Source: Candidatus Woesearchaeota archaeon (GTDB taxonomy: Archaea; Nanobdellota; Nanobdellia; Woesearchaeales; GW2011-AR9). Taken from it: DNA of 38,704 nt. A model generated the notes under the pieces. It did not search any database. It was given only the letters and a program-made list of their open reading frames with translations, and was not told the DNA's origin. The position numbers and the translations under genes are program-made. Where the stretch lies: the NCBI GenBank assembly GCA_013331635.1, contig DUFZ01000034.1, forward strand, positions 52,055 through 90,758, written 5' to 3'. This document shows, one piece after another, positions 1 to 38,704 of this stretch. The number at the start of each line of letters is the position of its first letter. The stretch's first letter is position 1.

Positions 1-330
1 GCTTCAGATTGCTGAAGTATTACTTTTCACCCAACAATTTATAAAGAGAAGCCTCTTTTTTGGTTTCTAGCCTGACACAGAGAGTACCTGTTCGAGCCAA
101 CGGTAAACACCAAGCCATGAACACAGGGGTTAGTGGTGCGGGCTTCAGTTTCATAATCACCTAGAAAAGTAGGATAGTGCCTATTCACATATTTACCATT
201 CATTCAAGGTGCTGTGTGCACCGGTAGAGTTGAGAGCAGGTTCTATTTTTCTAGCAGATATGTGCAAGAGAGAATAATCATATTCATCTTTCCATCGTTC
301 ACCAGGATGTGCCTTTAAACCCTGGGCCTG
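1..330. other. unassigned region at left edge, no convincing gene
   Basis: Nothing here can be named. Bases 1-18 form a hairpin (CTTCAG, loop ATTG, CTGAAG). A reading frame open from the left edge stops at 68-70, so the tail of a gene lying to the left is possible. On the minus strand there are two short open frames: one ends at 193 and would need a TTG start at 381, the other is about 44 codons and lies within roughly 20-155, behind a weak GGTGA motif. Neither resembles a family I know. I compared the region by eye with tRNA, 5S, SRP RNA and RNase P RNA and found no match. Confidence 0.3.
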
Positions 331-353
331 AATGTTTGGTAGGGATAGAATTT

Positions 354-411
354 CTTTCTTGTACCAGAAAAAGTTTTTCAAACTTTTTCAGTACAGAAAG
401 CATACGCTTTC
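354..411 (+). promoter_or_regulatory. structured leader upstream of dnaG with mutually exclusive hairpins
   Basis: A long inverted repeat has arms 354-376 and 380-400. Its inner 10 bp (GAAAAAGTTT/AAACTTTTTC) is perfect around a TTC loop, and the outer GTAC and CTTTCT segments pair across small bulges. A second perfect hairpin, GAAAGC-ATAC-GCTTTC at 396-411, shares bases 396-400 with the outer part of the first. Both therefore cannot form fully at once. The near-direct repeat CTTTCTTGTA (354-363 and 407-416) supplies the two competing partners. The dnaG Shine-Dalgarno GGAGG (428-432) lies just downstream. The pairing is seen in the sequence; a regulatory role is inference. Confidence 0.45.
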
Positions 412-442
412 TTGTATCAATAATACCGGAGGATACCTTAAA

Positions 443-1789
443 ATGGCAAAAATCAGTCCAGTCGCAGCAAAGTATATTGTTCAATCCACCATTATCATCG
501 ATGGCATTGTCGACCGTCCCGATGTCATTGGCGCAATTTTCGGCCAGACCGAGGGCTTACTCGGAACCGACTTAGAGCTGCGGGAACTGCAGCGGAGCGG
601 GAGAATAGGGCGTATTGAAGTCAATGTCAATACCAGTTCCGGAAAAACCAGCGGTGAAATAATCATTCCCAGTTCTTTGGATAAAACAGAAACGGCAATC
701 ATTGCCGCTGCTTTGGAGATAATTCAGCGAATCGGGCCATGCAATGCTAAAATTGAAGTTAAAAAAATTGAAGATGTTCGTATCAGTAAGCGTCAGTTTG
801 TCATTGACCGGGCTAAGGTTCTCTTGAGGATGCTCATGGATGATACCTTACCTGATTCACAGGAATTGGCCGATGAAGTTTCCCAAGCCGTGCGGGTTAT
901 GGAAGTAATCGAATACGGTCGGGAAAAATTGATTGCCGGTCCGGCTATTGACGAAAGCGATGAGATCATTGTCGTTGAAGGGCGAGCCGATGTCTTGAAC
1001 TTGCTCAAACATGGGTTCAAGAATGCCATTGCCCTGAACGGAACCTCCGTTCCACAGACCATTAAAGATCTCACCAAGAAGAAAACGGTGACGGCCTTTG
1101 TTGATGGGGATAGGGGTGGAGACCTGATTATCCGGGAACTGCTGAGCACCTCTGAGATTGATTTTGTCTGTAAGGCTCCTGATGGGAAGGAAGTAGAAGA
1201 AATTACCAAGAAAGAAATGCATAAAGCCTTGCGTGGTAGGGTTACTGCCGAGCAGGTAAAACTAGATATGGGGATTGACAGTGATGGTGCTCTTATTAAA
1301 GAAGCCACCGAATCGGTCAAGCAACATTTTGGCGATAGAAATGGTCGTTCCGCCCAGTCGCCAGTTCGGCGAATGGAAAACACCGTTCCAATTCGGCAGG
1401 AAGCTCCGAGTATGGAGAAACCCAATCGGTACCCACCTCGATTTGCACCTAATCCCAGTCCAGCTCCCCGGATGGGAGGGATGAAAGAAAATGGAAAGCC
1501 CGGTGATGAAAAGAAAATTTTCAAGAGCACCTTAGAGAATCTCTTTGGCACACGGGGAGCTTGCATCTTTGACCAAAACCTGAATGTGCTAGGAAAAGTG
1601 CCTTTGAGCGAACTAGGAACCACAATTAAGAGCCTCAATGGCGGTATTTACGCTCTGGCTTTAGATGGCGCTATTGACATTGATTTACTACGATTAGCAG
1701 AGAAGTTAGGAATAACCTATCTGGTTGGAACCAGTTCCAAAGTCAAAGAAGAATCCAAAGTCAATGTGCTGACGGATGAATTGTTGTAA
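443..1789 (+). CDS. dnaG: archaeal DnaG-like primase / exosome-associated protein
   Basis: This is the archaeal DnaG homologue: a TOPRIM-domain protein with primase activity in vitro that also associates with the RNA exosome. The first ~120 residues match the archaeal-specific N-terminal domain. The TOPRIM domain follows, with the conserved glutamate in VVEGRAD (E179) and the metal-binding DGDRGGD motif (D221, D223). A proline-rich linker (about 310-350) leads to a conserved C-terminal domain containing LENLFGTRGACIFD. Length of 448 residues is normal for the family. The ATG at 443 is chosen because GGAGG sits at 428-432; a start at 332 would add 37 unconserved residues. It is followed by the HerA-like gene 69 bases later. 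Confidence 0.95.
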   Translation: MAKISPVAAKYIVQSTIIIDGIVDRPDVIGAIFGQTEGLLGTDLELRELQRSGRIGRIEVNVNTSSGKTSGEIIIPSSLDKTETAIIAAALEIIQRIGPCNAKIEVKKIEDVRISKRQFVIDRAKVLLRMLMDDTLPDSQELADEVSQAVRVMEVIEYGREKLIAGPAIDESDEIIVVEGRADVLNLLKHGFKNAIALNGTSVPQTIKDLTKKKTVTAFVDGDRGGDLIIRELLSTSEIDFVCKAPDGKEVEEITKKEMHKALRGRVTAEQVKLDMGIDSDGALIKEATESVKQHFGDRNGRSAQSPVRRMENTVPIRQEAPSMEKPNRYPPRFAPNPSPAPRMGGMKENGKPGDEKKIFKSTLENLFGTRGACIFDQNLNVLGKVPLSELGTTIKSLNGGIYALALDGAIDIDLLRLAEKLGITYLVGTSSKVKEESKVNVLTDELL

Positions 1790-1858
1790 GTTTTTTTTAA
1801 TTTTATTATCTTTAAAATAACAGTAACCTTTTTATCTTCTCTTTGATTCATAGTCAAA

Positions 1859-3205
1859 ATGGTGTTCGATGTTATTATTGGGCGTTCTAAAAAGGATGTA
1901 GAAAAGTTTGGCAAAGAAGGAACGATTATTTTAGGCAAACAATACGTGCAGATGGGACAAACCACTTCCCTTTCCAATCCAGTCTATATGGATGTAGCCG
2001 GCGCGCACGTCATGTTTATCGTCGGCAAAAGGGGCAGTGGAAAGAGCTACTCGCTCGGCGCTATCGCCGAAGGCTTATCGGATTTACCTCTTGAAATCAA
2101 ACAAAATTTGTCTATTCTTTTGCTCGATACCATGGGCATTTATTGGACCATGAAGTATCCCAATTTTCAGGATGCCGATATGGTCCGGAGCTGGGGCTTT
2201 GAGCCCAAGCCCTTAGACGTTAAAATATACACCCCAGGCGGTTTTTATGCCCTGTACCGAAATGAAGGCATTCCCACTGACTTTCCTTTTTCCATCCGGC
2301 CTCTTGACGTTGCACCAGAAGATTGGTGCATCTCTTTTGAACTTGCGGTCAATTCCGCAGAAGGAGTGCTCCTCACCCGGGTAGTGCAGGAGCTAAATAA
2401 AAAAGGCACCAGTTATGACCTCAACGAAATTATCCGCTTGGTGAAAGAAGATACTGAAAGTGATTTGGTAAGCCAGCATATTGTCAGCAGCCAGTTTGAA
2501 AAAGCCCGGGGCTGGGGGATTTTTTCCAAAGAAGGAACTCCCCTGAAAGATATCGTCGCTGGCGGCCAAGTGACCGTGTTAGATTTAAGCCCCTATGCGA
2601 CCATGGCTTCAGGTTGGGCCATTAAAGCCTTAGTCGTGGGCTTAGTGGCCAGAAGTTTATTCCAGCAGCGTATGCTAGCCAGAAAAACGGAAGAATTCAA
2701 AACTGTGGATGCAGCGATGCATTATTTTACCAAATCAGTAGAAGAAAAAATGGAAGACCCCTTAGTGTGGCTGGCACTGGATGAAGCCCACGAATTGCTT
2801 CCGAATGGGTCCAAGACCGCGGCAACGGATGCGCTCATCACCATTTTGCGGGAAGGCCGTCAGCCGGGCATTTCCTTGATTTTAGCCTCTCAGCAGCCAG
2901 CAAAAATTCACACCGATGTCATGACGCAGGCGGATGTAGTCTTAGCCCACCGAGTGACGGCAAAGATGGACGTCGATGCTTTAGGGCAGTTGATGCAGAG
3001 CTATATGCGCAAAGGGCTGGACACTGAATTAGATGCCTTGCCCCATGCCAAAGGAGCTGCAGTTATTTTTGATGATGTCAATGAACGCTTGTTTCCCATC
3101 CAAGTCCGACCACGGTTTACCTGGCATGGTGGCGGCAGTCCGACAGCTTTAGTTGAGAAGAAAGAGTTTGTGAAGAGGGGATTGGAAAGGTTGAAAGAAT
3201 TATAG
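1859..3205 (+). CDS. HerA/DUF87-like P-loop ATPase
   Basis: A FtsK/HerA-superfamily ATPase of 448 residues, probably a DNA translocase or helicase-like motor. The N-terminal ~45 residues form a short beta-rich segment. Walker A is GKRGSGKS (residues 56-63), and Walker B is WLALDEAHELLP with D308 and E309. The segment LREGRQPGISLILASQQP after Walker B is the conserved sensor region with its glutamine/arginine features. Archaeal HerA usually pairs with NurA in end resection, but no NurA lies nearby; the closest nuclease gene is the PD-(D/E)XK protein at 7071-7916. A TATA-like TTTTTATCT about 26 nt before the ATG suggests a leaderless transcript separate from dnaG. Sub-family assignment is uncertain. 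Confidence 0.85.
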   Translation: MVFDVIIGRSKKDVEKFGKEGTIILGKQYVQMGQTTSLSNPVYMDVAGAHVMFIVGKRGSGKSYSLGAIAEGLSDLPLEIKQNLSILLLDTMGIYWTMKYPNFQDADMVRSWGFEPKPLDVKIYTPGGFYALYRNEGIPTDFPFSIRPLDVAPEDWCISFELAVNSAEGVLLTRVVQELNKKGTSYDLNEIIRLVKEDTESDLVSQHIVSSQFEKARGWGIFSKEGTPLKDIVAGGQVTVLDLSPYATMASGWAIKALVVGLVARSLFQQRMLARKTEEFKTVDAAMHYFTKSVEEKMEDPLVWLALDEAHELLPNGSKTAATDALITILREGRQPGISLILASQQPAKIHTDVMTQADVVLAHRVTAKMDVDALGQLMQSYMRKGLDTELDALPHAKGAAVIFDDVNERLFPIQVRPRFTWHGGGSPTALVEKKEFVKRGLERLKEL

Positions 3206-3243
3206 GAGGTAATCCGGTTGTTTGTACCCAAATTACAAAATTT

Positions 3244-3263
3244 CAAATACGAAGTATTTAATA
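3244..3263 (+). promoter_or_regulatory. TATA-like box with overlapping inverted repeat
   Basis: TATTTAATA (3255-3263) lies about 26 nt before the ATG at 3286, which fits a leaderless archaeal promoter. The inverted repeat AAATAC-GAA-GTATTT (3244-3258) overlaps its upstream side, where TFB would contact DNA, so a repressor site is possible. The role of the repeat is inference. Confidence 0.45.
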
Positions 3264-3285
3264 GACTTCTTTCTTTGGTTTGTTG

Positions 3286-3867
3286 ATGAAAAAAGCCCTT
3301 CTCGCCGCGTTGTTGTTTTCCCTTCCAGCAGAAGCATCTGCAGAAAATTGGGGTCGCCTTGATCCCGTTCCTACCTTAGCTCCGGCAGTTCGTCTTCAAG
3401 GTGGCAGCAATCCAATGGATTGGCTTCAGGTATATTCCTATGCTGACATGGATTTTCAAACTGCTCCCTTTTCCATTTCTACCGTGTACGTGGAGGGAAG
3501 TGCTCGGCAGGCTCTATTTAGGCTAGGAAAAGTGGGCGCTGCTGCTGAATATCTCGGAACAGCAGAATGGCAGTATACCAAACTGGGGATTGAACATCTT
3601 GCCCAACCCCTCCATGGCTTATCGACAGTGGTAAAGTTTTTTCCCCTCTCAACACCCTTGCCGGGAGCAGAAGTACGGGTAGATGCAGTGCAAAAAGTTA
3701 CCGAGAGAGTAAAAGCAACCTTACGGACCGAATATACTCCTCATTCATTGTCGATGCAGGCGGGCGGAGAATTTCAGATTCATCCGCAAGCTCATGCCAC
3801 CATACAAGCAGAAAGAGATAATTTTTCCCATCTTAATGCCTGGTTGAATTTGTATGTAGGATTTTGA
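3286..3867 (+). CDS. secreted beta-rich protein, unknown function
   Basis: Not recognised. The 193-residue product begins with a clear Sec signal peptide (MKKALLAALLFSLPAEASA) with a likely cleavage after ASA, so the protein is exported. The mature part has many alternating polar/hydrophobic stretches, no further transmembrane helix, and ends in aromatic residues (LNLYVGF). This looks like a small beta-barrel or beta-sheet protein; the terminal phenylalanine resembles bacterial outer-membrane barrels, but the family is unknown and the likeness may be chance. The ATG at 3286 is preferred over two in-frame TTG codons just before it because the TATA-like box places transcription start at this ATG and no Shine-Dalgarno is present. 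Confidence 0.7.
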   Translation: MKKALLAALLFSLPAEASAENWGRLDPVPTLAPAVRLQGGSNPMDWLQVYSYADMDFQTAPFSISTVYVEGSARQALFRLGKVGAAAEYLGTAEWQYTKLGIEHLAQPLHGLSTVVKFFPLSTPLPGAEVRVDAVQKVTERVKATLRTEYTPHSLSMQAGGEFQIHPQAHATIQAERDNFSHLNAWLNLYVGF

Positions 3868-3939
3868 GATGATAGTTTAACTCACCAAATATATTTCCCG
3901 TCTTTGTGCTTGATTTTAAATTTAGCTACCCACATGATT

Positions 3940-4245
3940 TCATCTCAAACCAAGTTCAGGCATTACTACTTGTATATTTTTAAAATTTCCATCACACGTA
4001 CGCACCGCCAGAGAGCGATTGAGGGCCATAGCTGCTATAAGCATATCAATTGCTCCAACGGGTGTTCCTTGCTGCCTTAATTTCTTGGCAATTTCTAAGG
4101 CTATGACATAATCTTTGGTTTCAGGAAATAAAATGTCAAAGAATTTCTCCGCGCAAGGGGGATGCTCAATAAGAGTAAAAATGGTAATTATTCCTTCTTT
4201 GGCATCAAGAGCTACGCTCGTGTCAAGTATTTCGTTCGTTTCCAC
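3940..4245 (-). CDS. vapC: VapC-like PIN-domain toxin
   Basis: A compact PIN-domain ribonuclease of 101 residues, the probable toxin of a type II toxin-antitoxin pair. The four acidic residues expected at a PIN active site are visible: D8 in LDTSV, E27 in LIEHPP, D67 in AIDMLIAA and D85 in TCDGNF. VapC proteins are usually 120-140 residues, so this is a short version, but the core looks complete. VapC toxins cut tRNA, rRNA or mRNA when released from the antitoxin. The start overlaps the end of the antitoxin gene by 34 bases in another frame, so the two are probably translationally coupled. Confidence 0.85.
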   Translation of the reverse strand: METNEILDTSVALDAKEGIITIFTLIEHPPCAEKFFDILFPETKDYVIALEIAKKLRQQGTPVGAIDMLIAAMALNRSLAVRTCDGNFKNIQVVMPELGLR

Positions 4246-4481
4246 CCTGCTTTTTTCACCGCTTTAGTAAAAGCTGCCCATTTCTCTGAAGGAACTTGCT
4301 GGAGATCCTTGCGTGTTTCTGTTGAGAGGAGCTTTACAAATTCAGTGGTGTGCATACTTTTCTTAAGCAAGAGTGTTTTTTCTATGATGGCATGACGAGC
4401 AACTTCACTCCACTTAATTTCCGGGTGTCGCTTCATCTCCATGTACGCTTCATCAGGTAAGCTTAAAGTTATATGCGCCAT
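4212..4481 (-). CDS. vapB: VapB-like ribbon-helix-helix antitoxin
   Basis: An 89-residue antitoxin encoded directly upstream of the PIN toxin. The N-terminal ~30 residues have the pattern of a ribbon-helix-helix DNA-binding domain: a strand (HITLSLPDE) then two helices (AYMEMKRH and SEVARHAII). The C-terminal half is basic and helical and would wrap around and block the toxin. Antitoxins of this type repress their own promoter. A TATA-like ATTATAAATA (complement of about 4503-4512) lies some 26 nt before the start, indicating a leaderless transcript. Antitoxin assignment rests on fold pattern and gene order. Confidence 0.8.
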   Translation of the reverse strand: MAHITLSLPDEAYMEMKRHPEIKWSEVARHAIIEKTLLLKKSMHTTEFVKLLSTETRKDLQQVPSEKWAAFTKAVKKAGWKRTKYLTRA

Positions 4482-4537
4482 ACTGGGTTATACATAATAG
4501 ACATATTTATAATTTTTACGATAAATTTTGAGAAAAT

Positions 4538-5440
4538 TCACATCCCCTCTAATCTTTTAATCCTTTCCTCAATCGGCGGATGGGTGGCGAACATGCGTTG
4601 CATGAACGATTCTTTATGGTCATGCCGAAAAGGCATGGAGATAAATAGATGGGCCGTCGCTTTATTGGCTTTATCCACTAACGGGTCAGGATCGCCTTTA
4701 ATCTTGCGCAAGGCATCGGCAAGTCCTTTGGGATAGCGCGTCAATAATGCTCCTGAGGCATCAGCTAAGTATTCTCGTTTGCGGGAAATGGATAATTGTA
4801 TCAGCTGTCCTATTAATGGTGACAATACTGCTAAAGCGATCCCCACAATAATCAAAATAAGGGTGACTTGATTACTGTCTTTTCTGTCTCCCTTCCCTCC
4901 CCATAAAAAGCTGCGTAAAAGAAAATCAGATAATAAGACCGTTAATCCTACTAATACCGATGCCAGCATCATCACCCGGATATCATAATTTTTAATATGA
5001 GACATTTCATGGGCCAGGACTCCTTCGAGTTCCAGCTTATTTAGTTTCTGCAGCATTCCAGTAGTGACGGTAATAGAGGCATGTTCAGGATTCCTCCCGG
5101 TAGCAAAAGCGTTTAAAGCGCTGTCGTCGATGACATATACTTTGGGTGGCTTTGGGAGTCCAGCAGCGATAGCTAGTCCTTCCACTGTATTAATCAAAGC
5201 CGTGTACGCCGGCTTGGCTGCTTCTTTCGCGCCGCTCATGGATAAAATCATCGATGAACCAGCATAGTAGCTGATAAGAAAGTAAATTGTTCCAACTATC
5301 AGCGCCAAAATGAGTCCAAAATATTGATTGCCATACACTAAACCGATGATTAATCCCAGCACCACCACAAATCCGAGAAAAACACTAATAAGAAGAATGG
5401 TTTTAGTACGGTTCCCGCTGATCTCTTCGTAAATGCCCAT
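4538..5440 (-). CDS. htpX: HtpX-like M48 membrane metalloprotease
   Basis: A 300-residue integral membrane zinc protease of family M48, involved in quality control of membrane proteins. Two N-terminal transmembrane helices (about 14-35 and 40-58) precede the conserved TGRNPEHASI segment. The zinc-binding HEMSH follows at 144-148, with third ligand E223 in KREYLADA. Two further hydrophobic segments (about 158-177 and 190-212) lie between the ligands, as in HtpX. It lies 23 bases downstream of lemA on the same strand. The lemA-htpX pair recurs in many bacteria and archaea, which suggests a shared membrane role. No clear Shine-Dalgarno is visible, so coupling to lemA is likely. Confidence 0.95.
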   Translation of the reverse strand: MGIYEEISGNRTKTILLISVFLGFVVVLGLIIGLVYGNQYFGLILALIVGTIYFLISYYAGSSMILSMSGAKEAAKPAYTALINTVEGLAIAAGLPKPPKVYVIDDSALNAFATGRNPEHASITVTTGMLQKLNKLELEGVLAHEMSHIKNYDIRVMMLASVLVGLTVLLSDFLLRSFLWGGKGDRKDSNQVTLILIIVGIALAVLSPLIGQLIQLSISRKREYLADASGALLTRYPKGLADALRKIKGDPDPLVDKANKATAHLFISMPFRHDHKESFMQRMFATHPPIEERIKRLEGM

Positions 5441-5463
5441 AGTAAAAATGAAAAAAAAGTGAA

Positions 5464-6015
5464 TTAAAATTCAACTTTGACATTTTTCTTTTCTGTTTCT
5501 TCTGCTTTGAAAAAATCTTTCTGCTCAAAACCAAACAATCTGGCAAAGATATTTTTGGGAAATACCTGTATTGCTTCATTGAAAGCCATCACGGAATCGT
5601 TGTAAAATTGCCGGGCATACGATATTTTAGATTCAGTTCCCGACAATTCTTCCTGCAGCTGTAAGAAATTCTCATTTGCTTTCAGCTGGGGATAGTTCTC
5701 GGCTACGGCAAAAATAGACTTCAGTGCCTCGGTAATCTGGTTGCTGGCTTTAGCTTTTGTCGCCATCGAACCGGTAATCAGAGAAGTCCTGGCTTTGGTC
5801 ACTTCTTCCAGCACCCCTTTTTCATGCTTCATATAGCCTTTGACCGCACTCACCAGATTGGGGATAAGGTCATATCGGCGTTTGAGTTGAACATCAATCT
5901 GCGACCAGGCATTGTTCACTCTCATCCGCAGCCGAATCAGGCTGTTGTAAATATAAATTATAAATAAAACCACGATAGCTGCAATAATTACTGTAATCCA
6001 CATTGTTGATGCCAT
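5464..6015 (-). CDS. lemA: LemA family membrane protein
   Basis: A 183-residue LemA-family protein. It has one N-terminal transmembrane helix (about residues 4-22) and the family segment [17 protein letters not shown], followed by [15 protein letters not shown]. The C-terminal part is a long helical bundle that ends in a charged tail. LemA has no proven molecular activity; its usual neighbour htpX suggests a scaffold or membrane-protein handling role. The ATG at 6015 is chosen because GAGGGGAGG lies a few bases upstream; an ATG at 6102 would add a 29-residue lysine/threonine-rich stretch not seen in the family. Confidence 0.92.
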
Positions 6016-6116
6016 AGTAAGCCTCCCCTCTAATTTGTGTAGTAATGGTGTTTTTTTTAAAAAGGTTGTGGTCTTTTCTTTCGTACTTTTCGTTTTGAGC
6101 ACTTAAGGCGAGAGTA

Positions 6117-6126
6117 AACTATATAA
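6117..6126 (+). promoter_or_regulatory. TATA box for the SpoIIM-family gene
   Basis: CTATATAAAG is a strong archaeal TATA box. It predicts transcription start near 6148, leaving a leader of about 20 nt that contains the GAGGTG Shine-Dalgarno before the ATG at 6168. Confidence 0.6.
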
Positions 6127-6167
6127 AGGGCGGGAATATCCTCAGAAGCAAAGAGGTGATAGGATAG

Positions 6168-7052
6168 ATGGTTTTAGAACATATCTTCCCCGAGGACTGG
6201 TTGGAGCAGAAAGGGAGATATGCCTTCATTCTTGGTATTGTGTACTCGATTATTGCGATTCTTATTGCGTCCGTGTTATTTCCAGGGGATCCAGCTTTAG
6301 TAGCAGTGGCCTTTACCTCTATGTTGCTCCTGCCAGAATTGTATAAAATATTTTCCATTGAAGAGCGTCAGGAGAGCATGGAAAAGCACGTTACCATGGG
6401 TGCGCTATGGAGGGATGATCTTGAGATTGTGCGGATTTATGTGTTCTTGTTTTTAGGGATATTGTTAACGTATTCCTTAGGTACCATCTTGTTGCCGGGG
6501 TTGCAGACCAACGAGTTGTTTCGTGAGCAGTTGGAAATCCGTTTAGGGGAAGGATTTGCCGGCCATGCGGTTGCCGGAGGTCTTTTTACCAGCGGCTTGT
6601 TCTACGAATTGTTGAGCAACAACTTTTTGGTTTTAATTGCCTGCTTCATTCTGGCGCTCTTGACAGGAGACGGAGCCATTTTCCTTATTACTTGGAATGC
6701 TTCGGTCTGGGGGACCATCTTTGGGTTTACGGCTAAGACTGCCGCCGAGTTTTCCGGTCAAAGTCCGATTGCTGTTTTTGGTCTGGTCATGTTAGTCGTA
6801 TTTCCCCACATGATGCTTGAAGCGATTTCCTATTTCCTGGCTGCTATTTCCGGGTCAGTGATATCCAAGGACGTTCTTCTGGAAGAATTTGCCTCTGAGC
6901 GGTTTATGGAAGTGTTTGGGTTTAACCTGTACCTGCTGGTCTTTTCCTTGGTTTTCTTAGTTGCCGGGGCCTTGGTAGAAGCCTTTGTGCTGGAAAATGT
7001 TGGGGTATATCAAGAGATTATCCGCCAGAGTTTCTTAGCTCTTGGGAAATAG
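6168..7052 (+). CDS. SpoIIM/DUF95-family membrane protein
   Basis: A 294-residue polytopic membrane protein of the stage II sporulation protein M family. Archaea do not sporulate and the family's archaeal role is unknown. Six or so hydrophobic segments are visible, at about 19-38, 42-58, 90-112, 155-172, 200-228 and 255-275. The family signature is near residues 205-225, where FPHMMLEAISYFLAAISG matches the conserved P-H-x-x-x-E helix. An asparagine pair (LLSNN) precedes the central helix, as in relatives. A GAGGTG motif lies about 10 nt before the ATG. It converges on the nuclease gene at 7071 with only 18 bases between stops. Confidence 0.82.
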   Translation: MVLEHIFPEDWLEQKGRYAFILGIVYSIIAILIASVLFPGDPALVAVAFTSMLLLPELYKIFSIEERQESMEKHVTMGALWRDDLEIVRIYVFLFLGILLTYSLGTILLPGLQTNELFREQLEIRLGEGFAGHAVAGGLFTSGLFYELLSNNFLVLIACFILALLTGDGAIFLITWNASVWGTIFGFTAKTAAEFSGQSPIAVFGLVMLVVFPHMMLEAISYFLAAISGSVISKDVLLEEFASERFMEVFGFNLYLLVFSLVFLVAGALVEAFVLENVGVYQEIIRQSFLALGK

Positions 7053-7070
7053 GAGTTATCTTTATGGTGC

Positions 7071-7916
7071 CTATGGCGCTAGTTTGATAATCTCTTCTGG
7101 TGCATCAAAAGGCTTGCAGGTCTCAAAAAAGTCACATTGCCCGGTTGACCACCTGCAGAGTGAACTGACACAGAGGGGATAATCTTTCGGGTCTTCGGTT
7201 CTGGAAGTATGGGCGTGGATAAGCTCAATTTCAGTTTTAGCCAATTGGATGAGTTCTTCGTCTACATTCATCAATTTCAGTTTGTGGCGGAGAAAGAAAA
7301 TTCCTACTTTTGATGGTGCTTTTCCATGTTTTTCCTGGTACAGGAGGCAGTAAATGGCCAGCTGCAGCCGGATGCTGTCTTTTACCTCCAGATTGGCATT
7401 GGTTTTATAATCAATCAGATGGACTTCATCTTCCAGATGATGGATGGCATCGATGAAGCCTCGAATAGAATAATTGTCAGAAGTGTATTCCATTTCTCGC
7501 AATGGAGTTAAGTATTGGAACGCCTCCGGCAGGGGCAGGTTTTTTTTCTGCATCTGGGTAGCAAGGTCCTCGATGAAATGGTTGGTCCAGTTCATAAGCA
7601 TAAGCATGGTTTCTTCAAAGTAGAACTGTTCCTGGTCCTTGTTAAGCTGTAATCCCCAGAGTTGGGGCTGATAGTGATTCCAATAATGGACAAACAATTT
7701 TTGGATAGCTTCCCGAAATTTAAGATGGTAATTCTCTTCCGTGAATTGGGAAAGGTCCAGATTATAGAAATTTTCTAAGGTAGAATGAGCAATGTTTCCC
7801 CGCACTTGGTGGATATTGGGCAGGGTGGGGAGCTTCGCGATGTATTGGTAATAATACTTACGCGGACATTGCTTAAAAGTATTAATAGAGGAAGGAGATT
7901 CCACCCGTTTAGCCAT
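7071..7916 (-). CDS. PD-(D/E)XK nuclease, Cas4/RecB-like, with probable Fe-S cluster
   Basis: A 281-residue nuclease of the RecB/Cas4/AddB-like PD-(D/E)XK superfamily, likely to degrade DNA ends in repair. Motifs in order are SSINTFKQCPRKYYYQYI at the N-terminus, a histidine in GNIAHSTLENF, then IRGFIDAI and LIDYKTN as the catalytic aspartates and lysine. The QLAIYCLLYQ helix (QxxxY motif) follows. One N-terminal cysteine and three C-terminal ones (in LCRWSTGQC and FFETC) match the four-cysteine Fe-S arrangement of Cas4/AddB nucleases. No cas gene or CRISPR array is in the window, so this is a stand-alone enzyme. The ATG at 7916 is chosen because GAGGTG lies just upstream; a more distant start would add 52 unlikely residues. 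Confidence 0.88.
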   Translation of the reverse strand: MAKRVESPSSINTFKQCPRKYYYQYIAKLPTLPNIHQVRGNIAHSTLENFYNLDLSQFTEENYHLKFREAIQKLFVHYWNHYQPQLWGLQLNKDQEQFYFEETMLMLMNWTNHFIEDLATQMQKKNLPLPEAFQYLTPLREMEYTSDNYSIRGFIDAIHHLEDEVHLIDYKTNANLEVKDSIRLQLAIYCLLYQEKHGKAPSKVGIFFLRHKLKLMNVDEELIQLAKTEIELIHAHTSRTEDPKDYPLCVSSLCRWSTGQCDFFETCKPFDAPEEIIKLAP

Positions 7917-7950
7917 ACCAACACCTCGCTTTTTAAAGAGCTGGGCAGGA

Positions 7951-7987
7951 CACTGTTTATATGTTTTTCTACGAAAGATTAATAAAC
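7951..7987. promoter_or_regulatory. divergent promoter region between nuclease gene and 78-residue gene
   Basis: TTAATAAAC (7979-7987) is centred about 26 nt before the ATG at 8009 and should drive a leaderless transcript rightward. On the minus strand CATATAAACA (complement of about 7953-7962) would start transcription near 7931 and leave a short leader holding the nuclease gene's Shine-Dalgarno. Both are read from spacing and base pattern only. Confidence 0.45.
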
Positions 7988-8008
7988 GGGCTTTTTTACT
8001 GAAGCGGT

Positions 8009-8245
8009 ATGACGAAAAAAGAAGAAACTCCCCTGGCAGAAGGGGAGAAAATGGGATTTCATAAAGGATCACTAGCTACATTAAGCAAGGAGCGAGAAGA
8101 ACTGCTTCGAATCCTGCAAATTGTAGAACAATTGATGCAGATGCATATCAAAGAATTAAAAGATCTAGGGGTAGATTTAGCCGCCCAGGCCAAGGAATCA
8201 GCTCCCAAATTGAAAGGCAAGAAGCCCATTGAAGATATTTTGTAG
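8009..8245 (+). CDS. small helical protein, unknown function
   Basis: A 78-residue protein I do not recognise. The middle (about 22-60) is a long amphipathic helix with regular leucine/isoleucine spacing (LATLSKEREELLRILQ), likely a coiled coil and so a dimer. Both ends are charged and probably disordered, and the C-terminus ends KPIEDIL. There is no signal peptide or membrane segment. The TATA-like box centred 26 nt before the ATG supports expression. It is divergent from the nuclease gene, so a shared role is possible but unproven. Confidence 0.6.
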   Translation: MTKKEETPLAEGEKMGFHKGSLATLSKEREELLRILQIVEQLMQMHIKELKDLGVDLAAQAKESAPKLKGKKPIEDIL

Positions 8246-8262
8246 GAATATTTGGCTAATTT

Positions 8263-8454
8263 TTAGTTTTCATCTTCATTCTTTTCAAATCCATAGGGGC
8301 AATGCCGACATCCATTCTGGCAGCAATACCCCCGAGCTTGTAAGAAATAATGCGTAAAAACCATATATCCAGTAATGGGGTCAGTATAACTATCCTGCTT
8401 CTGAAAGCAGGCCTGCTGATGCCTCTTTTCTGCCGTAGCATCAACTTTTTGCAT
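8263..8454 (-). CDS. DUF5522-family small cysteine-rich protein
   Basis: A 63-residue protein that matches the DUF5522 pattern: TGYMVFTHYFLQARGYC, then C and NGCRHCPYGF. The cysteines and histidine of CCQNGCRHCPYG could bind a metal, probably zinc. The family is small, of unknown function, and known to me mainly from bacteria and eukaryotes, so an archaeal copy may reflect transfer. The frame is chosen over an overlapping one because only this frame gives the family motif. A perfect 14-base palindrome lies just upstream, between the TATA-like box and the ATG. Confidence 0.78.
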   Translation of the reverse strand: MQKVDATAEKRHQQACFQKQDSYTDPITGYMVFTHYFLQARGYCCQNGCRHCPYGFEKNEDEN

Positions 8455-8460
8455 TATAAA

Positions 8461-8474
8461 ATGGTAATTACCAT
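8461..8474. promoter_or_regulatory. perfect palindrome, candidate operator of the DUF5522 gene
   Basis: ATGGTAATTACCAT is a perfect 14-base palindrome. It sits 7 bases upstream of the DUF5522 start codon (8454, minus strand), between a TATA-like AAATAGAATTT (complement of about 8475-8485) and the predicted start site. A dimeric regulator bound there would block transcription. That role is inference. Confidence 0.5.
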
Positions 8475-8530
8475 AAATTCTATTTAACCTTTCCTATACA
8501 AAATAAAAGAAAATAAATTAGAAAAAAAAC

Positions 8531-9433
8531 TCACCGCAGCAGTACTGCAACCATAAAGACAATCAGCCCAGCAAGGATAACGATTCCCGCAAATAACCAC
8601 ATGGTTGAACGCAAGTCATCAAAGCTAAGTCCTGCACTCTGGCTGGCAGCAACACTAGCAGTACTGGTTGGTGGATTGTAGGGGTAGGCTTCCACAGTAA
8701 CTTGTGCTCGTGCTGGCAAAGCTGCTACAGGCGCAGTCATTGCTGCCGTTGGAGCAATGGTTTGATGATCATATACTTGATAATATCGATCATCGTGATA
8801 CCTATCTTCTGATTGTAGGACATCGGTAATTTTATCTTGCAGATCACTGATGTCATCATTAAGATTTTCTAATTTGTCCTGAAGATCATCCTCATTAGGT
8901 TCGTTTCGAATGTCTTGAATAAGATCATCGACATCATCGCCAAGATCCTGAAGATCATCATCTAGATCATCTAAACTGTTTTCATATCGTCGAATTCCAG
9001 AATCATCATTATTATCAAGTGCATTGGTATATTTTCTTTTTAAAGAGCGATAATCATCCTCGTAGCTATTAAATTGGTCTTTTAAATCCTGGTACTGATT
9101 GATATTTTCGCAGGTGTCTCCTGTTCCATCACGGTCTGTATCTAATTGATTATCATTAGCTACATTTTGGCAGTTATCTGGTCCATTTTCATTTTTCGTA
9201 AATCCGGGTTGAACTTCACCATTGTTACAACCAGCAATTAGATTACTATCTCTAACTCCATCATTATCCCGATCAGTATATTGGGGAACTGAAAATAGCG
9301 GGTCCTGAATTGCACAATCAATTGCATCTTCTACTCCATCTCCATCAGTATCAGGATCCTGTGCCACGACACTCACGGCACTTGCCAGAATCAATATCAA
9401 AAATACACACCAAAGTTGTTTAGTTATTTTCAT
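8531..9433 (-). CDS. secreted, membrane-anchored protein with thrombospondin type 3-like calcium repeats
   Basis: A 300-residue cell-surface protein. A signal peptide (residues 1-24, ending SVVAQ) is followed by Asp-rich calcium-binding repeats of the thrombospondin type 3 kind: DPDTDGDGVEDAIDC, TDRDNDGVRDS and LDTDRDGTGDTCE (about 26-115). Six cysteines in this part could form disulfides. An acidic coiled coil rich in DDL units covers about 120-210, then an Ala/Thr/Pro-rich linker, and a C-terminal transmembrane helix (about 276-299) ends in two residues, LR. The protein is probably anchored with the repeats outside. GGGTGA lies 6 nt before the ATG. The acidic coiled coil is encoded by repeated GATCATC-like stretches around 8870-8990, so its length may vary between strains. 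Confidence 0.82.
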   Translation of the reverse strand: MKITKQLWCVFLILILASAVSVVAQDPDTDGDGVEDAIDCAIQDPLFSVPQYTDRDNDGVRDSNLIAGCNNGEVQPGFTKNENGPDNCQNVANDNQLDTDRDGTGDTCENINQYQDLKDQFNSYEDDYRSLKRKYTNALDNNDDSGIRRYENSLDDLDDDLQDLGDDVDDLIQDIRNEPNEDDLQDKLENLNDDISDLQDKITDVLQSEDRYHDDRYYQVYDHQTIAPTAAMTAPVAALPARAQVTVEAYPYNPPTSTASVAASQSAGLSFDDLRSTMWLFAGIVILAGLIVFMVAVLLR

Positions 9434-9524
9434 AAAGAGTCACCCATTATCTATTTTCTACTTTAGAATAGATACAATTATGGTTACTTTATTATAAAGT
9501 TTTCGGTAAATTGTTCCTAGAATC

Positions 9525-9992
9525 TCAATCCTCTTCCGGCAGGCCTACAATAGTCTTCCAGGCATAAGTAAAAAAGTCTTTCGCGAACCGCTCGCAATTC
9601 ACCAGGTTGTCGATATCAATCTCCGCGGTGCAATGGTCCAGTTCAACAATTAAAGTAACATGCCGGCGGTATTCTTCCCGCTTGAGCTGGGGAAGCTTCA
9701 GGACCATTTTGAGAAATCCATAGAACGTCATGTATTTTTGCAATTCAGCATCATCAGGATATAATTCCATCACCCTGGTTGCTCGTAGCGCCGGACTCTT
9801 GGGCAGAGCGTCCAGCCGACTTTGTTCCTTAGCTTGTTCCAGAAAGGCTTCGATGATCAAGTCAAAGACGCTTACCAGGCGATTCAAGGCATTGATGAGT
9901 ATGTCCACCGTGCGGGAATATTTCAAGCTGACGTAGATAATATGCTCAAGGCGCTTGAGTTCTTCGCGGGCTTCTAATAAGTATTCATTCAT
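9525..9992 (-). CDS. helical protein, downstream member of a tandem paralogous pair
   Basis: A 155-residue soluble protein of unknown function. It is mostly helical at the N-terminus (EAREELKRLEHIIYVSLKYS) and ends with a strand-turn-helix region (RRHVTLIVELDH, IDIDNLVNCERFAKDFF). It resembles the neighbouring gene at 10041-10517 in order and spacing of segments: an FL helix, an E-[FY]-[KR]-R step, a hydrophobic strand, then a D-containing turn and helix. The two likely arose by an old duplication. The all-helical N-terminus is reminiscent of HEPN-like folds but no catalytic motif is visible. 48 bases separate the genes; no clear Shine-Dalgarno is seen. Confidence 0.65.
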   Translation of the reverse strand: MNEYLLEAREELKRLEHIIYVSLKYSRTVDILINALNRLVSVFDLIIEAFLEQAKEQSRLDALPKSPALRATRVMELYPDDAELQKYMTFYGFLKMVLKLPQLKREEYRRHVTLIVELDHCTAEIDIDNLVNCERFAKDFFTYAWKTIVGLPEED

Positions 9993-10040
9993 ATGCAGTA
10001 TATATGGTGGGAAAAAGACAGAAATACGTTGTTCTTTTTA

Positions 10041-10517
10041 TTATTTTCTGTTTATAATGCCTTCCATGGCGGTAAGGAACTCCTTGGACTGGTCCAAATA
10101 ACGGGAAATATCCCTGGCATCGACGACTTTCAGTTGATAATCTTTACTTGCGATAACAAAGCGATCCTGGCGTTTGAACTCGATGGGGCTTTTCTGATGG
10201 CTTTCCATTAACTCTCGGAGAAAGAGCAGCAGGGTGATATACTCTGGTGAAAGATGGTTTCGCCGTAAGGCGGTGCGGAAAGTCGTGAGCTTGCTCTCAA
10301 AGGTATTGGCGTAAGCAGGCACCAATTGCAGCTGGCGTTCGTAGGCCAGGATGGCTTCCATGGCTTTTTCCAGGCAAGCGGCAAGATTGCTGATGATGCC
10401 CAGCAGCAAATGGGGATCTTTAACCGAAGGGAAAGTGACGTGAAATAAGTGCCAGGCAGCTTCATACTGCTGCCGGGCTTTCTCTTGCAATTCTAGATAG
10501 TTAGGAGCGGCGGTCAT
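10041..10517 (-). CDS. helical protein, upstream member of a tandem paralogous pair
   Basis: A 158-residue protein of unknown function, the probable paralogue of 9525-9992. Helices dominate residues 5-110 (LQEKARQQYEAAWHLFH, then LAACLEKAMEAILAYERQL). The C-terminal third has EFKRQDRFVIASKDYQLKV, then ARDISRYLDQSKEFLTAM, which parallels the end of its neighbour. A TATA-like box (complement of 10541-10550) lies about 27 nt before the ATG, so this gene probably begins a two-gene leaderless transcript separate from the NAC gene. No transmembrane segment or signal peptide is seen. Confidence 0.65.
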   Translation of the reverse strand: MTAAPNYLELQEKARQQYEAAWHLFHVTFPSVKDPHLLLGIISNLAACLEKAMEAILAYERQLQLVPAYANTFESKLTTFRTALRRNHLSPEYITLLLFLRELMESHQKSPIEFKRQDRFVIASKDYQLKVVDARDISRYLDQSKEFLTAMEGIINRK

Positions 10518-10549
10518 ACGATCATTGAATGAGAAAGAACTATAAATAT

Positions 10550-10897
10550 TTATTCGTCGCTTTTGCTCAGATTAAGGATAGCTTCAGCTAAATCTCCTTT
10601 TGCATCTTCCAGCGCCTTTCGGGCAGTTTTTTCATTGACCTTCGCTTGCTCCATGACCGTTCTGATATCATCAGCGGTGATAGCCGAAGCAGGAGAACGC
10701 TCTTGTTCCTCGATATCTCCTGAAATTTGCAGGCTTTCCTGCCCCATCATATTGACTTTAATGACCGAAGGATTGCGGATAATCAAATCCTTATCAGCGG
10801 TGCGGATAATAACTTCCTGAGCAGGAATCTCAACCTGTTGGATGCCCATCTGTTTCATCATCTGCTGCATTTTCCGAGGATTCATTCCAGGCAACAT
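10550..10897 (-). CDS. nac: nascent polypeptide-associated complex protein (alpha-NAC)
   Basis: The archaeal NAC protein, a homodimeric chaperone that binds the ribosome near the exit tunnel. The N-terminus MLPGMNPRKMQQMMKQMGI is typical. The NAC beta domain follows (VEIPAQEVIIRTADKDLIIR), and the C-terminal UBA domain (ITADDIRTVMEQAKV through LAEAILNLS) is complete. The ATG at 10897 begins one base after the stop of the Sec61beta gene and gives the usual family start. A TTG at 10918 would add 7 residues and overlap Sec61beta; it cannot be excluded. The pair links nascent-chain handling with the translocon. Confidence 0.93.
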   Translation of the reverse strand: MLPGMNPRKMQQMMKQMGIQQVEIPAQEVIIRTADKDLIIRNPSVIKVNMMGQESLQISGDIEEQERSPASAITADDIRTVMEQAKVNEKTARKALEDAKGDLAEAILNLSKSDE

Positions 10898-10898
10898 G

Positions 10899-11069
10899 TT
10901 AGAAAAATCGTCCGCCAAACTGATGGAGGAGAATGATGATAACCATGACCACGACGCTCAGCACGATAACTGCCCCGGGAGAGAATTCTATTTTAGAGGA
11001 CGATTCATCAAAGTACCGAGTTAGACCTCCTTGTCCAGAGGGCAAGCGAATTTTATTATCTTCTGCCAT
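10899..11069 (-). CDS. secG: preprotein translocase subunit Sec61beta (SecG-like)
   Basis: A 56-residue gene that is easy to miss. The translation begins MAEDNKIRLPSGQGGLTRYF and continues with SKIEFSPGAVIVLSVVV, then a hydrophobic helix to the C-terminus (LHQFGGRFF). The PSGQGGLxRYF and SPGAV motifs and the single tail-anchor helix (about 34-50) are diagnostic of archaeal Sec61beta. It is the third translocon subunit, with SecY encoded at the right edge of this window. The TATA-like CTATTTAAAA (complement of 11091-11100) is centred 26-27 nt upstream of the ATG, so the transcript is probably leaderless. It is co-transcribed with NAC. Confidence 0.93.
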   Translation of the reverse strand: MAEDNKIRLPSGQGGLTRYFDESSSKIEFSPGAVIVLSVVVMVIIILLHQFGGRFF

Positions 11070-11090
11070 ACTCGGTTAATTATGGAGGTG

Positions 11091-11100
11091 TTTTAAATAG
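11091..11100 (-). promoter_or_regulatory. TATA box of the sec61beta-NAC operon
   Basis: The minus-strand sequence CTATTTAAAA is centred about 26-27 nt before the Sec61beta ATG at 11069, which predicts transcription starting at or next to the start codon. Confidence 0.55.
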
Positions 11101-11132
11101 TTTTTGGAAAAATTAGAACCTTTTTTGAAATT

Positions 11133-11618
11133 CTATGACCCCGCTCTTTTTTGGCAGGCGCGAAACGAGTCTTGTATGGCTTTAAGTCGAAGGGAGTACC
11201 TTCGCAAGGAGAAATAAGAAACTTGGCCTGCTAAGGTAGCATATTCCTGTGAAGCTAAAGAATATAAGTTTGGTTTTTCTTCCTCAGAACTATGCTCCGC
11301 CAGAAGATGGCGCATTTGTGCTAAATTAAATTGGGTGTGAAATTGGCCTGGCTTTAAGGTAACCGCCTGCTGGAATTGGTCGATGGCCGCTTTAAAGTTT
11401 CCGATAGATCCTAAGTACCATCCCCATTGATCTCGGACTCGATATTCTTTTTCTGAATCGGGTGCATCGTGCAAGAGATCTAGCGCACGTTCAAAATACG
11501 CACTAGGCTCATACTCCGGCTGTCCCAGCGCACCACGAGCAATCAAATAGGAACATACACCCTCTTTTCCTTCACGGATAAGTTCATCGATGGAATCAAA
11601 GTCTTCGGGAGGTTTCAT
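11133..11618 (-). CDS. TPR-repeat protein
   Basis: A 161-residue protein with tetratricopeptide-type repeats. The clearest unit is WGWYLGSIGNFKAAIDQF followed by AVTLKPGQFHTQFNLAQM. Helices before (ALDLLHDAPDSEKEY) and after (LYSLASQEYATLAGQ) look like degenerate repeats. TPRs bind other proteins; no partner can be named. The ATG at 11618 has a TATA-like TATAGTATT about 26-30 nt upstream. A TTG at 11672 also has a TATA-like box at the right distance and would add 18 residues, so the start is open. No signal peptide. Confidence 0.7.
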   Translation of the reverse strand: MKPPEDFDSIDELIREGKEGVCSYLIARGALGQPEYEPSAYFERALDLLHDAPDSEKEYRVRDQWGWYLGSIGNFKAAIDQFQQAVTLKPGQFHTQFNLAQMRHLLAEHSSEEEKPNLYSLASQEYATLAGQVSYFSLRRYSLRLKAIQDSFRACQKRAGS

Positions 11619-11704
11619 GAGCGGCGCTATAATTTTTTTTAATACTATACTAATAGATGTATTTTTGATCAAACTTTTTTAATTTTGTCGATATAAATGA
11701 TACG

Positions 11705-11810
11705 AGTTTTTACTCCATTTTTTCTGGGTGGGCTTTATGCCCGCCGTTTGGTCCATTTTTTTGAAATGAATCAATATAATGCATCTGGTTTTTTACTCAA
11801 TTTTTTTCTA
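11705..11810. repeat. T-rich near-direct repeats flanking a GC hairpin, between rnpB and the TPR gene
   Basis: GTTTTTACTCCATTTTTTCT (11706-11725) recurs in near-identical form at 11788-11809, with a third shorter relative, GGTCCATTTTTTTG, near 11750-11763. Between the first two lies a hairpin, GGTGGGC-TTTAT-GCCCGCC (11727-11745), containing one G-T pair on the plus strand. The T-tracts would act as terminators for rightward transcription, but no rightward gene is seen to the left. On the minus strand the region holds the end of rnpB and the TPR promoter. Confidence 0.4.
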
Positions 11811-11818
11811 AAAAAAAA

Positions 11819-12184
11819 TGGTAGAGTGGCATAAGCCGCCTTTGGTGAGGCCCAAAACAAAAGTACAAGACTCCTGTCGATGGCCATTGGAAGCATTCTA
11901 CTGAGCGTTCATACGAACTTGCACCAGCCATGTCTCATGATTTAGACACCCAAAGTGTGACTTTGGAAGGTTTCGCCGTTTCATCGTTCCCTGCAAGGAC
12001 GTCAACAGATTAACTCCTCTCTTTCACAAGAGACTTCGCCATATCATCCCATCTTGCAGGACGTGTCGTTGCTGAAGCCAGAGCCAAGGGATTTCCCCTT
12101 CTTCCGTTAGGAAGTGGCGCTTTGAGGTGGGCGGACTTTCCTGGGTTCCCTTGCGGGTCCCTTTGCTTCCTGCCACTGCTACCA
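11819..12184 (-). ncRNA. rnpB: RNase P RNA
   Basis: This is the catalytic RNA of RNase P, which removes 5' leaders from pre-tRNAs. On the minus strand the 5' end TGGTAGCAGTGGCA (from 12184) pairs with the 3' end TGCCACTCTACCA (11831-11819), giving a 13-bp P1 stem with one bulged C. The conserved region AGGAAAGTCCGCCC (complement of 12129-12142) is universal region I, half of helix P4. The matching 3' conserved element GGCGGCTTATGCC is the complement of 11828-11840. Length of about 366 nt is normal. An AT-rich promoter sits at the correct distance upstream and a run of eight T follows the 3' end. Rpp29, a protein subunit, is encoded at 30666-30920. Confidence 0.93.
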
Positions 12185-12204
12185 ATATCTGTTCGGGGGT
12201 GGCT

Positions 12205-12217
12205 ATTTTATAAATAT
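12205..12217 (-). promoter_or_regulatory. rnpB promoter (TATA box)
   Basis: The minus-strand ATATTTATAAAAT is centred near 12212. Transcription 26 nt downstream would begin at about 12186, which agrees with the RNA 5' end set by the P1 stem. From 12220 to 12443 I see no gene; there is only a weak inverted repeat near 12250-12275. Confidence 0.65.
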
Positions 12218-12443
12218 TTTGCATGAAAAGTGAATTCTGATATCCCTAAACTGGTTCGCATCACGAAACTAGTTTGTTCCAAAACTTCTTTGGGCGTTTA
12301 TAATGAGAGCTGATATTTTAAGCTAAAGCAATTTTTGAGGTGGGCATGTCACTCAAACGCTGTTTGACTATCCACATTTCCCAATTATTTTACTGTTTTA
12401 ACAAAAATTTGGAAAAAATAAAAAAAAGAATAGAACAAAAAAT

Positions 12444-12665
12444 TTATTCTTTAACTAAGTCGGAAATATTTCTTCCGGCGTCTTGTCTTTCATCTCCAAT
12501 GACCTGAACTGATTCTGGTTGTGTTGTTAAATAAGACTCCATTGCGTTGTAGCCAAGACCTAGACCAACTCCGCATGTACTTGTTATTGCGGCTCCAACC
12601 ACAGCAGCGTATACCTTTTCCTTGAATGAAAGGAGATATCCCATTTCTTCGTTTGATTTCACCAT
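12444..12665 (-). CDS. small membrane protein, unknown function
   Basis: A 73-residue protein, not recognised. One hydrophobic, glycine/alanine-rich segment (about 16-40, including VYAAVVGAAITSTCGVGLGLG) looks like a transmembrane helix. The C-terminal 35 residues are polar and acidic. The ATG at 12665 is preferred over an upstream in-frame codon because a strong TATA box (complement of 12686-12699) is centred about 26 nt before it, giving a leaderless mRNA. Its neighbours do not suggest a role. Confidence 0.6.
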   Translation of the reverse strand: MVKSNEEMGYLLSFKEKVYAAVVGAAITSTCGVGLGLGYNAMESYLTTQPESVQVIGDERQDAGRNISDLVKE

Positions 12666-12685
12666 TGTAATGTTGAGAAACACAA

Positions 12686-12920
12686 TATATTTATAAATCT
12701 TTTGTTTATCTTACTACTAAAGAGTTAAACTCTTATTATTCAACAATTATGATAATAACTCATTTTTGGCGAGTCACGAACTTCTCCATTCGGTTAACCG
12801 CGTTGCACTCTCATTCCACTTCGTTCTGGGAGTTTAACAGAGATTGCATACGTTATAAAGTGTAGTGAGCTATGACCAAAAGTGGGTGGCAGCTGAGCAA
12901 AGCGAAGTTTTCAATAACGC
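12686..12920. other. intergenic region with TATA box and tight palindrome
   Basis: The left end (12686-12699) is the TATA box of the small membrane protein gene. A near-perfect palindrome, AAGAGTT-A-AACTCTT (12720-12734), lies upstream of it at a distance suited to an activator or repressor site. The remainder up to 12920 holds no gene that I can support. Confidence 0.35.
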
Positions 12921-13442
12921 CTAACTTCTATAGAGAATCGCCGTGACCGTTGCCGTATAGGGCGTTCCATCACATTCCTGTCGGCTGTCTTCAATAGAAC
13001 TATTGATGATTTCATAGGCATCAGCTCCTTCTTGTTCTGCGAGAGTTATCAGTTTGACTAAGGCATCATTTTCTGCCCAAGTACGATCGGGATGACTACT
13101 TGCAGAACGAGCAGAAATGGTGCTTAATCTGTTTCCTTCATAAAGAACACCTAGTTCACTCACTAACTGTCCTATATCTTGTTGGAAGTGTATTCGTTGT
13201 AATGCGGGCTTTGCAGTTTCCTGCACAATTTCTCTTACTTGATCAAGAGAATCCAGTGTGATGTTCGAACCAAAGTACTGTTTAGCAATAACTGCTTTCT
13301 GCTCATGTGCTCTCTTTTGTGCTTCCCCATCATTGTCCGCCTCAAAACGGAATTCATCGTGATGTGAATCTGGATCAGGCATCCAAGCACCGCCATCAAA
13401 CATTGCTGCTCTGGTGGTGTATTTTGCTAAATATTTTTTCAT
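12921..13442 (-). CDS. unknown protein, third gene of the HAD/ParB-like operon
   Basis: A 173-residue soluble protein that I do not recognise. The N-terminal part (MKKYLAKYTTRAAMFDG, then GAWMPDPD and FRFEADNDGEAQKRAHEQ) looks like a small alpha/beta domain. The C-terminal part (KLITLAEQEGADAYEIIN, then PYTATVTAILYRS) has the helix-strand-strand run seen in YbjQ-like domains, but that likeness is weak. GAGGTGAG lies just before the ATG. It starts 23 bases after the ParB-like gene ends and is probably co-transcribed with it and the HAD phosphatase. Confidence 0.65.
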   Translation of the reverse strand: MKKYLAKYTTRAAMFDGGAWMPDPDSHHDEFRFEADNDGEAQKRAHEQKAVIAKQYFGSNITLDSLDQVREIVQETAKPALQRIHFQQDIGQLVSELGVLYEGNRLSTISARSASSHPDRTWAENDALVKLITLAEQEGADAYEIINSSIEDSRQECDGTPYTATVTAILYRS

Positions 13443-13465
13443 GGTCTCACCTCGTTTTATTTTCG

Positions 13466-14143
13466 TTATCCATCAATTCCTACATAACCCAAGTCCCGGT
13501 AATACTCTTTTTGCAAATTCTTATAGCGTTCTTCAATAAGGGGACGTTCTTGGACGATATTCACCTGTCGCCAGTTGATCGGGTCAAACGGCAGGGGCGA
13601 TTGTACATCTATGAGATGCACGGCCGTTATCGTTGTTCCTGCTGCCAAACACAGATAGCTTCTATGCATCCCATCCACCAGAACTGGTTTTTCTTTACAA
13701 TTTTCAACAAGAGGTGGTATGTAGAGAGCCATCACTTTTTGGTTGGTATGGTCAACCCCATAGACTTGAGCGGGTAGCATATGGCTAATTCCTTTAACTA
13801 AATAAGTGCCAAACACACTTCTCATGTTATTCATTAAATCCAACAACTTACTTTCAAGTATGAAGGTCTGGCCAACTTGCATACTTTGCGGATCGAGATG
13901 ATACACCTGCGGCATGGTGTGCCGATAAGGAAAAATAAGCTCGCAGTCTCGTCGCAGAGGAATATGCTGGAGTAAAGCCGTCAATAATTCCTGAGTCATA
14001 AATGTTAACTGTTCAATGTTTTCCAATGCTCGTAAAGGTACGACATAACGATGCTGCTCTCTATCCATGGCTAGAGAATGTTGAATCCGATCTTCAACGA
14101 GTTCACGCTGAAGATGAAACTGTGTGTTCAGATGATCAGTCAT
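13466..14143 (-). CDS. ParB/sulfiredoxin-fold-like protein
   Basis: A 225-residue protein with a ParB-like signature in its C-terminal half: KPVLVDGMHRSYLCLAAG followed by a strand (TITAVHLIDV), with D157, H160 and R161. This is the conserved D-G-x-H-R nucleotide-binding motif of the ParB/Srx fold. The fold includes CTP-binding segregation proteins, sulfiredoxin and an archaeal free-serine kinase. The N-terminal 120 residues are not recognised. No helix-turn-helix is obvious, so a small-molecule or protein kinase/phosphotransfer role is more likely than chromosome segregation; that is inference. The ATG at 14143 overlaps the HAD gene by 8 bases, showing tight coupling. Confidence 0.65.
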   Translation of the reverse strand: MTDHLNTQFHLQRELVEDRIQHSLAMDREQHRYVVPLRALENIEQLTFMTQELLTALLQHIPLRRDCELIFPYRHTMPQVYHLDPQSMQVGQTFILESKLLDLMNNMRSVFGTYLVKGISHMLPAQVYGVDHTNQKVMALYIPPLVENCKEKPVLVDGMHRSYLCLAAGTTITAVHLIDVQSPLPFDPINWRQVNIVQERPLIEERYKNLQKEYYRDLGYVGIDG

Positions 14144-14666
14144 TATCAATCACTTCATGAATATGGTTGAGATTGGAAATAATAAAATCGGGGATTACAG
14201 TAGAAACATATTTCTTTCCGCAACCAGTTTGCACTAAGATAGTCTTTACTCCAGCTCGCTGTCCTGCCAGAATATCATCTTCCATATCCCCTACCATATA
14301 GGACTTACTCAAATCAATCCCGTGCTTCTTCACCGCTTTGAGAATAAGCTTTGGCAACGGTTTGCGGCAGGAACAGTTATCCCAACTAGCATGGGGACAG
14401 TAGAACATATCTTTTATCAAAATGTCCGCTTGCCGTAATTGCTGCCATACGGAAGAAAAAATCATCTGAACCTCCGTCTGGCTAAGTCTGCCCTTGGCAA
14501 TCCAAGATTGGTTAGAAATCAAAATTAAGACATATCCCTGTTGCTGCAGCCAAGATAATCCTACTAAGATATCATGGTACAATAATTTATCTGTGGGAAT
14601 TATTGTCGGATACCCTGAATTGTCTACGAGTGTCCCGTCCTTGTCTAAAAAAATTGCTTTAACCAT
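14136..14666 (-). CDS. HAD-IIIA phosphatase, GmhB/HisB-N-like
   Basis: A 176-residue phosphatase of the HAD superfamily. Motif I is FLDKDGTL with nucleophile D8 and acid D10, motif II is ISNQS, and motif IV is GDMEDD (D127, D130). The zinc-binding loop C90, H92, C98, C100 (YCPHASWDNCSCRKP) is characteristic of heptose bisphosphate phosphatase (GmhB) and histidinol-phosphatase relatives. The substrate is probably a sugar or small-molecule phosphate. GAGGTAAAG precedes the ATG. It is the first gene of a leftward operon with the ParB-like protein; no other heptose or histidine genes are present, so the pathway is open. Confidence 0.88.
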   Translation of the reverse strand: MVKAIFLDKDGTLVDNSGYPTIIPTDKLLYHDILVGLSWLQQQGYVLILISNQSWIAKGRLSQTEVQMIFSSVWQQLRQADILIKDMFYCPHASWDNCSCRKPLPKLILKAVKKHGIDLSKSYMVGDMEDDILAGQRAGVKTILVQTGCGKKYVSTVIPDFIISNLNHIHEVIDND

Positions 14667-14752
14667 CTTTACCTCACTTATGAACTTGTGTTGTAGAACC
14701 TATCTTCTTTTCTACCGCAATATTTATCATGGTGTTGTGTTTTTAGAGAAAA

Positions 14753-15577
14753 ATGCTCACACCCAATATTGCATTGCAGATCAATAACTTCGTTGCTCAA
14801 AAACCCCGAACTATTCAGGATATTGCCCAGCTTATTAGCAAGAATTGGCGTACCGCTGAGAGTTATGTTAACCAAATTGCTCAAGAACAGGGAACAATTG
14901 CTACCACCACTTTTCGTGCCGGAACTAAAGGTGGCCTCAAAATTGTCTATTGGAATCTTATCAGCAAGAACCAGTCAACCTTTCAGGAAGTTCTCTTTCA
15001 GCGGATTATCCATGCTCGCCATAAAAAAGATTTTAGTCCTTTTGATATCTATCAGTACGTTGAGGATACTCAAAAGCAGTGTTTTCTAGAAAAGCAGGAA
15101 CATAATCTTAATGTTAAACAAGATTTGATCTCAACAGTTGCCAGCGCACAAGAGCAAGTCTTAATTTTTTCTGGTGATGTATCGTGGGCACAGGCAAGGC
15201 AACAAGAAAAACCGCTGTTAGAAGCCTTTAAAATTCTGTGTCAGAAAGGTATTCCTATCAAAATTATCGCCAATGTTGACCTGAATGCTCAAGCGAATGT
15301 TACTCGTGTTCTTGAACTCAATCAGAAGTTTGGCAAGGAGCTTATTGAAATACGGCACCATCAGCAGCCACTGCGGGCTTTTATTGTGGATACTCTATTG
15401 GCACGATGTAAAGAAAAATATTTTTTAAAAACAGCCTTGGAAGAACAATTTTTGTTTTATTCTATTACCGATAAAGATTGGATCAATTGGTTAAAGAAGG
15501 TATTCTGGCATTTCTTTTCCACCTCTGTCTCAGCAGAAAAGCGCTTGAAAGATTTAGAGACGATTAAAGCGATGTAG
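14753..15577 (+). CDS. winged-helix protein with PLD/TrmB-C-like domain
   Basis: A 274-residue protein, probably a transcription regulator. Residues ~1-65 fit a winged helix-turn-helix (RTIQDIAQLISKNWRTAESY as the DNA-binding helices, then a wing ending KIVYWNL). The C-terminal half has alternating strands and helices (EQVLIFSGDVSW, IPIKIIANVDL, RAFIVDTLLA), which resembles the phospholipase D-like ligand domain of archaeal TrmB-type regulators. The catalytic HxK motif of true phospholipases is not clear. A TATA-like AATATTTATC (14719-14728) is centred near 26-30 nt before the ATG. The stop codon directly abuts the stop of the converging traB gene. Confidence 0.6.
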   Translation: MLTPNIALQINNFVAQKPRTIQDIAQLISKNWRTAESYVNQIAQEQGTIATTTFRAGTKGGLKIVYWNLISKNQSTFQEVLFQRIIHARHKKDFSPFDIYQYVEDTQKQCFLEKQEHNLNVKQDLISTVASAQEQVLIFSGDVSWAQARQQEKPLLEAFKILCQKGIPIKIIANVDLNAQANVTRVLELNQKFGKELIEIRHHQQPLRAFIVDTLLARCKEKYFLKTALEEQFLFYSITDKDWINWLKKVFWHFFSTSVSAEKRLKDLETIKAM

Positions 15578-16264
15578 CTATTTCACCACATCTATCTTCC
15601 CAAGCAATTCTTCCATCCCTTCCTTATGGCCAACTCCCACAATCACCAGAATTTTCTTCTCGGGATTAGTTTTGACTAACCCTACTAATTTCTTGACCAT
15701 GTACTTGTTCCGGTCTTCAACCAAAGTTTTATACACCGAAGGATAGCGCTTTTTAAGCTGGCTCATCATGGCCGTAATCAAGGCCTTCTCAGGAACCTTG
15801 TGAAGGTCAAACGTACCTAGTCCCATCTCTTTCAACTGTTTTTTGGGTGAAATAAGTCCTTTGACGATATCAGCTATGAATCGTCCCTTTTCCTTCCAGC
15901 CGATAGATTGAGAGAAGTTACGTAAAGTAATTTGAATCGGCTGATCAATAAACGCGACTTCAAGCTTCTGCTTATGGGCTATCTCCATGGCTGTTTTCAT
16001 TTCCGAGCCGGGAGAGATGCCAGTTATTTTCCCTAGCTTTTGCTGGACAATTTGTCCTATTTTGGCAAAAAGATAACCTTTTATTCCTACCGAAAATATC
16101 GCTTGCAAGTTAGTGCTACGTTTTTCTTTGTTCCATAAGCTTGCTGCCCGTTGAACGTCCAGTTCCAAGGCGATTATCTGCGGTTTTTCCTGTTCGATGG
16201 CCTTGGTGATTTCCTGAACGCTTTGCGTAGCGATATGAGAAGTGCCGACGATTCGCAGCTGCAT
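15578..16264 (-). CDS. TraB/PrgY-family protein
   Basis: A 228-residue member of the TraB/PrgY (pheromone shutdown) family, related to the Tiki/GumN metal-dependent protease fold. It begins MQLRIVGTSHIATQSV, with the family GTSH motif near the N-terminus. It then has ALELDVQRA, AFIDQPIQITLRN, VEDRNKYMVKKL and VIVGVGHKEGMEELL. The active-site-like histidines and glutamate are retained. The archaeal function is unknown; many relatives are longer and have C-terminal membrane helices, while this copy ends just after the GHxEG motif. A TATA-like box (complement of 16288-16297) is centred about 28 nt before the ATG. Confidence 0.85.
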   Translation of the reverse strand: MQLRIVGTSHIATQSVQEITKAIEQEKPQIIALELDVQRAASLWNKEKRSTNLQAIFSVGIKGYLFAKIGQIVQQKLGKITGISPGSEMKTAMEIAHKQKLEVAFIDQPIQITLRNFSQSIGWKEKGRFIADIVKGLISPKKQLKEMGLGTFDLHKVPEKALITAMMSQLKKRYPSVYKTLVEDRNKYMVKKLVGLVKTNPEKKILVIVGVGHKEGMEELLGKIDVVK

Positions 16265-16336
16265 AGTGCTACTTTATCATCGAAAAGTATTTAAAGCTAC
16301 TTAATTTTAAAACCGCCATCAGATGAGGTGGTTATA

Positions 16337-16609
16337 ATGCTAAAAATGAAGAAAGTGACTGAAACGTATGATTTACGGGTATTTACCGATGCAGGGGATT
16401 ACTTTGGCGATGTCGAGGATACCATTGTTTCCGGGAATAAAGTTTTCGGCTGGAAAATCAAAGCATCCAAAAATTCCTTCTTAAGCCGGGTGCTGGGAAG
16501 TGCCCGAGGGGTTATTGTTCCTCATCAGCTGGTGAAAGCCATTGGCGATGTGTTAATCATTTCCAAGAGCGCTGTGCCAACGGGCAATGCTGATGATGCC
16601 GAGGCATAA
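16337..16609 (+). CDS. PRC-barrel domain protein
   Basis: A 90-residue PRC-barrel protein. The six-strand pattern is visible: YDLRVFTDAGDYFGDVED, a middle strand pair VFGWKIKA, and then ARGVIVPHQLVKAIGDVLII. The PRC barrel is a small binding fold found in photosynthetic reaction centre H subunits, RimM and CdvA. Short single-domain versions are common in archaea and their role is unknown. GAGGTG (16325-16330) sits 6 nt before the ATG; a GTG at 16328 lies inside that motif and is rejected. Confidence 0.82.
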   Translation: MLKMKKVTETYDLRVFTDAGDYFGDVEDTIVSGNKVFGWKIKASKNSFLSRVLGSARGVIVPHQLVKAIGDVLIISKSAVPTGNADDAEA

Positions 16610-16614
16610 AAGGC

Positions 16615-16710
16615 ATGGCTACTCATAAATACATTAAAGATTGGCTTCATTACCAGTATATTCAAGGCGATTCAGAAGAATTCGGCGCCTGGCTGCTGAT
16701 TGCAGCGTAA
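16615..16710 (+). CDS. possible 31-residue microprotein downstream of the PRC-barrel gene
   Basis: A short open frame begins 5 bases after the PRC-barrel stop codon and encodes MATHKYIKDWLHYQYIQG followed by an acidic stretch and a hydrophobic end (FGAWLLIAA). It could be a translationally coupled microprotein. A weak AAGG motif lies just before the ATG. No family is recognised and the length gives little statistical support. Confidence 0.35.
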   Translation: MATHKYIKDWLHYQYIQGDSEEFGAWLLIAA

Positions 16711-16794
16711 ATTCTTTTCTTTTTTCACCCCATCGACACTCGTAAACTTTAAATACTCCCCTTCTTTTATTCTAAGAATTATCGTGAAGTAATA

Positions 16795-16805
16795 GAATAT
16801 ATAAC
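16795..16805 (+). promoter_or_regulatory. TATA box of lipoprotein gene 16823
   Basis: GAATATATAAC is centred about 23-26 nt before the ATG at 16823, which implies a leaderless or nearly leaderless mRNA. The AGAGGC inside this short interval is too close to the predicted start site to act as a normal Shine-Dalgarno. Confidence 0.5.
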
Positions 16806-16822
16806 GACAAAGAGGCTGGATT

Positions 16823-17737
16823 ATGAAAAAAATAGTATTAGGAATAATGATTCTCGTGAGTTTGATTGCAGTAGCCTGTTCTCCGCAGGCAACCACCACC
16901 GGTGGCGGAGCTTTTATTGGCGGCACTGAAGGAGTAATTGCTTCTTTTGAGCCTTTTAGTGTCAAAGAAGCTGATACCTATACTATTTTTGATACCGAAG
17001 ATTTTTCCATTGATGTGGTTCTCAAGAATAAAGGGGAAGAAAACCTGCCCGTAGGGAAAGCCACGGTGCGCTTATTAGGTCCGCCGAAAGAAAGCTATGA
17101 AAATATTGTGCCGGCAAATTGGGAATTAGCCAATAGCCATGAGGTAGAAAAGATTTCTGAATTTAACCCCGGCGGTGGAGAAGAGATAGTTTCATTCACA
17201 CCCAGTACGCCGCGCGCCAAATTTAAAGGTGTCGTCACTGGATTTCAGGATGTGGTGTGGAACGTAGAGTACTGGTATGAATATAAAACTCATCTGATAG
17301 TCAATGATGTCTGCTTCAAAGGAGATATCACTGATACCAAAGTATGCGAAGTGAAAGAAGCCAAAACCTTTTCAGTCTCAGGCGCTCCCGTGACGGTTAC
17401 TTCCGTTGCTGAAGATACTGCCGGCAAGGGAGTGGTCTTATTGAAAATTGATGTGAAGAACGCTGGAACTGGGGATACCACCACCGTTGGCCAGGAATTC
17501 GATACCCGTTTTGACCAGATTGCCTATACCGTAGATGAACCAGAAAAATGGGAATGTAAATCCGGCGGACGGGAAAACGAAGCCCGGTTGATTGATGGAA
17601 CGGCGCAGATCATCTGCCGTTTGAAACAGCCTTTAGCTGATGATGAACTTTATACTAAAGCGGTGCGCCTGACTTTCCAGTATGTGTATAAAGACTTAAT
17701 ACAAGAGAAGTTAAGGATTAAGGAAAGTGTGAGATAA
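16823..17737 (+). CDS. secreted lipoprotein, paralogue of the gene at 20026-20988
   Basis: A 304-residue lipoprotein. The signal peptide ends in a lipobox (AVAC, lipidated C19), followed by a Thr/Gly-rich spacer. The mature protein has two beta-rich, Ig-like repeats: IDVVLKNKGEENLPVG in the first and VLLKIDVKNAGTGDT in the second, a pattern seen in CARDB-type adhesion domains. Conserved cysteines (VNDVCFKGD, KVCEVKE, ECKSGG, IICRL) probably form disulfides. It shares layout and C-terminal motifs with the lipoprotein encoded at 20026-20988. It is presumably anchored outside the cell membrane; binding partner unknown. Confidence 0.78.
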   Translation: MKKIVLGIMILVSLIAVACSPQATTTGGGAFIGGTEGVIASFEPFSVKEADTYTIFDTEDFSIDVVLKNKGEENLPVGKATVRLLGPPKESYENIVPANWELANSHEVEKISEFNPGGGEEIVSFTPSTPRAKFKGVVTGFQDVVWNVEYWYEYKTHLIVNDVCFKGDITDTKVCEVKEAKTFSVSGAPVTVTSVAEDTAGKGVVLLKIDVKNAGTGDTTTVGQEFDTRFDQIAYTVDEPEKWECKSGGRENEARLIDGTAQIICRLKQPLADDELYTKAVRLTFQYVYKDLIQEKLRIKESVR

Positions 17738-17766
17738 ATTATTTTTTTATATTTTTATATATAATT

Positions 17767-18669
17767 TTACCAATACTTCTGCACTCCCACCATAAACACC
17801 CTTCCAAATAACGTCCTGATATCCTGAGTGCTATATGCCTTGCCTCCCCGAGGAGAGATTCCCGTCTTTTCAAACGTCTTCTCTACCACTTCTTTCGGCG
17901 CATAAAACACTCGTTCTGCCAGTGTCCTGCTGGTAAACTGGGAAGCCATCGTGGGAAACTGGAAAGAGAAATATAATACACTCATCGCCCGAATCCCATA
18001 GGGTCCGCCGATCTTCTTCAGCCGCTGCCGGTCAAAAAAGCGCAATTCCAAAGCCTCCGGCTGTACCCGAGTCATCGTTGACATTGCCTTGGTGACATAT
18101 GCTGAATCAGGAATATCAGCGCCACCAGCCACTTCTGGCACGGTAACAACCTCTAATGGAGGAACGTATTTCCTTTCCTTCACCCGCCCGACACGAACCT
18201 GACGATTAACTACCAACTTTTCTTGCTCCCACCACTGCTGAACATAATCTGTTAACGCGAACAACGCTGGAAAAGCTTGGTCGGTTCCCTTAGCAACAAT
18301 CACTTCTAATTTTCTTCCTTCACCACGACGCACTCTTTTTTCTTCTCTACCTTCAGGAGAAAAGTAATTCCATCCCACGCGATGGCCGACGGAATAACTT
18401 TCAGCCATTCCCACTAACAATTGCAGCCGTCGGGCATCGGCATCGGTCCGAAGAGGGTGTAACTCTACATAAAGCCTGACCGCGTCATTGACATTAATAA
18501 GAAAATCACCATTTCCTTTATCTTTTGGCCGTTCTACCCAGGGCAACCGTTTCCCTTCCCGGGCTCGGCGAATTTCCCGGGCAAAGGAAGGATCAACTTC
18601 TTCAATATGAGATATAGTTGCATGCACTTCTCGTTCCGTAGGATCCCGTATGCTCATCGATGAAATCAT
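17767..18669 (-). CDS. unknown soluble protein downstream of rfcS
   Basis: A 300-residue protein I do not recognise. It is rich in Arg, Glu and Val, with no signal peptide or membrane helix. Recognisable stretches include INVNDAVRLYVELHPL, ARRLQLLVGMAESYSVGH, FPALFALTDYVQQWW and KKIGGPYGIRAMSVLYFSF. The last part (RVFYAPKEVVEKTFEKTG) looks helical. The ATG at 18669 is chosen because AGGGGGT lies 5-10 nt upstream. It starts 45 bases after the rfcS stop codon on the same strand, so it is probably co-transcribed with the clamp loader gene; a replication or repair link is only suggested by that. Confidence 0.65.
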   Translation of the reverse strand: MISSMSIRDPTEREVHATISHIEEVDPSFAREIRRAREGKRLPWVERPKDKGNGDFLINVNDAVRLYVELHPLRTDADARRLQLLVGMAESYSVGHRVGWNYFSPEGREEKRVRRGEGRKLEVIVAKGTDQAFPALFALTDYVQQWWEQEKLVVNRQVRVGRVKERKYVPPLEVVTVPEVAGGADIPDSAYVTKAMSTMTRVQPEALELRFFDRQRLKKIGGPYGIRAMSVLYFSFQFPTMASQFTSRTLAERVFYAPKEVVEKTFEKTGISPRGGKAYSTQDIRTLFGRVFMVGVQKYW

Positions 18670-18714
18670 AAAGTTACCCCCTAAACTATCATTTATAACT
18701 CTTCTGAAATACAA

Positions 18715-19671
18715 CTACTTTTTTGCCACCATCATCACAAAGGCCAGAAAACTTTCCAGTTGTAAGTACTCATCGCTTCCTTCCACCATGCGAAATTCCA
18801 CTTCCCCGCATTGGTCCACCAATTCAACTTTTTGTCTATCCGCAGCAGTCAGGTTCCAGATCTCTTTCTGGATTTGTTTGATGACATCAAGCCCGGAGAG
18901 CCCATAGTCCAACATGAGGTTCAGTAATTTCTTGCGTGATTCCAGAAAGTTTCCTTTCAGGGCTAATTCTAATACCTCTTTGACTTCTTTAGGCTTGGCG
19001 ACGGAAGCCATGGAATAGACGAGTTCCGCATCAATTTCTTTTTTAAGCACCGCACAACTTTGCATGATATTTTCCAACCGTCGGCAGTCCCCATCACAAA
19101 TTTCATACAGTGCTTTCTTTGCTTCCAGAGTGATTTTGATATTTTCTTGCTTGGCAATATTGTCGATAACCGGCATAATTTCAGTTTCCGACAAAGGTTT
19201 AAACCGAAATACCGCACACCGGCTTTGGATCGGATCAATTATCTTTGAGCTATAATTACATGATAAAATAAATCTACAGGTCTTGGTATAATTTTCCATC
19301 GTTCTTCGCAGGGCCTGCTGCGCTTCTTTGGTCAACGCATCACTTTCATCCAAGTAAATGAGCTTAAAAGGCACATTGCCAATAGCTTTGGTTCTGGCAA
19401 AGTCCTTAACTTTCACCCGAACCACATCAATGCCCCGTTCATCAGAAGCATTTAGTTCGAGGGTATTTTCCCGCCAATTTTCACCGAAGAGCTGCTTAGC
19501 GATAACCAAAGAAAGAGTCGTTTTTCCAACTCCCGCTGGTCCAGAAAACAACAGGTGGGGCATATTGCCGGACTTGACAAACGCTTCAACTTTTTCGATG
19601 ATTTCCTGTTGTCCGCGTATTTCTGCAAAAGTGCTCGGGCGGTACTTTTCAGTCCAGATGGTTGATTCCAT
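18715..19671 (-). CDS. rfcS: replication factor C small subunit
   Basis: The clamp loader small subunit (318 residues), an AAA+ ATPase that opens the PCNA ring and loads it at primer-template junctions. It begins with the family motif IWTEKYRPSTFAEI. Walker A is GPAGVGKT (residues 44-51), Walker B is LIYLDESDAL (D108, E109), and the SRC arginine-finger motif is S150-R151-C152 in PIQSRCAVFRF. The C-terminal collar domain is complete. The usual DEAD Walker B reads DESD here, a mild variation. No large subunit gene is in the window. A TATA box (complement of about 19695-19703) is centred 26-28 nt before the ATG: leaderless. Confidence 0.96.
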   Translation of the reverse strand: MESTIWTEKYRPSTFAEIRGQQEIIEKVEAFVKSGNMPHLLFSGPAGVGKTTLSLVIAKQLFGENWRENTLELNASDERGIDVVRVKVKDFARTKAIGNVPFKLIYLDESDALTKEAQQALRRTMENYTKTCRFILSCNYSSKIIDPIQSRCAVFRFKPLSETEIMPVIDNIAKQENIKITLEAKKALYEICDGDCRRLENIMQSCAVLKKEIDAELVYSMASVAKPKEVKEVLELALKGNFLESRKKLLNLMLDYGLSGLDVIKQIQKEIWNLTAADRQKVELVDQCGEVEFRMVEGSDEYLQLESFLAFVMMVAKK

Positions 19672-19713
19672 AGTCTAGGTTCGGGTTAGTGTCAGTTTAT
19701 AAGTTTTGCTTGC

Positions 19714-19905
19714 CTAGAATACCCACAAGAGAATTTTACTCACTCCAATAATCAACTCCGAATATGATATTCCAAAAATAAAGACTGCCACCAGTGCCAG
19801 CAGCAGGATATAGAATAACACCTGCAGGTTCTTGAGCAGAAACCGCAGGACGGAAACCAACAGTAAGCTTAGAATGACAATGCCAATAAGGGTAATGATA
19901 TCCAT
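19714..19905 (-). CDS. small two-helix membrane protein
   Basis: A 63-residue, strongly hydrophobic protein with two or three transmembrane segments (about 3-22, 28-48 and 50-62), separated by the short basic loop RFLLKN. Function unknown. The inverted repeat GCTTTA-TT-TAAAGC (19907-19920) sits immediately upstream, between a TATA-like box near 19930-19936 and the ATG at 19905, and could be an operator. The rfcS promoter lies between its stop and rfcS, so it is not in the same transcript. Confidence 0.6.
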   Translation of the reverse strand: MDIITLIGIVILSLLLVSVLRFLLKNLQVLFYILLLALVAVFIFGISYSELIIGVSKILLWVF

Positions 19906-20025
19906 GCTTTATTTAAAGCCATTATACTATTTAAGAATTTCTTTCGTGGAGTAAATAGGCTCAGAGTTCAAAGAAAGATATCCCCATCTTTTCCTTGTCG
20001 GGGTGGGTTATAAGTTGTTAATGTT

Positions 20026-20988
20026 TTACCTGGGGGTCTGGATAATCTTAATCGGTTTTTGGAAAGATTGGATATATCCATAATCTAAATCAATCAATAA
20101 TGGGGTTTGATAGGATGATGCACCGGGAATGTTGTAGGTGCAGACAATTTTTCCTTGATTGTTATTAAGGCGCACCATTCCATCTCGTGGCTTGCAATCG
20201 ATTAAACTGCCACCGCTCAGTTGCACCGAGTAGGCTACTTTATCCAAGTCAGTGTATTCCAAAGATGCCTGTCCGCAGTTTCGAATGTCAGCGCGGGGGC
20301 TGAGGACTCGTCCTCCTCCCAAGTTGACCACATTGATTTCAAATACCGCTTTGCTCCCAATCATATCCACGCCAACGTAACTGATTCCTACCGGTGCGCC
20401 TTGACCGCCGCCAGTGCTGACATCAGCAGGAACGCAGGTTTTTTGCTCTGAAGTGATTTGATAGAAGAGCGGATCGACGCAAACTTGGGGGTTGGCAGTG
20501 GTGCGATAATTGTAACAGGTGAGGAAGTTAAGGGTGGGATTATATTCAAAGACTCCCGGCGGCAACGCGACATTGGAAGAGCGAAATTCAATTTGATTGT
20601 TGCTCCCTTGTGTGTTGTAGACATTCTTTCCTTCCAGAACGCCTCCGGCGGTATCAGCACAAGAGCGAGGACCGTTGAAGGTTCCAGTTATGATATTTGG
20701 ATCAAATCCAGAGATTTGGACAAAGCAGTCCTGTGCTTCTACATCATGATTGCCACGATTTTTCACTTCAACTAAAGCAATCAGTTCATTTTGGTCGTAC
20801 AGTAAAGAGGGTGGGTAGTTGGGAAGGACACTAATTTCTATTCCTTGGGTTCCACTTTGAACCAGTTTTAATGCCGCGGCAGTATCTTGCGGACGTTCAC
20901 CGGCAGCTGGTCTTCCGCTACAAGAAACCAACAGAAGCGAAAGGAGTACACATAGCGTGAAAAGTACTTTGCTCACACTCTTTTTCAT
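20026..20988 (-). CDS. secreted lipoprotein, paralogue of the gene at 16823-17737
   Basis: A 320-residue lipoprotein with a signal peptide ending LVSC (lipidated C23) and a Gly/Ala/Pro spacer. The mature part has two Ig-like beta units (NELIALVEVKNRGNHDVEA and KAVFEINVVNLGGGRVL), the same plan as the lipoprotein at 16823. The C-terminal ends align: YSVQLSGG, then C, then a stretch ending GKIVCTY and LIDLDYGYIQ, against YTVDEPEKW, C, AQIICRL and RLTFQYVYK. Eight or so cysteines suggest disulfides. The TATA box ATATAACT (complement of about 21010-21018) is centred 26 nt before the ATG, giving a leaderless mRNA. Confidence 0.78.
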   Translation of the reverse strand: MKKSVSKVLFTLCVLLSLLLVSCSGRPAAGERPQDTAAALKLVQSGTQGIEISVLPNYPPSLLYDQNELIALVEVKNRGNHDVEAQDCFVQISGFDPNIITGTFNGPRSCADTAGGVLEGKNVYNTQGSNNQIEFRSSNVALPPGVFEYNPTLNFLTCYNYRTTANPQVCVDPLFYQITSEQKTCVPADVSTGGGQGAPVGISYVGVDMIGSKAVFEINVVNLGGGRVLSPRADIRNCGQASLEYTDLDKVAYSVQLSGGSLIDCKPRDGMVRLNNNQGKIVCTYNIPGASSYQTPLLIDLDYGYIQSFQKPIKIIQTPR

Positions 20989-21120
20989 GAGGAAAACAAT
21001 GTAGCTGAGTTATATAAGCTTTTTGGTGGCTTTAGAGCCAGAAACAAAGAAAAAAAGAGAAGAATATTTTCCAGAAATCTTATAAATAAACTATCTTTAG
21101 AGGATATAACTCACAAACCC

Positions 21121-21357
21121 ATGGAAAAGCATACTATTGTTCATATAAAGAAAGACTGCATCAGCTGCGGTGCCTGTGCCGCCATTGCTCCCGATTACTG
21201 GGAGATGGATGAGCAGGCCCTGGCCAAGTTAAAAGGCGCAGTCCAGAAAGGCGAGAATTGGGAATTAGATATCAACACCGAAGAAGCCAAAGCAATCAAT
21301 CAGGAAGCGGCGGATGTGTGTCCGGTGAATATTATCCATATCAAGAAGAAAGAGTGA
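21121..21357 (+). CDS. single-cluster [4Fe-4S] ferredoxin
   Basis: A 78-residue electron carrier. The ligands are C13, C16 and C19 (CISCGAC) and C67 in DVCPVNII, the arrangement of monocluster [4Fe-4S] ferredoxins. The position that would hold an extra cysteine of a second cluster is occupied by other residues (AAIAPDYW). A TATA-like CTTATAAATAA (21077-21087) lies about 40 nt upstream of the ATG, leaving a short leader that contains GAGGAT. No redox partner gene is adjacent, so its role is open. Confidence 0.9.
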   Translation: MEKHTIVHIKKDCISCGACAAIAPDYWEMDEQALAKLKGAVQKGENWELDINTEEAKAINQEAADVCPVNIIHIKKKE

Positions 21358-21402
21358 AATTTTTGGATGTTTTTAGTGATGTAACCTAGTGAGGAAAGAA
21401 TT

Positions 21403-22359
21403 ATGAGAAAGATAATTGGAAGTAGTTTAGAAAACTTTCCCCGGCTATGGGTTAAAAGTTATCCTTTTCCTAAGGAGGTTCTTGCGTTAGCAGATTTGGC
21501 TTCTCAGGATATCGGAATGGAAATATTCTTAGGGGGCAATTTTGAGGAAAACCAAGAATGTGTAAAGATATGTAGGGATAGTTATCCACGCTGGGGTGTA
21601 GAACTATTTTGTTATCAGGGTGAAGAAAAAAGGAAAGCGGAGGTAATATATGATCCTCTTTCCCCCGATCGGGCAGTGCGAGAGCTAAGTCGAAGTTATC
21701 TTTTTAATGCACTAGATTTAGCTTTAAAATATGGGGCATCTCATCTTCAGTTAGATGGGAATGATGGATATAGGACCAAATTAGAACCAATGGTTGATAG
21801 TAAAGATATTGTAGTAGCTATCAAAAGAAAAAAAGGGCTTCTTCTTGAAATTCGAGAACAATTTGGGGAATTTCCCATCTATTTTGAAAATACCATCCCC
21901 ATAGACCTACACGCACCTTCCTTAATGAGCCTTACCGGACATCGATTATCAGACTTTTGGAAGCAGGGGCTTCCATTAGAATACGACTTGGCACATCATG
22001 CTCTGGCACTTGATATTTACAGTAGAGCTCATGAACTTTGGTTTCCATTGACTGAGGAAGAAACTAGCCTGGGGCAGAGAGTAAAAGAAGTTGGGATAAC
22101 CGGGGTGATTCTAGAAGATCTCGCTTTGTTCCCAGAAATTTATTTTGCCCATCTCTCCAATGCGGCTAGATTTTCCGTAGGGACAAAATCAGATATTACC
22201 CCAGAAGATCCGACTCAATCTTTGATTGATTTAGTAAAAGTTATCCCCGTTTTAATCAGAAAAGCGAGGAATATTACCCCCGAAGTGGAGGATAAAGAGT
22301 ATATCCAAAGACCTAACTTAAGGCAGTGGATTAAAAAGCTGCAGGATTATAAAAAATAA
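21403..22359 (+). CDS. TIM-barrel protein, xylose isomerase/AP endonuclease-2-like
   Basis: A 318-residue protein whose alternating strands and helices fit the TIM barrel of the sugar phosphate isomerase/epimerase superfamily. Barrel-like steps include DIGMEIFLGGNF, ASHLQLDGNDGYR, FPIYFENTIP, LEYDLAHHALAL and ITGVILED. Acidic and histidine residues at strand ends (E in YFENT, D and H in LEYDLAHH) could bind a metal. The substrate cannot be named. GAGG lies about 13 nt before the ATG. It lies 45 bases after the ferredoxin and may share its transcript. Its codon use looks more AT-rich than that of its neighbours. Confidence 0.6.
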   Translation: MRKIIGSSLENFPRLWVKSYPFPKEVLALADLASQDIGMEIFLGGNFEENQECVKICRDSYPRWGVELFCYQGEEKRKAEVIYDPLSPDRAVRELSRSYLFNALDLALKYGASHLQLDGNDGYRTKLEPMVDSKDIVVAIKRKKGLLLEIREQFGEFPIYFENTIPIDLHAPSLMSLTGHRLSDFWKQGLPLEYDLAHHALALDIYSRAHELWFPLTEEETSLGQRVKEVGITGVILEDLALFPEIYFAHLSNAARFSVGTKSDITPEDPTQSLIDLVKVIPVLIRKARNITPEVEDKEYIQRPNLRQWIKKLQDYKK

Positions 22360-22369
22360 AAGAAGAGAT

Positions 22370-23038
22370 TCACCCTTTCTTCACAATAATCATACAATGA
22401 TCCATCTCATAGGGCTCAAGAATACGAAAATCGATAACCGTGAATTCTTTTTCGAGCATCTTTCTGGTTTCCTCAAATATCTGTTTTGATTTCTTTCTGG
22501 CATCGATGCTCCTGGCTTTGACTGCCAATAACCCGTATCCACCTTTCTTTAAAAATAATTTACAATTGTTGATGAAAATTTCGGCCTGATTGCGCTGGGC
22601 CACATCCTGATAAACTATGTCAGCCAGACAAATTTTATCAACATACTCTTCAGGATGATTGGCATCTGCCAGTATGGGAACAATATTTTTGCGATCTTGT
22701 GATAAAAATACTAAGTCACGCATCACCCGGGGAGCAGGATCAAGACCAAAGATGAGCCCCTCTTTTCCAACCATATCACTGACAAAAGAAGCAGTGTATC
22801 CATGGCTCACCCCCAGATACAATATAATATCATTTTTTCGTATCCCTGCGTTGGTGCAGCCCTTGGCAATTGCCGCTGCTAATTTGCTTCTAGTAGGATC
22901 AAATTCTCGAAATTCCAAGCCCCCGGTTCGAACTGTTCTCTCCTCAAAGGGCGCTTTTCCAGGCACCAGGCTTTGAGTGTACAGTTTTCTTCCATCGGTA
23001 TGGAGTTCAAAGATTTTATGTGGAGTTAGTTTGCTCAT
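22370..23038 (-). CDS. flpA: fibrillarin-like rRNA/tRNA 2'-O-methyltransferase
   Basis: The catalytic subunit of the archaeal C/D box RNP (222 residues), which uses S-adenosylmethionine to methylate ribose 2'-OH groups at sites chosen by guide RNAs. The class I methyltransferase core is visible: LYLGVSHGYTASFVSD (SAM loop), LIFGLDPAPRV (acidic ribose binder), VPILADANHPEEY, DIVYQDVAQ, and KARSIDARKK near the end. The ATG at 23038 forms an ATGA overlap with the Nudix gene stop codon and has AGGAGGG upstream at the right distance; the ATG at 23044 is too close to it. It is the last gene of the nop5-Nudix-flpA operon. Confidence 0.96.
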   Translation of the reverse strand: MSKLTPHKIFELHTDGRKLYTQSLVPGKAPFEERTVRTGGLEFREFDPTRSKLAAAIAKGCTNAGIRKNDIILYLGVSHGYTASFVSDMVGKEGLIFGLDPAPRVMRDLVFLSQDRKNIVPILADANHPEEYVDKICLADIVYQDVAQRNQAEIFINNCKLFLKKGGYGLLAVKARSIDARKKSKQIFEETRKMLEKEFTVIDFRILEPYEMDHCMIIVKKG

Positions 23039-23547
23039 AGGCATTCCCTCCTATATCGCTGCAAGATGCTCGCTCCATCAGGGCAAAATGATTTTTCTTT
23101 CATCATCTGATCAAGGCGCTCCAAAGATAGAAATTCTCCTGAAATAATTTCTTCTGCCTGGGTGGTAATAGGACTATCATAGGTACAACGATAGACCATT
23201 GTCCACACCCTATTTTCAGCTGTTTCATATTTGTTTTTGAAAAGAGGGACTAATTCAACTTTGGCGATACCCAGTTCTTCTTCTAGTTCTCGTTGCGCAT
23301 TGTCCAAATAGGTTTCTTCTCCGGTCACGCAGCCGCCTGCTACAATATCATAATATCCTAGCCATAAATCTTTGGAAAAAGTGCGCTGATGAACATACAA
23401 TTCCCAGTTAGAATTAAAAACCAGAATGGCAGTAGCCCGATGCCATAAATGCTCAGCTCGCATTTCTGATAATGATTGTAACTTTCTGAGTTCCTCAGGC
23501 GAGAACTCCATTGGTTGAGTTACCATAATTTTATGGTTGTTTTTCAT
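23035..23547 (-). CDS. Nudix hydrolase embedded in the nop5-flpA operon
   Basis: A 170-residue Nudix hydrolase. The Nudix box runs GGCVTGEETYLDNAQRELEE and continues EELGI, with the full G-x5-E-x7-R-E-x2-E-E-x-G pattern. Preceding strands (LWHRATAILVFNSN, ELYVHQRTFSKDLW, YYDIVAGG) resemble the isopentenyl-diphosphate isomerase/YfcD branch, whose members act on pyrophosphate-linked substrates. The substrate is unknown. It starts at an ATGA overlap with nop5 and ends at an ATGA overlap with flpA, so all three are translationally coupled. Usually nop5 and the fibrillarin gene are directly adjacent in archaea; the inserted gene is unusual. Confidence 0.88.
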   Translation of the reverse strand: MKNNHKIMVTQPMEFSPEELRKLQSLSEMRAEHLWHRATAILVFNSNWELYVHQRTFSKDLWLGYYDIVAGGCVTGEETYLDNAQRELEEELGIAKVELVPLFKNKYETAENRVWTMVYRCTYDSPITTQAEEIISGEFLSLERLDQMMKEKSFCPDGASILQRYRRECL

Positions 23548-24485
23548 CTGTTTATTTTCTCTTCCAATTCTTTTTTATATTCTTTCGCTTTAAATTCACC
23601 CTTAAAGTAATCGAGCCTCGCGCATAGCGATAATTTATCCGCCAGCATTCGCGCGGCTTTCCCGCGAAGCGCAGGCCTAGCGTTTTGAATGAAGGGATGC
23701 TGAAAGAGAATTCCATATTTTGGCGACTTTGCCCCGGTTTTGATATGCCTAAACAAGGCTTTTTCAGCACCGAGCAATTGGATGGTGGAAGCAGGAAGCA
23801 TGGCTAAGTGCTTAAGGCTCTTTCCCAGTTCCATTAATTTAGCGCCTAAAGTAACTCCCGCCAATTCCAACACATTAGGGCAGTGCCGGACCATGATTTT
23901 TTCTAAGTACACTTCATGTTGCTGGCGTACTTGGTATAATTTAGTAATTAAGAGCGCGAGTTCCTGCATTTCCTCCACATCATTTTTACTCAGCGGTGCG
24001 CCCATACTTTCAGTTGTCATCAGATGAAGTTCCTTCAACAGTTCTGGTTTGCTTTTCTCAGCAACGCTCCTCACAAATTGTTCATGGGAAGACCTCTCTT
24101 TTGATAATTCCGGCAAATACAAGCTGTACCATTCCCGCAATCGCTTGGTGAGCAGATTACTCACTTTATCTAATTCATTGATATTAGCGATAGTTTGGGT
24201 GATAAGATTATCGTCCGACACCGAATTTTTGATGCCTTGCTTGGTCAGTTCACAATTCTTAGTATAAAACTCCTGAAAGTAGGTGCGATCTTGAAAAGTT
24301 TGCATAACTGGCATCCATTTATCTTGAGGAAGCGGCTGGGCCTCCGGATGCTTCCGGCGCAATTTTTCTTCCGCTTGATTTTTGTGTTGATAGTCCTCCA
24401 ACTGAGTAAAGGGAATAAAATCTACCCGCTTGAGTTGCTCGTTAAAGATGAAACTTCCCATCAAATGAGTGAATAGGTATTTCAT
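23544..24485 (-). CDS. nop5: Nop5 (Nop56/58-like) C/D box RNP scaffold
   Basis: The scaffold of the C/D box RNP (313 residues). It joins fibrillarin to the L7Ae-guide RNA complex. The N-terminal fibrillarin-binding domain is about 1-95, a coiled coil covers about 100-200 (LREWYSLYLPELSKERSS, VRQQHEVYLEKIM) and the NOP domain ends with NVLELAGVTLGAKLMEL and LLGAEKALFRHI. The GAEKALFRHIKTG and PKYGILFQHP motifs are strongly conserved. The lysine/glutamate-rich C-terminal tail is short. The ATG at 24485 is preferred over a TTG at 24491 because the shared TATA box predicts a leaderless start here. Confidence 0.95.
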   Translation of the reverse strand: MKYLFTHLMGSFIFNEQLKRVDFIPFTQLEDYQHKNQAEEKLRRKHPEAQPLPQDKWMPVMQTFQDRTYFQEFYTKNCELTKQGIKNSVSDDNLITQTIANINELDKVSNLLTKRLREWYSLYLPELSKERSSHEQFVRSVAEKSKPELLKELHLMTTESMGAPLSKNDVEEMQELALLITKLYQVRQQHEVYLEKIMVRHCPNVLELAGVTLGAKLMELGKSLKHLAMLPASTIQLLGAEKALFRHIKTGAKSPKYGILFQHPFIQNARPALRGKAARMLADKLSLCARLDYFKGEFKAKEYKKELEEKINR

Positions 24486-24506
24486 TCTCAATTGCAGAAA
24501 CGTAAG

Positions 24507-24516
24507 CTATATAAAA
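24507..24516. promoter_or_regulatory. shared bidirectional TATA box for nop5 and the zinc-ribbon gene
   Basis: CTATATAAAA lies midway between the two divergent start codons. Its symmetric TATATA core is about 26 nt from the nop5 ATG (24485, minus strand) and about 26 nt from the zinc-ribbon ATG (24538, plus strand). One element can therefore serve both directions, giving leaderless transcripts on each side. Confidence 0.6.
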
Positions 24517-24537
24517 CTTTAGTTGGTTTTGGGAGGG

Positions 24538-24774
24538 ATGGATTATATAACCCAGCTCTTTGCGCAGAATCGCTGCGTGTATTGCAAGCTGGATTTAGAA
24601 AAAAGATTGTGGCGTTCTTGCTGGGATAATAAGCACCATTACAAAATTCTTCCTTGTTCCTGTGGGAAAAAGAATTGGCTTACCGTACACTTTCATGGCT
24701 CCGGGCATGATAAGGCATTAACCCAGAAAATAAGTCCCTTAGAATCAACCATACGGAAAGTGAGGGAAGCATAA
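24538..24774 (+). CDS. small zinc-ribbon-like protein
   Basis: A 78-residue protein with cysteines C13 and C16 (CVYC), C28, and C40 and C42 (CSC), which could form a zinc ribbon. A histidine-containing turn (HFHGSGHD) follows. Such small zinc proteins often bind nucleic acid or proteins, but no family is recognised. The ATG at 24538 fits the shared TATA box; GGGAGG directly before it is too close to be a normal Shine-Dalgarno. It diverges from the nop5 operon, which may reflect a link to rRNA modification. Confidence 0.65.
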   Translation: MDYITQLFAQNRCVYCKLDLEKRLWRSCWDNKHHYKILPCSCGKKNWLTVHFHGSGHDKALTQKISPLESTIRKVREA

Positions 24775-24779
24775 TAATC

Positions 24780-25334
24780 CTATTCTTCTATCTTCTGCAG
24801 ATACCCAGTATCATTCCCCTGGGTGAACCATTGCTCTTCATCGATAGTCCTTGGTCTTATCTTTTCTATCAGAAAAGCCAGGCCATCGCGGGCAGTGTAG
24901 AGGCAACTTCGCATCAGTTCTGCCGCTTCATGCGAAATTATTTTTGTTTTTTCGGCGAGTATTTGTGTGCCGGCACTGAGATAATCCCTTAGAACAGTAT
25001 ACATCAGCAGATTCTCACCCTGAGGATTAGGATCATATGTTAATACCTCATGAAGATCTAACACTCGTTCTAATCCTAGGGCTTTAACCGCCAGTTCATC
25101 ACACAATAAGTCCTGAGCGTCTTGCTCTGCTCTGGGCAGATCAGTTTCTTTCCACCGCAAGGCATCTTTATAGGTGTCCATAACCACTTGCCGAAAGACC
25201 ATCCCTTGAACTATTCGCTCATTCTGTGCTCTTTTCTGGTACGTTTTGAGAATTTCTTCCATCCGGCGGTATTCCCCATTTTGTCTCGGGTCTCGTAGTA
25301 CTTCATCATATAACATAGCGTAGCCATCAAACAC
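24780..25334 (-). CDS. unknown helical protein
   Basis: A 184-residue, mostly helical soluble protein that I do not recognise. Segments such as RRMEEILKTYQKRAQNE, RAEQDAQDLLCDELAVKAL, YTVLRDYLSAGTQIL and HEAAELMRSCLYTARDGL are amphipathic helices. It starts with GTG at 25334; the next in-frame ATG is at 25316. A TATA-like element around 25363-25371 (minus strand) lies some 26-35 nt upstream. It converges on the zinc-ribbon gene with 5 bases between stops. No function is proposed. Confidence 0.6.
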   Translation of the reverse strand: MFDGYAMLYDEVLRDPRQNGEYRRMEEILKTYQKRAQNERIVQGMVFRQVVMDTYKDALRWKETDLPRAEQDAQDLLCDELAVKALGLERVLDLHEVLTYDPNPQGENLLMYTVLRDYLSAGTQILAEKTKIISHEAAELMRSCLYTARDGLAFLIEKIRPRTIDEEQWFTQGNDTGYLQKIEE

Positions 25335-25385
25335 GATCTTTTTTTAAATCTTTCGAAAACATAGAGATTATATGCTTTTGTATCG

Positions 25386-25400
25386 ATATATTTATAAATA
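25386..25400 (+). promoter_or_regulatory. promoter of the ribosomal protein operon
   Basis: ATATATTTATAAATA is a strong TATA box. It predicts transcription start near 25420, about 190 nt before the uL3 ATG, which is an unusually long leader compared with the leaderless starts elsewhere in this window. Confidence 0.55.
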
Positions 25401-25419
25401 AACCACCTTGAAAAGGGGT

Positions 25420-25608
25420 ACCTAACCATAAAAACCCGGTTCACACTGTTTGGCTTAGGCCAATCAAATGAATAGGGCATGTGTGGCCTGAAAAGGTGCC
25501 CATCAGCAAGCGTGTGCTTCTTGATGGAAACCAGCAATAGGCTGTTACATCGGAAGAAGTTAGCGACAAGAGACAGAAGTTCACCCTTTGTGCTCAAAAG
25601 GAACTACT
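25420..25608 (+). promoter_or_regulatory. long structured leader of the ribosomal protein operon
   Basis: Several hairpins are readable. TTGGC-TTAG-GCCAA is at 25450-25463. A long-range AGGCCA/TGGCCT pair (25457-25462 with 25484-25489) competes with it. A two-part stem has CCATCA/TGATGG outside and AAGC/GCTT inside around GTGT (25500-25527). CAGC-AATAG-GCTG is at 25532-25544. The uL3 Shine-Dalgarno AAGGA lies at 25598-25602. The leader could be an autoregulatory site bound by a ribosomal protein, or an independent small RNA; both are inference. No convincing gene is seen on either strand. Confidence 0.45.
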
Positions 25609-26580
25609 ATGCCTAAAACTACTCATCCACGGCGAGGAAGCATGCAGTACTGGCCCCGAAAGAGAGCCAAGCACGCCCTAGCGAGAGTTCGAACTTGGGC
25701 AGTAGAACATAAAGCTAAACCTTTGGGTTTTATCGGGTATAAAGCTGGCATGACTCATATTCAGTTTGAAGATAATCGTCCGAAATCTATTACCAAAGGG
25801 GACATAATTGCCTTCCCATCTACTATCATTGAGTGTCCGCCCATGGTGGCGGTAGGAGCTGCTTTTTATGCCAAATTTGGAACTGGCGTTCGAAAAGTGG
25901 GACTCGTTCTAGCGGATAAATTAAACAAAGAATTACCGCGTCGAATACAGGTTCCTAAAAAAGCAGCCAAAAAAATGGATGACATTTCTGTTTTTGATGA
26001 TGTCCGTTTATTGGTTCATTCCCAGCCGATTTTAACGGGCATTGGAACCAAGGCTCCCCAGATGATAGAAGTTGCTGTGGGAGGAAATTCTAAAGATGAA
26101 AAAGTGGCCTATATTAAAAGCATTTTAGGCAAGGAAATAGCCCTTACTGGAGTTTTTGATTCTGGCAATCAAGTTGATGTTCATGGCATTAGCACTGGAA
26201 AAGGTTTCCAGGGAACGGTAAAGCGTTTCGGTGTTCCTATAAGACAGCATAAAGCGGAAAAGACCAAACGGGGAATTGGAACTTTAGGGCCCTGGCATCC
26301 TAACCGGGTTCAGTTCACGGTTCCTCAGCCCGGAAAAATGGGATTTCATTTACGAACGGAATATAATAAACAGATTATGAGCATTGGCCAAGATCCCGCT
26401 CAAATAAATTTTTCCGGCGGCATCCCCCATTATGGGATTGTTAAGAATACCTACCTCTTGCTCAAAGGATCAGTTATTGGCCCGAAAAAAAGAGCGGTGT
26501 TATTGACCCAGTCTATTCGGCCTAATGCCAAAGTCATTAAAGAAGTACCAACACTCAAATATATTCATCGAGAGGCATAA
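25609..26580 (+). CDS. rpl3: ribosomal protein uL3
   Basis: Large subunit protein uL3 (323 residues), which binds near the peptidyl transferase centre and helps start 50S assembly. The archaeal/eukaryotic N-terminus (THPRRGSMQYWPRKRA) and the core ISTGKGFQGTVKRFGV with RQHKAEKTKRGIGTLGPW are diagnostic. The ATG at 25609 has AAGGA 7 nt upstream; an upstream in-frame start would add 7 residues. It is the first gene of the operon. Confidence 0.97.
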   Translation: MPKTTHPRRGSMQYWPRKRAKHALARVRTWAVEHKAKPLGFIGYKAGMTHIQFEDNRPKSITKGDIIAFPSTIIECPPMVAVGAAFYAKFGTGVRKVGLVLADKLNKELPRRIQVPKKAAKKMDDISVFDDVRLLVHSQPILTGIGTKAPQMIEVAVGGNSKDEKVAYIKSILGKEIALTGVFDSGNQVDVHGISTGKGFQGTVKRFGVPIRQHKAEKTKRGIGTLGPWHPNRVQFTVPQPGKMGFHLRTEYNKQIMSIGQDPAQINFSGGIPHYGIVKNTYLLLKGSVIGPKKRAVLLTQSIRPNAKVIKEVPTLKYIHREA

Positions 26581-26589
26581 AGAGACACC

Positions 26590-27396
26590 ATGAAAATTCC
26601 CTTATTCGGCTTAGATAAAAAGAAGTCCGGCGACAAGGAACTGCCCGGGCAATTCCAGGAAGAATACCGGCCTGACCTTATTCGGCGCGCCGTTCATGTT
26701 CTTCAGACAGCAGCTCGGCAGCCCTATGGGTCTCATCCTGACGCGGGAAAACGACACTCTTCTCGATTAAGCAAACGACGGAAAAATTATCGCGGCTGTT
26801 ATGGCCTTGGTATCAGCCGGGTGAACCGCAAGATTCATACCCGTCGAGGAACCAGATTTTTTTGGGTGGCTGCCTTTTCACCACAAACCGTGGGTGGACG
26901 ACGCGCCCATCCTCCCAAATCACAGAAAGTATGGGATATTAAGATCAATAAAAAAGAAAATCAGAAAGCCATCCGCTCAGCCATGGCTGCTACCTTGCAG
27001 CGGGAACTGGTTGCTCATCGCGGGCATTACCTTCCAGCAGAGTATCCTTTTATTATTGATTCTAAATTCGAAAAATTAGACAAGACCAAGGACGTCGAAG
27101 CCGCCTTATTACAGTTGGGGCTTGACAAAGAATTAGAACGCTCTGCCGTCAAGAAAGTTCGCGCCGGCATTGGAAAACGCCGTGGGCGAAAATACCAGCG
27201 CAAAAAAGGCCTGCTCATCGTCGTGGGCGAAGATTGCCCCTTACTGAGGTCCGCTCAGAATATTCCCGGCATCGATATAGTTCCGGTGAAAGGGTTGGAC
27301 GCCGAACTCCTGGCGCCCGGTTCCTTGCCCGGACGGGTGACCTTATGGACGGAAAAAGCCGTTGATATCATTACCAAAGAAAACTTATTTACCTAA
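26590..27396 (+). CDS. rpl4: ribosomal protein uL4
   Basis: Large subunit protein uL4 (268 residues), whose extended loop lines the exit tunnel. The conserved loop (SRLSKRRKNYRGCYGLG, GGRRAHPPK) and the C-terminal KAVDIITKENLF are typical of archaeal uL4. In some archaea and bacteria uL4 regulates its own operon. It follows uL3 by 9 bases. Confidence 0.97.
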   Translation: MKIPLFGLDKKKSGDKELPGQFQEEYRPDLIRRAVHVLQTAARQPYGSHPDAGKRHSSRLSKRRKNYRGCYGLGISRVNRKIHTRRGTRFFWVAAFSPQTVGGRRAHPPKSQKVWDIKINKKENQKAIRSAMAATLQRELVAHRGHYLPAEYPFIIDSKFEKLDKTKDVEAALLQLGLDKELERSAVKKVRAGIGKRRGRKYQRKKGLLIVVGEDCPLLRSAQNIPGIDIVPVKGLDAELLAPGSLPGRVTLWTEKAVDIITKENLFT

Positions 27397-27401
27397 AGAC
27401 C

Positions 27402-27725
27402 ATGGCAGTTACAAAAAAAGGCCAAAAAGCAGCCGAGGTTCAGACCCCTGCGCCCGGAGAAACCTTTGATCCTTATCAAGTTATTGTGTCACCTTTGTCA
27501 ACAGAAAAAAGTATTCGGGGCATTGAATTTGACAACAAATTAGTGTTTGTCGTTCATCCCCGAGCCACAAAATTAGATGTGCGACGGGCAGTAGAAGAAC
27601 TGTTCAAAGTTCGGGTGACCAAAATTACCATTCAAAATTCAGTGACCGGACAAAAACGGGCGCAAGTTACTTTACATAAAAGCAATCTGGCTTCCGATGT
27701 AAGCGCTGATTTGGGCCTGATTTAG
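27402..27725 (+). CDS. rpl23: ribosomal protein uL23
   Basis: Large subunit protein uL23 (107 residues), at the tunnel exit where SRP, NAC and the translocon dock. The core PLSTEKSIRGIEFDNKLVF and RRAVEELFKVRVTKI are typical. The first ~25 residues are a basic/Ala extension. The stop is 7 bases before uL2. Confidence 0.96.
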   Translation: MAVTKKGQKAAEVQTPAPGETFDPYQVIVSPLSTEKSIRGIEFDNKLVFVVHPRATKLDVRRAVEELFKVRVTKITIQNSVTGQKRAQVTLHKSNLASDVSADLGLI

Positions 27726-27732
27726 GTGAACT

Positions 27733-28437
27733 ATGGGTAAAAATTTAATTCAACAACGGCGTGGACGCGGAACCATGAGATATCGCTCTCCGGGCTTTCG
27801 CTTTTTAGGGGAAGTTAGACATATTGGAGAAGATACCCAAGGCAGAGTTGTTGACGTCGTCCATTGCCCAGGCCATAGTACTCCTTTGATGGAAGTATCC
27901 TACATCACTGGTAATAAAGAATTAGCCTTCGCGCCTGAAGGAGTGCGAGTGGGAGATATTATTACTGCCGGACCTGATGCCATAATTAAAGAAGGCAACA
28001 TCCTGCCCTTGCGTAGCATTCCTGAAGGGACTTTGATTCATAATATTGAGCTCCGTCCAGGTGATGGCGGAAAAATGGTGCGAGCGTCGGGAACCTTTGC
28101 TAAAGTCGTTGCCAAGACCGATAAAGAAGTTCGGGTAAAATTACCCTCACGTCAAGAAAAATCTTTTCTTCCTGATTGTCGCGCTGCTATCGGCTTATTG
28201 TCAGGCGCAGGACGTCTTGATAAGCCCTTTGTCAAAGCTGGCACCAGGTGGAAGAGAATGCGAGCTAGAAATAAATTATATCCTATTGTCTGTGGTATTT
28301 CCATGAATGCAGTTGACCATCCCTTTGGCGGGAAATGTTCCCATATCAAAGGCCGGCCCACGCAGTCGCCTCGAAATGCTCCACCAGGACGAAAAGTTGG
28401 GAAAATCGCACCAAGGCATACGGGAAGGAATAAATAA
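27733..28437 (+). CDS. rpl2: ribosomal protein uL2
   Basis: Large subunit protein uL2 (234 residues), essential for subunit joining and the peptidyl transferase centre. The N-terminal GKNLIQQRRGRG and C-terminal VDHPFGGKCSHIKGRPT with the conserved histidine match the archaeal form. The zinc-free archaeal length is normal. It ends one base before the uS19 ATG. Confidence 0.97.
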   Translation: MGKNLIQQRRGRGTMRYRSPGFRFLGEVRHIGEDTQGRVVDVVHCPGHSTPLMEVSYITGNKELAFAPEGVRVGDIITAGPDAIIKEGNILPLRSIPEGTLIHNIELRPGDGGKMVRASGTFAKVVAKTDKEVRVKLPSRQEKSFLPDCRAAIGLLSGAGRLDKPFVKAGTRWKRMRARNKLYPIVCGISMNAVDHPFGGKCSHIKGRPTQSPRNAPPGRKVGKIAPRHTGRNK

Positions 28438-28438
28438 A

Positions 28439-28819
28439 ATGGCAAAAGAATTAATGTGGCGCGGAAAGACGGAAGAGCAAGTCAAGAAGATTGATATGAA
28501 AGAGTTTATGGAACTCGTTCCCTCACGTTCAAGGCGCACTCTCAAGAAAGGCTTTTCGGATGAGCAGAAAAAATTGCTCTTGAAAATAGCTGCTGATGAT
28601 AAGAATATGAGAACACATCTGAGGGACATGGTCATTGTGCCAGTCATGCTCGGTAAAATTATCCGTGTGTACAATGGGAAAGACTATTTCCCGGTGATGG
28701 TAACTTTAGAAATGCTGGGTCATTTTTTGGGCGAGTTTTCCCATACCAGAAAGACCGTTGCTCATAGTGCTGCGGGAATAGGAGCAACCCGCTCCAGTAA
28801 GAACGTTTCAGCGAGATAA
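28439..28819 (+). CDS. rps19: ribosomal protein uS19
   Basis: Small subunit protein uS19 (126 residues) in the 30S head. The core THLRDMVIVPVMLGKIIRVYNG and the ending GHFLGEFSHTRKTVAHSA are diagnostic. The ATG at 28439 is one base after the uL2 stop; an upstream start in the same frame would lie inside uL2 and is rejected. Confidence 0.97.
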   Translation: MAKELMWRGKTEEQVKKIDMKEFMELVPSRSRRTLKKGFSDEQKKLLLKIAADDKNMRTHLRDMVIVPVMLGKIIRVYNGKDYFPVMVTLEMLGHFLGEFSHTRKTVAHSAAGIGATRSSKNVSAR

Positions 28820-28825
28820 ATACCC

Positions 28826-29335
28826 ATGAAATCAACTACTACTGTAGGAACAGAACATAGCGCTTTGGCTAAATCGACCAATCTTCCTATTTCCACCAAA
28901 CACTGCGTGGAGATTAGCCATTGTTTACGGTATAAGACCGTCAGCTATGCCAAAAAATTTTTACAAGAGGTAGTTAACATAGAAAGGGCCGTTCCATTTA
29001 GACGATTTACTCGCAATGTTGGACATAAAGCAGGTATGGCATCCGGCAGATTTCCTAGCAAAGCAGCGCGGGAATTTTTACGGGTCATTAGTTCAGCTGA
29101 GGCCAATGCTCAAGTCAAAGGATTAAATGCTTCCGCTCTTACTATTATCAAGCTCGTTGCCAATAGAGCACCAACTCCTCGGACGGGAGGACGACAACGT
29201 TACAGTACTCATCGAACCCATTTGGAAGTAGTCTTAGCAGAACGAAAAGTAAAGACCCAACGTGATACTTTAACAAAAAAAACCAAACCAGCCGCAGCTC
29301 AACCTACAAAAGCACCAAAATCAAAGATAGCATAA
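28826..29335 (+). CDS. rpl22: ribosomal protein uL22
   Basis: Large subunit protein uL22 (169 residues), which lines the exit tunnel. Conserved parts are EISHCLRYKTVSYAKKFL, FTRNVGHKAGMASGRFP and the beta-hairpin APTPRTGGRQRYSTHRTH. The last ~25 residues are a Lys/Pro/Ala-rich tail (KTKPAAAQPTKAP), one of several such extensions in this operon. Confidence 0.96.
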   Translation: MKSTTTVGTEHSALAKSTNLPISTKHCVEISHCLRYKTVSYAKKFLQEVVNIERAVPFRRFTRNVGHKAGMASGRFPSKAAREFLRVISSAEANAQVKGLNASALTIIKLVANRAPTPRTGGRQRYSTHRTHLEVVLAERKVKTQRDTLTKKTKPAAAQPTKAPKSKIA

Positions 29336-29350
29336 GAGGAATATGATACC

Positions 29351-30136
29351 ATGATAGAACGAGAAATCATTGCCCAAAAAACCAAAGAGTTTTACATCAA
29401 GCGATATATAGAGAGTAAACTCGAGAAAGTTGGTATTTCACAAATCAAACTTAAAAAAATACCATTAGGTGAGAAAATCATTATTTATACCAGCCGGCCT
29501 AGTTTAATTGTTGGCTCCAAAGGAAATAATATCCGTGATTTAACCAAAGCCTTAAAGCGCGAATTTAAATTAGAGAATCCACAAATTGAAATTAATGAAG
29601 TGAAAGATATTTTTCTTGATCCTCATATTGTAGCTGAGCGCATTGCCAGTTCTTTAGAGCGTTTTGGTTCCGCTCGTTTTAAGGGTATTGGTCATAAAAT
29701 CATGGAGAATATCATGAACTCTGGTGCGAGGGGTGTGGAAATAATTATCTCTGGTAAAATCCCTGGCTCCAGAGCCAAGAGCTGGCGTTTTTTACAGGGT
29801 TATTTAAAGAAATCCGGTGACATTGCTATTAGCGGTGTACGTCATGCACAAGTTTCCGCGTTATTGAAAAGTGGAATTATTGGAGTTAAAGTCGCCATTA
29901 TGCCCCCCGATATTGAAATGCCCGATCATGTTGAAGTGTTAAAGGAACTGGCTCCTGCTTCGATTGAAGAAGTTAAAGAGGAGAAACTAGAAGACAAAAA
30001 AGTAGCCAAGAAAAAAACACCGGCTAAAAAGAAGATAGTCAAGAAAAAAGAAACGGCCTCAGATAAAGAGCCAGCTACCGATGCTGTTGATATAGAAACA
30101 CCAACTCAAACCAATCCAACACAGGAGACCAATTAA
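29351..30136 (+). CDS. rps3: ribosomal protein uS3
   Basis: Small subunit protein uS3 (261 residues), at the mRNA entry channel. The KH domain contains IVGSKGNNIRDLTKAL with the GxxG loop, followed by ARGVEIIISGKIPGSRAKSW. The final ~60 residues form a repetitive Lys/Ala/Thr tail (KKKTPAKKKIVKKKE) without conserved structure. GAGGA lies 13-17 nt before the ATG. Confidence 0.97.
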   Translation: MIEREIIAQKTKEFYIKRYIESKLEKVGISQIKLKKIPLGEKIIIYTSRPSLIVGSKGNNIRDLTKALKREFKLENPQIEINEVKDIFLDPHIVAERIASSLERFGSARFKGIGHKIMENIMNSGARGVEIIISGKIPGSRAKSWRFLQGYLKKSGDIAISGVRHAQVSALLKSGIIGVKVAIMPPDIEMPDHVEVLKELAPASIEEVKEEKLEDKKVAKKKTPAKKKIVKKKETASDKEPATDAVDIETPTQTNPTQETN

Positions 30137-30138
30137 TT

Positions 30139-30336
30139 ATGAAAGGCGCTAAAGATTTCAAAACTATGTCCTCAAGTGACCTTCACGCTCGCTTAGGAGA
30201 GTTTAAAAAGGAACTGCTTAAGTTGAATGTGCAAGTAGCAACAGGCGCTAATCCCGCCAGTCCCGGGAAGCTCAAACAAACTAAAAAAAATATTGCTAGG
30301 GTATTAACTGATTTACAACGAAGGGAGGAAGCTTAG
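30139..30336 (+). CDS. rpl29: ribosomal protein uL29
   Basis: Large subunit protein uL29 (65 residues), a two-helix hairpin at the tunnel exit. The pattern LHARLGEFKKELLKLNVQ then KLKQTKKNIARVLTDLQ is typical. It starts 2 bases after the uS3 stop codon. Confidence 0.95.
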   Translation: MKGAKDFKTMSSSDLHARLGEFKKELLKLNVQVATGANPASPGKLKQTKKNIARVLTDLQRREEA

Positions 30337-30345
30337 GTAAAAACT

Positions 30346-30651
30346 ATGGTTGGAGTATGCAATCAATGCGGTTTACCACAGGATCTGTGTGTGTGTGAAA
30401 CAATTGCTCGCGAGCAACAAAAAATTACTATCAAAATTGAAAAAAAGAAATTCGGAAAAAAATACACCATCATCAGCGGGATGACCAGGGAAGCAAATAT
30501 CGAAGAAATATTCAAAAAAATGAAATCAAAATTGGCCTGCGGTGGGACTGCCAAAAACGGTCAAATCGAGTTGCAGGGCGATCATAAAGTTCGATCAAAG
30601 CAAGTTTTGATTGAGCTGGGGTTTCCGCAAGAAACCATTGACCTCATGTAG
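30346..30651 (+). CDS. translation initiation factor aIF1 (SUI1)
   Basis: Initiation factor aIF1/SUI1 (101 residues), which binds the 30S P-site region and monitors start-codon pairing. The SUI1 core is KKFGKKYTIISGM, KLACGGTAKNGQIELQGDH and LIELGFPQETIDLM. An N-terminal zinc-finger-like segment has C5, C8, C15 and C17 (CNQCGLPQDLCVC), as in other archaeal members. It sits between uL29 and Rpp29 in the usual archaeal order. Confidence 0.95.
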   Translation: MVGVCNQCGLPQDLCVCETIAREQQKITIKIEKKKFGKKYTIISGMTREANIEEIFKKMKSKLACGGTAKNGQIELQGDHKVRSKQVLIELGFPQETIDLM

Positions 30652-30665
30652 GTCTTGAGGCAAAG

Positions 30666-30920
30666 GTGATACGAAAACAAGTTTTCCCCCATGAACTCAT
30701 AGGGGAGAACATCGAAGTGGTGCAATCAACTAACCAAAGCAATCTGGGATTGCGAGGAAAAATCGTTGATGAAACCAAATTCACACTCAAAGTGCAAGAA
30801 GGAGAAAAAATAAAAACCCTATTCAAAAATACCATACTCTTCAAGTTAAGCACGAGGGGCATGGTTATTGACGGAAAGACCATCATCAAACGGCCGGAAG
30901 AAAGGCTTAAAGGAAATTAA
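30666..30920 (+). CDS. rnp1: RNase P protein component 1 (Rpp29)
   Basis: The Rpp29/Pop4 subunit of RNase P (84 residues), an Sm-like barrel that binds the RNase P RNA. Conserved parts are HELIGENIEVVQSTN, LGLRGKIVDETKFTL and RGMVIDGKTIIKRPEERL. It starts with GTG at 30666. Its RNA partner is encoded at 11819-12184. Confidence 0.93.
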   Translation: MIRKQVFPHELIGENIEVVQSTNQSNLGLRGKIVDETKFTLKVQEGEKIKTLFKNTILFKLSTRGMVIDGKTIIKRPEERLKGN

Positions 30921-30939
30921 AAAGTAAGACAGAGACAAA

Positions 30940-31338
30940 ATGAATACAGAAATATTGGGAATACCAGCGCCAGGGAAAGTATGTAGTGATATCAAGTGCC
31001 CTTTCCATGGAAAGATATTGGTGAAGAACGAGCTCCTTACTGGGAAGGTCATTAAGAAAGATATTAATCATTCAGCAACCATTGAATGGTTTACGCAGTA
31101 TCACCTTCCAAAATATGAACGGTTTGAAACTAGGCGATCACGCATGAGGGTTCATAATCCAGCTTGTATTAATGCAACTGTAGGGGCGATGGTGATCGTG
31201 GCCAGAACCAGGCCTTTGAGTAAAACTAAGAATCATGTTATCATTCAAGTAACTGGTCATGTTACTGCTTTATTACAGGAAGATGCAAGTTTGGTAAAAG
31301 AAAAAAATACAAAACCAAGGAAAGGCAAAGAAAAATGA
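30940..31338 (+). CDS. rps17: ribosomal protein uS17
   Basis: Small subunit protein uS17 (132 residues). The archaeal N-terminus (IPAPGKVCSDIKCPFHG, with C15 and C20) precedes the OB-fold core LTGKVIKKDINHSATIEW and the RRSRMRVHNPACINA segment. The stop TGA overlaps the uL14 ATG (ATGA). A short Lys-rich tail follows the core. Confidence 0.96.
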   Translation: MNTEILGIPAPGKVCSDIKCPFHGKILVKNELLTGKVIKKDINHSATIEWFTQYHLPKYERFETRRSRMRVHNPACINATVGAMVIVARTRPLSKTKNHVIIQVTGHVTALLQEDASLVKEKNTKPRKGKEK

Positions 31339-31736
31339 AAGCACTTAAAGCTAATGTTACAAGGGGACTTCAAGTAGAATCTTTAGTGCCAGCGTGTGAT
31401 AACTCTGGCGCAAAGATGGTCAAAATTGTGAGTGTTAAAAATCAAAAAACCAGCCGTGGGAGAATTCCAACTGCCGGAGTAGGCGACATGGTACTCGTAA
31501 CAGTCAAAAAAGGAAAATTGGAAATGAGAAAGACAGTTGTGCCAGCTATTGTGGTCCGCCAGAAGAAGGAATATAAGCGCCCCGACGGGATGCGGATAAA
31601 ATTTGAGGACAATGCCGTTGCTGTATTAAAAGATGAAAAAGGCAATCCCAAAGGGACTCTCTTTAAGGGTCCCATCGCAAAAGAAGCTGCTGATCGATGG
31701 CCGGCAGTAGGAAAAATAGCCAGCATAATTGTGTAA
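31335..31736 (+). CDS. rpl14: ribosomal protein uL14
   Basis: Large subunit protein uL14 (133 residues), at the subunit interface and the docking site of release and assembly factors. The family motif VPACDNSGAKMVKIVSV is near the N-terminus, followed by GVGDMVLVTVKKGK and VRQKKEYKRPDGMRI. It is coupled to uS17 by a 4-base overlap. Confidence 0.97.
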   Translation: MKALKANVTRGLQVESLVPACDNSGAKMVKIVSVKNQKTSRGRIPTAGVGDMVLVTVKKGKLEMRKTVVPAIVVRQKKEYKRPDGMRIKFEDNAVAVLKDEKGNPKGTLFKGPIAKEAADRWPAVGKIASIIV

Positions 31737-31745
31737 GAGAAAAAA

Positions 31746-32225
31746 ATGACCTCAAGAACCTTTTCAACATCCTGGAAGCGGAGTATTCAGCCGCGTCGTC
31801 AGCGCCGGTATACCTCCCAGGCTCCCCTCCATCTCCAGCAAAAGGCCGTGCATGTTCATCTGGCTTCTCCTCTGCGCGCAAAATATGGTTTTCGGAATGT
31901 CCAGATACGCAAAGGCGACAAGATTAAAGTCCTTCGCGGCCAGCACCGAAAGAAAGAAGGCAAAGTAGAAAGGGTTGATATCAAGCGGGCAGCGATTTAT
32001 GTCGCGGGCATAGATGCTATCAAAAAAGACGGCAGCAAATTATTAGTCAAGCTCAATCCTTCCAATCTCGCTATTGTTGAAGTTGATTTTACTGATGCCC
32101 GCCGCAAGCAGAAGTTAGAATCAAAGCACCAGCCCAAGTCAGCTGCCAAACCATCAGCTCCTGCTGTGAAGTCCAATCCTAAAATTGAAACCAAAGTTGA
32201 AACCATCAAGGTAAAGACCACATGA
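31746..32225 (+). CDS. rpl24: ribosomal protein uL24
   Basis: Large subunit protein uL24 (159 residues). The KOW motif is IRKGDKIKVLRGQHRKKEG, preceded by the archaeal LRAKYGFRNVQ. The C-terminal ~40 residues are a Lys/Ala/Pro/Thr tail. It overlaps eS4 by 4 bases (ATGA). Confidence 0.95.
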   Translation: MTSRTFSTSWKRSIQPRRQRRYTSQAPLHLQQKAVHVHLASPLRAKYGFRNVQIRKGDKIKVLRGQHRKKEGKVERVDIKRAAIYVAGIDAIKKDGSKLLVKLNPSNLAIVEVDFTDARRKQKLESKHQPKSAAKPSAPAVKSNPKIETKVETIKVKTT

Positions 32226-32905
32226 AACATCACCTGAAACGAATAGCTGCACCCAAGAGCTGGATTATTGACCGGCGTAAGAATGTCTATATAGTTCGGC
32301 CAACTTCCGGCGGCCATGCCTTAGGCATGGGTTTGCCATTGGGCTTAGTGCTGCGTGATGTGCTTAAGGTAGCCTCGACGATGACCGAAGTGAAGAAGAT
32401 GCTTCACACCAAATCCATCTTGATTGATGGGAAAAGGCGAAAAGAGTACAGTTTCATGGTAGGTATTTTTGATGTGATTACGTTTCCTGATACTGGGAAA
32501 TCATACCGGGTAGCCTTTGACACCAAAGGCCGGGTAATTGTATCTGAGATTAATGGTGCTGAACTTTCGATCAAACCCTGTAAAATTATTGGAAAGACTG
32601 CCTTGGCCGGCAAAAAGATTCAGTTCCATCTCCATGATGGAAAAAATATAATCATGGATAAAGATGCAAAAGTGGGAGATACTTTACTGCTTCAATTGCC
32701 CACGCTGGAAGTTAAGGATATCCTTCCTCTCCAGTCGGGAGCCGCCGTCTTTTTGACCAAAGGAGACCATCGTGGTGATATCGGTGTTTTAAAAGAAATT
32801 CATGACCGCAACGCTGTTTACATCGCCGCTGGGCAGGAAATAGAAACAACCAGAGATTACCTTTTTGTTGTAGGAGGAAAGAAAGCAGCTATTACCATCC
32901 GATAA
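32222..32905 (+). CDS. rps4e: ribosomal protein eS4
   Basis: Archaeal/eukaryotic protein eS4 (227 residues) of the 30S subunit, with an S4-type RNA-binding domain (KMLHTKSILIDGKRRKEYS) and a KOW-like element (KGDHRGDIGVLKEI). It begins MKHHLKRIAAPKSWIIDR, the family start. It is absent from bacteria, which supports archaeal origin. Confidence 0.96.
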   Translation: MKHHLKRIAAPKSWIIDRRKNVYIVRPTSGGHALGMGLPLGLVLRDVLKVASTMTEVKKMLHTKSILIDGKRRKEYSFMVGIFDVITFPDTGKSYRVAFDTKGRVIVSEINGAELSIKPCKIIGKTALAGKKIQFHLHDGKNIIMDKDAKVGDTLLLQLPTLEVKDILPLQSGAAVFLTKGDHRGDIGVLKEIHDRNAVYIAAGQEIETTRDYLFVVGGKKAAITIR

Positions 32906-32923
32906 AGATGCTTTATTATTACC

Positions 32924-33481
32924 ATGAGATCAGCCACCACCAATCAACCGGGAACAAAAAAAGATTCCGCCTCATCTAATCAGAACCCCATGAGAGATAT
33001 TATAATCCGTAAGGTGACTCTGAATATTGGTGCCGGAAAGAACGAAGACCTGCTGAAGAAAGGCCTGAAGCTCTTTCAGAAATTATCTCCCTTGGCTCCC
33101 GTTAAAACAGTTACTAAAAAGCGCATCCCTGAATGGGGTCTCCGCCCCGGCCTGCAAATAGGCTGTATGGTGACCGTGCGTGAAGGCGCCGAAAAGTTAT
33201 TACAGCGGTTGCTGGCAGCTAAAGAAAAAACCCTGTCCGCAAAAAACTTTGACACCATGGGAAACTTTTCATTTGGCATCCCGGAATATATTGATATTGA
33301 GGGGTTAGAGTACGATCCCGACTTAAAAATAATTGGCTTGGAAGTAGCAGTGACGCTCGAACGTCCAGGATACCGGGTCAAAAGGCGAAGGATAAATACC
33401 CGTTCCGTAGGGAAAAAACACCAAGTTACTAAAGAAGAAGCCATTGCCTTTGTTCAAAGCAAGGGGATTAAAGTAATATAA
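32924..33481 (+). CDS. rpl5: ribosomal protein uL5
   Basis: Large subunit protein uL5 (185 residues from the first ATG), which binds 5S rRNA in the central protuberance. The core is VTLNIGAGKNED, KRIPEWGLRPGLQIG and GIPEYIDIEGLEYDPDL. Relatives usually start near the second ATG at 32990 (MRDIIIRKVTLNIG), so the first 22 Ser/Asn/Lys-rich residues may not be translated. Confidence 0.95.
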   Translation: MRSATTNQPGTKKDSASSNQNPMRDIIIRKVTLNIGAGKNEDLLKKGLKLFQKLSPLAPVKTVTKKRIPEWGLRPGLQIGCMVTVREGAEKLLQRLLAAKEKTLSAKNFDTMGNFSFGIPEYIDIEGLEYDPDLKIIGLEVAVTLERPGYRVKRRRINTRSVGKKHQVTKEEAIAFVQSKGIKVI

Positions 33482-33509
33482 AAAAAGAAAAAAACCATAA
33501 ATACACACC

Positions 33510-33740
33510 ATGACCACCAGCGATTACCAAAAAGTGTTCAAGCAACTGGATCATAAGCCGGTAGCGAAAGCAAAGTTCATCAAATTCAATGAGCCCAAGA
33601 AACGCTCCTGTGGCATCCGGTTATGGAAATGCAAGAATTGCGGGAGAACCGCCGCCCATATCAAGAAGTACGGCATCAATTTATGCCGGCAATGCTTCCG
33701 GGAAATGGCCGTCGGGCTAGGATTCAAAAAATTTAGCTAG
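33510..33740 (+). CDS. rps14: ribosomal protein uS14, zinc form
   Basis: Small subunit protein uS14 (76 residues). Four cysteines, C41, C44, C59 and C62 ([17 protein letters not shown]), form the zinc site. An N-terminal extension of about 30 residues precedes the core; archaeal versions are often near 50 residues, so this copy is longer. Confidence 0.95.
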
Positions 33741-33751
33741 GAGAAAAAAAA

Positions 33752-34141
33752 ATGTTAAATGACCCCTTGGCTGCAGCCTTGACCAAAGTTGTCAATGCCG
33801 AACGAGTAGGGAAGCGCGAGATACTGATCAGGCCGGCTTCCAGCATGATTAAGAAAGTTCTCAGCATCATGAATGATCATAATTACATTGGAACCTATGA
33901 AGAGATACCCGATGGAAGGGGGTCAGTCCTTAAAGTTAACTTGCTCGGCAACGTTAACCGCTGCGGGGTCATTAAACCGCGATTTTCAACCAAGATAAAC
34001 CAGTTTGAGAAATGGGAGAAACGGTATCTGCCTGCCCATGAATTTGGGATTATGGTCGTTTCCACCCCTCAGGGGATGATGACTCATACTCAAGCCAAAG
34101 AAAAGAGCATAGGAGGTAAGCTCATTGCCTATTGCTATTAA
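33752..34141 (+). CDS. rps8: ribosomal protein uS8
   Basis: Small subunit protein uS8 (129 residues), a primary 16S rRNA binder. The sequence begins MLNDPLAAALTKVVNAERVG, and ends with GIMVVSTPQGMMTHTQAKE and GGKLIAYCY, all typical of archaeal uS8. GGAG is 15-18 nt before the ATG. Confidence 0.96.
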   Translation: MLNDPLAAALTKVVNAERVGKREILIRPASSMIKKVLSIMNDHNYIGTYEEIPDGRGSVLKVNLLGNVNRCGVIKPRFSTKINQFEKWEKRYLPAHEFGIMVVSTPQGMMTHTQAKEKSIGGKLIAYCY

Positions 34142-34146
34142 AGACC

Positions 34147-34686
34147 ATGAAAGAAGATTTGCGTTTACAAGTAGCCCTGGTGAAGGGGATTACTGCAGTG
34201 GTAGCTGGGTATTCCCTAACCGTGAAAGGCCCGAAAGGAGAAGTAATTAAAACTTTCATAAACCCTAAAATAAAAATTTCTGTAGAAAATGAAAAAGTGG
34301 TGCTCTTTTCACCCCAAGCTACCAAGCGTGAGAAGACCGTGATGCGTTCGTTTGAATCTCACATCAAGAATATGGTAGAAGGTGTCCAGGAGCCCCATAT
34401 CTATAAATTAAAAATCTGTTCCAGCCATTTTCCGATGAATGTTTCGATCTCCGGGAAAGATTTCCAGGTCAAGAACTTTCTGGGTGAAAGCGTTCCCCGA
34501 AAAGCTCACCTCCTTCCTGGTGTGGATGTTAAGGTCAATGGGGTCGATATAATCATTACCAGTGCAGATAAAGAGGCGGCTGGTCAAATGGCCGGGCGTA
34601 TTGAAAACCTGTGCCGGATTACCAATCGTGACATACGGATATTTCAGGACGGGTGTTATATCAACCATAAAAGCGGATGGAAATAA
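34147..34686 (+). CDS. rpl6: ribosomal protein uL6
   Basis: Large subunit protein uL6 (179 residues), near the factor-binding site. Two tandem similar domains are visible (SLTVKGPKGEVIKTF and VSISGKDFQVKNFLGE). The ATG at 34147 follows the uS8 stop by 5 bases; a TTG at 34132 inside uS8 would add five residues and is less likely. Confidence 0.95.
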   Translation: MKEDLRLQVALVKGITAVVAGYSLTVKGPKGEVIKTFINPKIKISVENEKVVLFSPQATKREKTVMRSFESHIKNMVEGVQEPHIYKLKICSSHFPMNVSISGKDFQVKNFLGESVPRKAHLLPGVDVKVNGVDIIITSADKEAAGQMAGRIENLCRITNRDIRIFQDGCYINHKSGWK

Positions 34687-34724
34687 ACCGCTGCAGAGAC
34701 TAAAATAAATAACTACAAAATAAA

Positions 34725-35378
34725 ATGGCTACTACCCAACGTTTACTTGAACTTCGCAATAAGACTAAAAAGCGAAAACCCACCTTTGTCGTTCGTGCTT
34801 CTAAGTTCGCTCGCCGTATCAAAGTGCGCTGGCGAAGAGCCCGGGGCCGTCATTCTGCCATACGGCAGGATTATAGAGGAAGGCCAAAACATGTGAGTAC
34901 CGGATATCGATCACCTCAGGAAGTTCGCGGAAAACACTCTTCCGGCTTAGAGATGGTGGTAATTCATACTGATAAGCAGCTGAGCAATCTTGATCCTACA
35001 TCGCAGGGCGCGATTATTGGCTCTACTGTCAGCGCCCGTCGGCGGGTTGAATTGATGAAAGTTGCCGTGGAGAAAAAAATAAGGGTCCTGAACGTACGCG
35101 ACTTGAATGCCGCCATCGGTAAAATTAAGGCTGGTCTGGACACTCGCCAGAAAGCCCGGCAGGAAAGAATCGCCGCTAAAAGCAAAAAAGAAGAAGAAAA
35201 GAAAAAACAAGCCGAAGAAAAAAAGAAAAAAGAAGAAAAGAAACACCAGGAAGAGAAAGCTGCTCATGAGGGGCCTGCTCCGGAATCAGTTGAAGAAAAA
35301 GTAAAAAAAGAAGAAGAGCAAAAAGAACAAAAACAACAAAAACAACTGGTTGATAAAGAGATTACCAAAAGACAGTAA
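34725..35378 (+). CDS. rpl32e: ribosomal protein eL32 with long charged tail
   Basis: Archaeal/eukaryotic protein eL32 (217 residues). The core (about 1-130) contains KKRKPTFVVRASKFARRIK, GRPKHVSTGYRSPQEVRGK and VARRR-like segments, as expected. The C-terminal ~80 residues are a highly charged Lys/Glu repeat tail (for example KKEEEKKKQAEEKKKKEE), low in complexity and probably disordered or coiled-coil. Typical archaeal eL32 is shorter. Confidence 0.93.
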   Translation: MATTQRLLELRNKTKKRKPTFVVRASKFARRIKVRWRRARGRHSAIRQDYRGRPKHVSTGYRSPQEVRGKHSSGLEMVVIHTDKQLSNLDPTSQGAIIGSTVSARRRVELMKVAVEKKIRVLNVRDLNAAIGKIKAGLDTRQKARQERIAAKSKKEEEKKKQAEEKKKKEEKKHQEEKAAHEGPAPESVEEKVKKEEEQKEQKQQKQLVDKEITKRQ

Positions 35379-35400
35379 TTCGATTATAACCTAAAACACC

Positions 35401-35859
35401 ATGAAACATAAAAAACAACTGGCGGCAAAAGTATTAGGCACTTCCTACCAGAAGATCCGCTTTGCTGACGGCGCTTTGGAAGAAGTCAAGAAAGCGATTA
35501 CCCGCTCAGATATGAGGGGCTTGATTGCCGTCGGGAAGGTATATAAAAGTGAAAAGCCCTTGCATTCCCGCGCCCATGCCCGGATGATCACTGTTCAAAA
35601 AAGAAAAGGGCGAAGGCAAGGCCGGGGAAACAAAAAAGGAAAAAAGAATGCGATAGTGACTTCCAAGAATAGGTGGATCATGCAGATACGCGTTCAGCGA
35701 GAGTTCCTGGGGCAGTTGCGGGAGAAAGGATCACTCTCACCTCAAAATTACCAGCGGTTGTACCGACAGAGTAAAGGTGGGTACTTTCGGAACAAGAGGC
35801 ACATTAAGCTGTATTTGACGGAACATAATTTACTTTCCAAAAAAGGAGCAGAAAAATAG
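35401..35859 (+). CDS. rpl19e: ribosomal protein eL19
   Basis: Archaeal/eukaryotic protein eL19 (152 residues), which forms an intersubunit bridge. The conserved RNA-binding stretch is HARMITVQKRKGRRQGRG followed by NKKGKKNAIVTSKNRW, and the helix MQIRVQREFLGQLREKG follows. It is typical in length. Confidence 0.95.
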   Translation: MKHKKQLAAKVLGTSYQKIRFADGALEEVKKAITRSDMRGLIAVGKVYKSEKPLHSRAHARMITVQKRKGRRQGRGNKKGKKNAIVTSKNRWIMQIRVQREFLGQLREKGSLSPQNYQRLYRQSKGGYFRNKRHIKLYLTEHNLLSKKGAEK

Positions 35860-35874
35860 GAGATTATTTGAAAC

Positions 35875-36453
35875 ATGGGATCAGGAAAACCAAAAACAGT
35901 GTTGTACCGAAGGAAGAGAGAACAAAAAACGAGATATAGTAAACGATTAAAATTACTGCTCTCCCGAAAGCCACGGCTGGTAGTGCGCTTGACCAATACC
36001 AAAATAATCGGCCAAATCATAACTTTTGGCCCGCGGGGTGATTCAGTGCTGGTGGGAGTAGATTCCTCAGCCCTTGCCTCTTTGGGATGGACTTACTCTT
36101 TCAAAAGCCTGCCTGCCGCTTATTTGGCCGGATTTTTATTAGGCAAAACTGCCCTTAAGAAAGGGTGTCAGGAAGCGGTCGTTGATACTGGTTTTAGGGG
36201 GCCGGTCCATAAAGGGAAAATCTATGCTTTCATAAAGGGGGTAGTCGATGCTGGTCTGCGTCTTCCCGTTGATAGCAAGGACGTGTTTCCTGATGAAGCT
36301 CGCCTGCGGGGAGAGCACATTAAAGCCTGGGGAACTTTAGTTAAAAATAACCCCGCTAAGCCCGGAGCACAATTTACGCAATATTTAAAAACAAAGTCCG
36401 AACCTGACCAGATAAGCGTCGCCTTTGCTCAGGTAAAGCAAAACATAAAATAA
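35875..36453 (+). CDS. rpl18: ribosomal protein uL18
   Basis: Large subunit protein uL18 (192 residues), a 5S rRNA binder. The core includes YRRKREQKTRYSKRLKLLL, LVVRLTNTKIIGQII and GFRGPVHKGKIYAFIKGVV, typical of archaea. The ATG at 35875 is 15 bases after the eL19 stop. A 62-base AT-rich gap follows it before uS5. Confidence 0.96.
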   Translation: MGSGKPKTVLYRRKREQKTRYSKRLKLLLSRKPRLVVRLTNTKIIGQIITFGPRGDSVLVGVDSSALASLGWTYSFKSLPAAYLAGFLLGKTALKKGCQEAVVDTGFRGPVHKGKIYAFIKGVVDAGLRLPVDSKDVFPDEARLRGEHIKAWGTLVKNNPAKPGAQFTQYLKTKSEPDQISVAFAQVKQNIK

Positions 36454-36515
36454 GATTAAAAATAAAACAATAATAAAAAAAATAAAAATAAAACCAAAGA
36501 ATTACCTACCTTACT

Positions 36516-37295
36516 ATGGTCAAAGAATCAACCCCATCAAGGAAGAATAAAGCTGCTGAAGCAGTGATAGAGTCAGTTCCCGAAGCAGAAGTCGCCTGGA
36601 CGCCCCGGACTGCTCTTGGAAAGCTTATCCATGAGGGCACTATCACTGATATTGACACCGTCTTTGAACAAGGGCACAACATTATGGAAGCAGCAGTTGT
36701 TAATGCTCTCGTTCCTGATTTAGAGGAAGATTTATTGTTGATTGGCCAGGCGAAAGGTAAATTTGGCGGCGGGCAGCGGCGTATCTTCCGCCAGACGCAG
36801 AAAAAGACTAAAGAAGGGAACAAAATTCAATTTATGACCTGTGCGTTAGTCGGCAACAAGAATGGATATGTGGGAGTTGGAATCGGGAAAAGCAAGGAAA
36901 CCGTTCCCGCCCGTGAAAAGTCAAAACGCCAGGCTCGTTTGAATCTCATTCAAGTCCGGCGCGGATGCGGAAGCTGGGAATGCCATTGCCATCAGCCTCA
37001 CTCTATTCCTTTTGAGATTGAAGGAAGGTGTGGCTCATCTCGTATTCGCTTGATTCCCGCGCCGAAAGGAAAAGGGCTTTGTATTGAGAAAGAATCAGCG
37101 AAAATATTAGCCATGGCCGGCATTAAAGATATCTGGAGTAAAACTCAAGGTCAAACCAAAACAAAATTAAATTTAGTCTCAGCAGTGATTGATGCTTTAC
37201 GAAACCTGAGTAAAATCAAAGTTAAGCCAGAAGATATTGCCCATTTAGGATTAGTGAATGGAAAGTTGAAAGAACCAAAAGTGGAGACAGAATAA
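36516..37295 (+). CDS. rps5: ribosomal protein uS5
   Basis: Small subunit protein uS5 (259 residues), at the mRNA entry site and important for decoding accuracy. The double-stranded RNA-binding-like domain is FMTCALVGNKNGYVGVGIGK, followed by the archaeal GCGSWECHCHQPHSIPF and IRLIPAPKGKGLCIEKE. N- and C-terminal extensions of about 30-40 residues are normal for archaea. The stop overlaps the uL30 ATG by one base (TAATG). Confidence 0.96.
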   Translation: MVKESTPSRKNKAAEAVIESVPEAEVAWTPRTALGKLIHEGTITDIDTVFEQGHNIMEAAVVNALVPDLEEDLLLIGQAKGKFGGGQRRIFRQTQKKTKEGNKIQFMTCALVGNKNGYVGVGIGKSKETVPAREKSKRQARLNLIQVRRGCGSWECHCHQPHSIPFEIEGRCGSSRIRLIPAPKGKGLCIEKESAKILAMAGIKDIWSKTQGQTKTKLNLVSAVIDALRNLSKIKVKPEDIAHLGLVNGKLKEPKVETE

Positions 37296-37807
37296 TGGCA
37301 GAGCAAAAATCAGTTGTACGTAAGGGTAGTGTGACACCAGCTACAGCAGCACCTACAACTAAAAGTGGAGTTAAAAGTGAAGTGAATAAAGTAGCAGTAA
37401 TTTTGGTTCGTGCCGCTTTTCGTATTCCTCAACCAGTTCTCGATACGCTGCAGATGCTTCGTTTAGTTCGTCGAAATTATTGTGTAGTCATAAATAACAC
37501 ACCCACCATGAAAGGAATGATTACCAAAGTTAAAGATTATGTAGCTTGGGGTGAGATTGATGAAGAGACTCTGGGGATGTTAGTGAAGAAACGCGGCTTG
37601 GAATTTCTAGGAAGAAAAAATGATAGTAAAAATATTTATAAATATAGGACTTTTGAATTTAATGGAAAATCATATAAGCCTTATTTTCGCTTGAATCCGC
37701 CTCAGCAAGGTTTTGGCCGTAAAGGGGTTAAGATGGGCTTTGCCGCCGGCGGCGCCTTAGGATACCGTGGGAATAAAATAAATAATTTGATTCAGAGGAT
37801 GTTGTAA
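37295..37807 (+). CDS. rpl30: ribosomal protein uL30
   Basis: Large subunit protein uL30 (170 residues). The core begins VAVILVRAAFRIPQPVLDTL and includes RLVRRNYCVVINNTP and FRLNPPQQGFGRKGVK, typical of the archaeal long form. The first ~30 residues are a Thr/Ala/Lys-rich extension. It is 2 bases before uL15. Confidence 0.95.
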   Translation: MAEQKSVVRKGSVTPATAAPTTKSGVKSEVNKVAVILVRAAFRIPQPVLDTLQMLRLVRRNYCVVINNTPTMKGMITKVKDYVAWGEIDEETLGMLVKKRGLEFLGRKNDSKNIYKYRTFEFNGKSYKPYFRLNPPQQGFGRKGVKMGFAAGGALGYRGNKINNLIQRML

Positions 37808-37809
37808 TC

Positions 37810-38265
37810 ATGGTAGTCAACCGCAGAAAAAAAGTGGTAAAATATCGTGGGAAAGGCAGTGGTACTCATGGCGGCGGCGCTCGGAAAAAACGCCGGGGCG
37901 CTGGAAGCCGTGGCGGGCGTGGTAATGCCGGGACGGGTAAACGTGCTGGGCATAAGAAAGCCGGGATGAAAACCAGGCGCCTTGGTCAGCATGGGTTCAC
38001 CAGCATTCGTGAAGTTTCTTCTCGCTTTGATACTTTGAATGTGGGATATTTTACCTCATTGAAAGTTCGTACCTTACTACAGCAAGGTAAGGCGGTGCAA
38101 CAAGGAGATCAGGTAGTTATTAACCTGACTGAATTAGGGTATGGTAAATTACTTGGTACAGGAAGTACAACTTTGAAGCTTAAGCTTATTGTCAATCAGT
38201 GGAGTGCGCAGGCTGAAGAAAAGATTAAGGCAGCCGGCGGTAGTCTAGAAAAAAAAGCGGCGTAG
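37810..38265 (+). CDS. rpl15: ribosomal protein uL15
   Basis: Large subunit protein uL15 (151 residues). The glycine/arginine-rich N-terminus (KYRGKGSGTHGGGARKKRRG) and the region GHKKAGMKTRRLGQHGFTSI are diagnostic. The C-terminal half has the beta-barrel-like globular domain. It is 7 bases before secY. Confidence 0.96.
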   Translation: MVVNRRKKVVKYRGKGSGTHGGGARKKRRGAGSRGGRGNAGTGKRAGHKKAGMKTRRLGQHGFTSIREVSSRFDTLNVGYFTSLKVRTLLQQGKAVQQGDQVVINLTELGYGKLLGTGSTTLKLKLIVNQWSAQAEEKIKAAGGSLEKKAA

Positions 38266-38272
38266 ATACAGC

Positions 38273-38704
38273 ATGACTTTACTTGACACCATTTTGGCTC
38301 ATTTACCACAGGTAAGGGGGCCAAAACAGAAGAAGCTCCCATTTAATGAGAAAATCAAATGGACACTGATTGCTTTAATTCTTTTTTTTGTGATGGGTTT
38401 TGTTCCCCTGTATGGGTTAGGAGAAAATGCGCTTCAGCAGTTTGAGTTTTTGTCAATTATCTTAGGAGCTTCCTTTGGTTCTATTATCAGTTTAGGTATC
38501 GGGCCGTTAGTAACCTCATCCATCGTGTTACAGTTGCTGAATGGAACAGGTATTATTAAATTTGATTTGACCTCTCCAGAAGGAAAAAGCCGTTTTCAGG
38601 GTGTACAGAAATTATTATCTTTATTTTTTATCATCTTTGAAGGGGGAGTGTATGTATTAATGGGCGGATTGGCGCCCTCAGCGAGCTTGGTCGGCACTCC
38701 TGTC
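38273..38704 (+). CDS. secY: SecY translocase subunit, 5' part cut by the window edge
   Basis: The first 144 codons of SecY, the channel of the Sec translocon. The start MTLLDTILAHLPQVRGPKQ and the plug/first helix region (KIKWTLIALILFFVMGFVPLYGL) are typical, followed by SIISLGIGPLVTSSIVLQLL, the second helix. It continues beyond the right edge. It follows uL15 by 7 bases, the common archaeal arrangement, and joins the Sec61beta gene at 10899-11069 as part of one complex. Confidence 0.95.
   Translation, partial: MTLLDTILAHLPQVRGPKQKKLPFNEKIKWTLIALILFFVMGFVPLYGLGENALQQFEFLSIILGASFGSIISLGIGPLVTSSIVLQLLNGTGIIKFDLTSPEGKSRFQGVQKLLSLFFIIFEGGVYVLMGGLAPSASLVGTPV

Follow-up and report, generated by a model that had tools for sequence, protein, structure and literature searches.

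A putative YfcD-like Nudix hydrolase gene between nop5 and fibrillarin in a woesearchaeal genome, at a junction repeatedly entered by nucleotide hydrolase genes

The window described here is a stretch of 38,704 nucleotides of contig DUFZ01000034.1 (contig C41) from a Candidatus Woesearchaeota archaeon. Its source genome (1.32 Mb, 95% complete) holds five Nudix domains according to Pfam, and its named relatives, among them the complete genome GW2011_AR15 (CP010425.1), belong to Candidatus Woesearchaeota. On the minus strand of the window, open reading frames and Pfam matches place nop5, a Nudix hydrolase gene and the fibrillarin gene consecutively and in that order, as the first-pass annotation had proposed. 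The canonical archaeal nop5-fibrillarin operon has the same two genes in the same order and on the same strand but normally adjacent, whereas here a third gene is inserted between them. The features of the locus are as follows.

24523..24774, plus strand: divergent small Cys-rich (zinc-ribbon-like) gene, from its open reading frame
24507..24517, minus strand: TATA-like GTTTTATATAG, its centre about 26 nt upstream of the nop5 start codon, from the sequence
23544..24485, minus strand: nop5 (aNOP56, C/D sRNP scaffold), 313 aa, ATG at 24485; Pfam Nop PF01798, 7.2e-55
23544..23547, minus strand: exact ATGA stop/start overlap of nop5 and the Nudix gene, from the sequence and junction geometry
23035..23547, minus strand: Nudix hydrolase, YfcD/IPP-isomerase-like branch, 170 aa, pI 5.2; PF00293, 2.4e-14
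23046..23051, minus strand: GGAGGG, Shine-Dalgarno-like, 7 nt 5' of the fibrillarin ATG at 23038, from the sequence
23035..23038, minus strand: ATGA stop/start overlap of the Nudix and fibrillarin genes, given the second fibrillarin ATG, from the sequence
22370..23044 or 23038, minus strand: fibrillarin-like rRNA/tRNA 2'-O-methyltransferase (flpA); PF01269, 1.7e-72; NF003276, 4.3e-72, over the cut-off

The nop5 product also matched NF011121 (2.2e-78), under the equivalog cut-off. ATGA overlaps had been read at both ends of the Nudix gene; the one with nop5 is exact, and the one with fibrillarin is exact if translation starts at the second ATG (23038). From the first ATG (23044), the overlap with the Nudix gene would be 10 nt and the GGAGGG would lie only 1 nt away; position 23038 is the better spaced start. 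The TATA-like GTTTTATATAG upstream of nop5 suggests that a single promoter probably gives rise to one near-leaderless transcript spanning all three genes. A small Cys-rich gene similar to the divergent one of the window occupies the same place beside nop5-Nudix-fibrillarin in genome G060 (L184, 3071-3373). On the other side, a 318-residue plus-strand open reading frame (21403-22359), without a match in Pfam or NCBIfam, converges on fibrillarin. Farther away, the minus strand carries an archaeal RNase P RNA (11820-12183; Rfam RF00373, 90.7 bits); Rfam returned nothing else over the window, and ARAGORN found no tRNA there.

The protein is a member of the Nudix superfamily (53.9 bits against Pfam NUDIX, gathering score 21.1), and its Nudix box (Gx5Ex7REUxEExGU) is intact at residues 72-94 (GCVTGEETYLDNAQRELEEELGI). 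The YfcD model NF011922 matched at 1.2e-27, but with 96.8 bits against a curated cut-off of 152, and since the equivalog cut-off is missed we call the protein YfcD-like rather than YfcD. Among structures, the best match was E. coli YfcD (PDB 2fkb; 4.6e-19, or 2.5e-37 with the family profile), and the relatives ranked as YfcD and D. radiodurans DR0079, followed by IPP isomerases. With E. coli YfcD the window protein shares the Nudix box, the overall length and the subfamily layout, although it does not have the usual subfamily start VVDENDxVI. Used as a query over the genome collection, it retrieved no close relative. From these features, the protein looks catalytically competent and is most likely a putative YfcD-like hydrolase of small nucleotides or nucleoside-diphosphate compounds.

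Two more specific functions had been suggested for it, namely action on RNA 5' ends and action on isoprenoid precursors, and neither fares well. Some Nudix and some CYTH-superfamily enzymes take off RNA 5' phosphates, and the gene shares an operon with the C/D RNP core; on these grounds, an RppH-like pyrophosphohydrolase acting on the 5' ends of C/D guide RNAs or pre-rRNA might be imagined. We consider this very unlikely, given that the NCBIfam RppH model scores 24 bits against a cut-off of 116, that RppH structures rank far below YfcD in the structure search, that the protein is acidic (pI 5.2), and that MazG, Ham1 and YfbR-type proteins, which occupy the same slot in other genomes, come from families acting on free nucleotides. 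The rank of IPP isomerases as the next-best structural relatives after YfcD and DR0079 speaks for an isoprenoid enzyme, either an IPP isomerase of type I or a diphosphate hydrolase akin to it, and type I IPP isomerases share with this subfamily the Nudix fold and, in the profile alignment, the N-terminal segment. The window protein nevertheless fails the curated models (TIGR02150, 27.9 bits against 105.8; another IPP-isomerase model, 28.6 against 127) and does not have the CSSHP/CCSHP stretch, where the profile of its family aligns GG and the window reads VAGGCV; an isoprenoid role is thus improbable in the extreme.

The arrangement was then placed in a survey of 172 distinct fibrillarin loci drawn from the GTDB family, order and class of the window and from a named collection, 157 of which count as pairs—that is, nop5 lies upstream of fibrillarin within 4.5 kb. 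The two genes are adjacent in 102 of the 157 pairs, in keeping with their reported normal adjacency, and separated by a gap of at least 200 nt in the other 55; gene calls in the gaps were automatic, and a few of the 55 hold no confident gene. A Nudix gene occupies the gap in six genomes from six GTDB families: the window genome (f1), G060 (f13; 48% identical to the window Nudix), G095 (f48), G108 (f61), G127 (f80; after a HAD gene) and G129 (f82; before an HD gene). Two further genomes have a Nudix gene directly behind fibrillarin (G112 and G202), and G032 has a broken copy there. Other gaps contain CYTH, MazG, MazG with CYTH, Ham1/ITPase, YfbR-like HD or HAD genes, as well as methyltransferases, AIM24, thymidylate-kinase-like and membrane proteins, nearly all of them co-directional with nop5. 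No report of this arrangement emerged from the literature searched on fibrillarin or Nop5 with Nudix or CYTH and on Woesearchaeota with fibrillarin.

Several individual loci deserve separate mention. In the window's family, a broken or remnant Nudix gene lies behind fibrillarin at L088 (7688-7939, oriented), and a weakly matching Nudix remnant lies antisense inside the gap at L091 (6372-6500). The gap of G028 (L084, 5768-7067) holds a nucleotidyltransferase gene followed by one for a small helical protein and resembles an MNT/HEPN-type toxin-antitoxin pair. A contig labelled Candidatus Nomurabacteria bacterium (L242, MFTJ01000057.1) carries a woesearchaeal nop5-fibrillarin pair and is probably mis-binned.

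The composition of the gaps is strongly unlike that of the neighbouring genes. By local profiles, and with kinship ignored, Nudix, CYTH, MazG and Ham1 genes account for 21 of the 58 automatically called gap genes, or 24 of 61 once three that the gene caller missed are added (MazG at L101, Ham1 at L119 and Nudix at L109), as compared to 6 of 1407 flank genes; three of these six flank matches lie directly behind fibrillarin (in G032, G112 and G202). Nudix alone supplies 6 of 59 genes in the gaps and 6 of 1407 in the flanks (p about 3e-6, kinship ignored), and from how many Nudix genes a genome carries one would expect about 0.09-0.5 such cases, as opposed to the six GTDB families observed. CYTH and MazG were absent from the 1407 flank genes of the surveyed loci by local profiles. 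Pfam agrees independently: among the 25 commonest families listed, the gap genes include 10 CYTH, 6 NUDIX, 6 MazG, 2 Ham1, 2 YfbR-like and 2 HAD, while the 284 nearest flank genes include at least 2 NUDIX and at least 2 HAD among the 25 commonest families listed, single occurrences possibly being hidden. This excess over the flanks marks the junction as a real hot spot. Genome-wide, and again ignoring kinship, the slot holds 9 of 50 CYTH matches and 6 of 26 MazG matches in 49 genomes of the family, and 6 of about 118 window-Nudix matches in 126 genomes of the order.

Phylogeny indicates that Nudix genes entered the slot several times independently. In a tree of 53 Nudix sequences, the gap members require five changes, at least four of which are forced by starred branches; the window and G060 proteins form one pair (94/83) and were counted as one change. 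The hosts of this pair are not neighbours in the nop5/fibrillarin tree, and their common Nudix gene may therefore be old or transferred. The gap CYTH genes of the window's family come near to forming one clade, apart from one more case that falls outside it (in a quick tree with weak forks), which suggests that CYTH is maintained in the slot for some reason. Gap content as a whole changes fast along the host tree. That fast turnover, together with the many other inserts (methyltransferases, AIM24, membrane proteins), would fit a neutral or mechanistic hot spot, a junction that simply tolerates small co-directional genes, of which Nudix, MazG and CYTH would be common, small and mobile examples. 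The marked difference between gap and flank genes, and the lack of any CYTH or MazG among the flank genes in the local-profile search, make this a rather doubtful explanation.

The wider distribution of the Nudix subfamily bears directly on its proposed tie to the C/D RNP core. The closest relatives of the window Nudix outside the gap lie between carA and carB in five genomes (G143, G114, G100, G120 and G090); the copy in G143 is 51% identical to the window protein and is followed by another insert. Others lie beside pyrD (G085), behind gatA (G094), beside srp54 (G149 and G154) and behind rps27ae (G091), and the remainder have unrelated neighbours. Most subfamily members are thus found elsewhere, largely the outcome that the first-pass annotation had named as evidence against its proposal, and they do not mark the gene as a component of the C/D sRNP core operon by association in most relatives. 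What stands of the proposed tie is the ATGA coupling and the recurrent link to the slot in six families among the 157 pairs, the survey of nop5-flpA loci having confirmed repeated insertion within Woesearchaeota; a specific role in the C/D RNP finds no such backing.

Among carA loci with enough downstream sequence, a Nudix gene directly follows carA in 5 of 28 and a MazG gene in 2 of 28, and G057 has carA followed by TauE and then Nudix. At L185, L186, L187, L188, L204, L317 and L334, the gene that follows carA is a Nudix or MazG gene, in most cases enclosed by carA and carB and often joined by an ATGA overlap. MazG is inserted between gatA and gatB in 2 of 30 gatB loci. The nop5-fibrillarin slot is therefore hot but not unique; its uniqueness is ruled out by the same gene types at carA-carB and gatA-gatB. 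At pheS-pheT, likewise a conserved pair, inserts were found in about 7 of 29 loci, none of them Nudix, CYTH, MazG or Ham1 (p about 0.05 for these families relative to nop5-fibrillarin), so that not every essential junction shares the habit; about 30 loci with 1.5 kb of flank were covered for pheS and as many for gatB. The pheS-pheT inserts (L343-L372) are of recurring kinds, by eye translin-like, LOG-like Rossmann and LUD-like, and are unlike those between nop5 and fibrillarin. A large recurring protein of repeated units of about 50 residues (with a start like MxxNPLVTGQPxxGFINxNSLVLxTFKP), possibly a mobile element, was seen after carA or the inserted gene (at or soon after carA in L315, L316, L317 and L329) and in L196.

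As the main alternative, the gap hydrolases might destroy modified NTPs, such as 2'-O-methyl NTPs, which would arise once nucleotides freed by the breakdown of modified RNA are phosphorylated again; co-production with a 2'-O-methyltransferase would then pay. That one slot houses hydrolases of six or more unrelated superfamilies, that Nudix, CYTH, MazG and Ham1 supply 24 of the 61 gap genes and 6 of the 1407 in the flanks, and that CYTH is retained within the window's family all fit this idea, and there is a precedent in the Maf pyrophosphatases, whose substrates, and in part preferred substrates, are m5UTP, m5CTP, pseudo-UTP and m7GTP, modified NTPs of RNA type (PMC3899018). It is also consistent with salvage dependence: no carA match was found in the window genome or in 89 of the 126 genomes of the order, which makes reliance on salvaged nucleotides likely. 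The idea is weakened by the occurrence of the same Nudix subfamily and of MazG at carA-carB and gatA-gatB, by the majority of nop5-fibrillarin pairs that have no hydrolase, and by the Nudix and Ham1 genes that mostly lie elsewhere in the genome; we regard it as possible, though not probable. A broader version, in which the junction is a selected slot to which unrelated hydrolases are recruited to clear modified nucleotides (2'-O-methyl or other) from RNA turnover and salvage, is offered only tentatively and seems unlikely.

The account that we favour, with a confidence somewhat above even, is that the window gene encodes a YfcD-like housekeeping nucleotide or diphosphate hydrolase riding in an essential operon, and not a C/D RNP subunit. 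The enzyme would be a "house-cleaning" diphosphatase, probably acting on small nucleotides or nucleoside-diphosphate compounds, whose gene entered, between nop5 and fibrillarin, an operon probably run from a single promoter and would be co-transcribed with it; ATGA-coupled translation could then give steady Nudix expression alongside ribosome biogenesis, to the presumed benefit of the cell. More generally, it may be a woesearchaeal habit that small nucleotide-(pyro)phosphohydrolases (Nudix, MazG, CYTH, Ham1/ITPase, HD and HAD) repeatedly enter essential-gene junctions, the favoured ones perhaps being those at which both neighbours encode parts of the same complex: nop5-fibrillarin and, for Nudix and MazG, also carA-carB and gatA-gatB. 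The gene order, the overlaps, the intact Nudix box, the several entries, the enrichment and the like genes at other junctions are direct observations, and because the same kinds of gene occur in other essential operons, a housekeeping passenger is likelier than a part of the RNA-methylation machinery. Against the passenger reading count the facts that two of the three hot junctions (nop5-fibrillarin and carA-carB) concern RNA or nucleotides, that CYTH is retained in the slot of the window's family, and that no such insert was found at pheS-pheT in about 29 loci. Most of the gap hydrolases fall into the classes of house-cleaning NTP pyrophosphatases (Nudix, MazG, ITPase and Maf), for which the literature searched gave no link to the nop5-fibrillarin or carA-carB junction.

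In uncultured archaea, reasoning from gene neighbours is a main route to guesses at function, and here one junction has been refilled repeatedly by unrelated nucleotide hydrolases. If the hydrolases are passengers, the case shows how misleading an operon neighbourhood can become once essential operons carry housekeeping genes. If the functional link is true, it would be an unrecognised tie of RNA modification to nucleotide sanitation in salvage-dependent archaea, and were the junction a slot for sanitation enzymes, RNA methylation would be coupled to the clean-up of its by-products.
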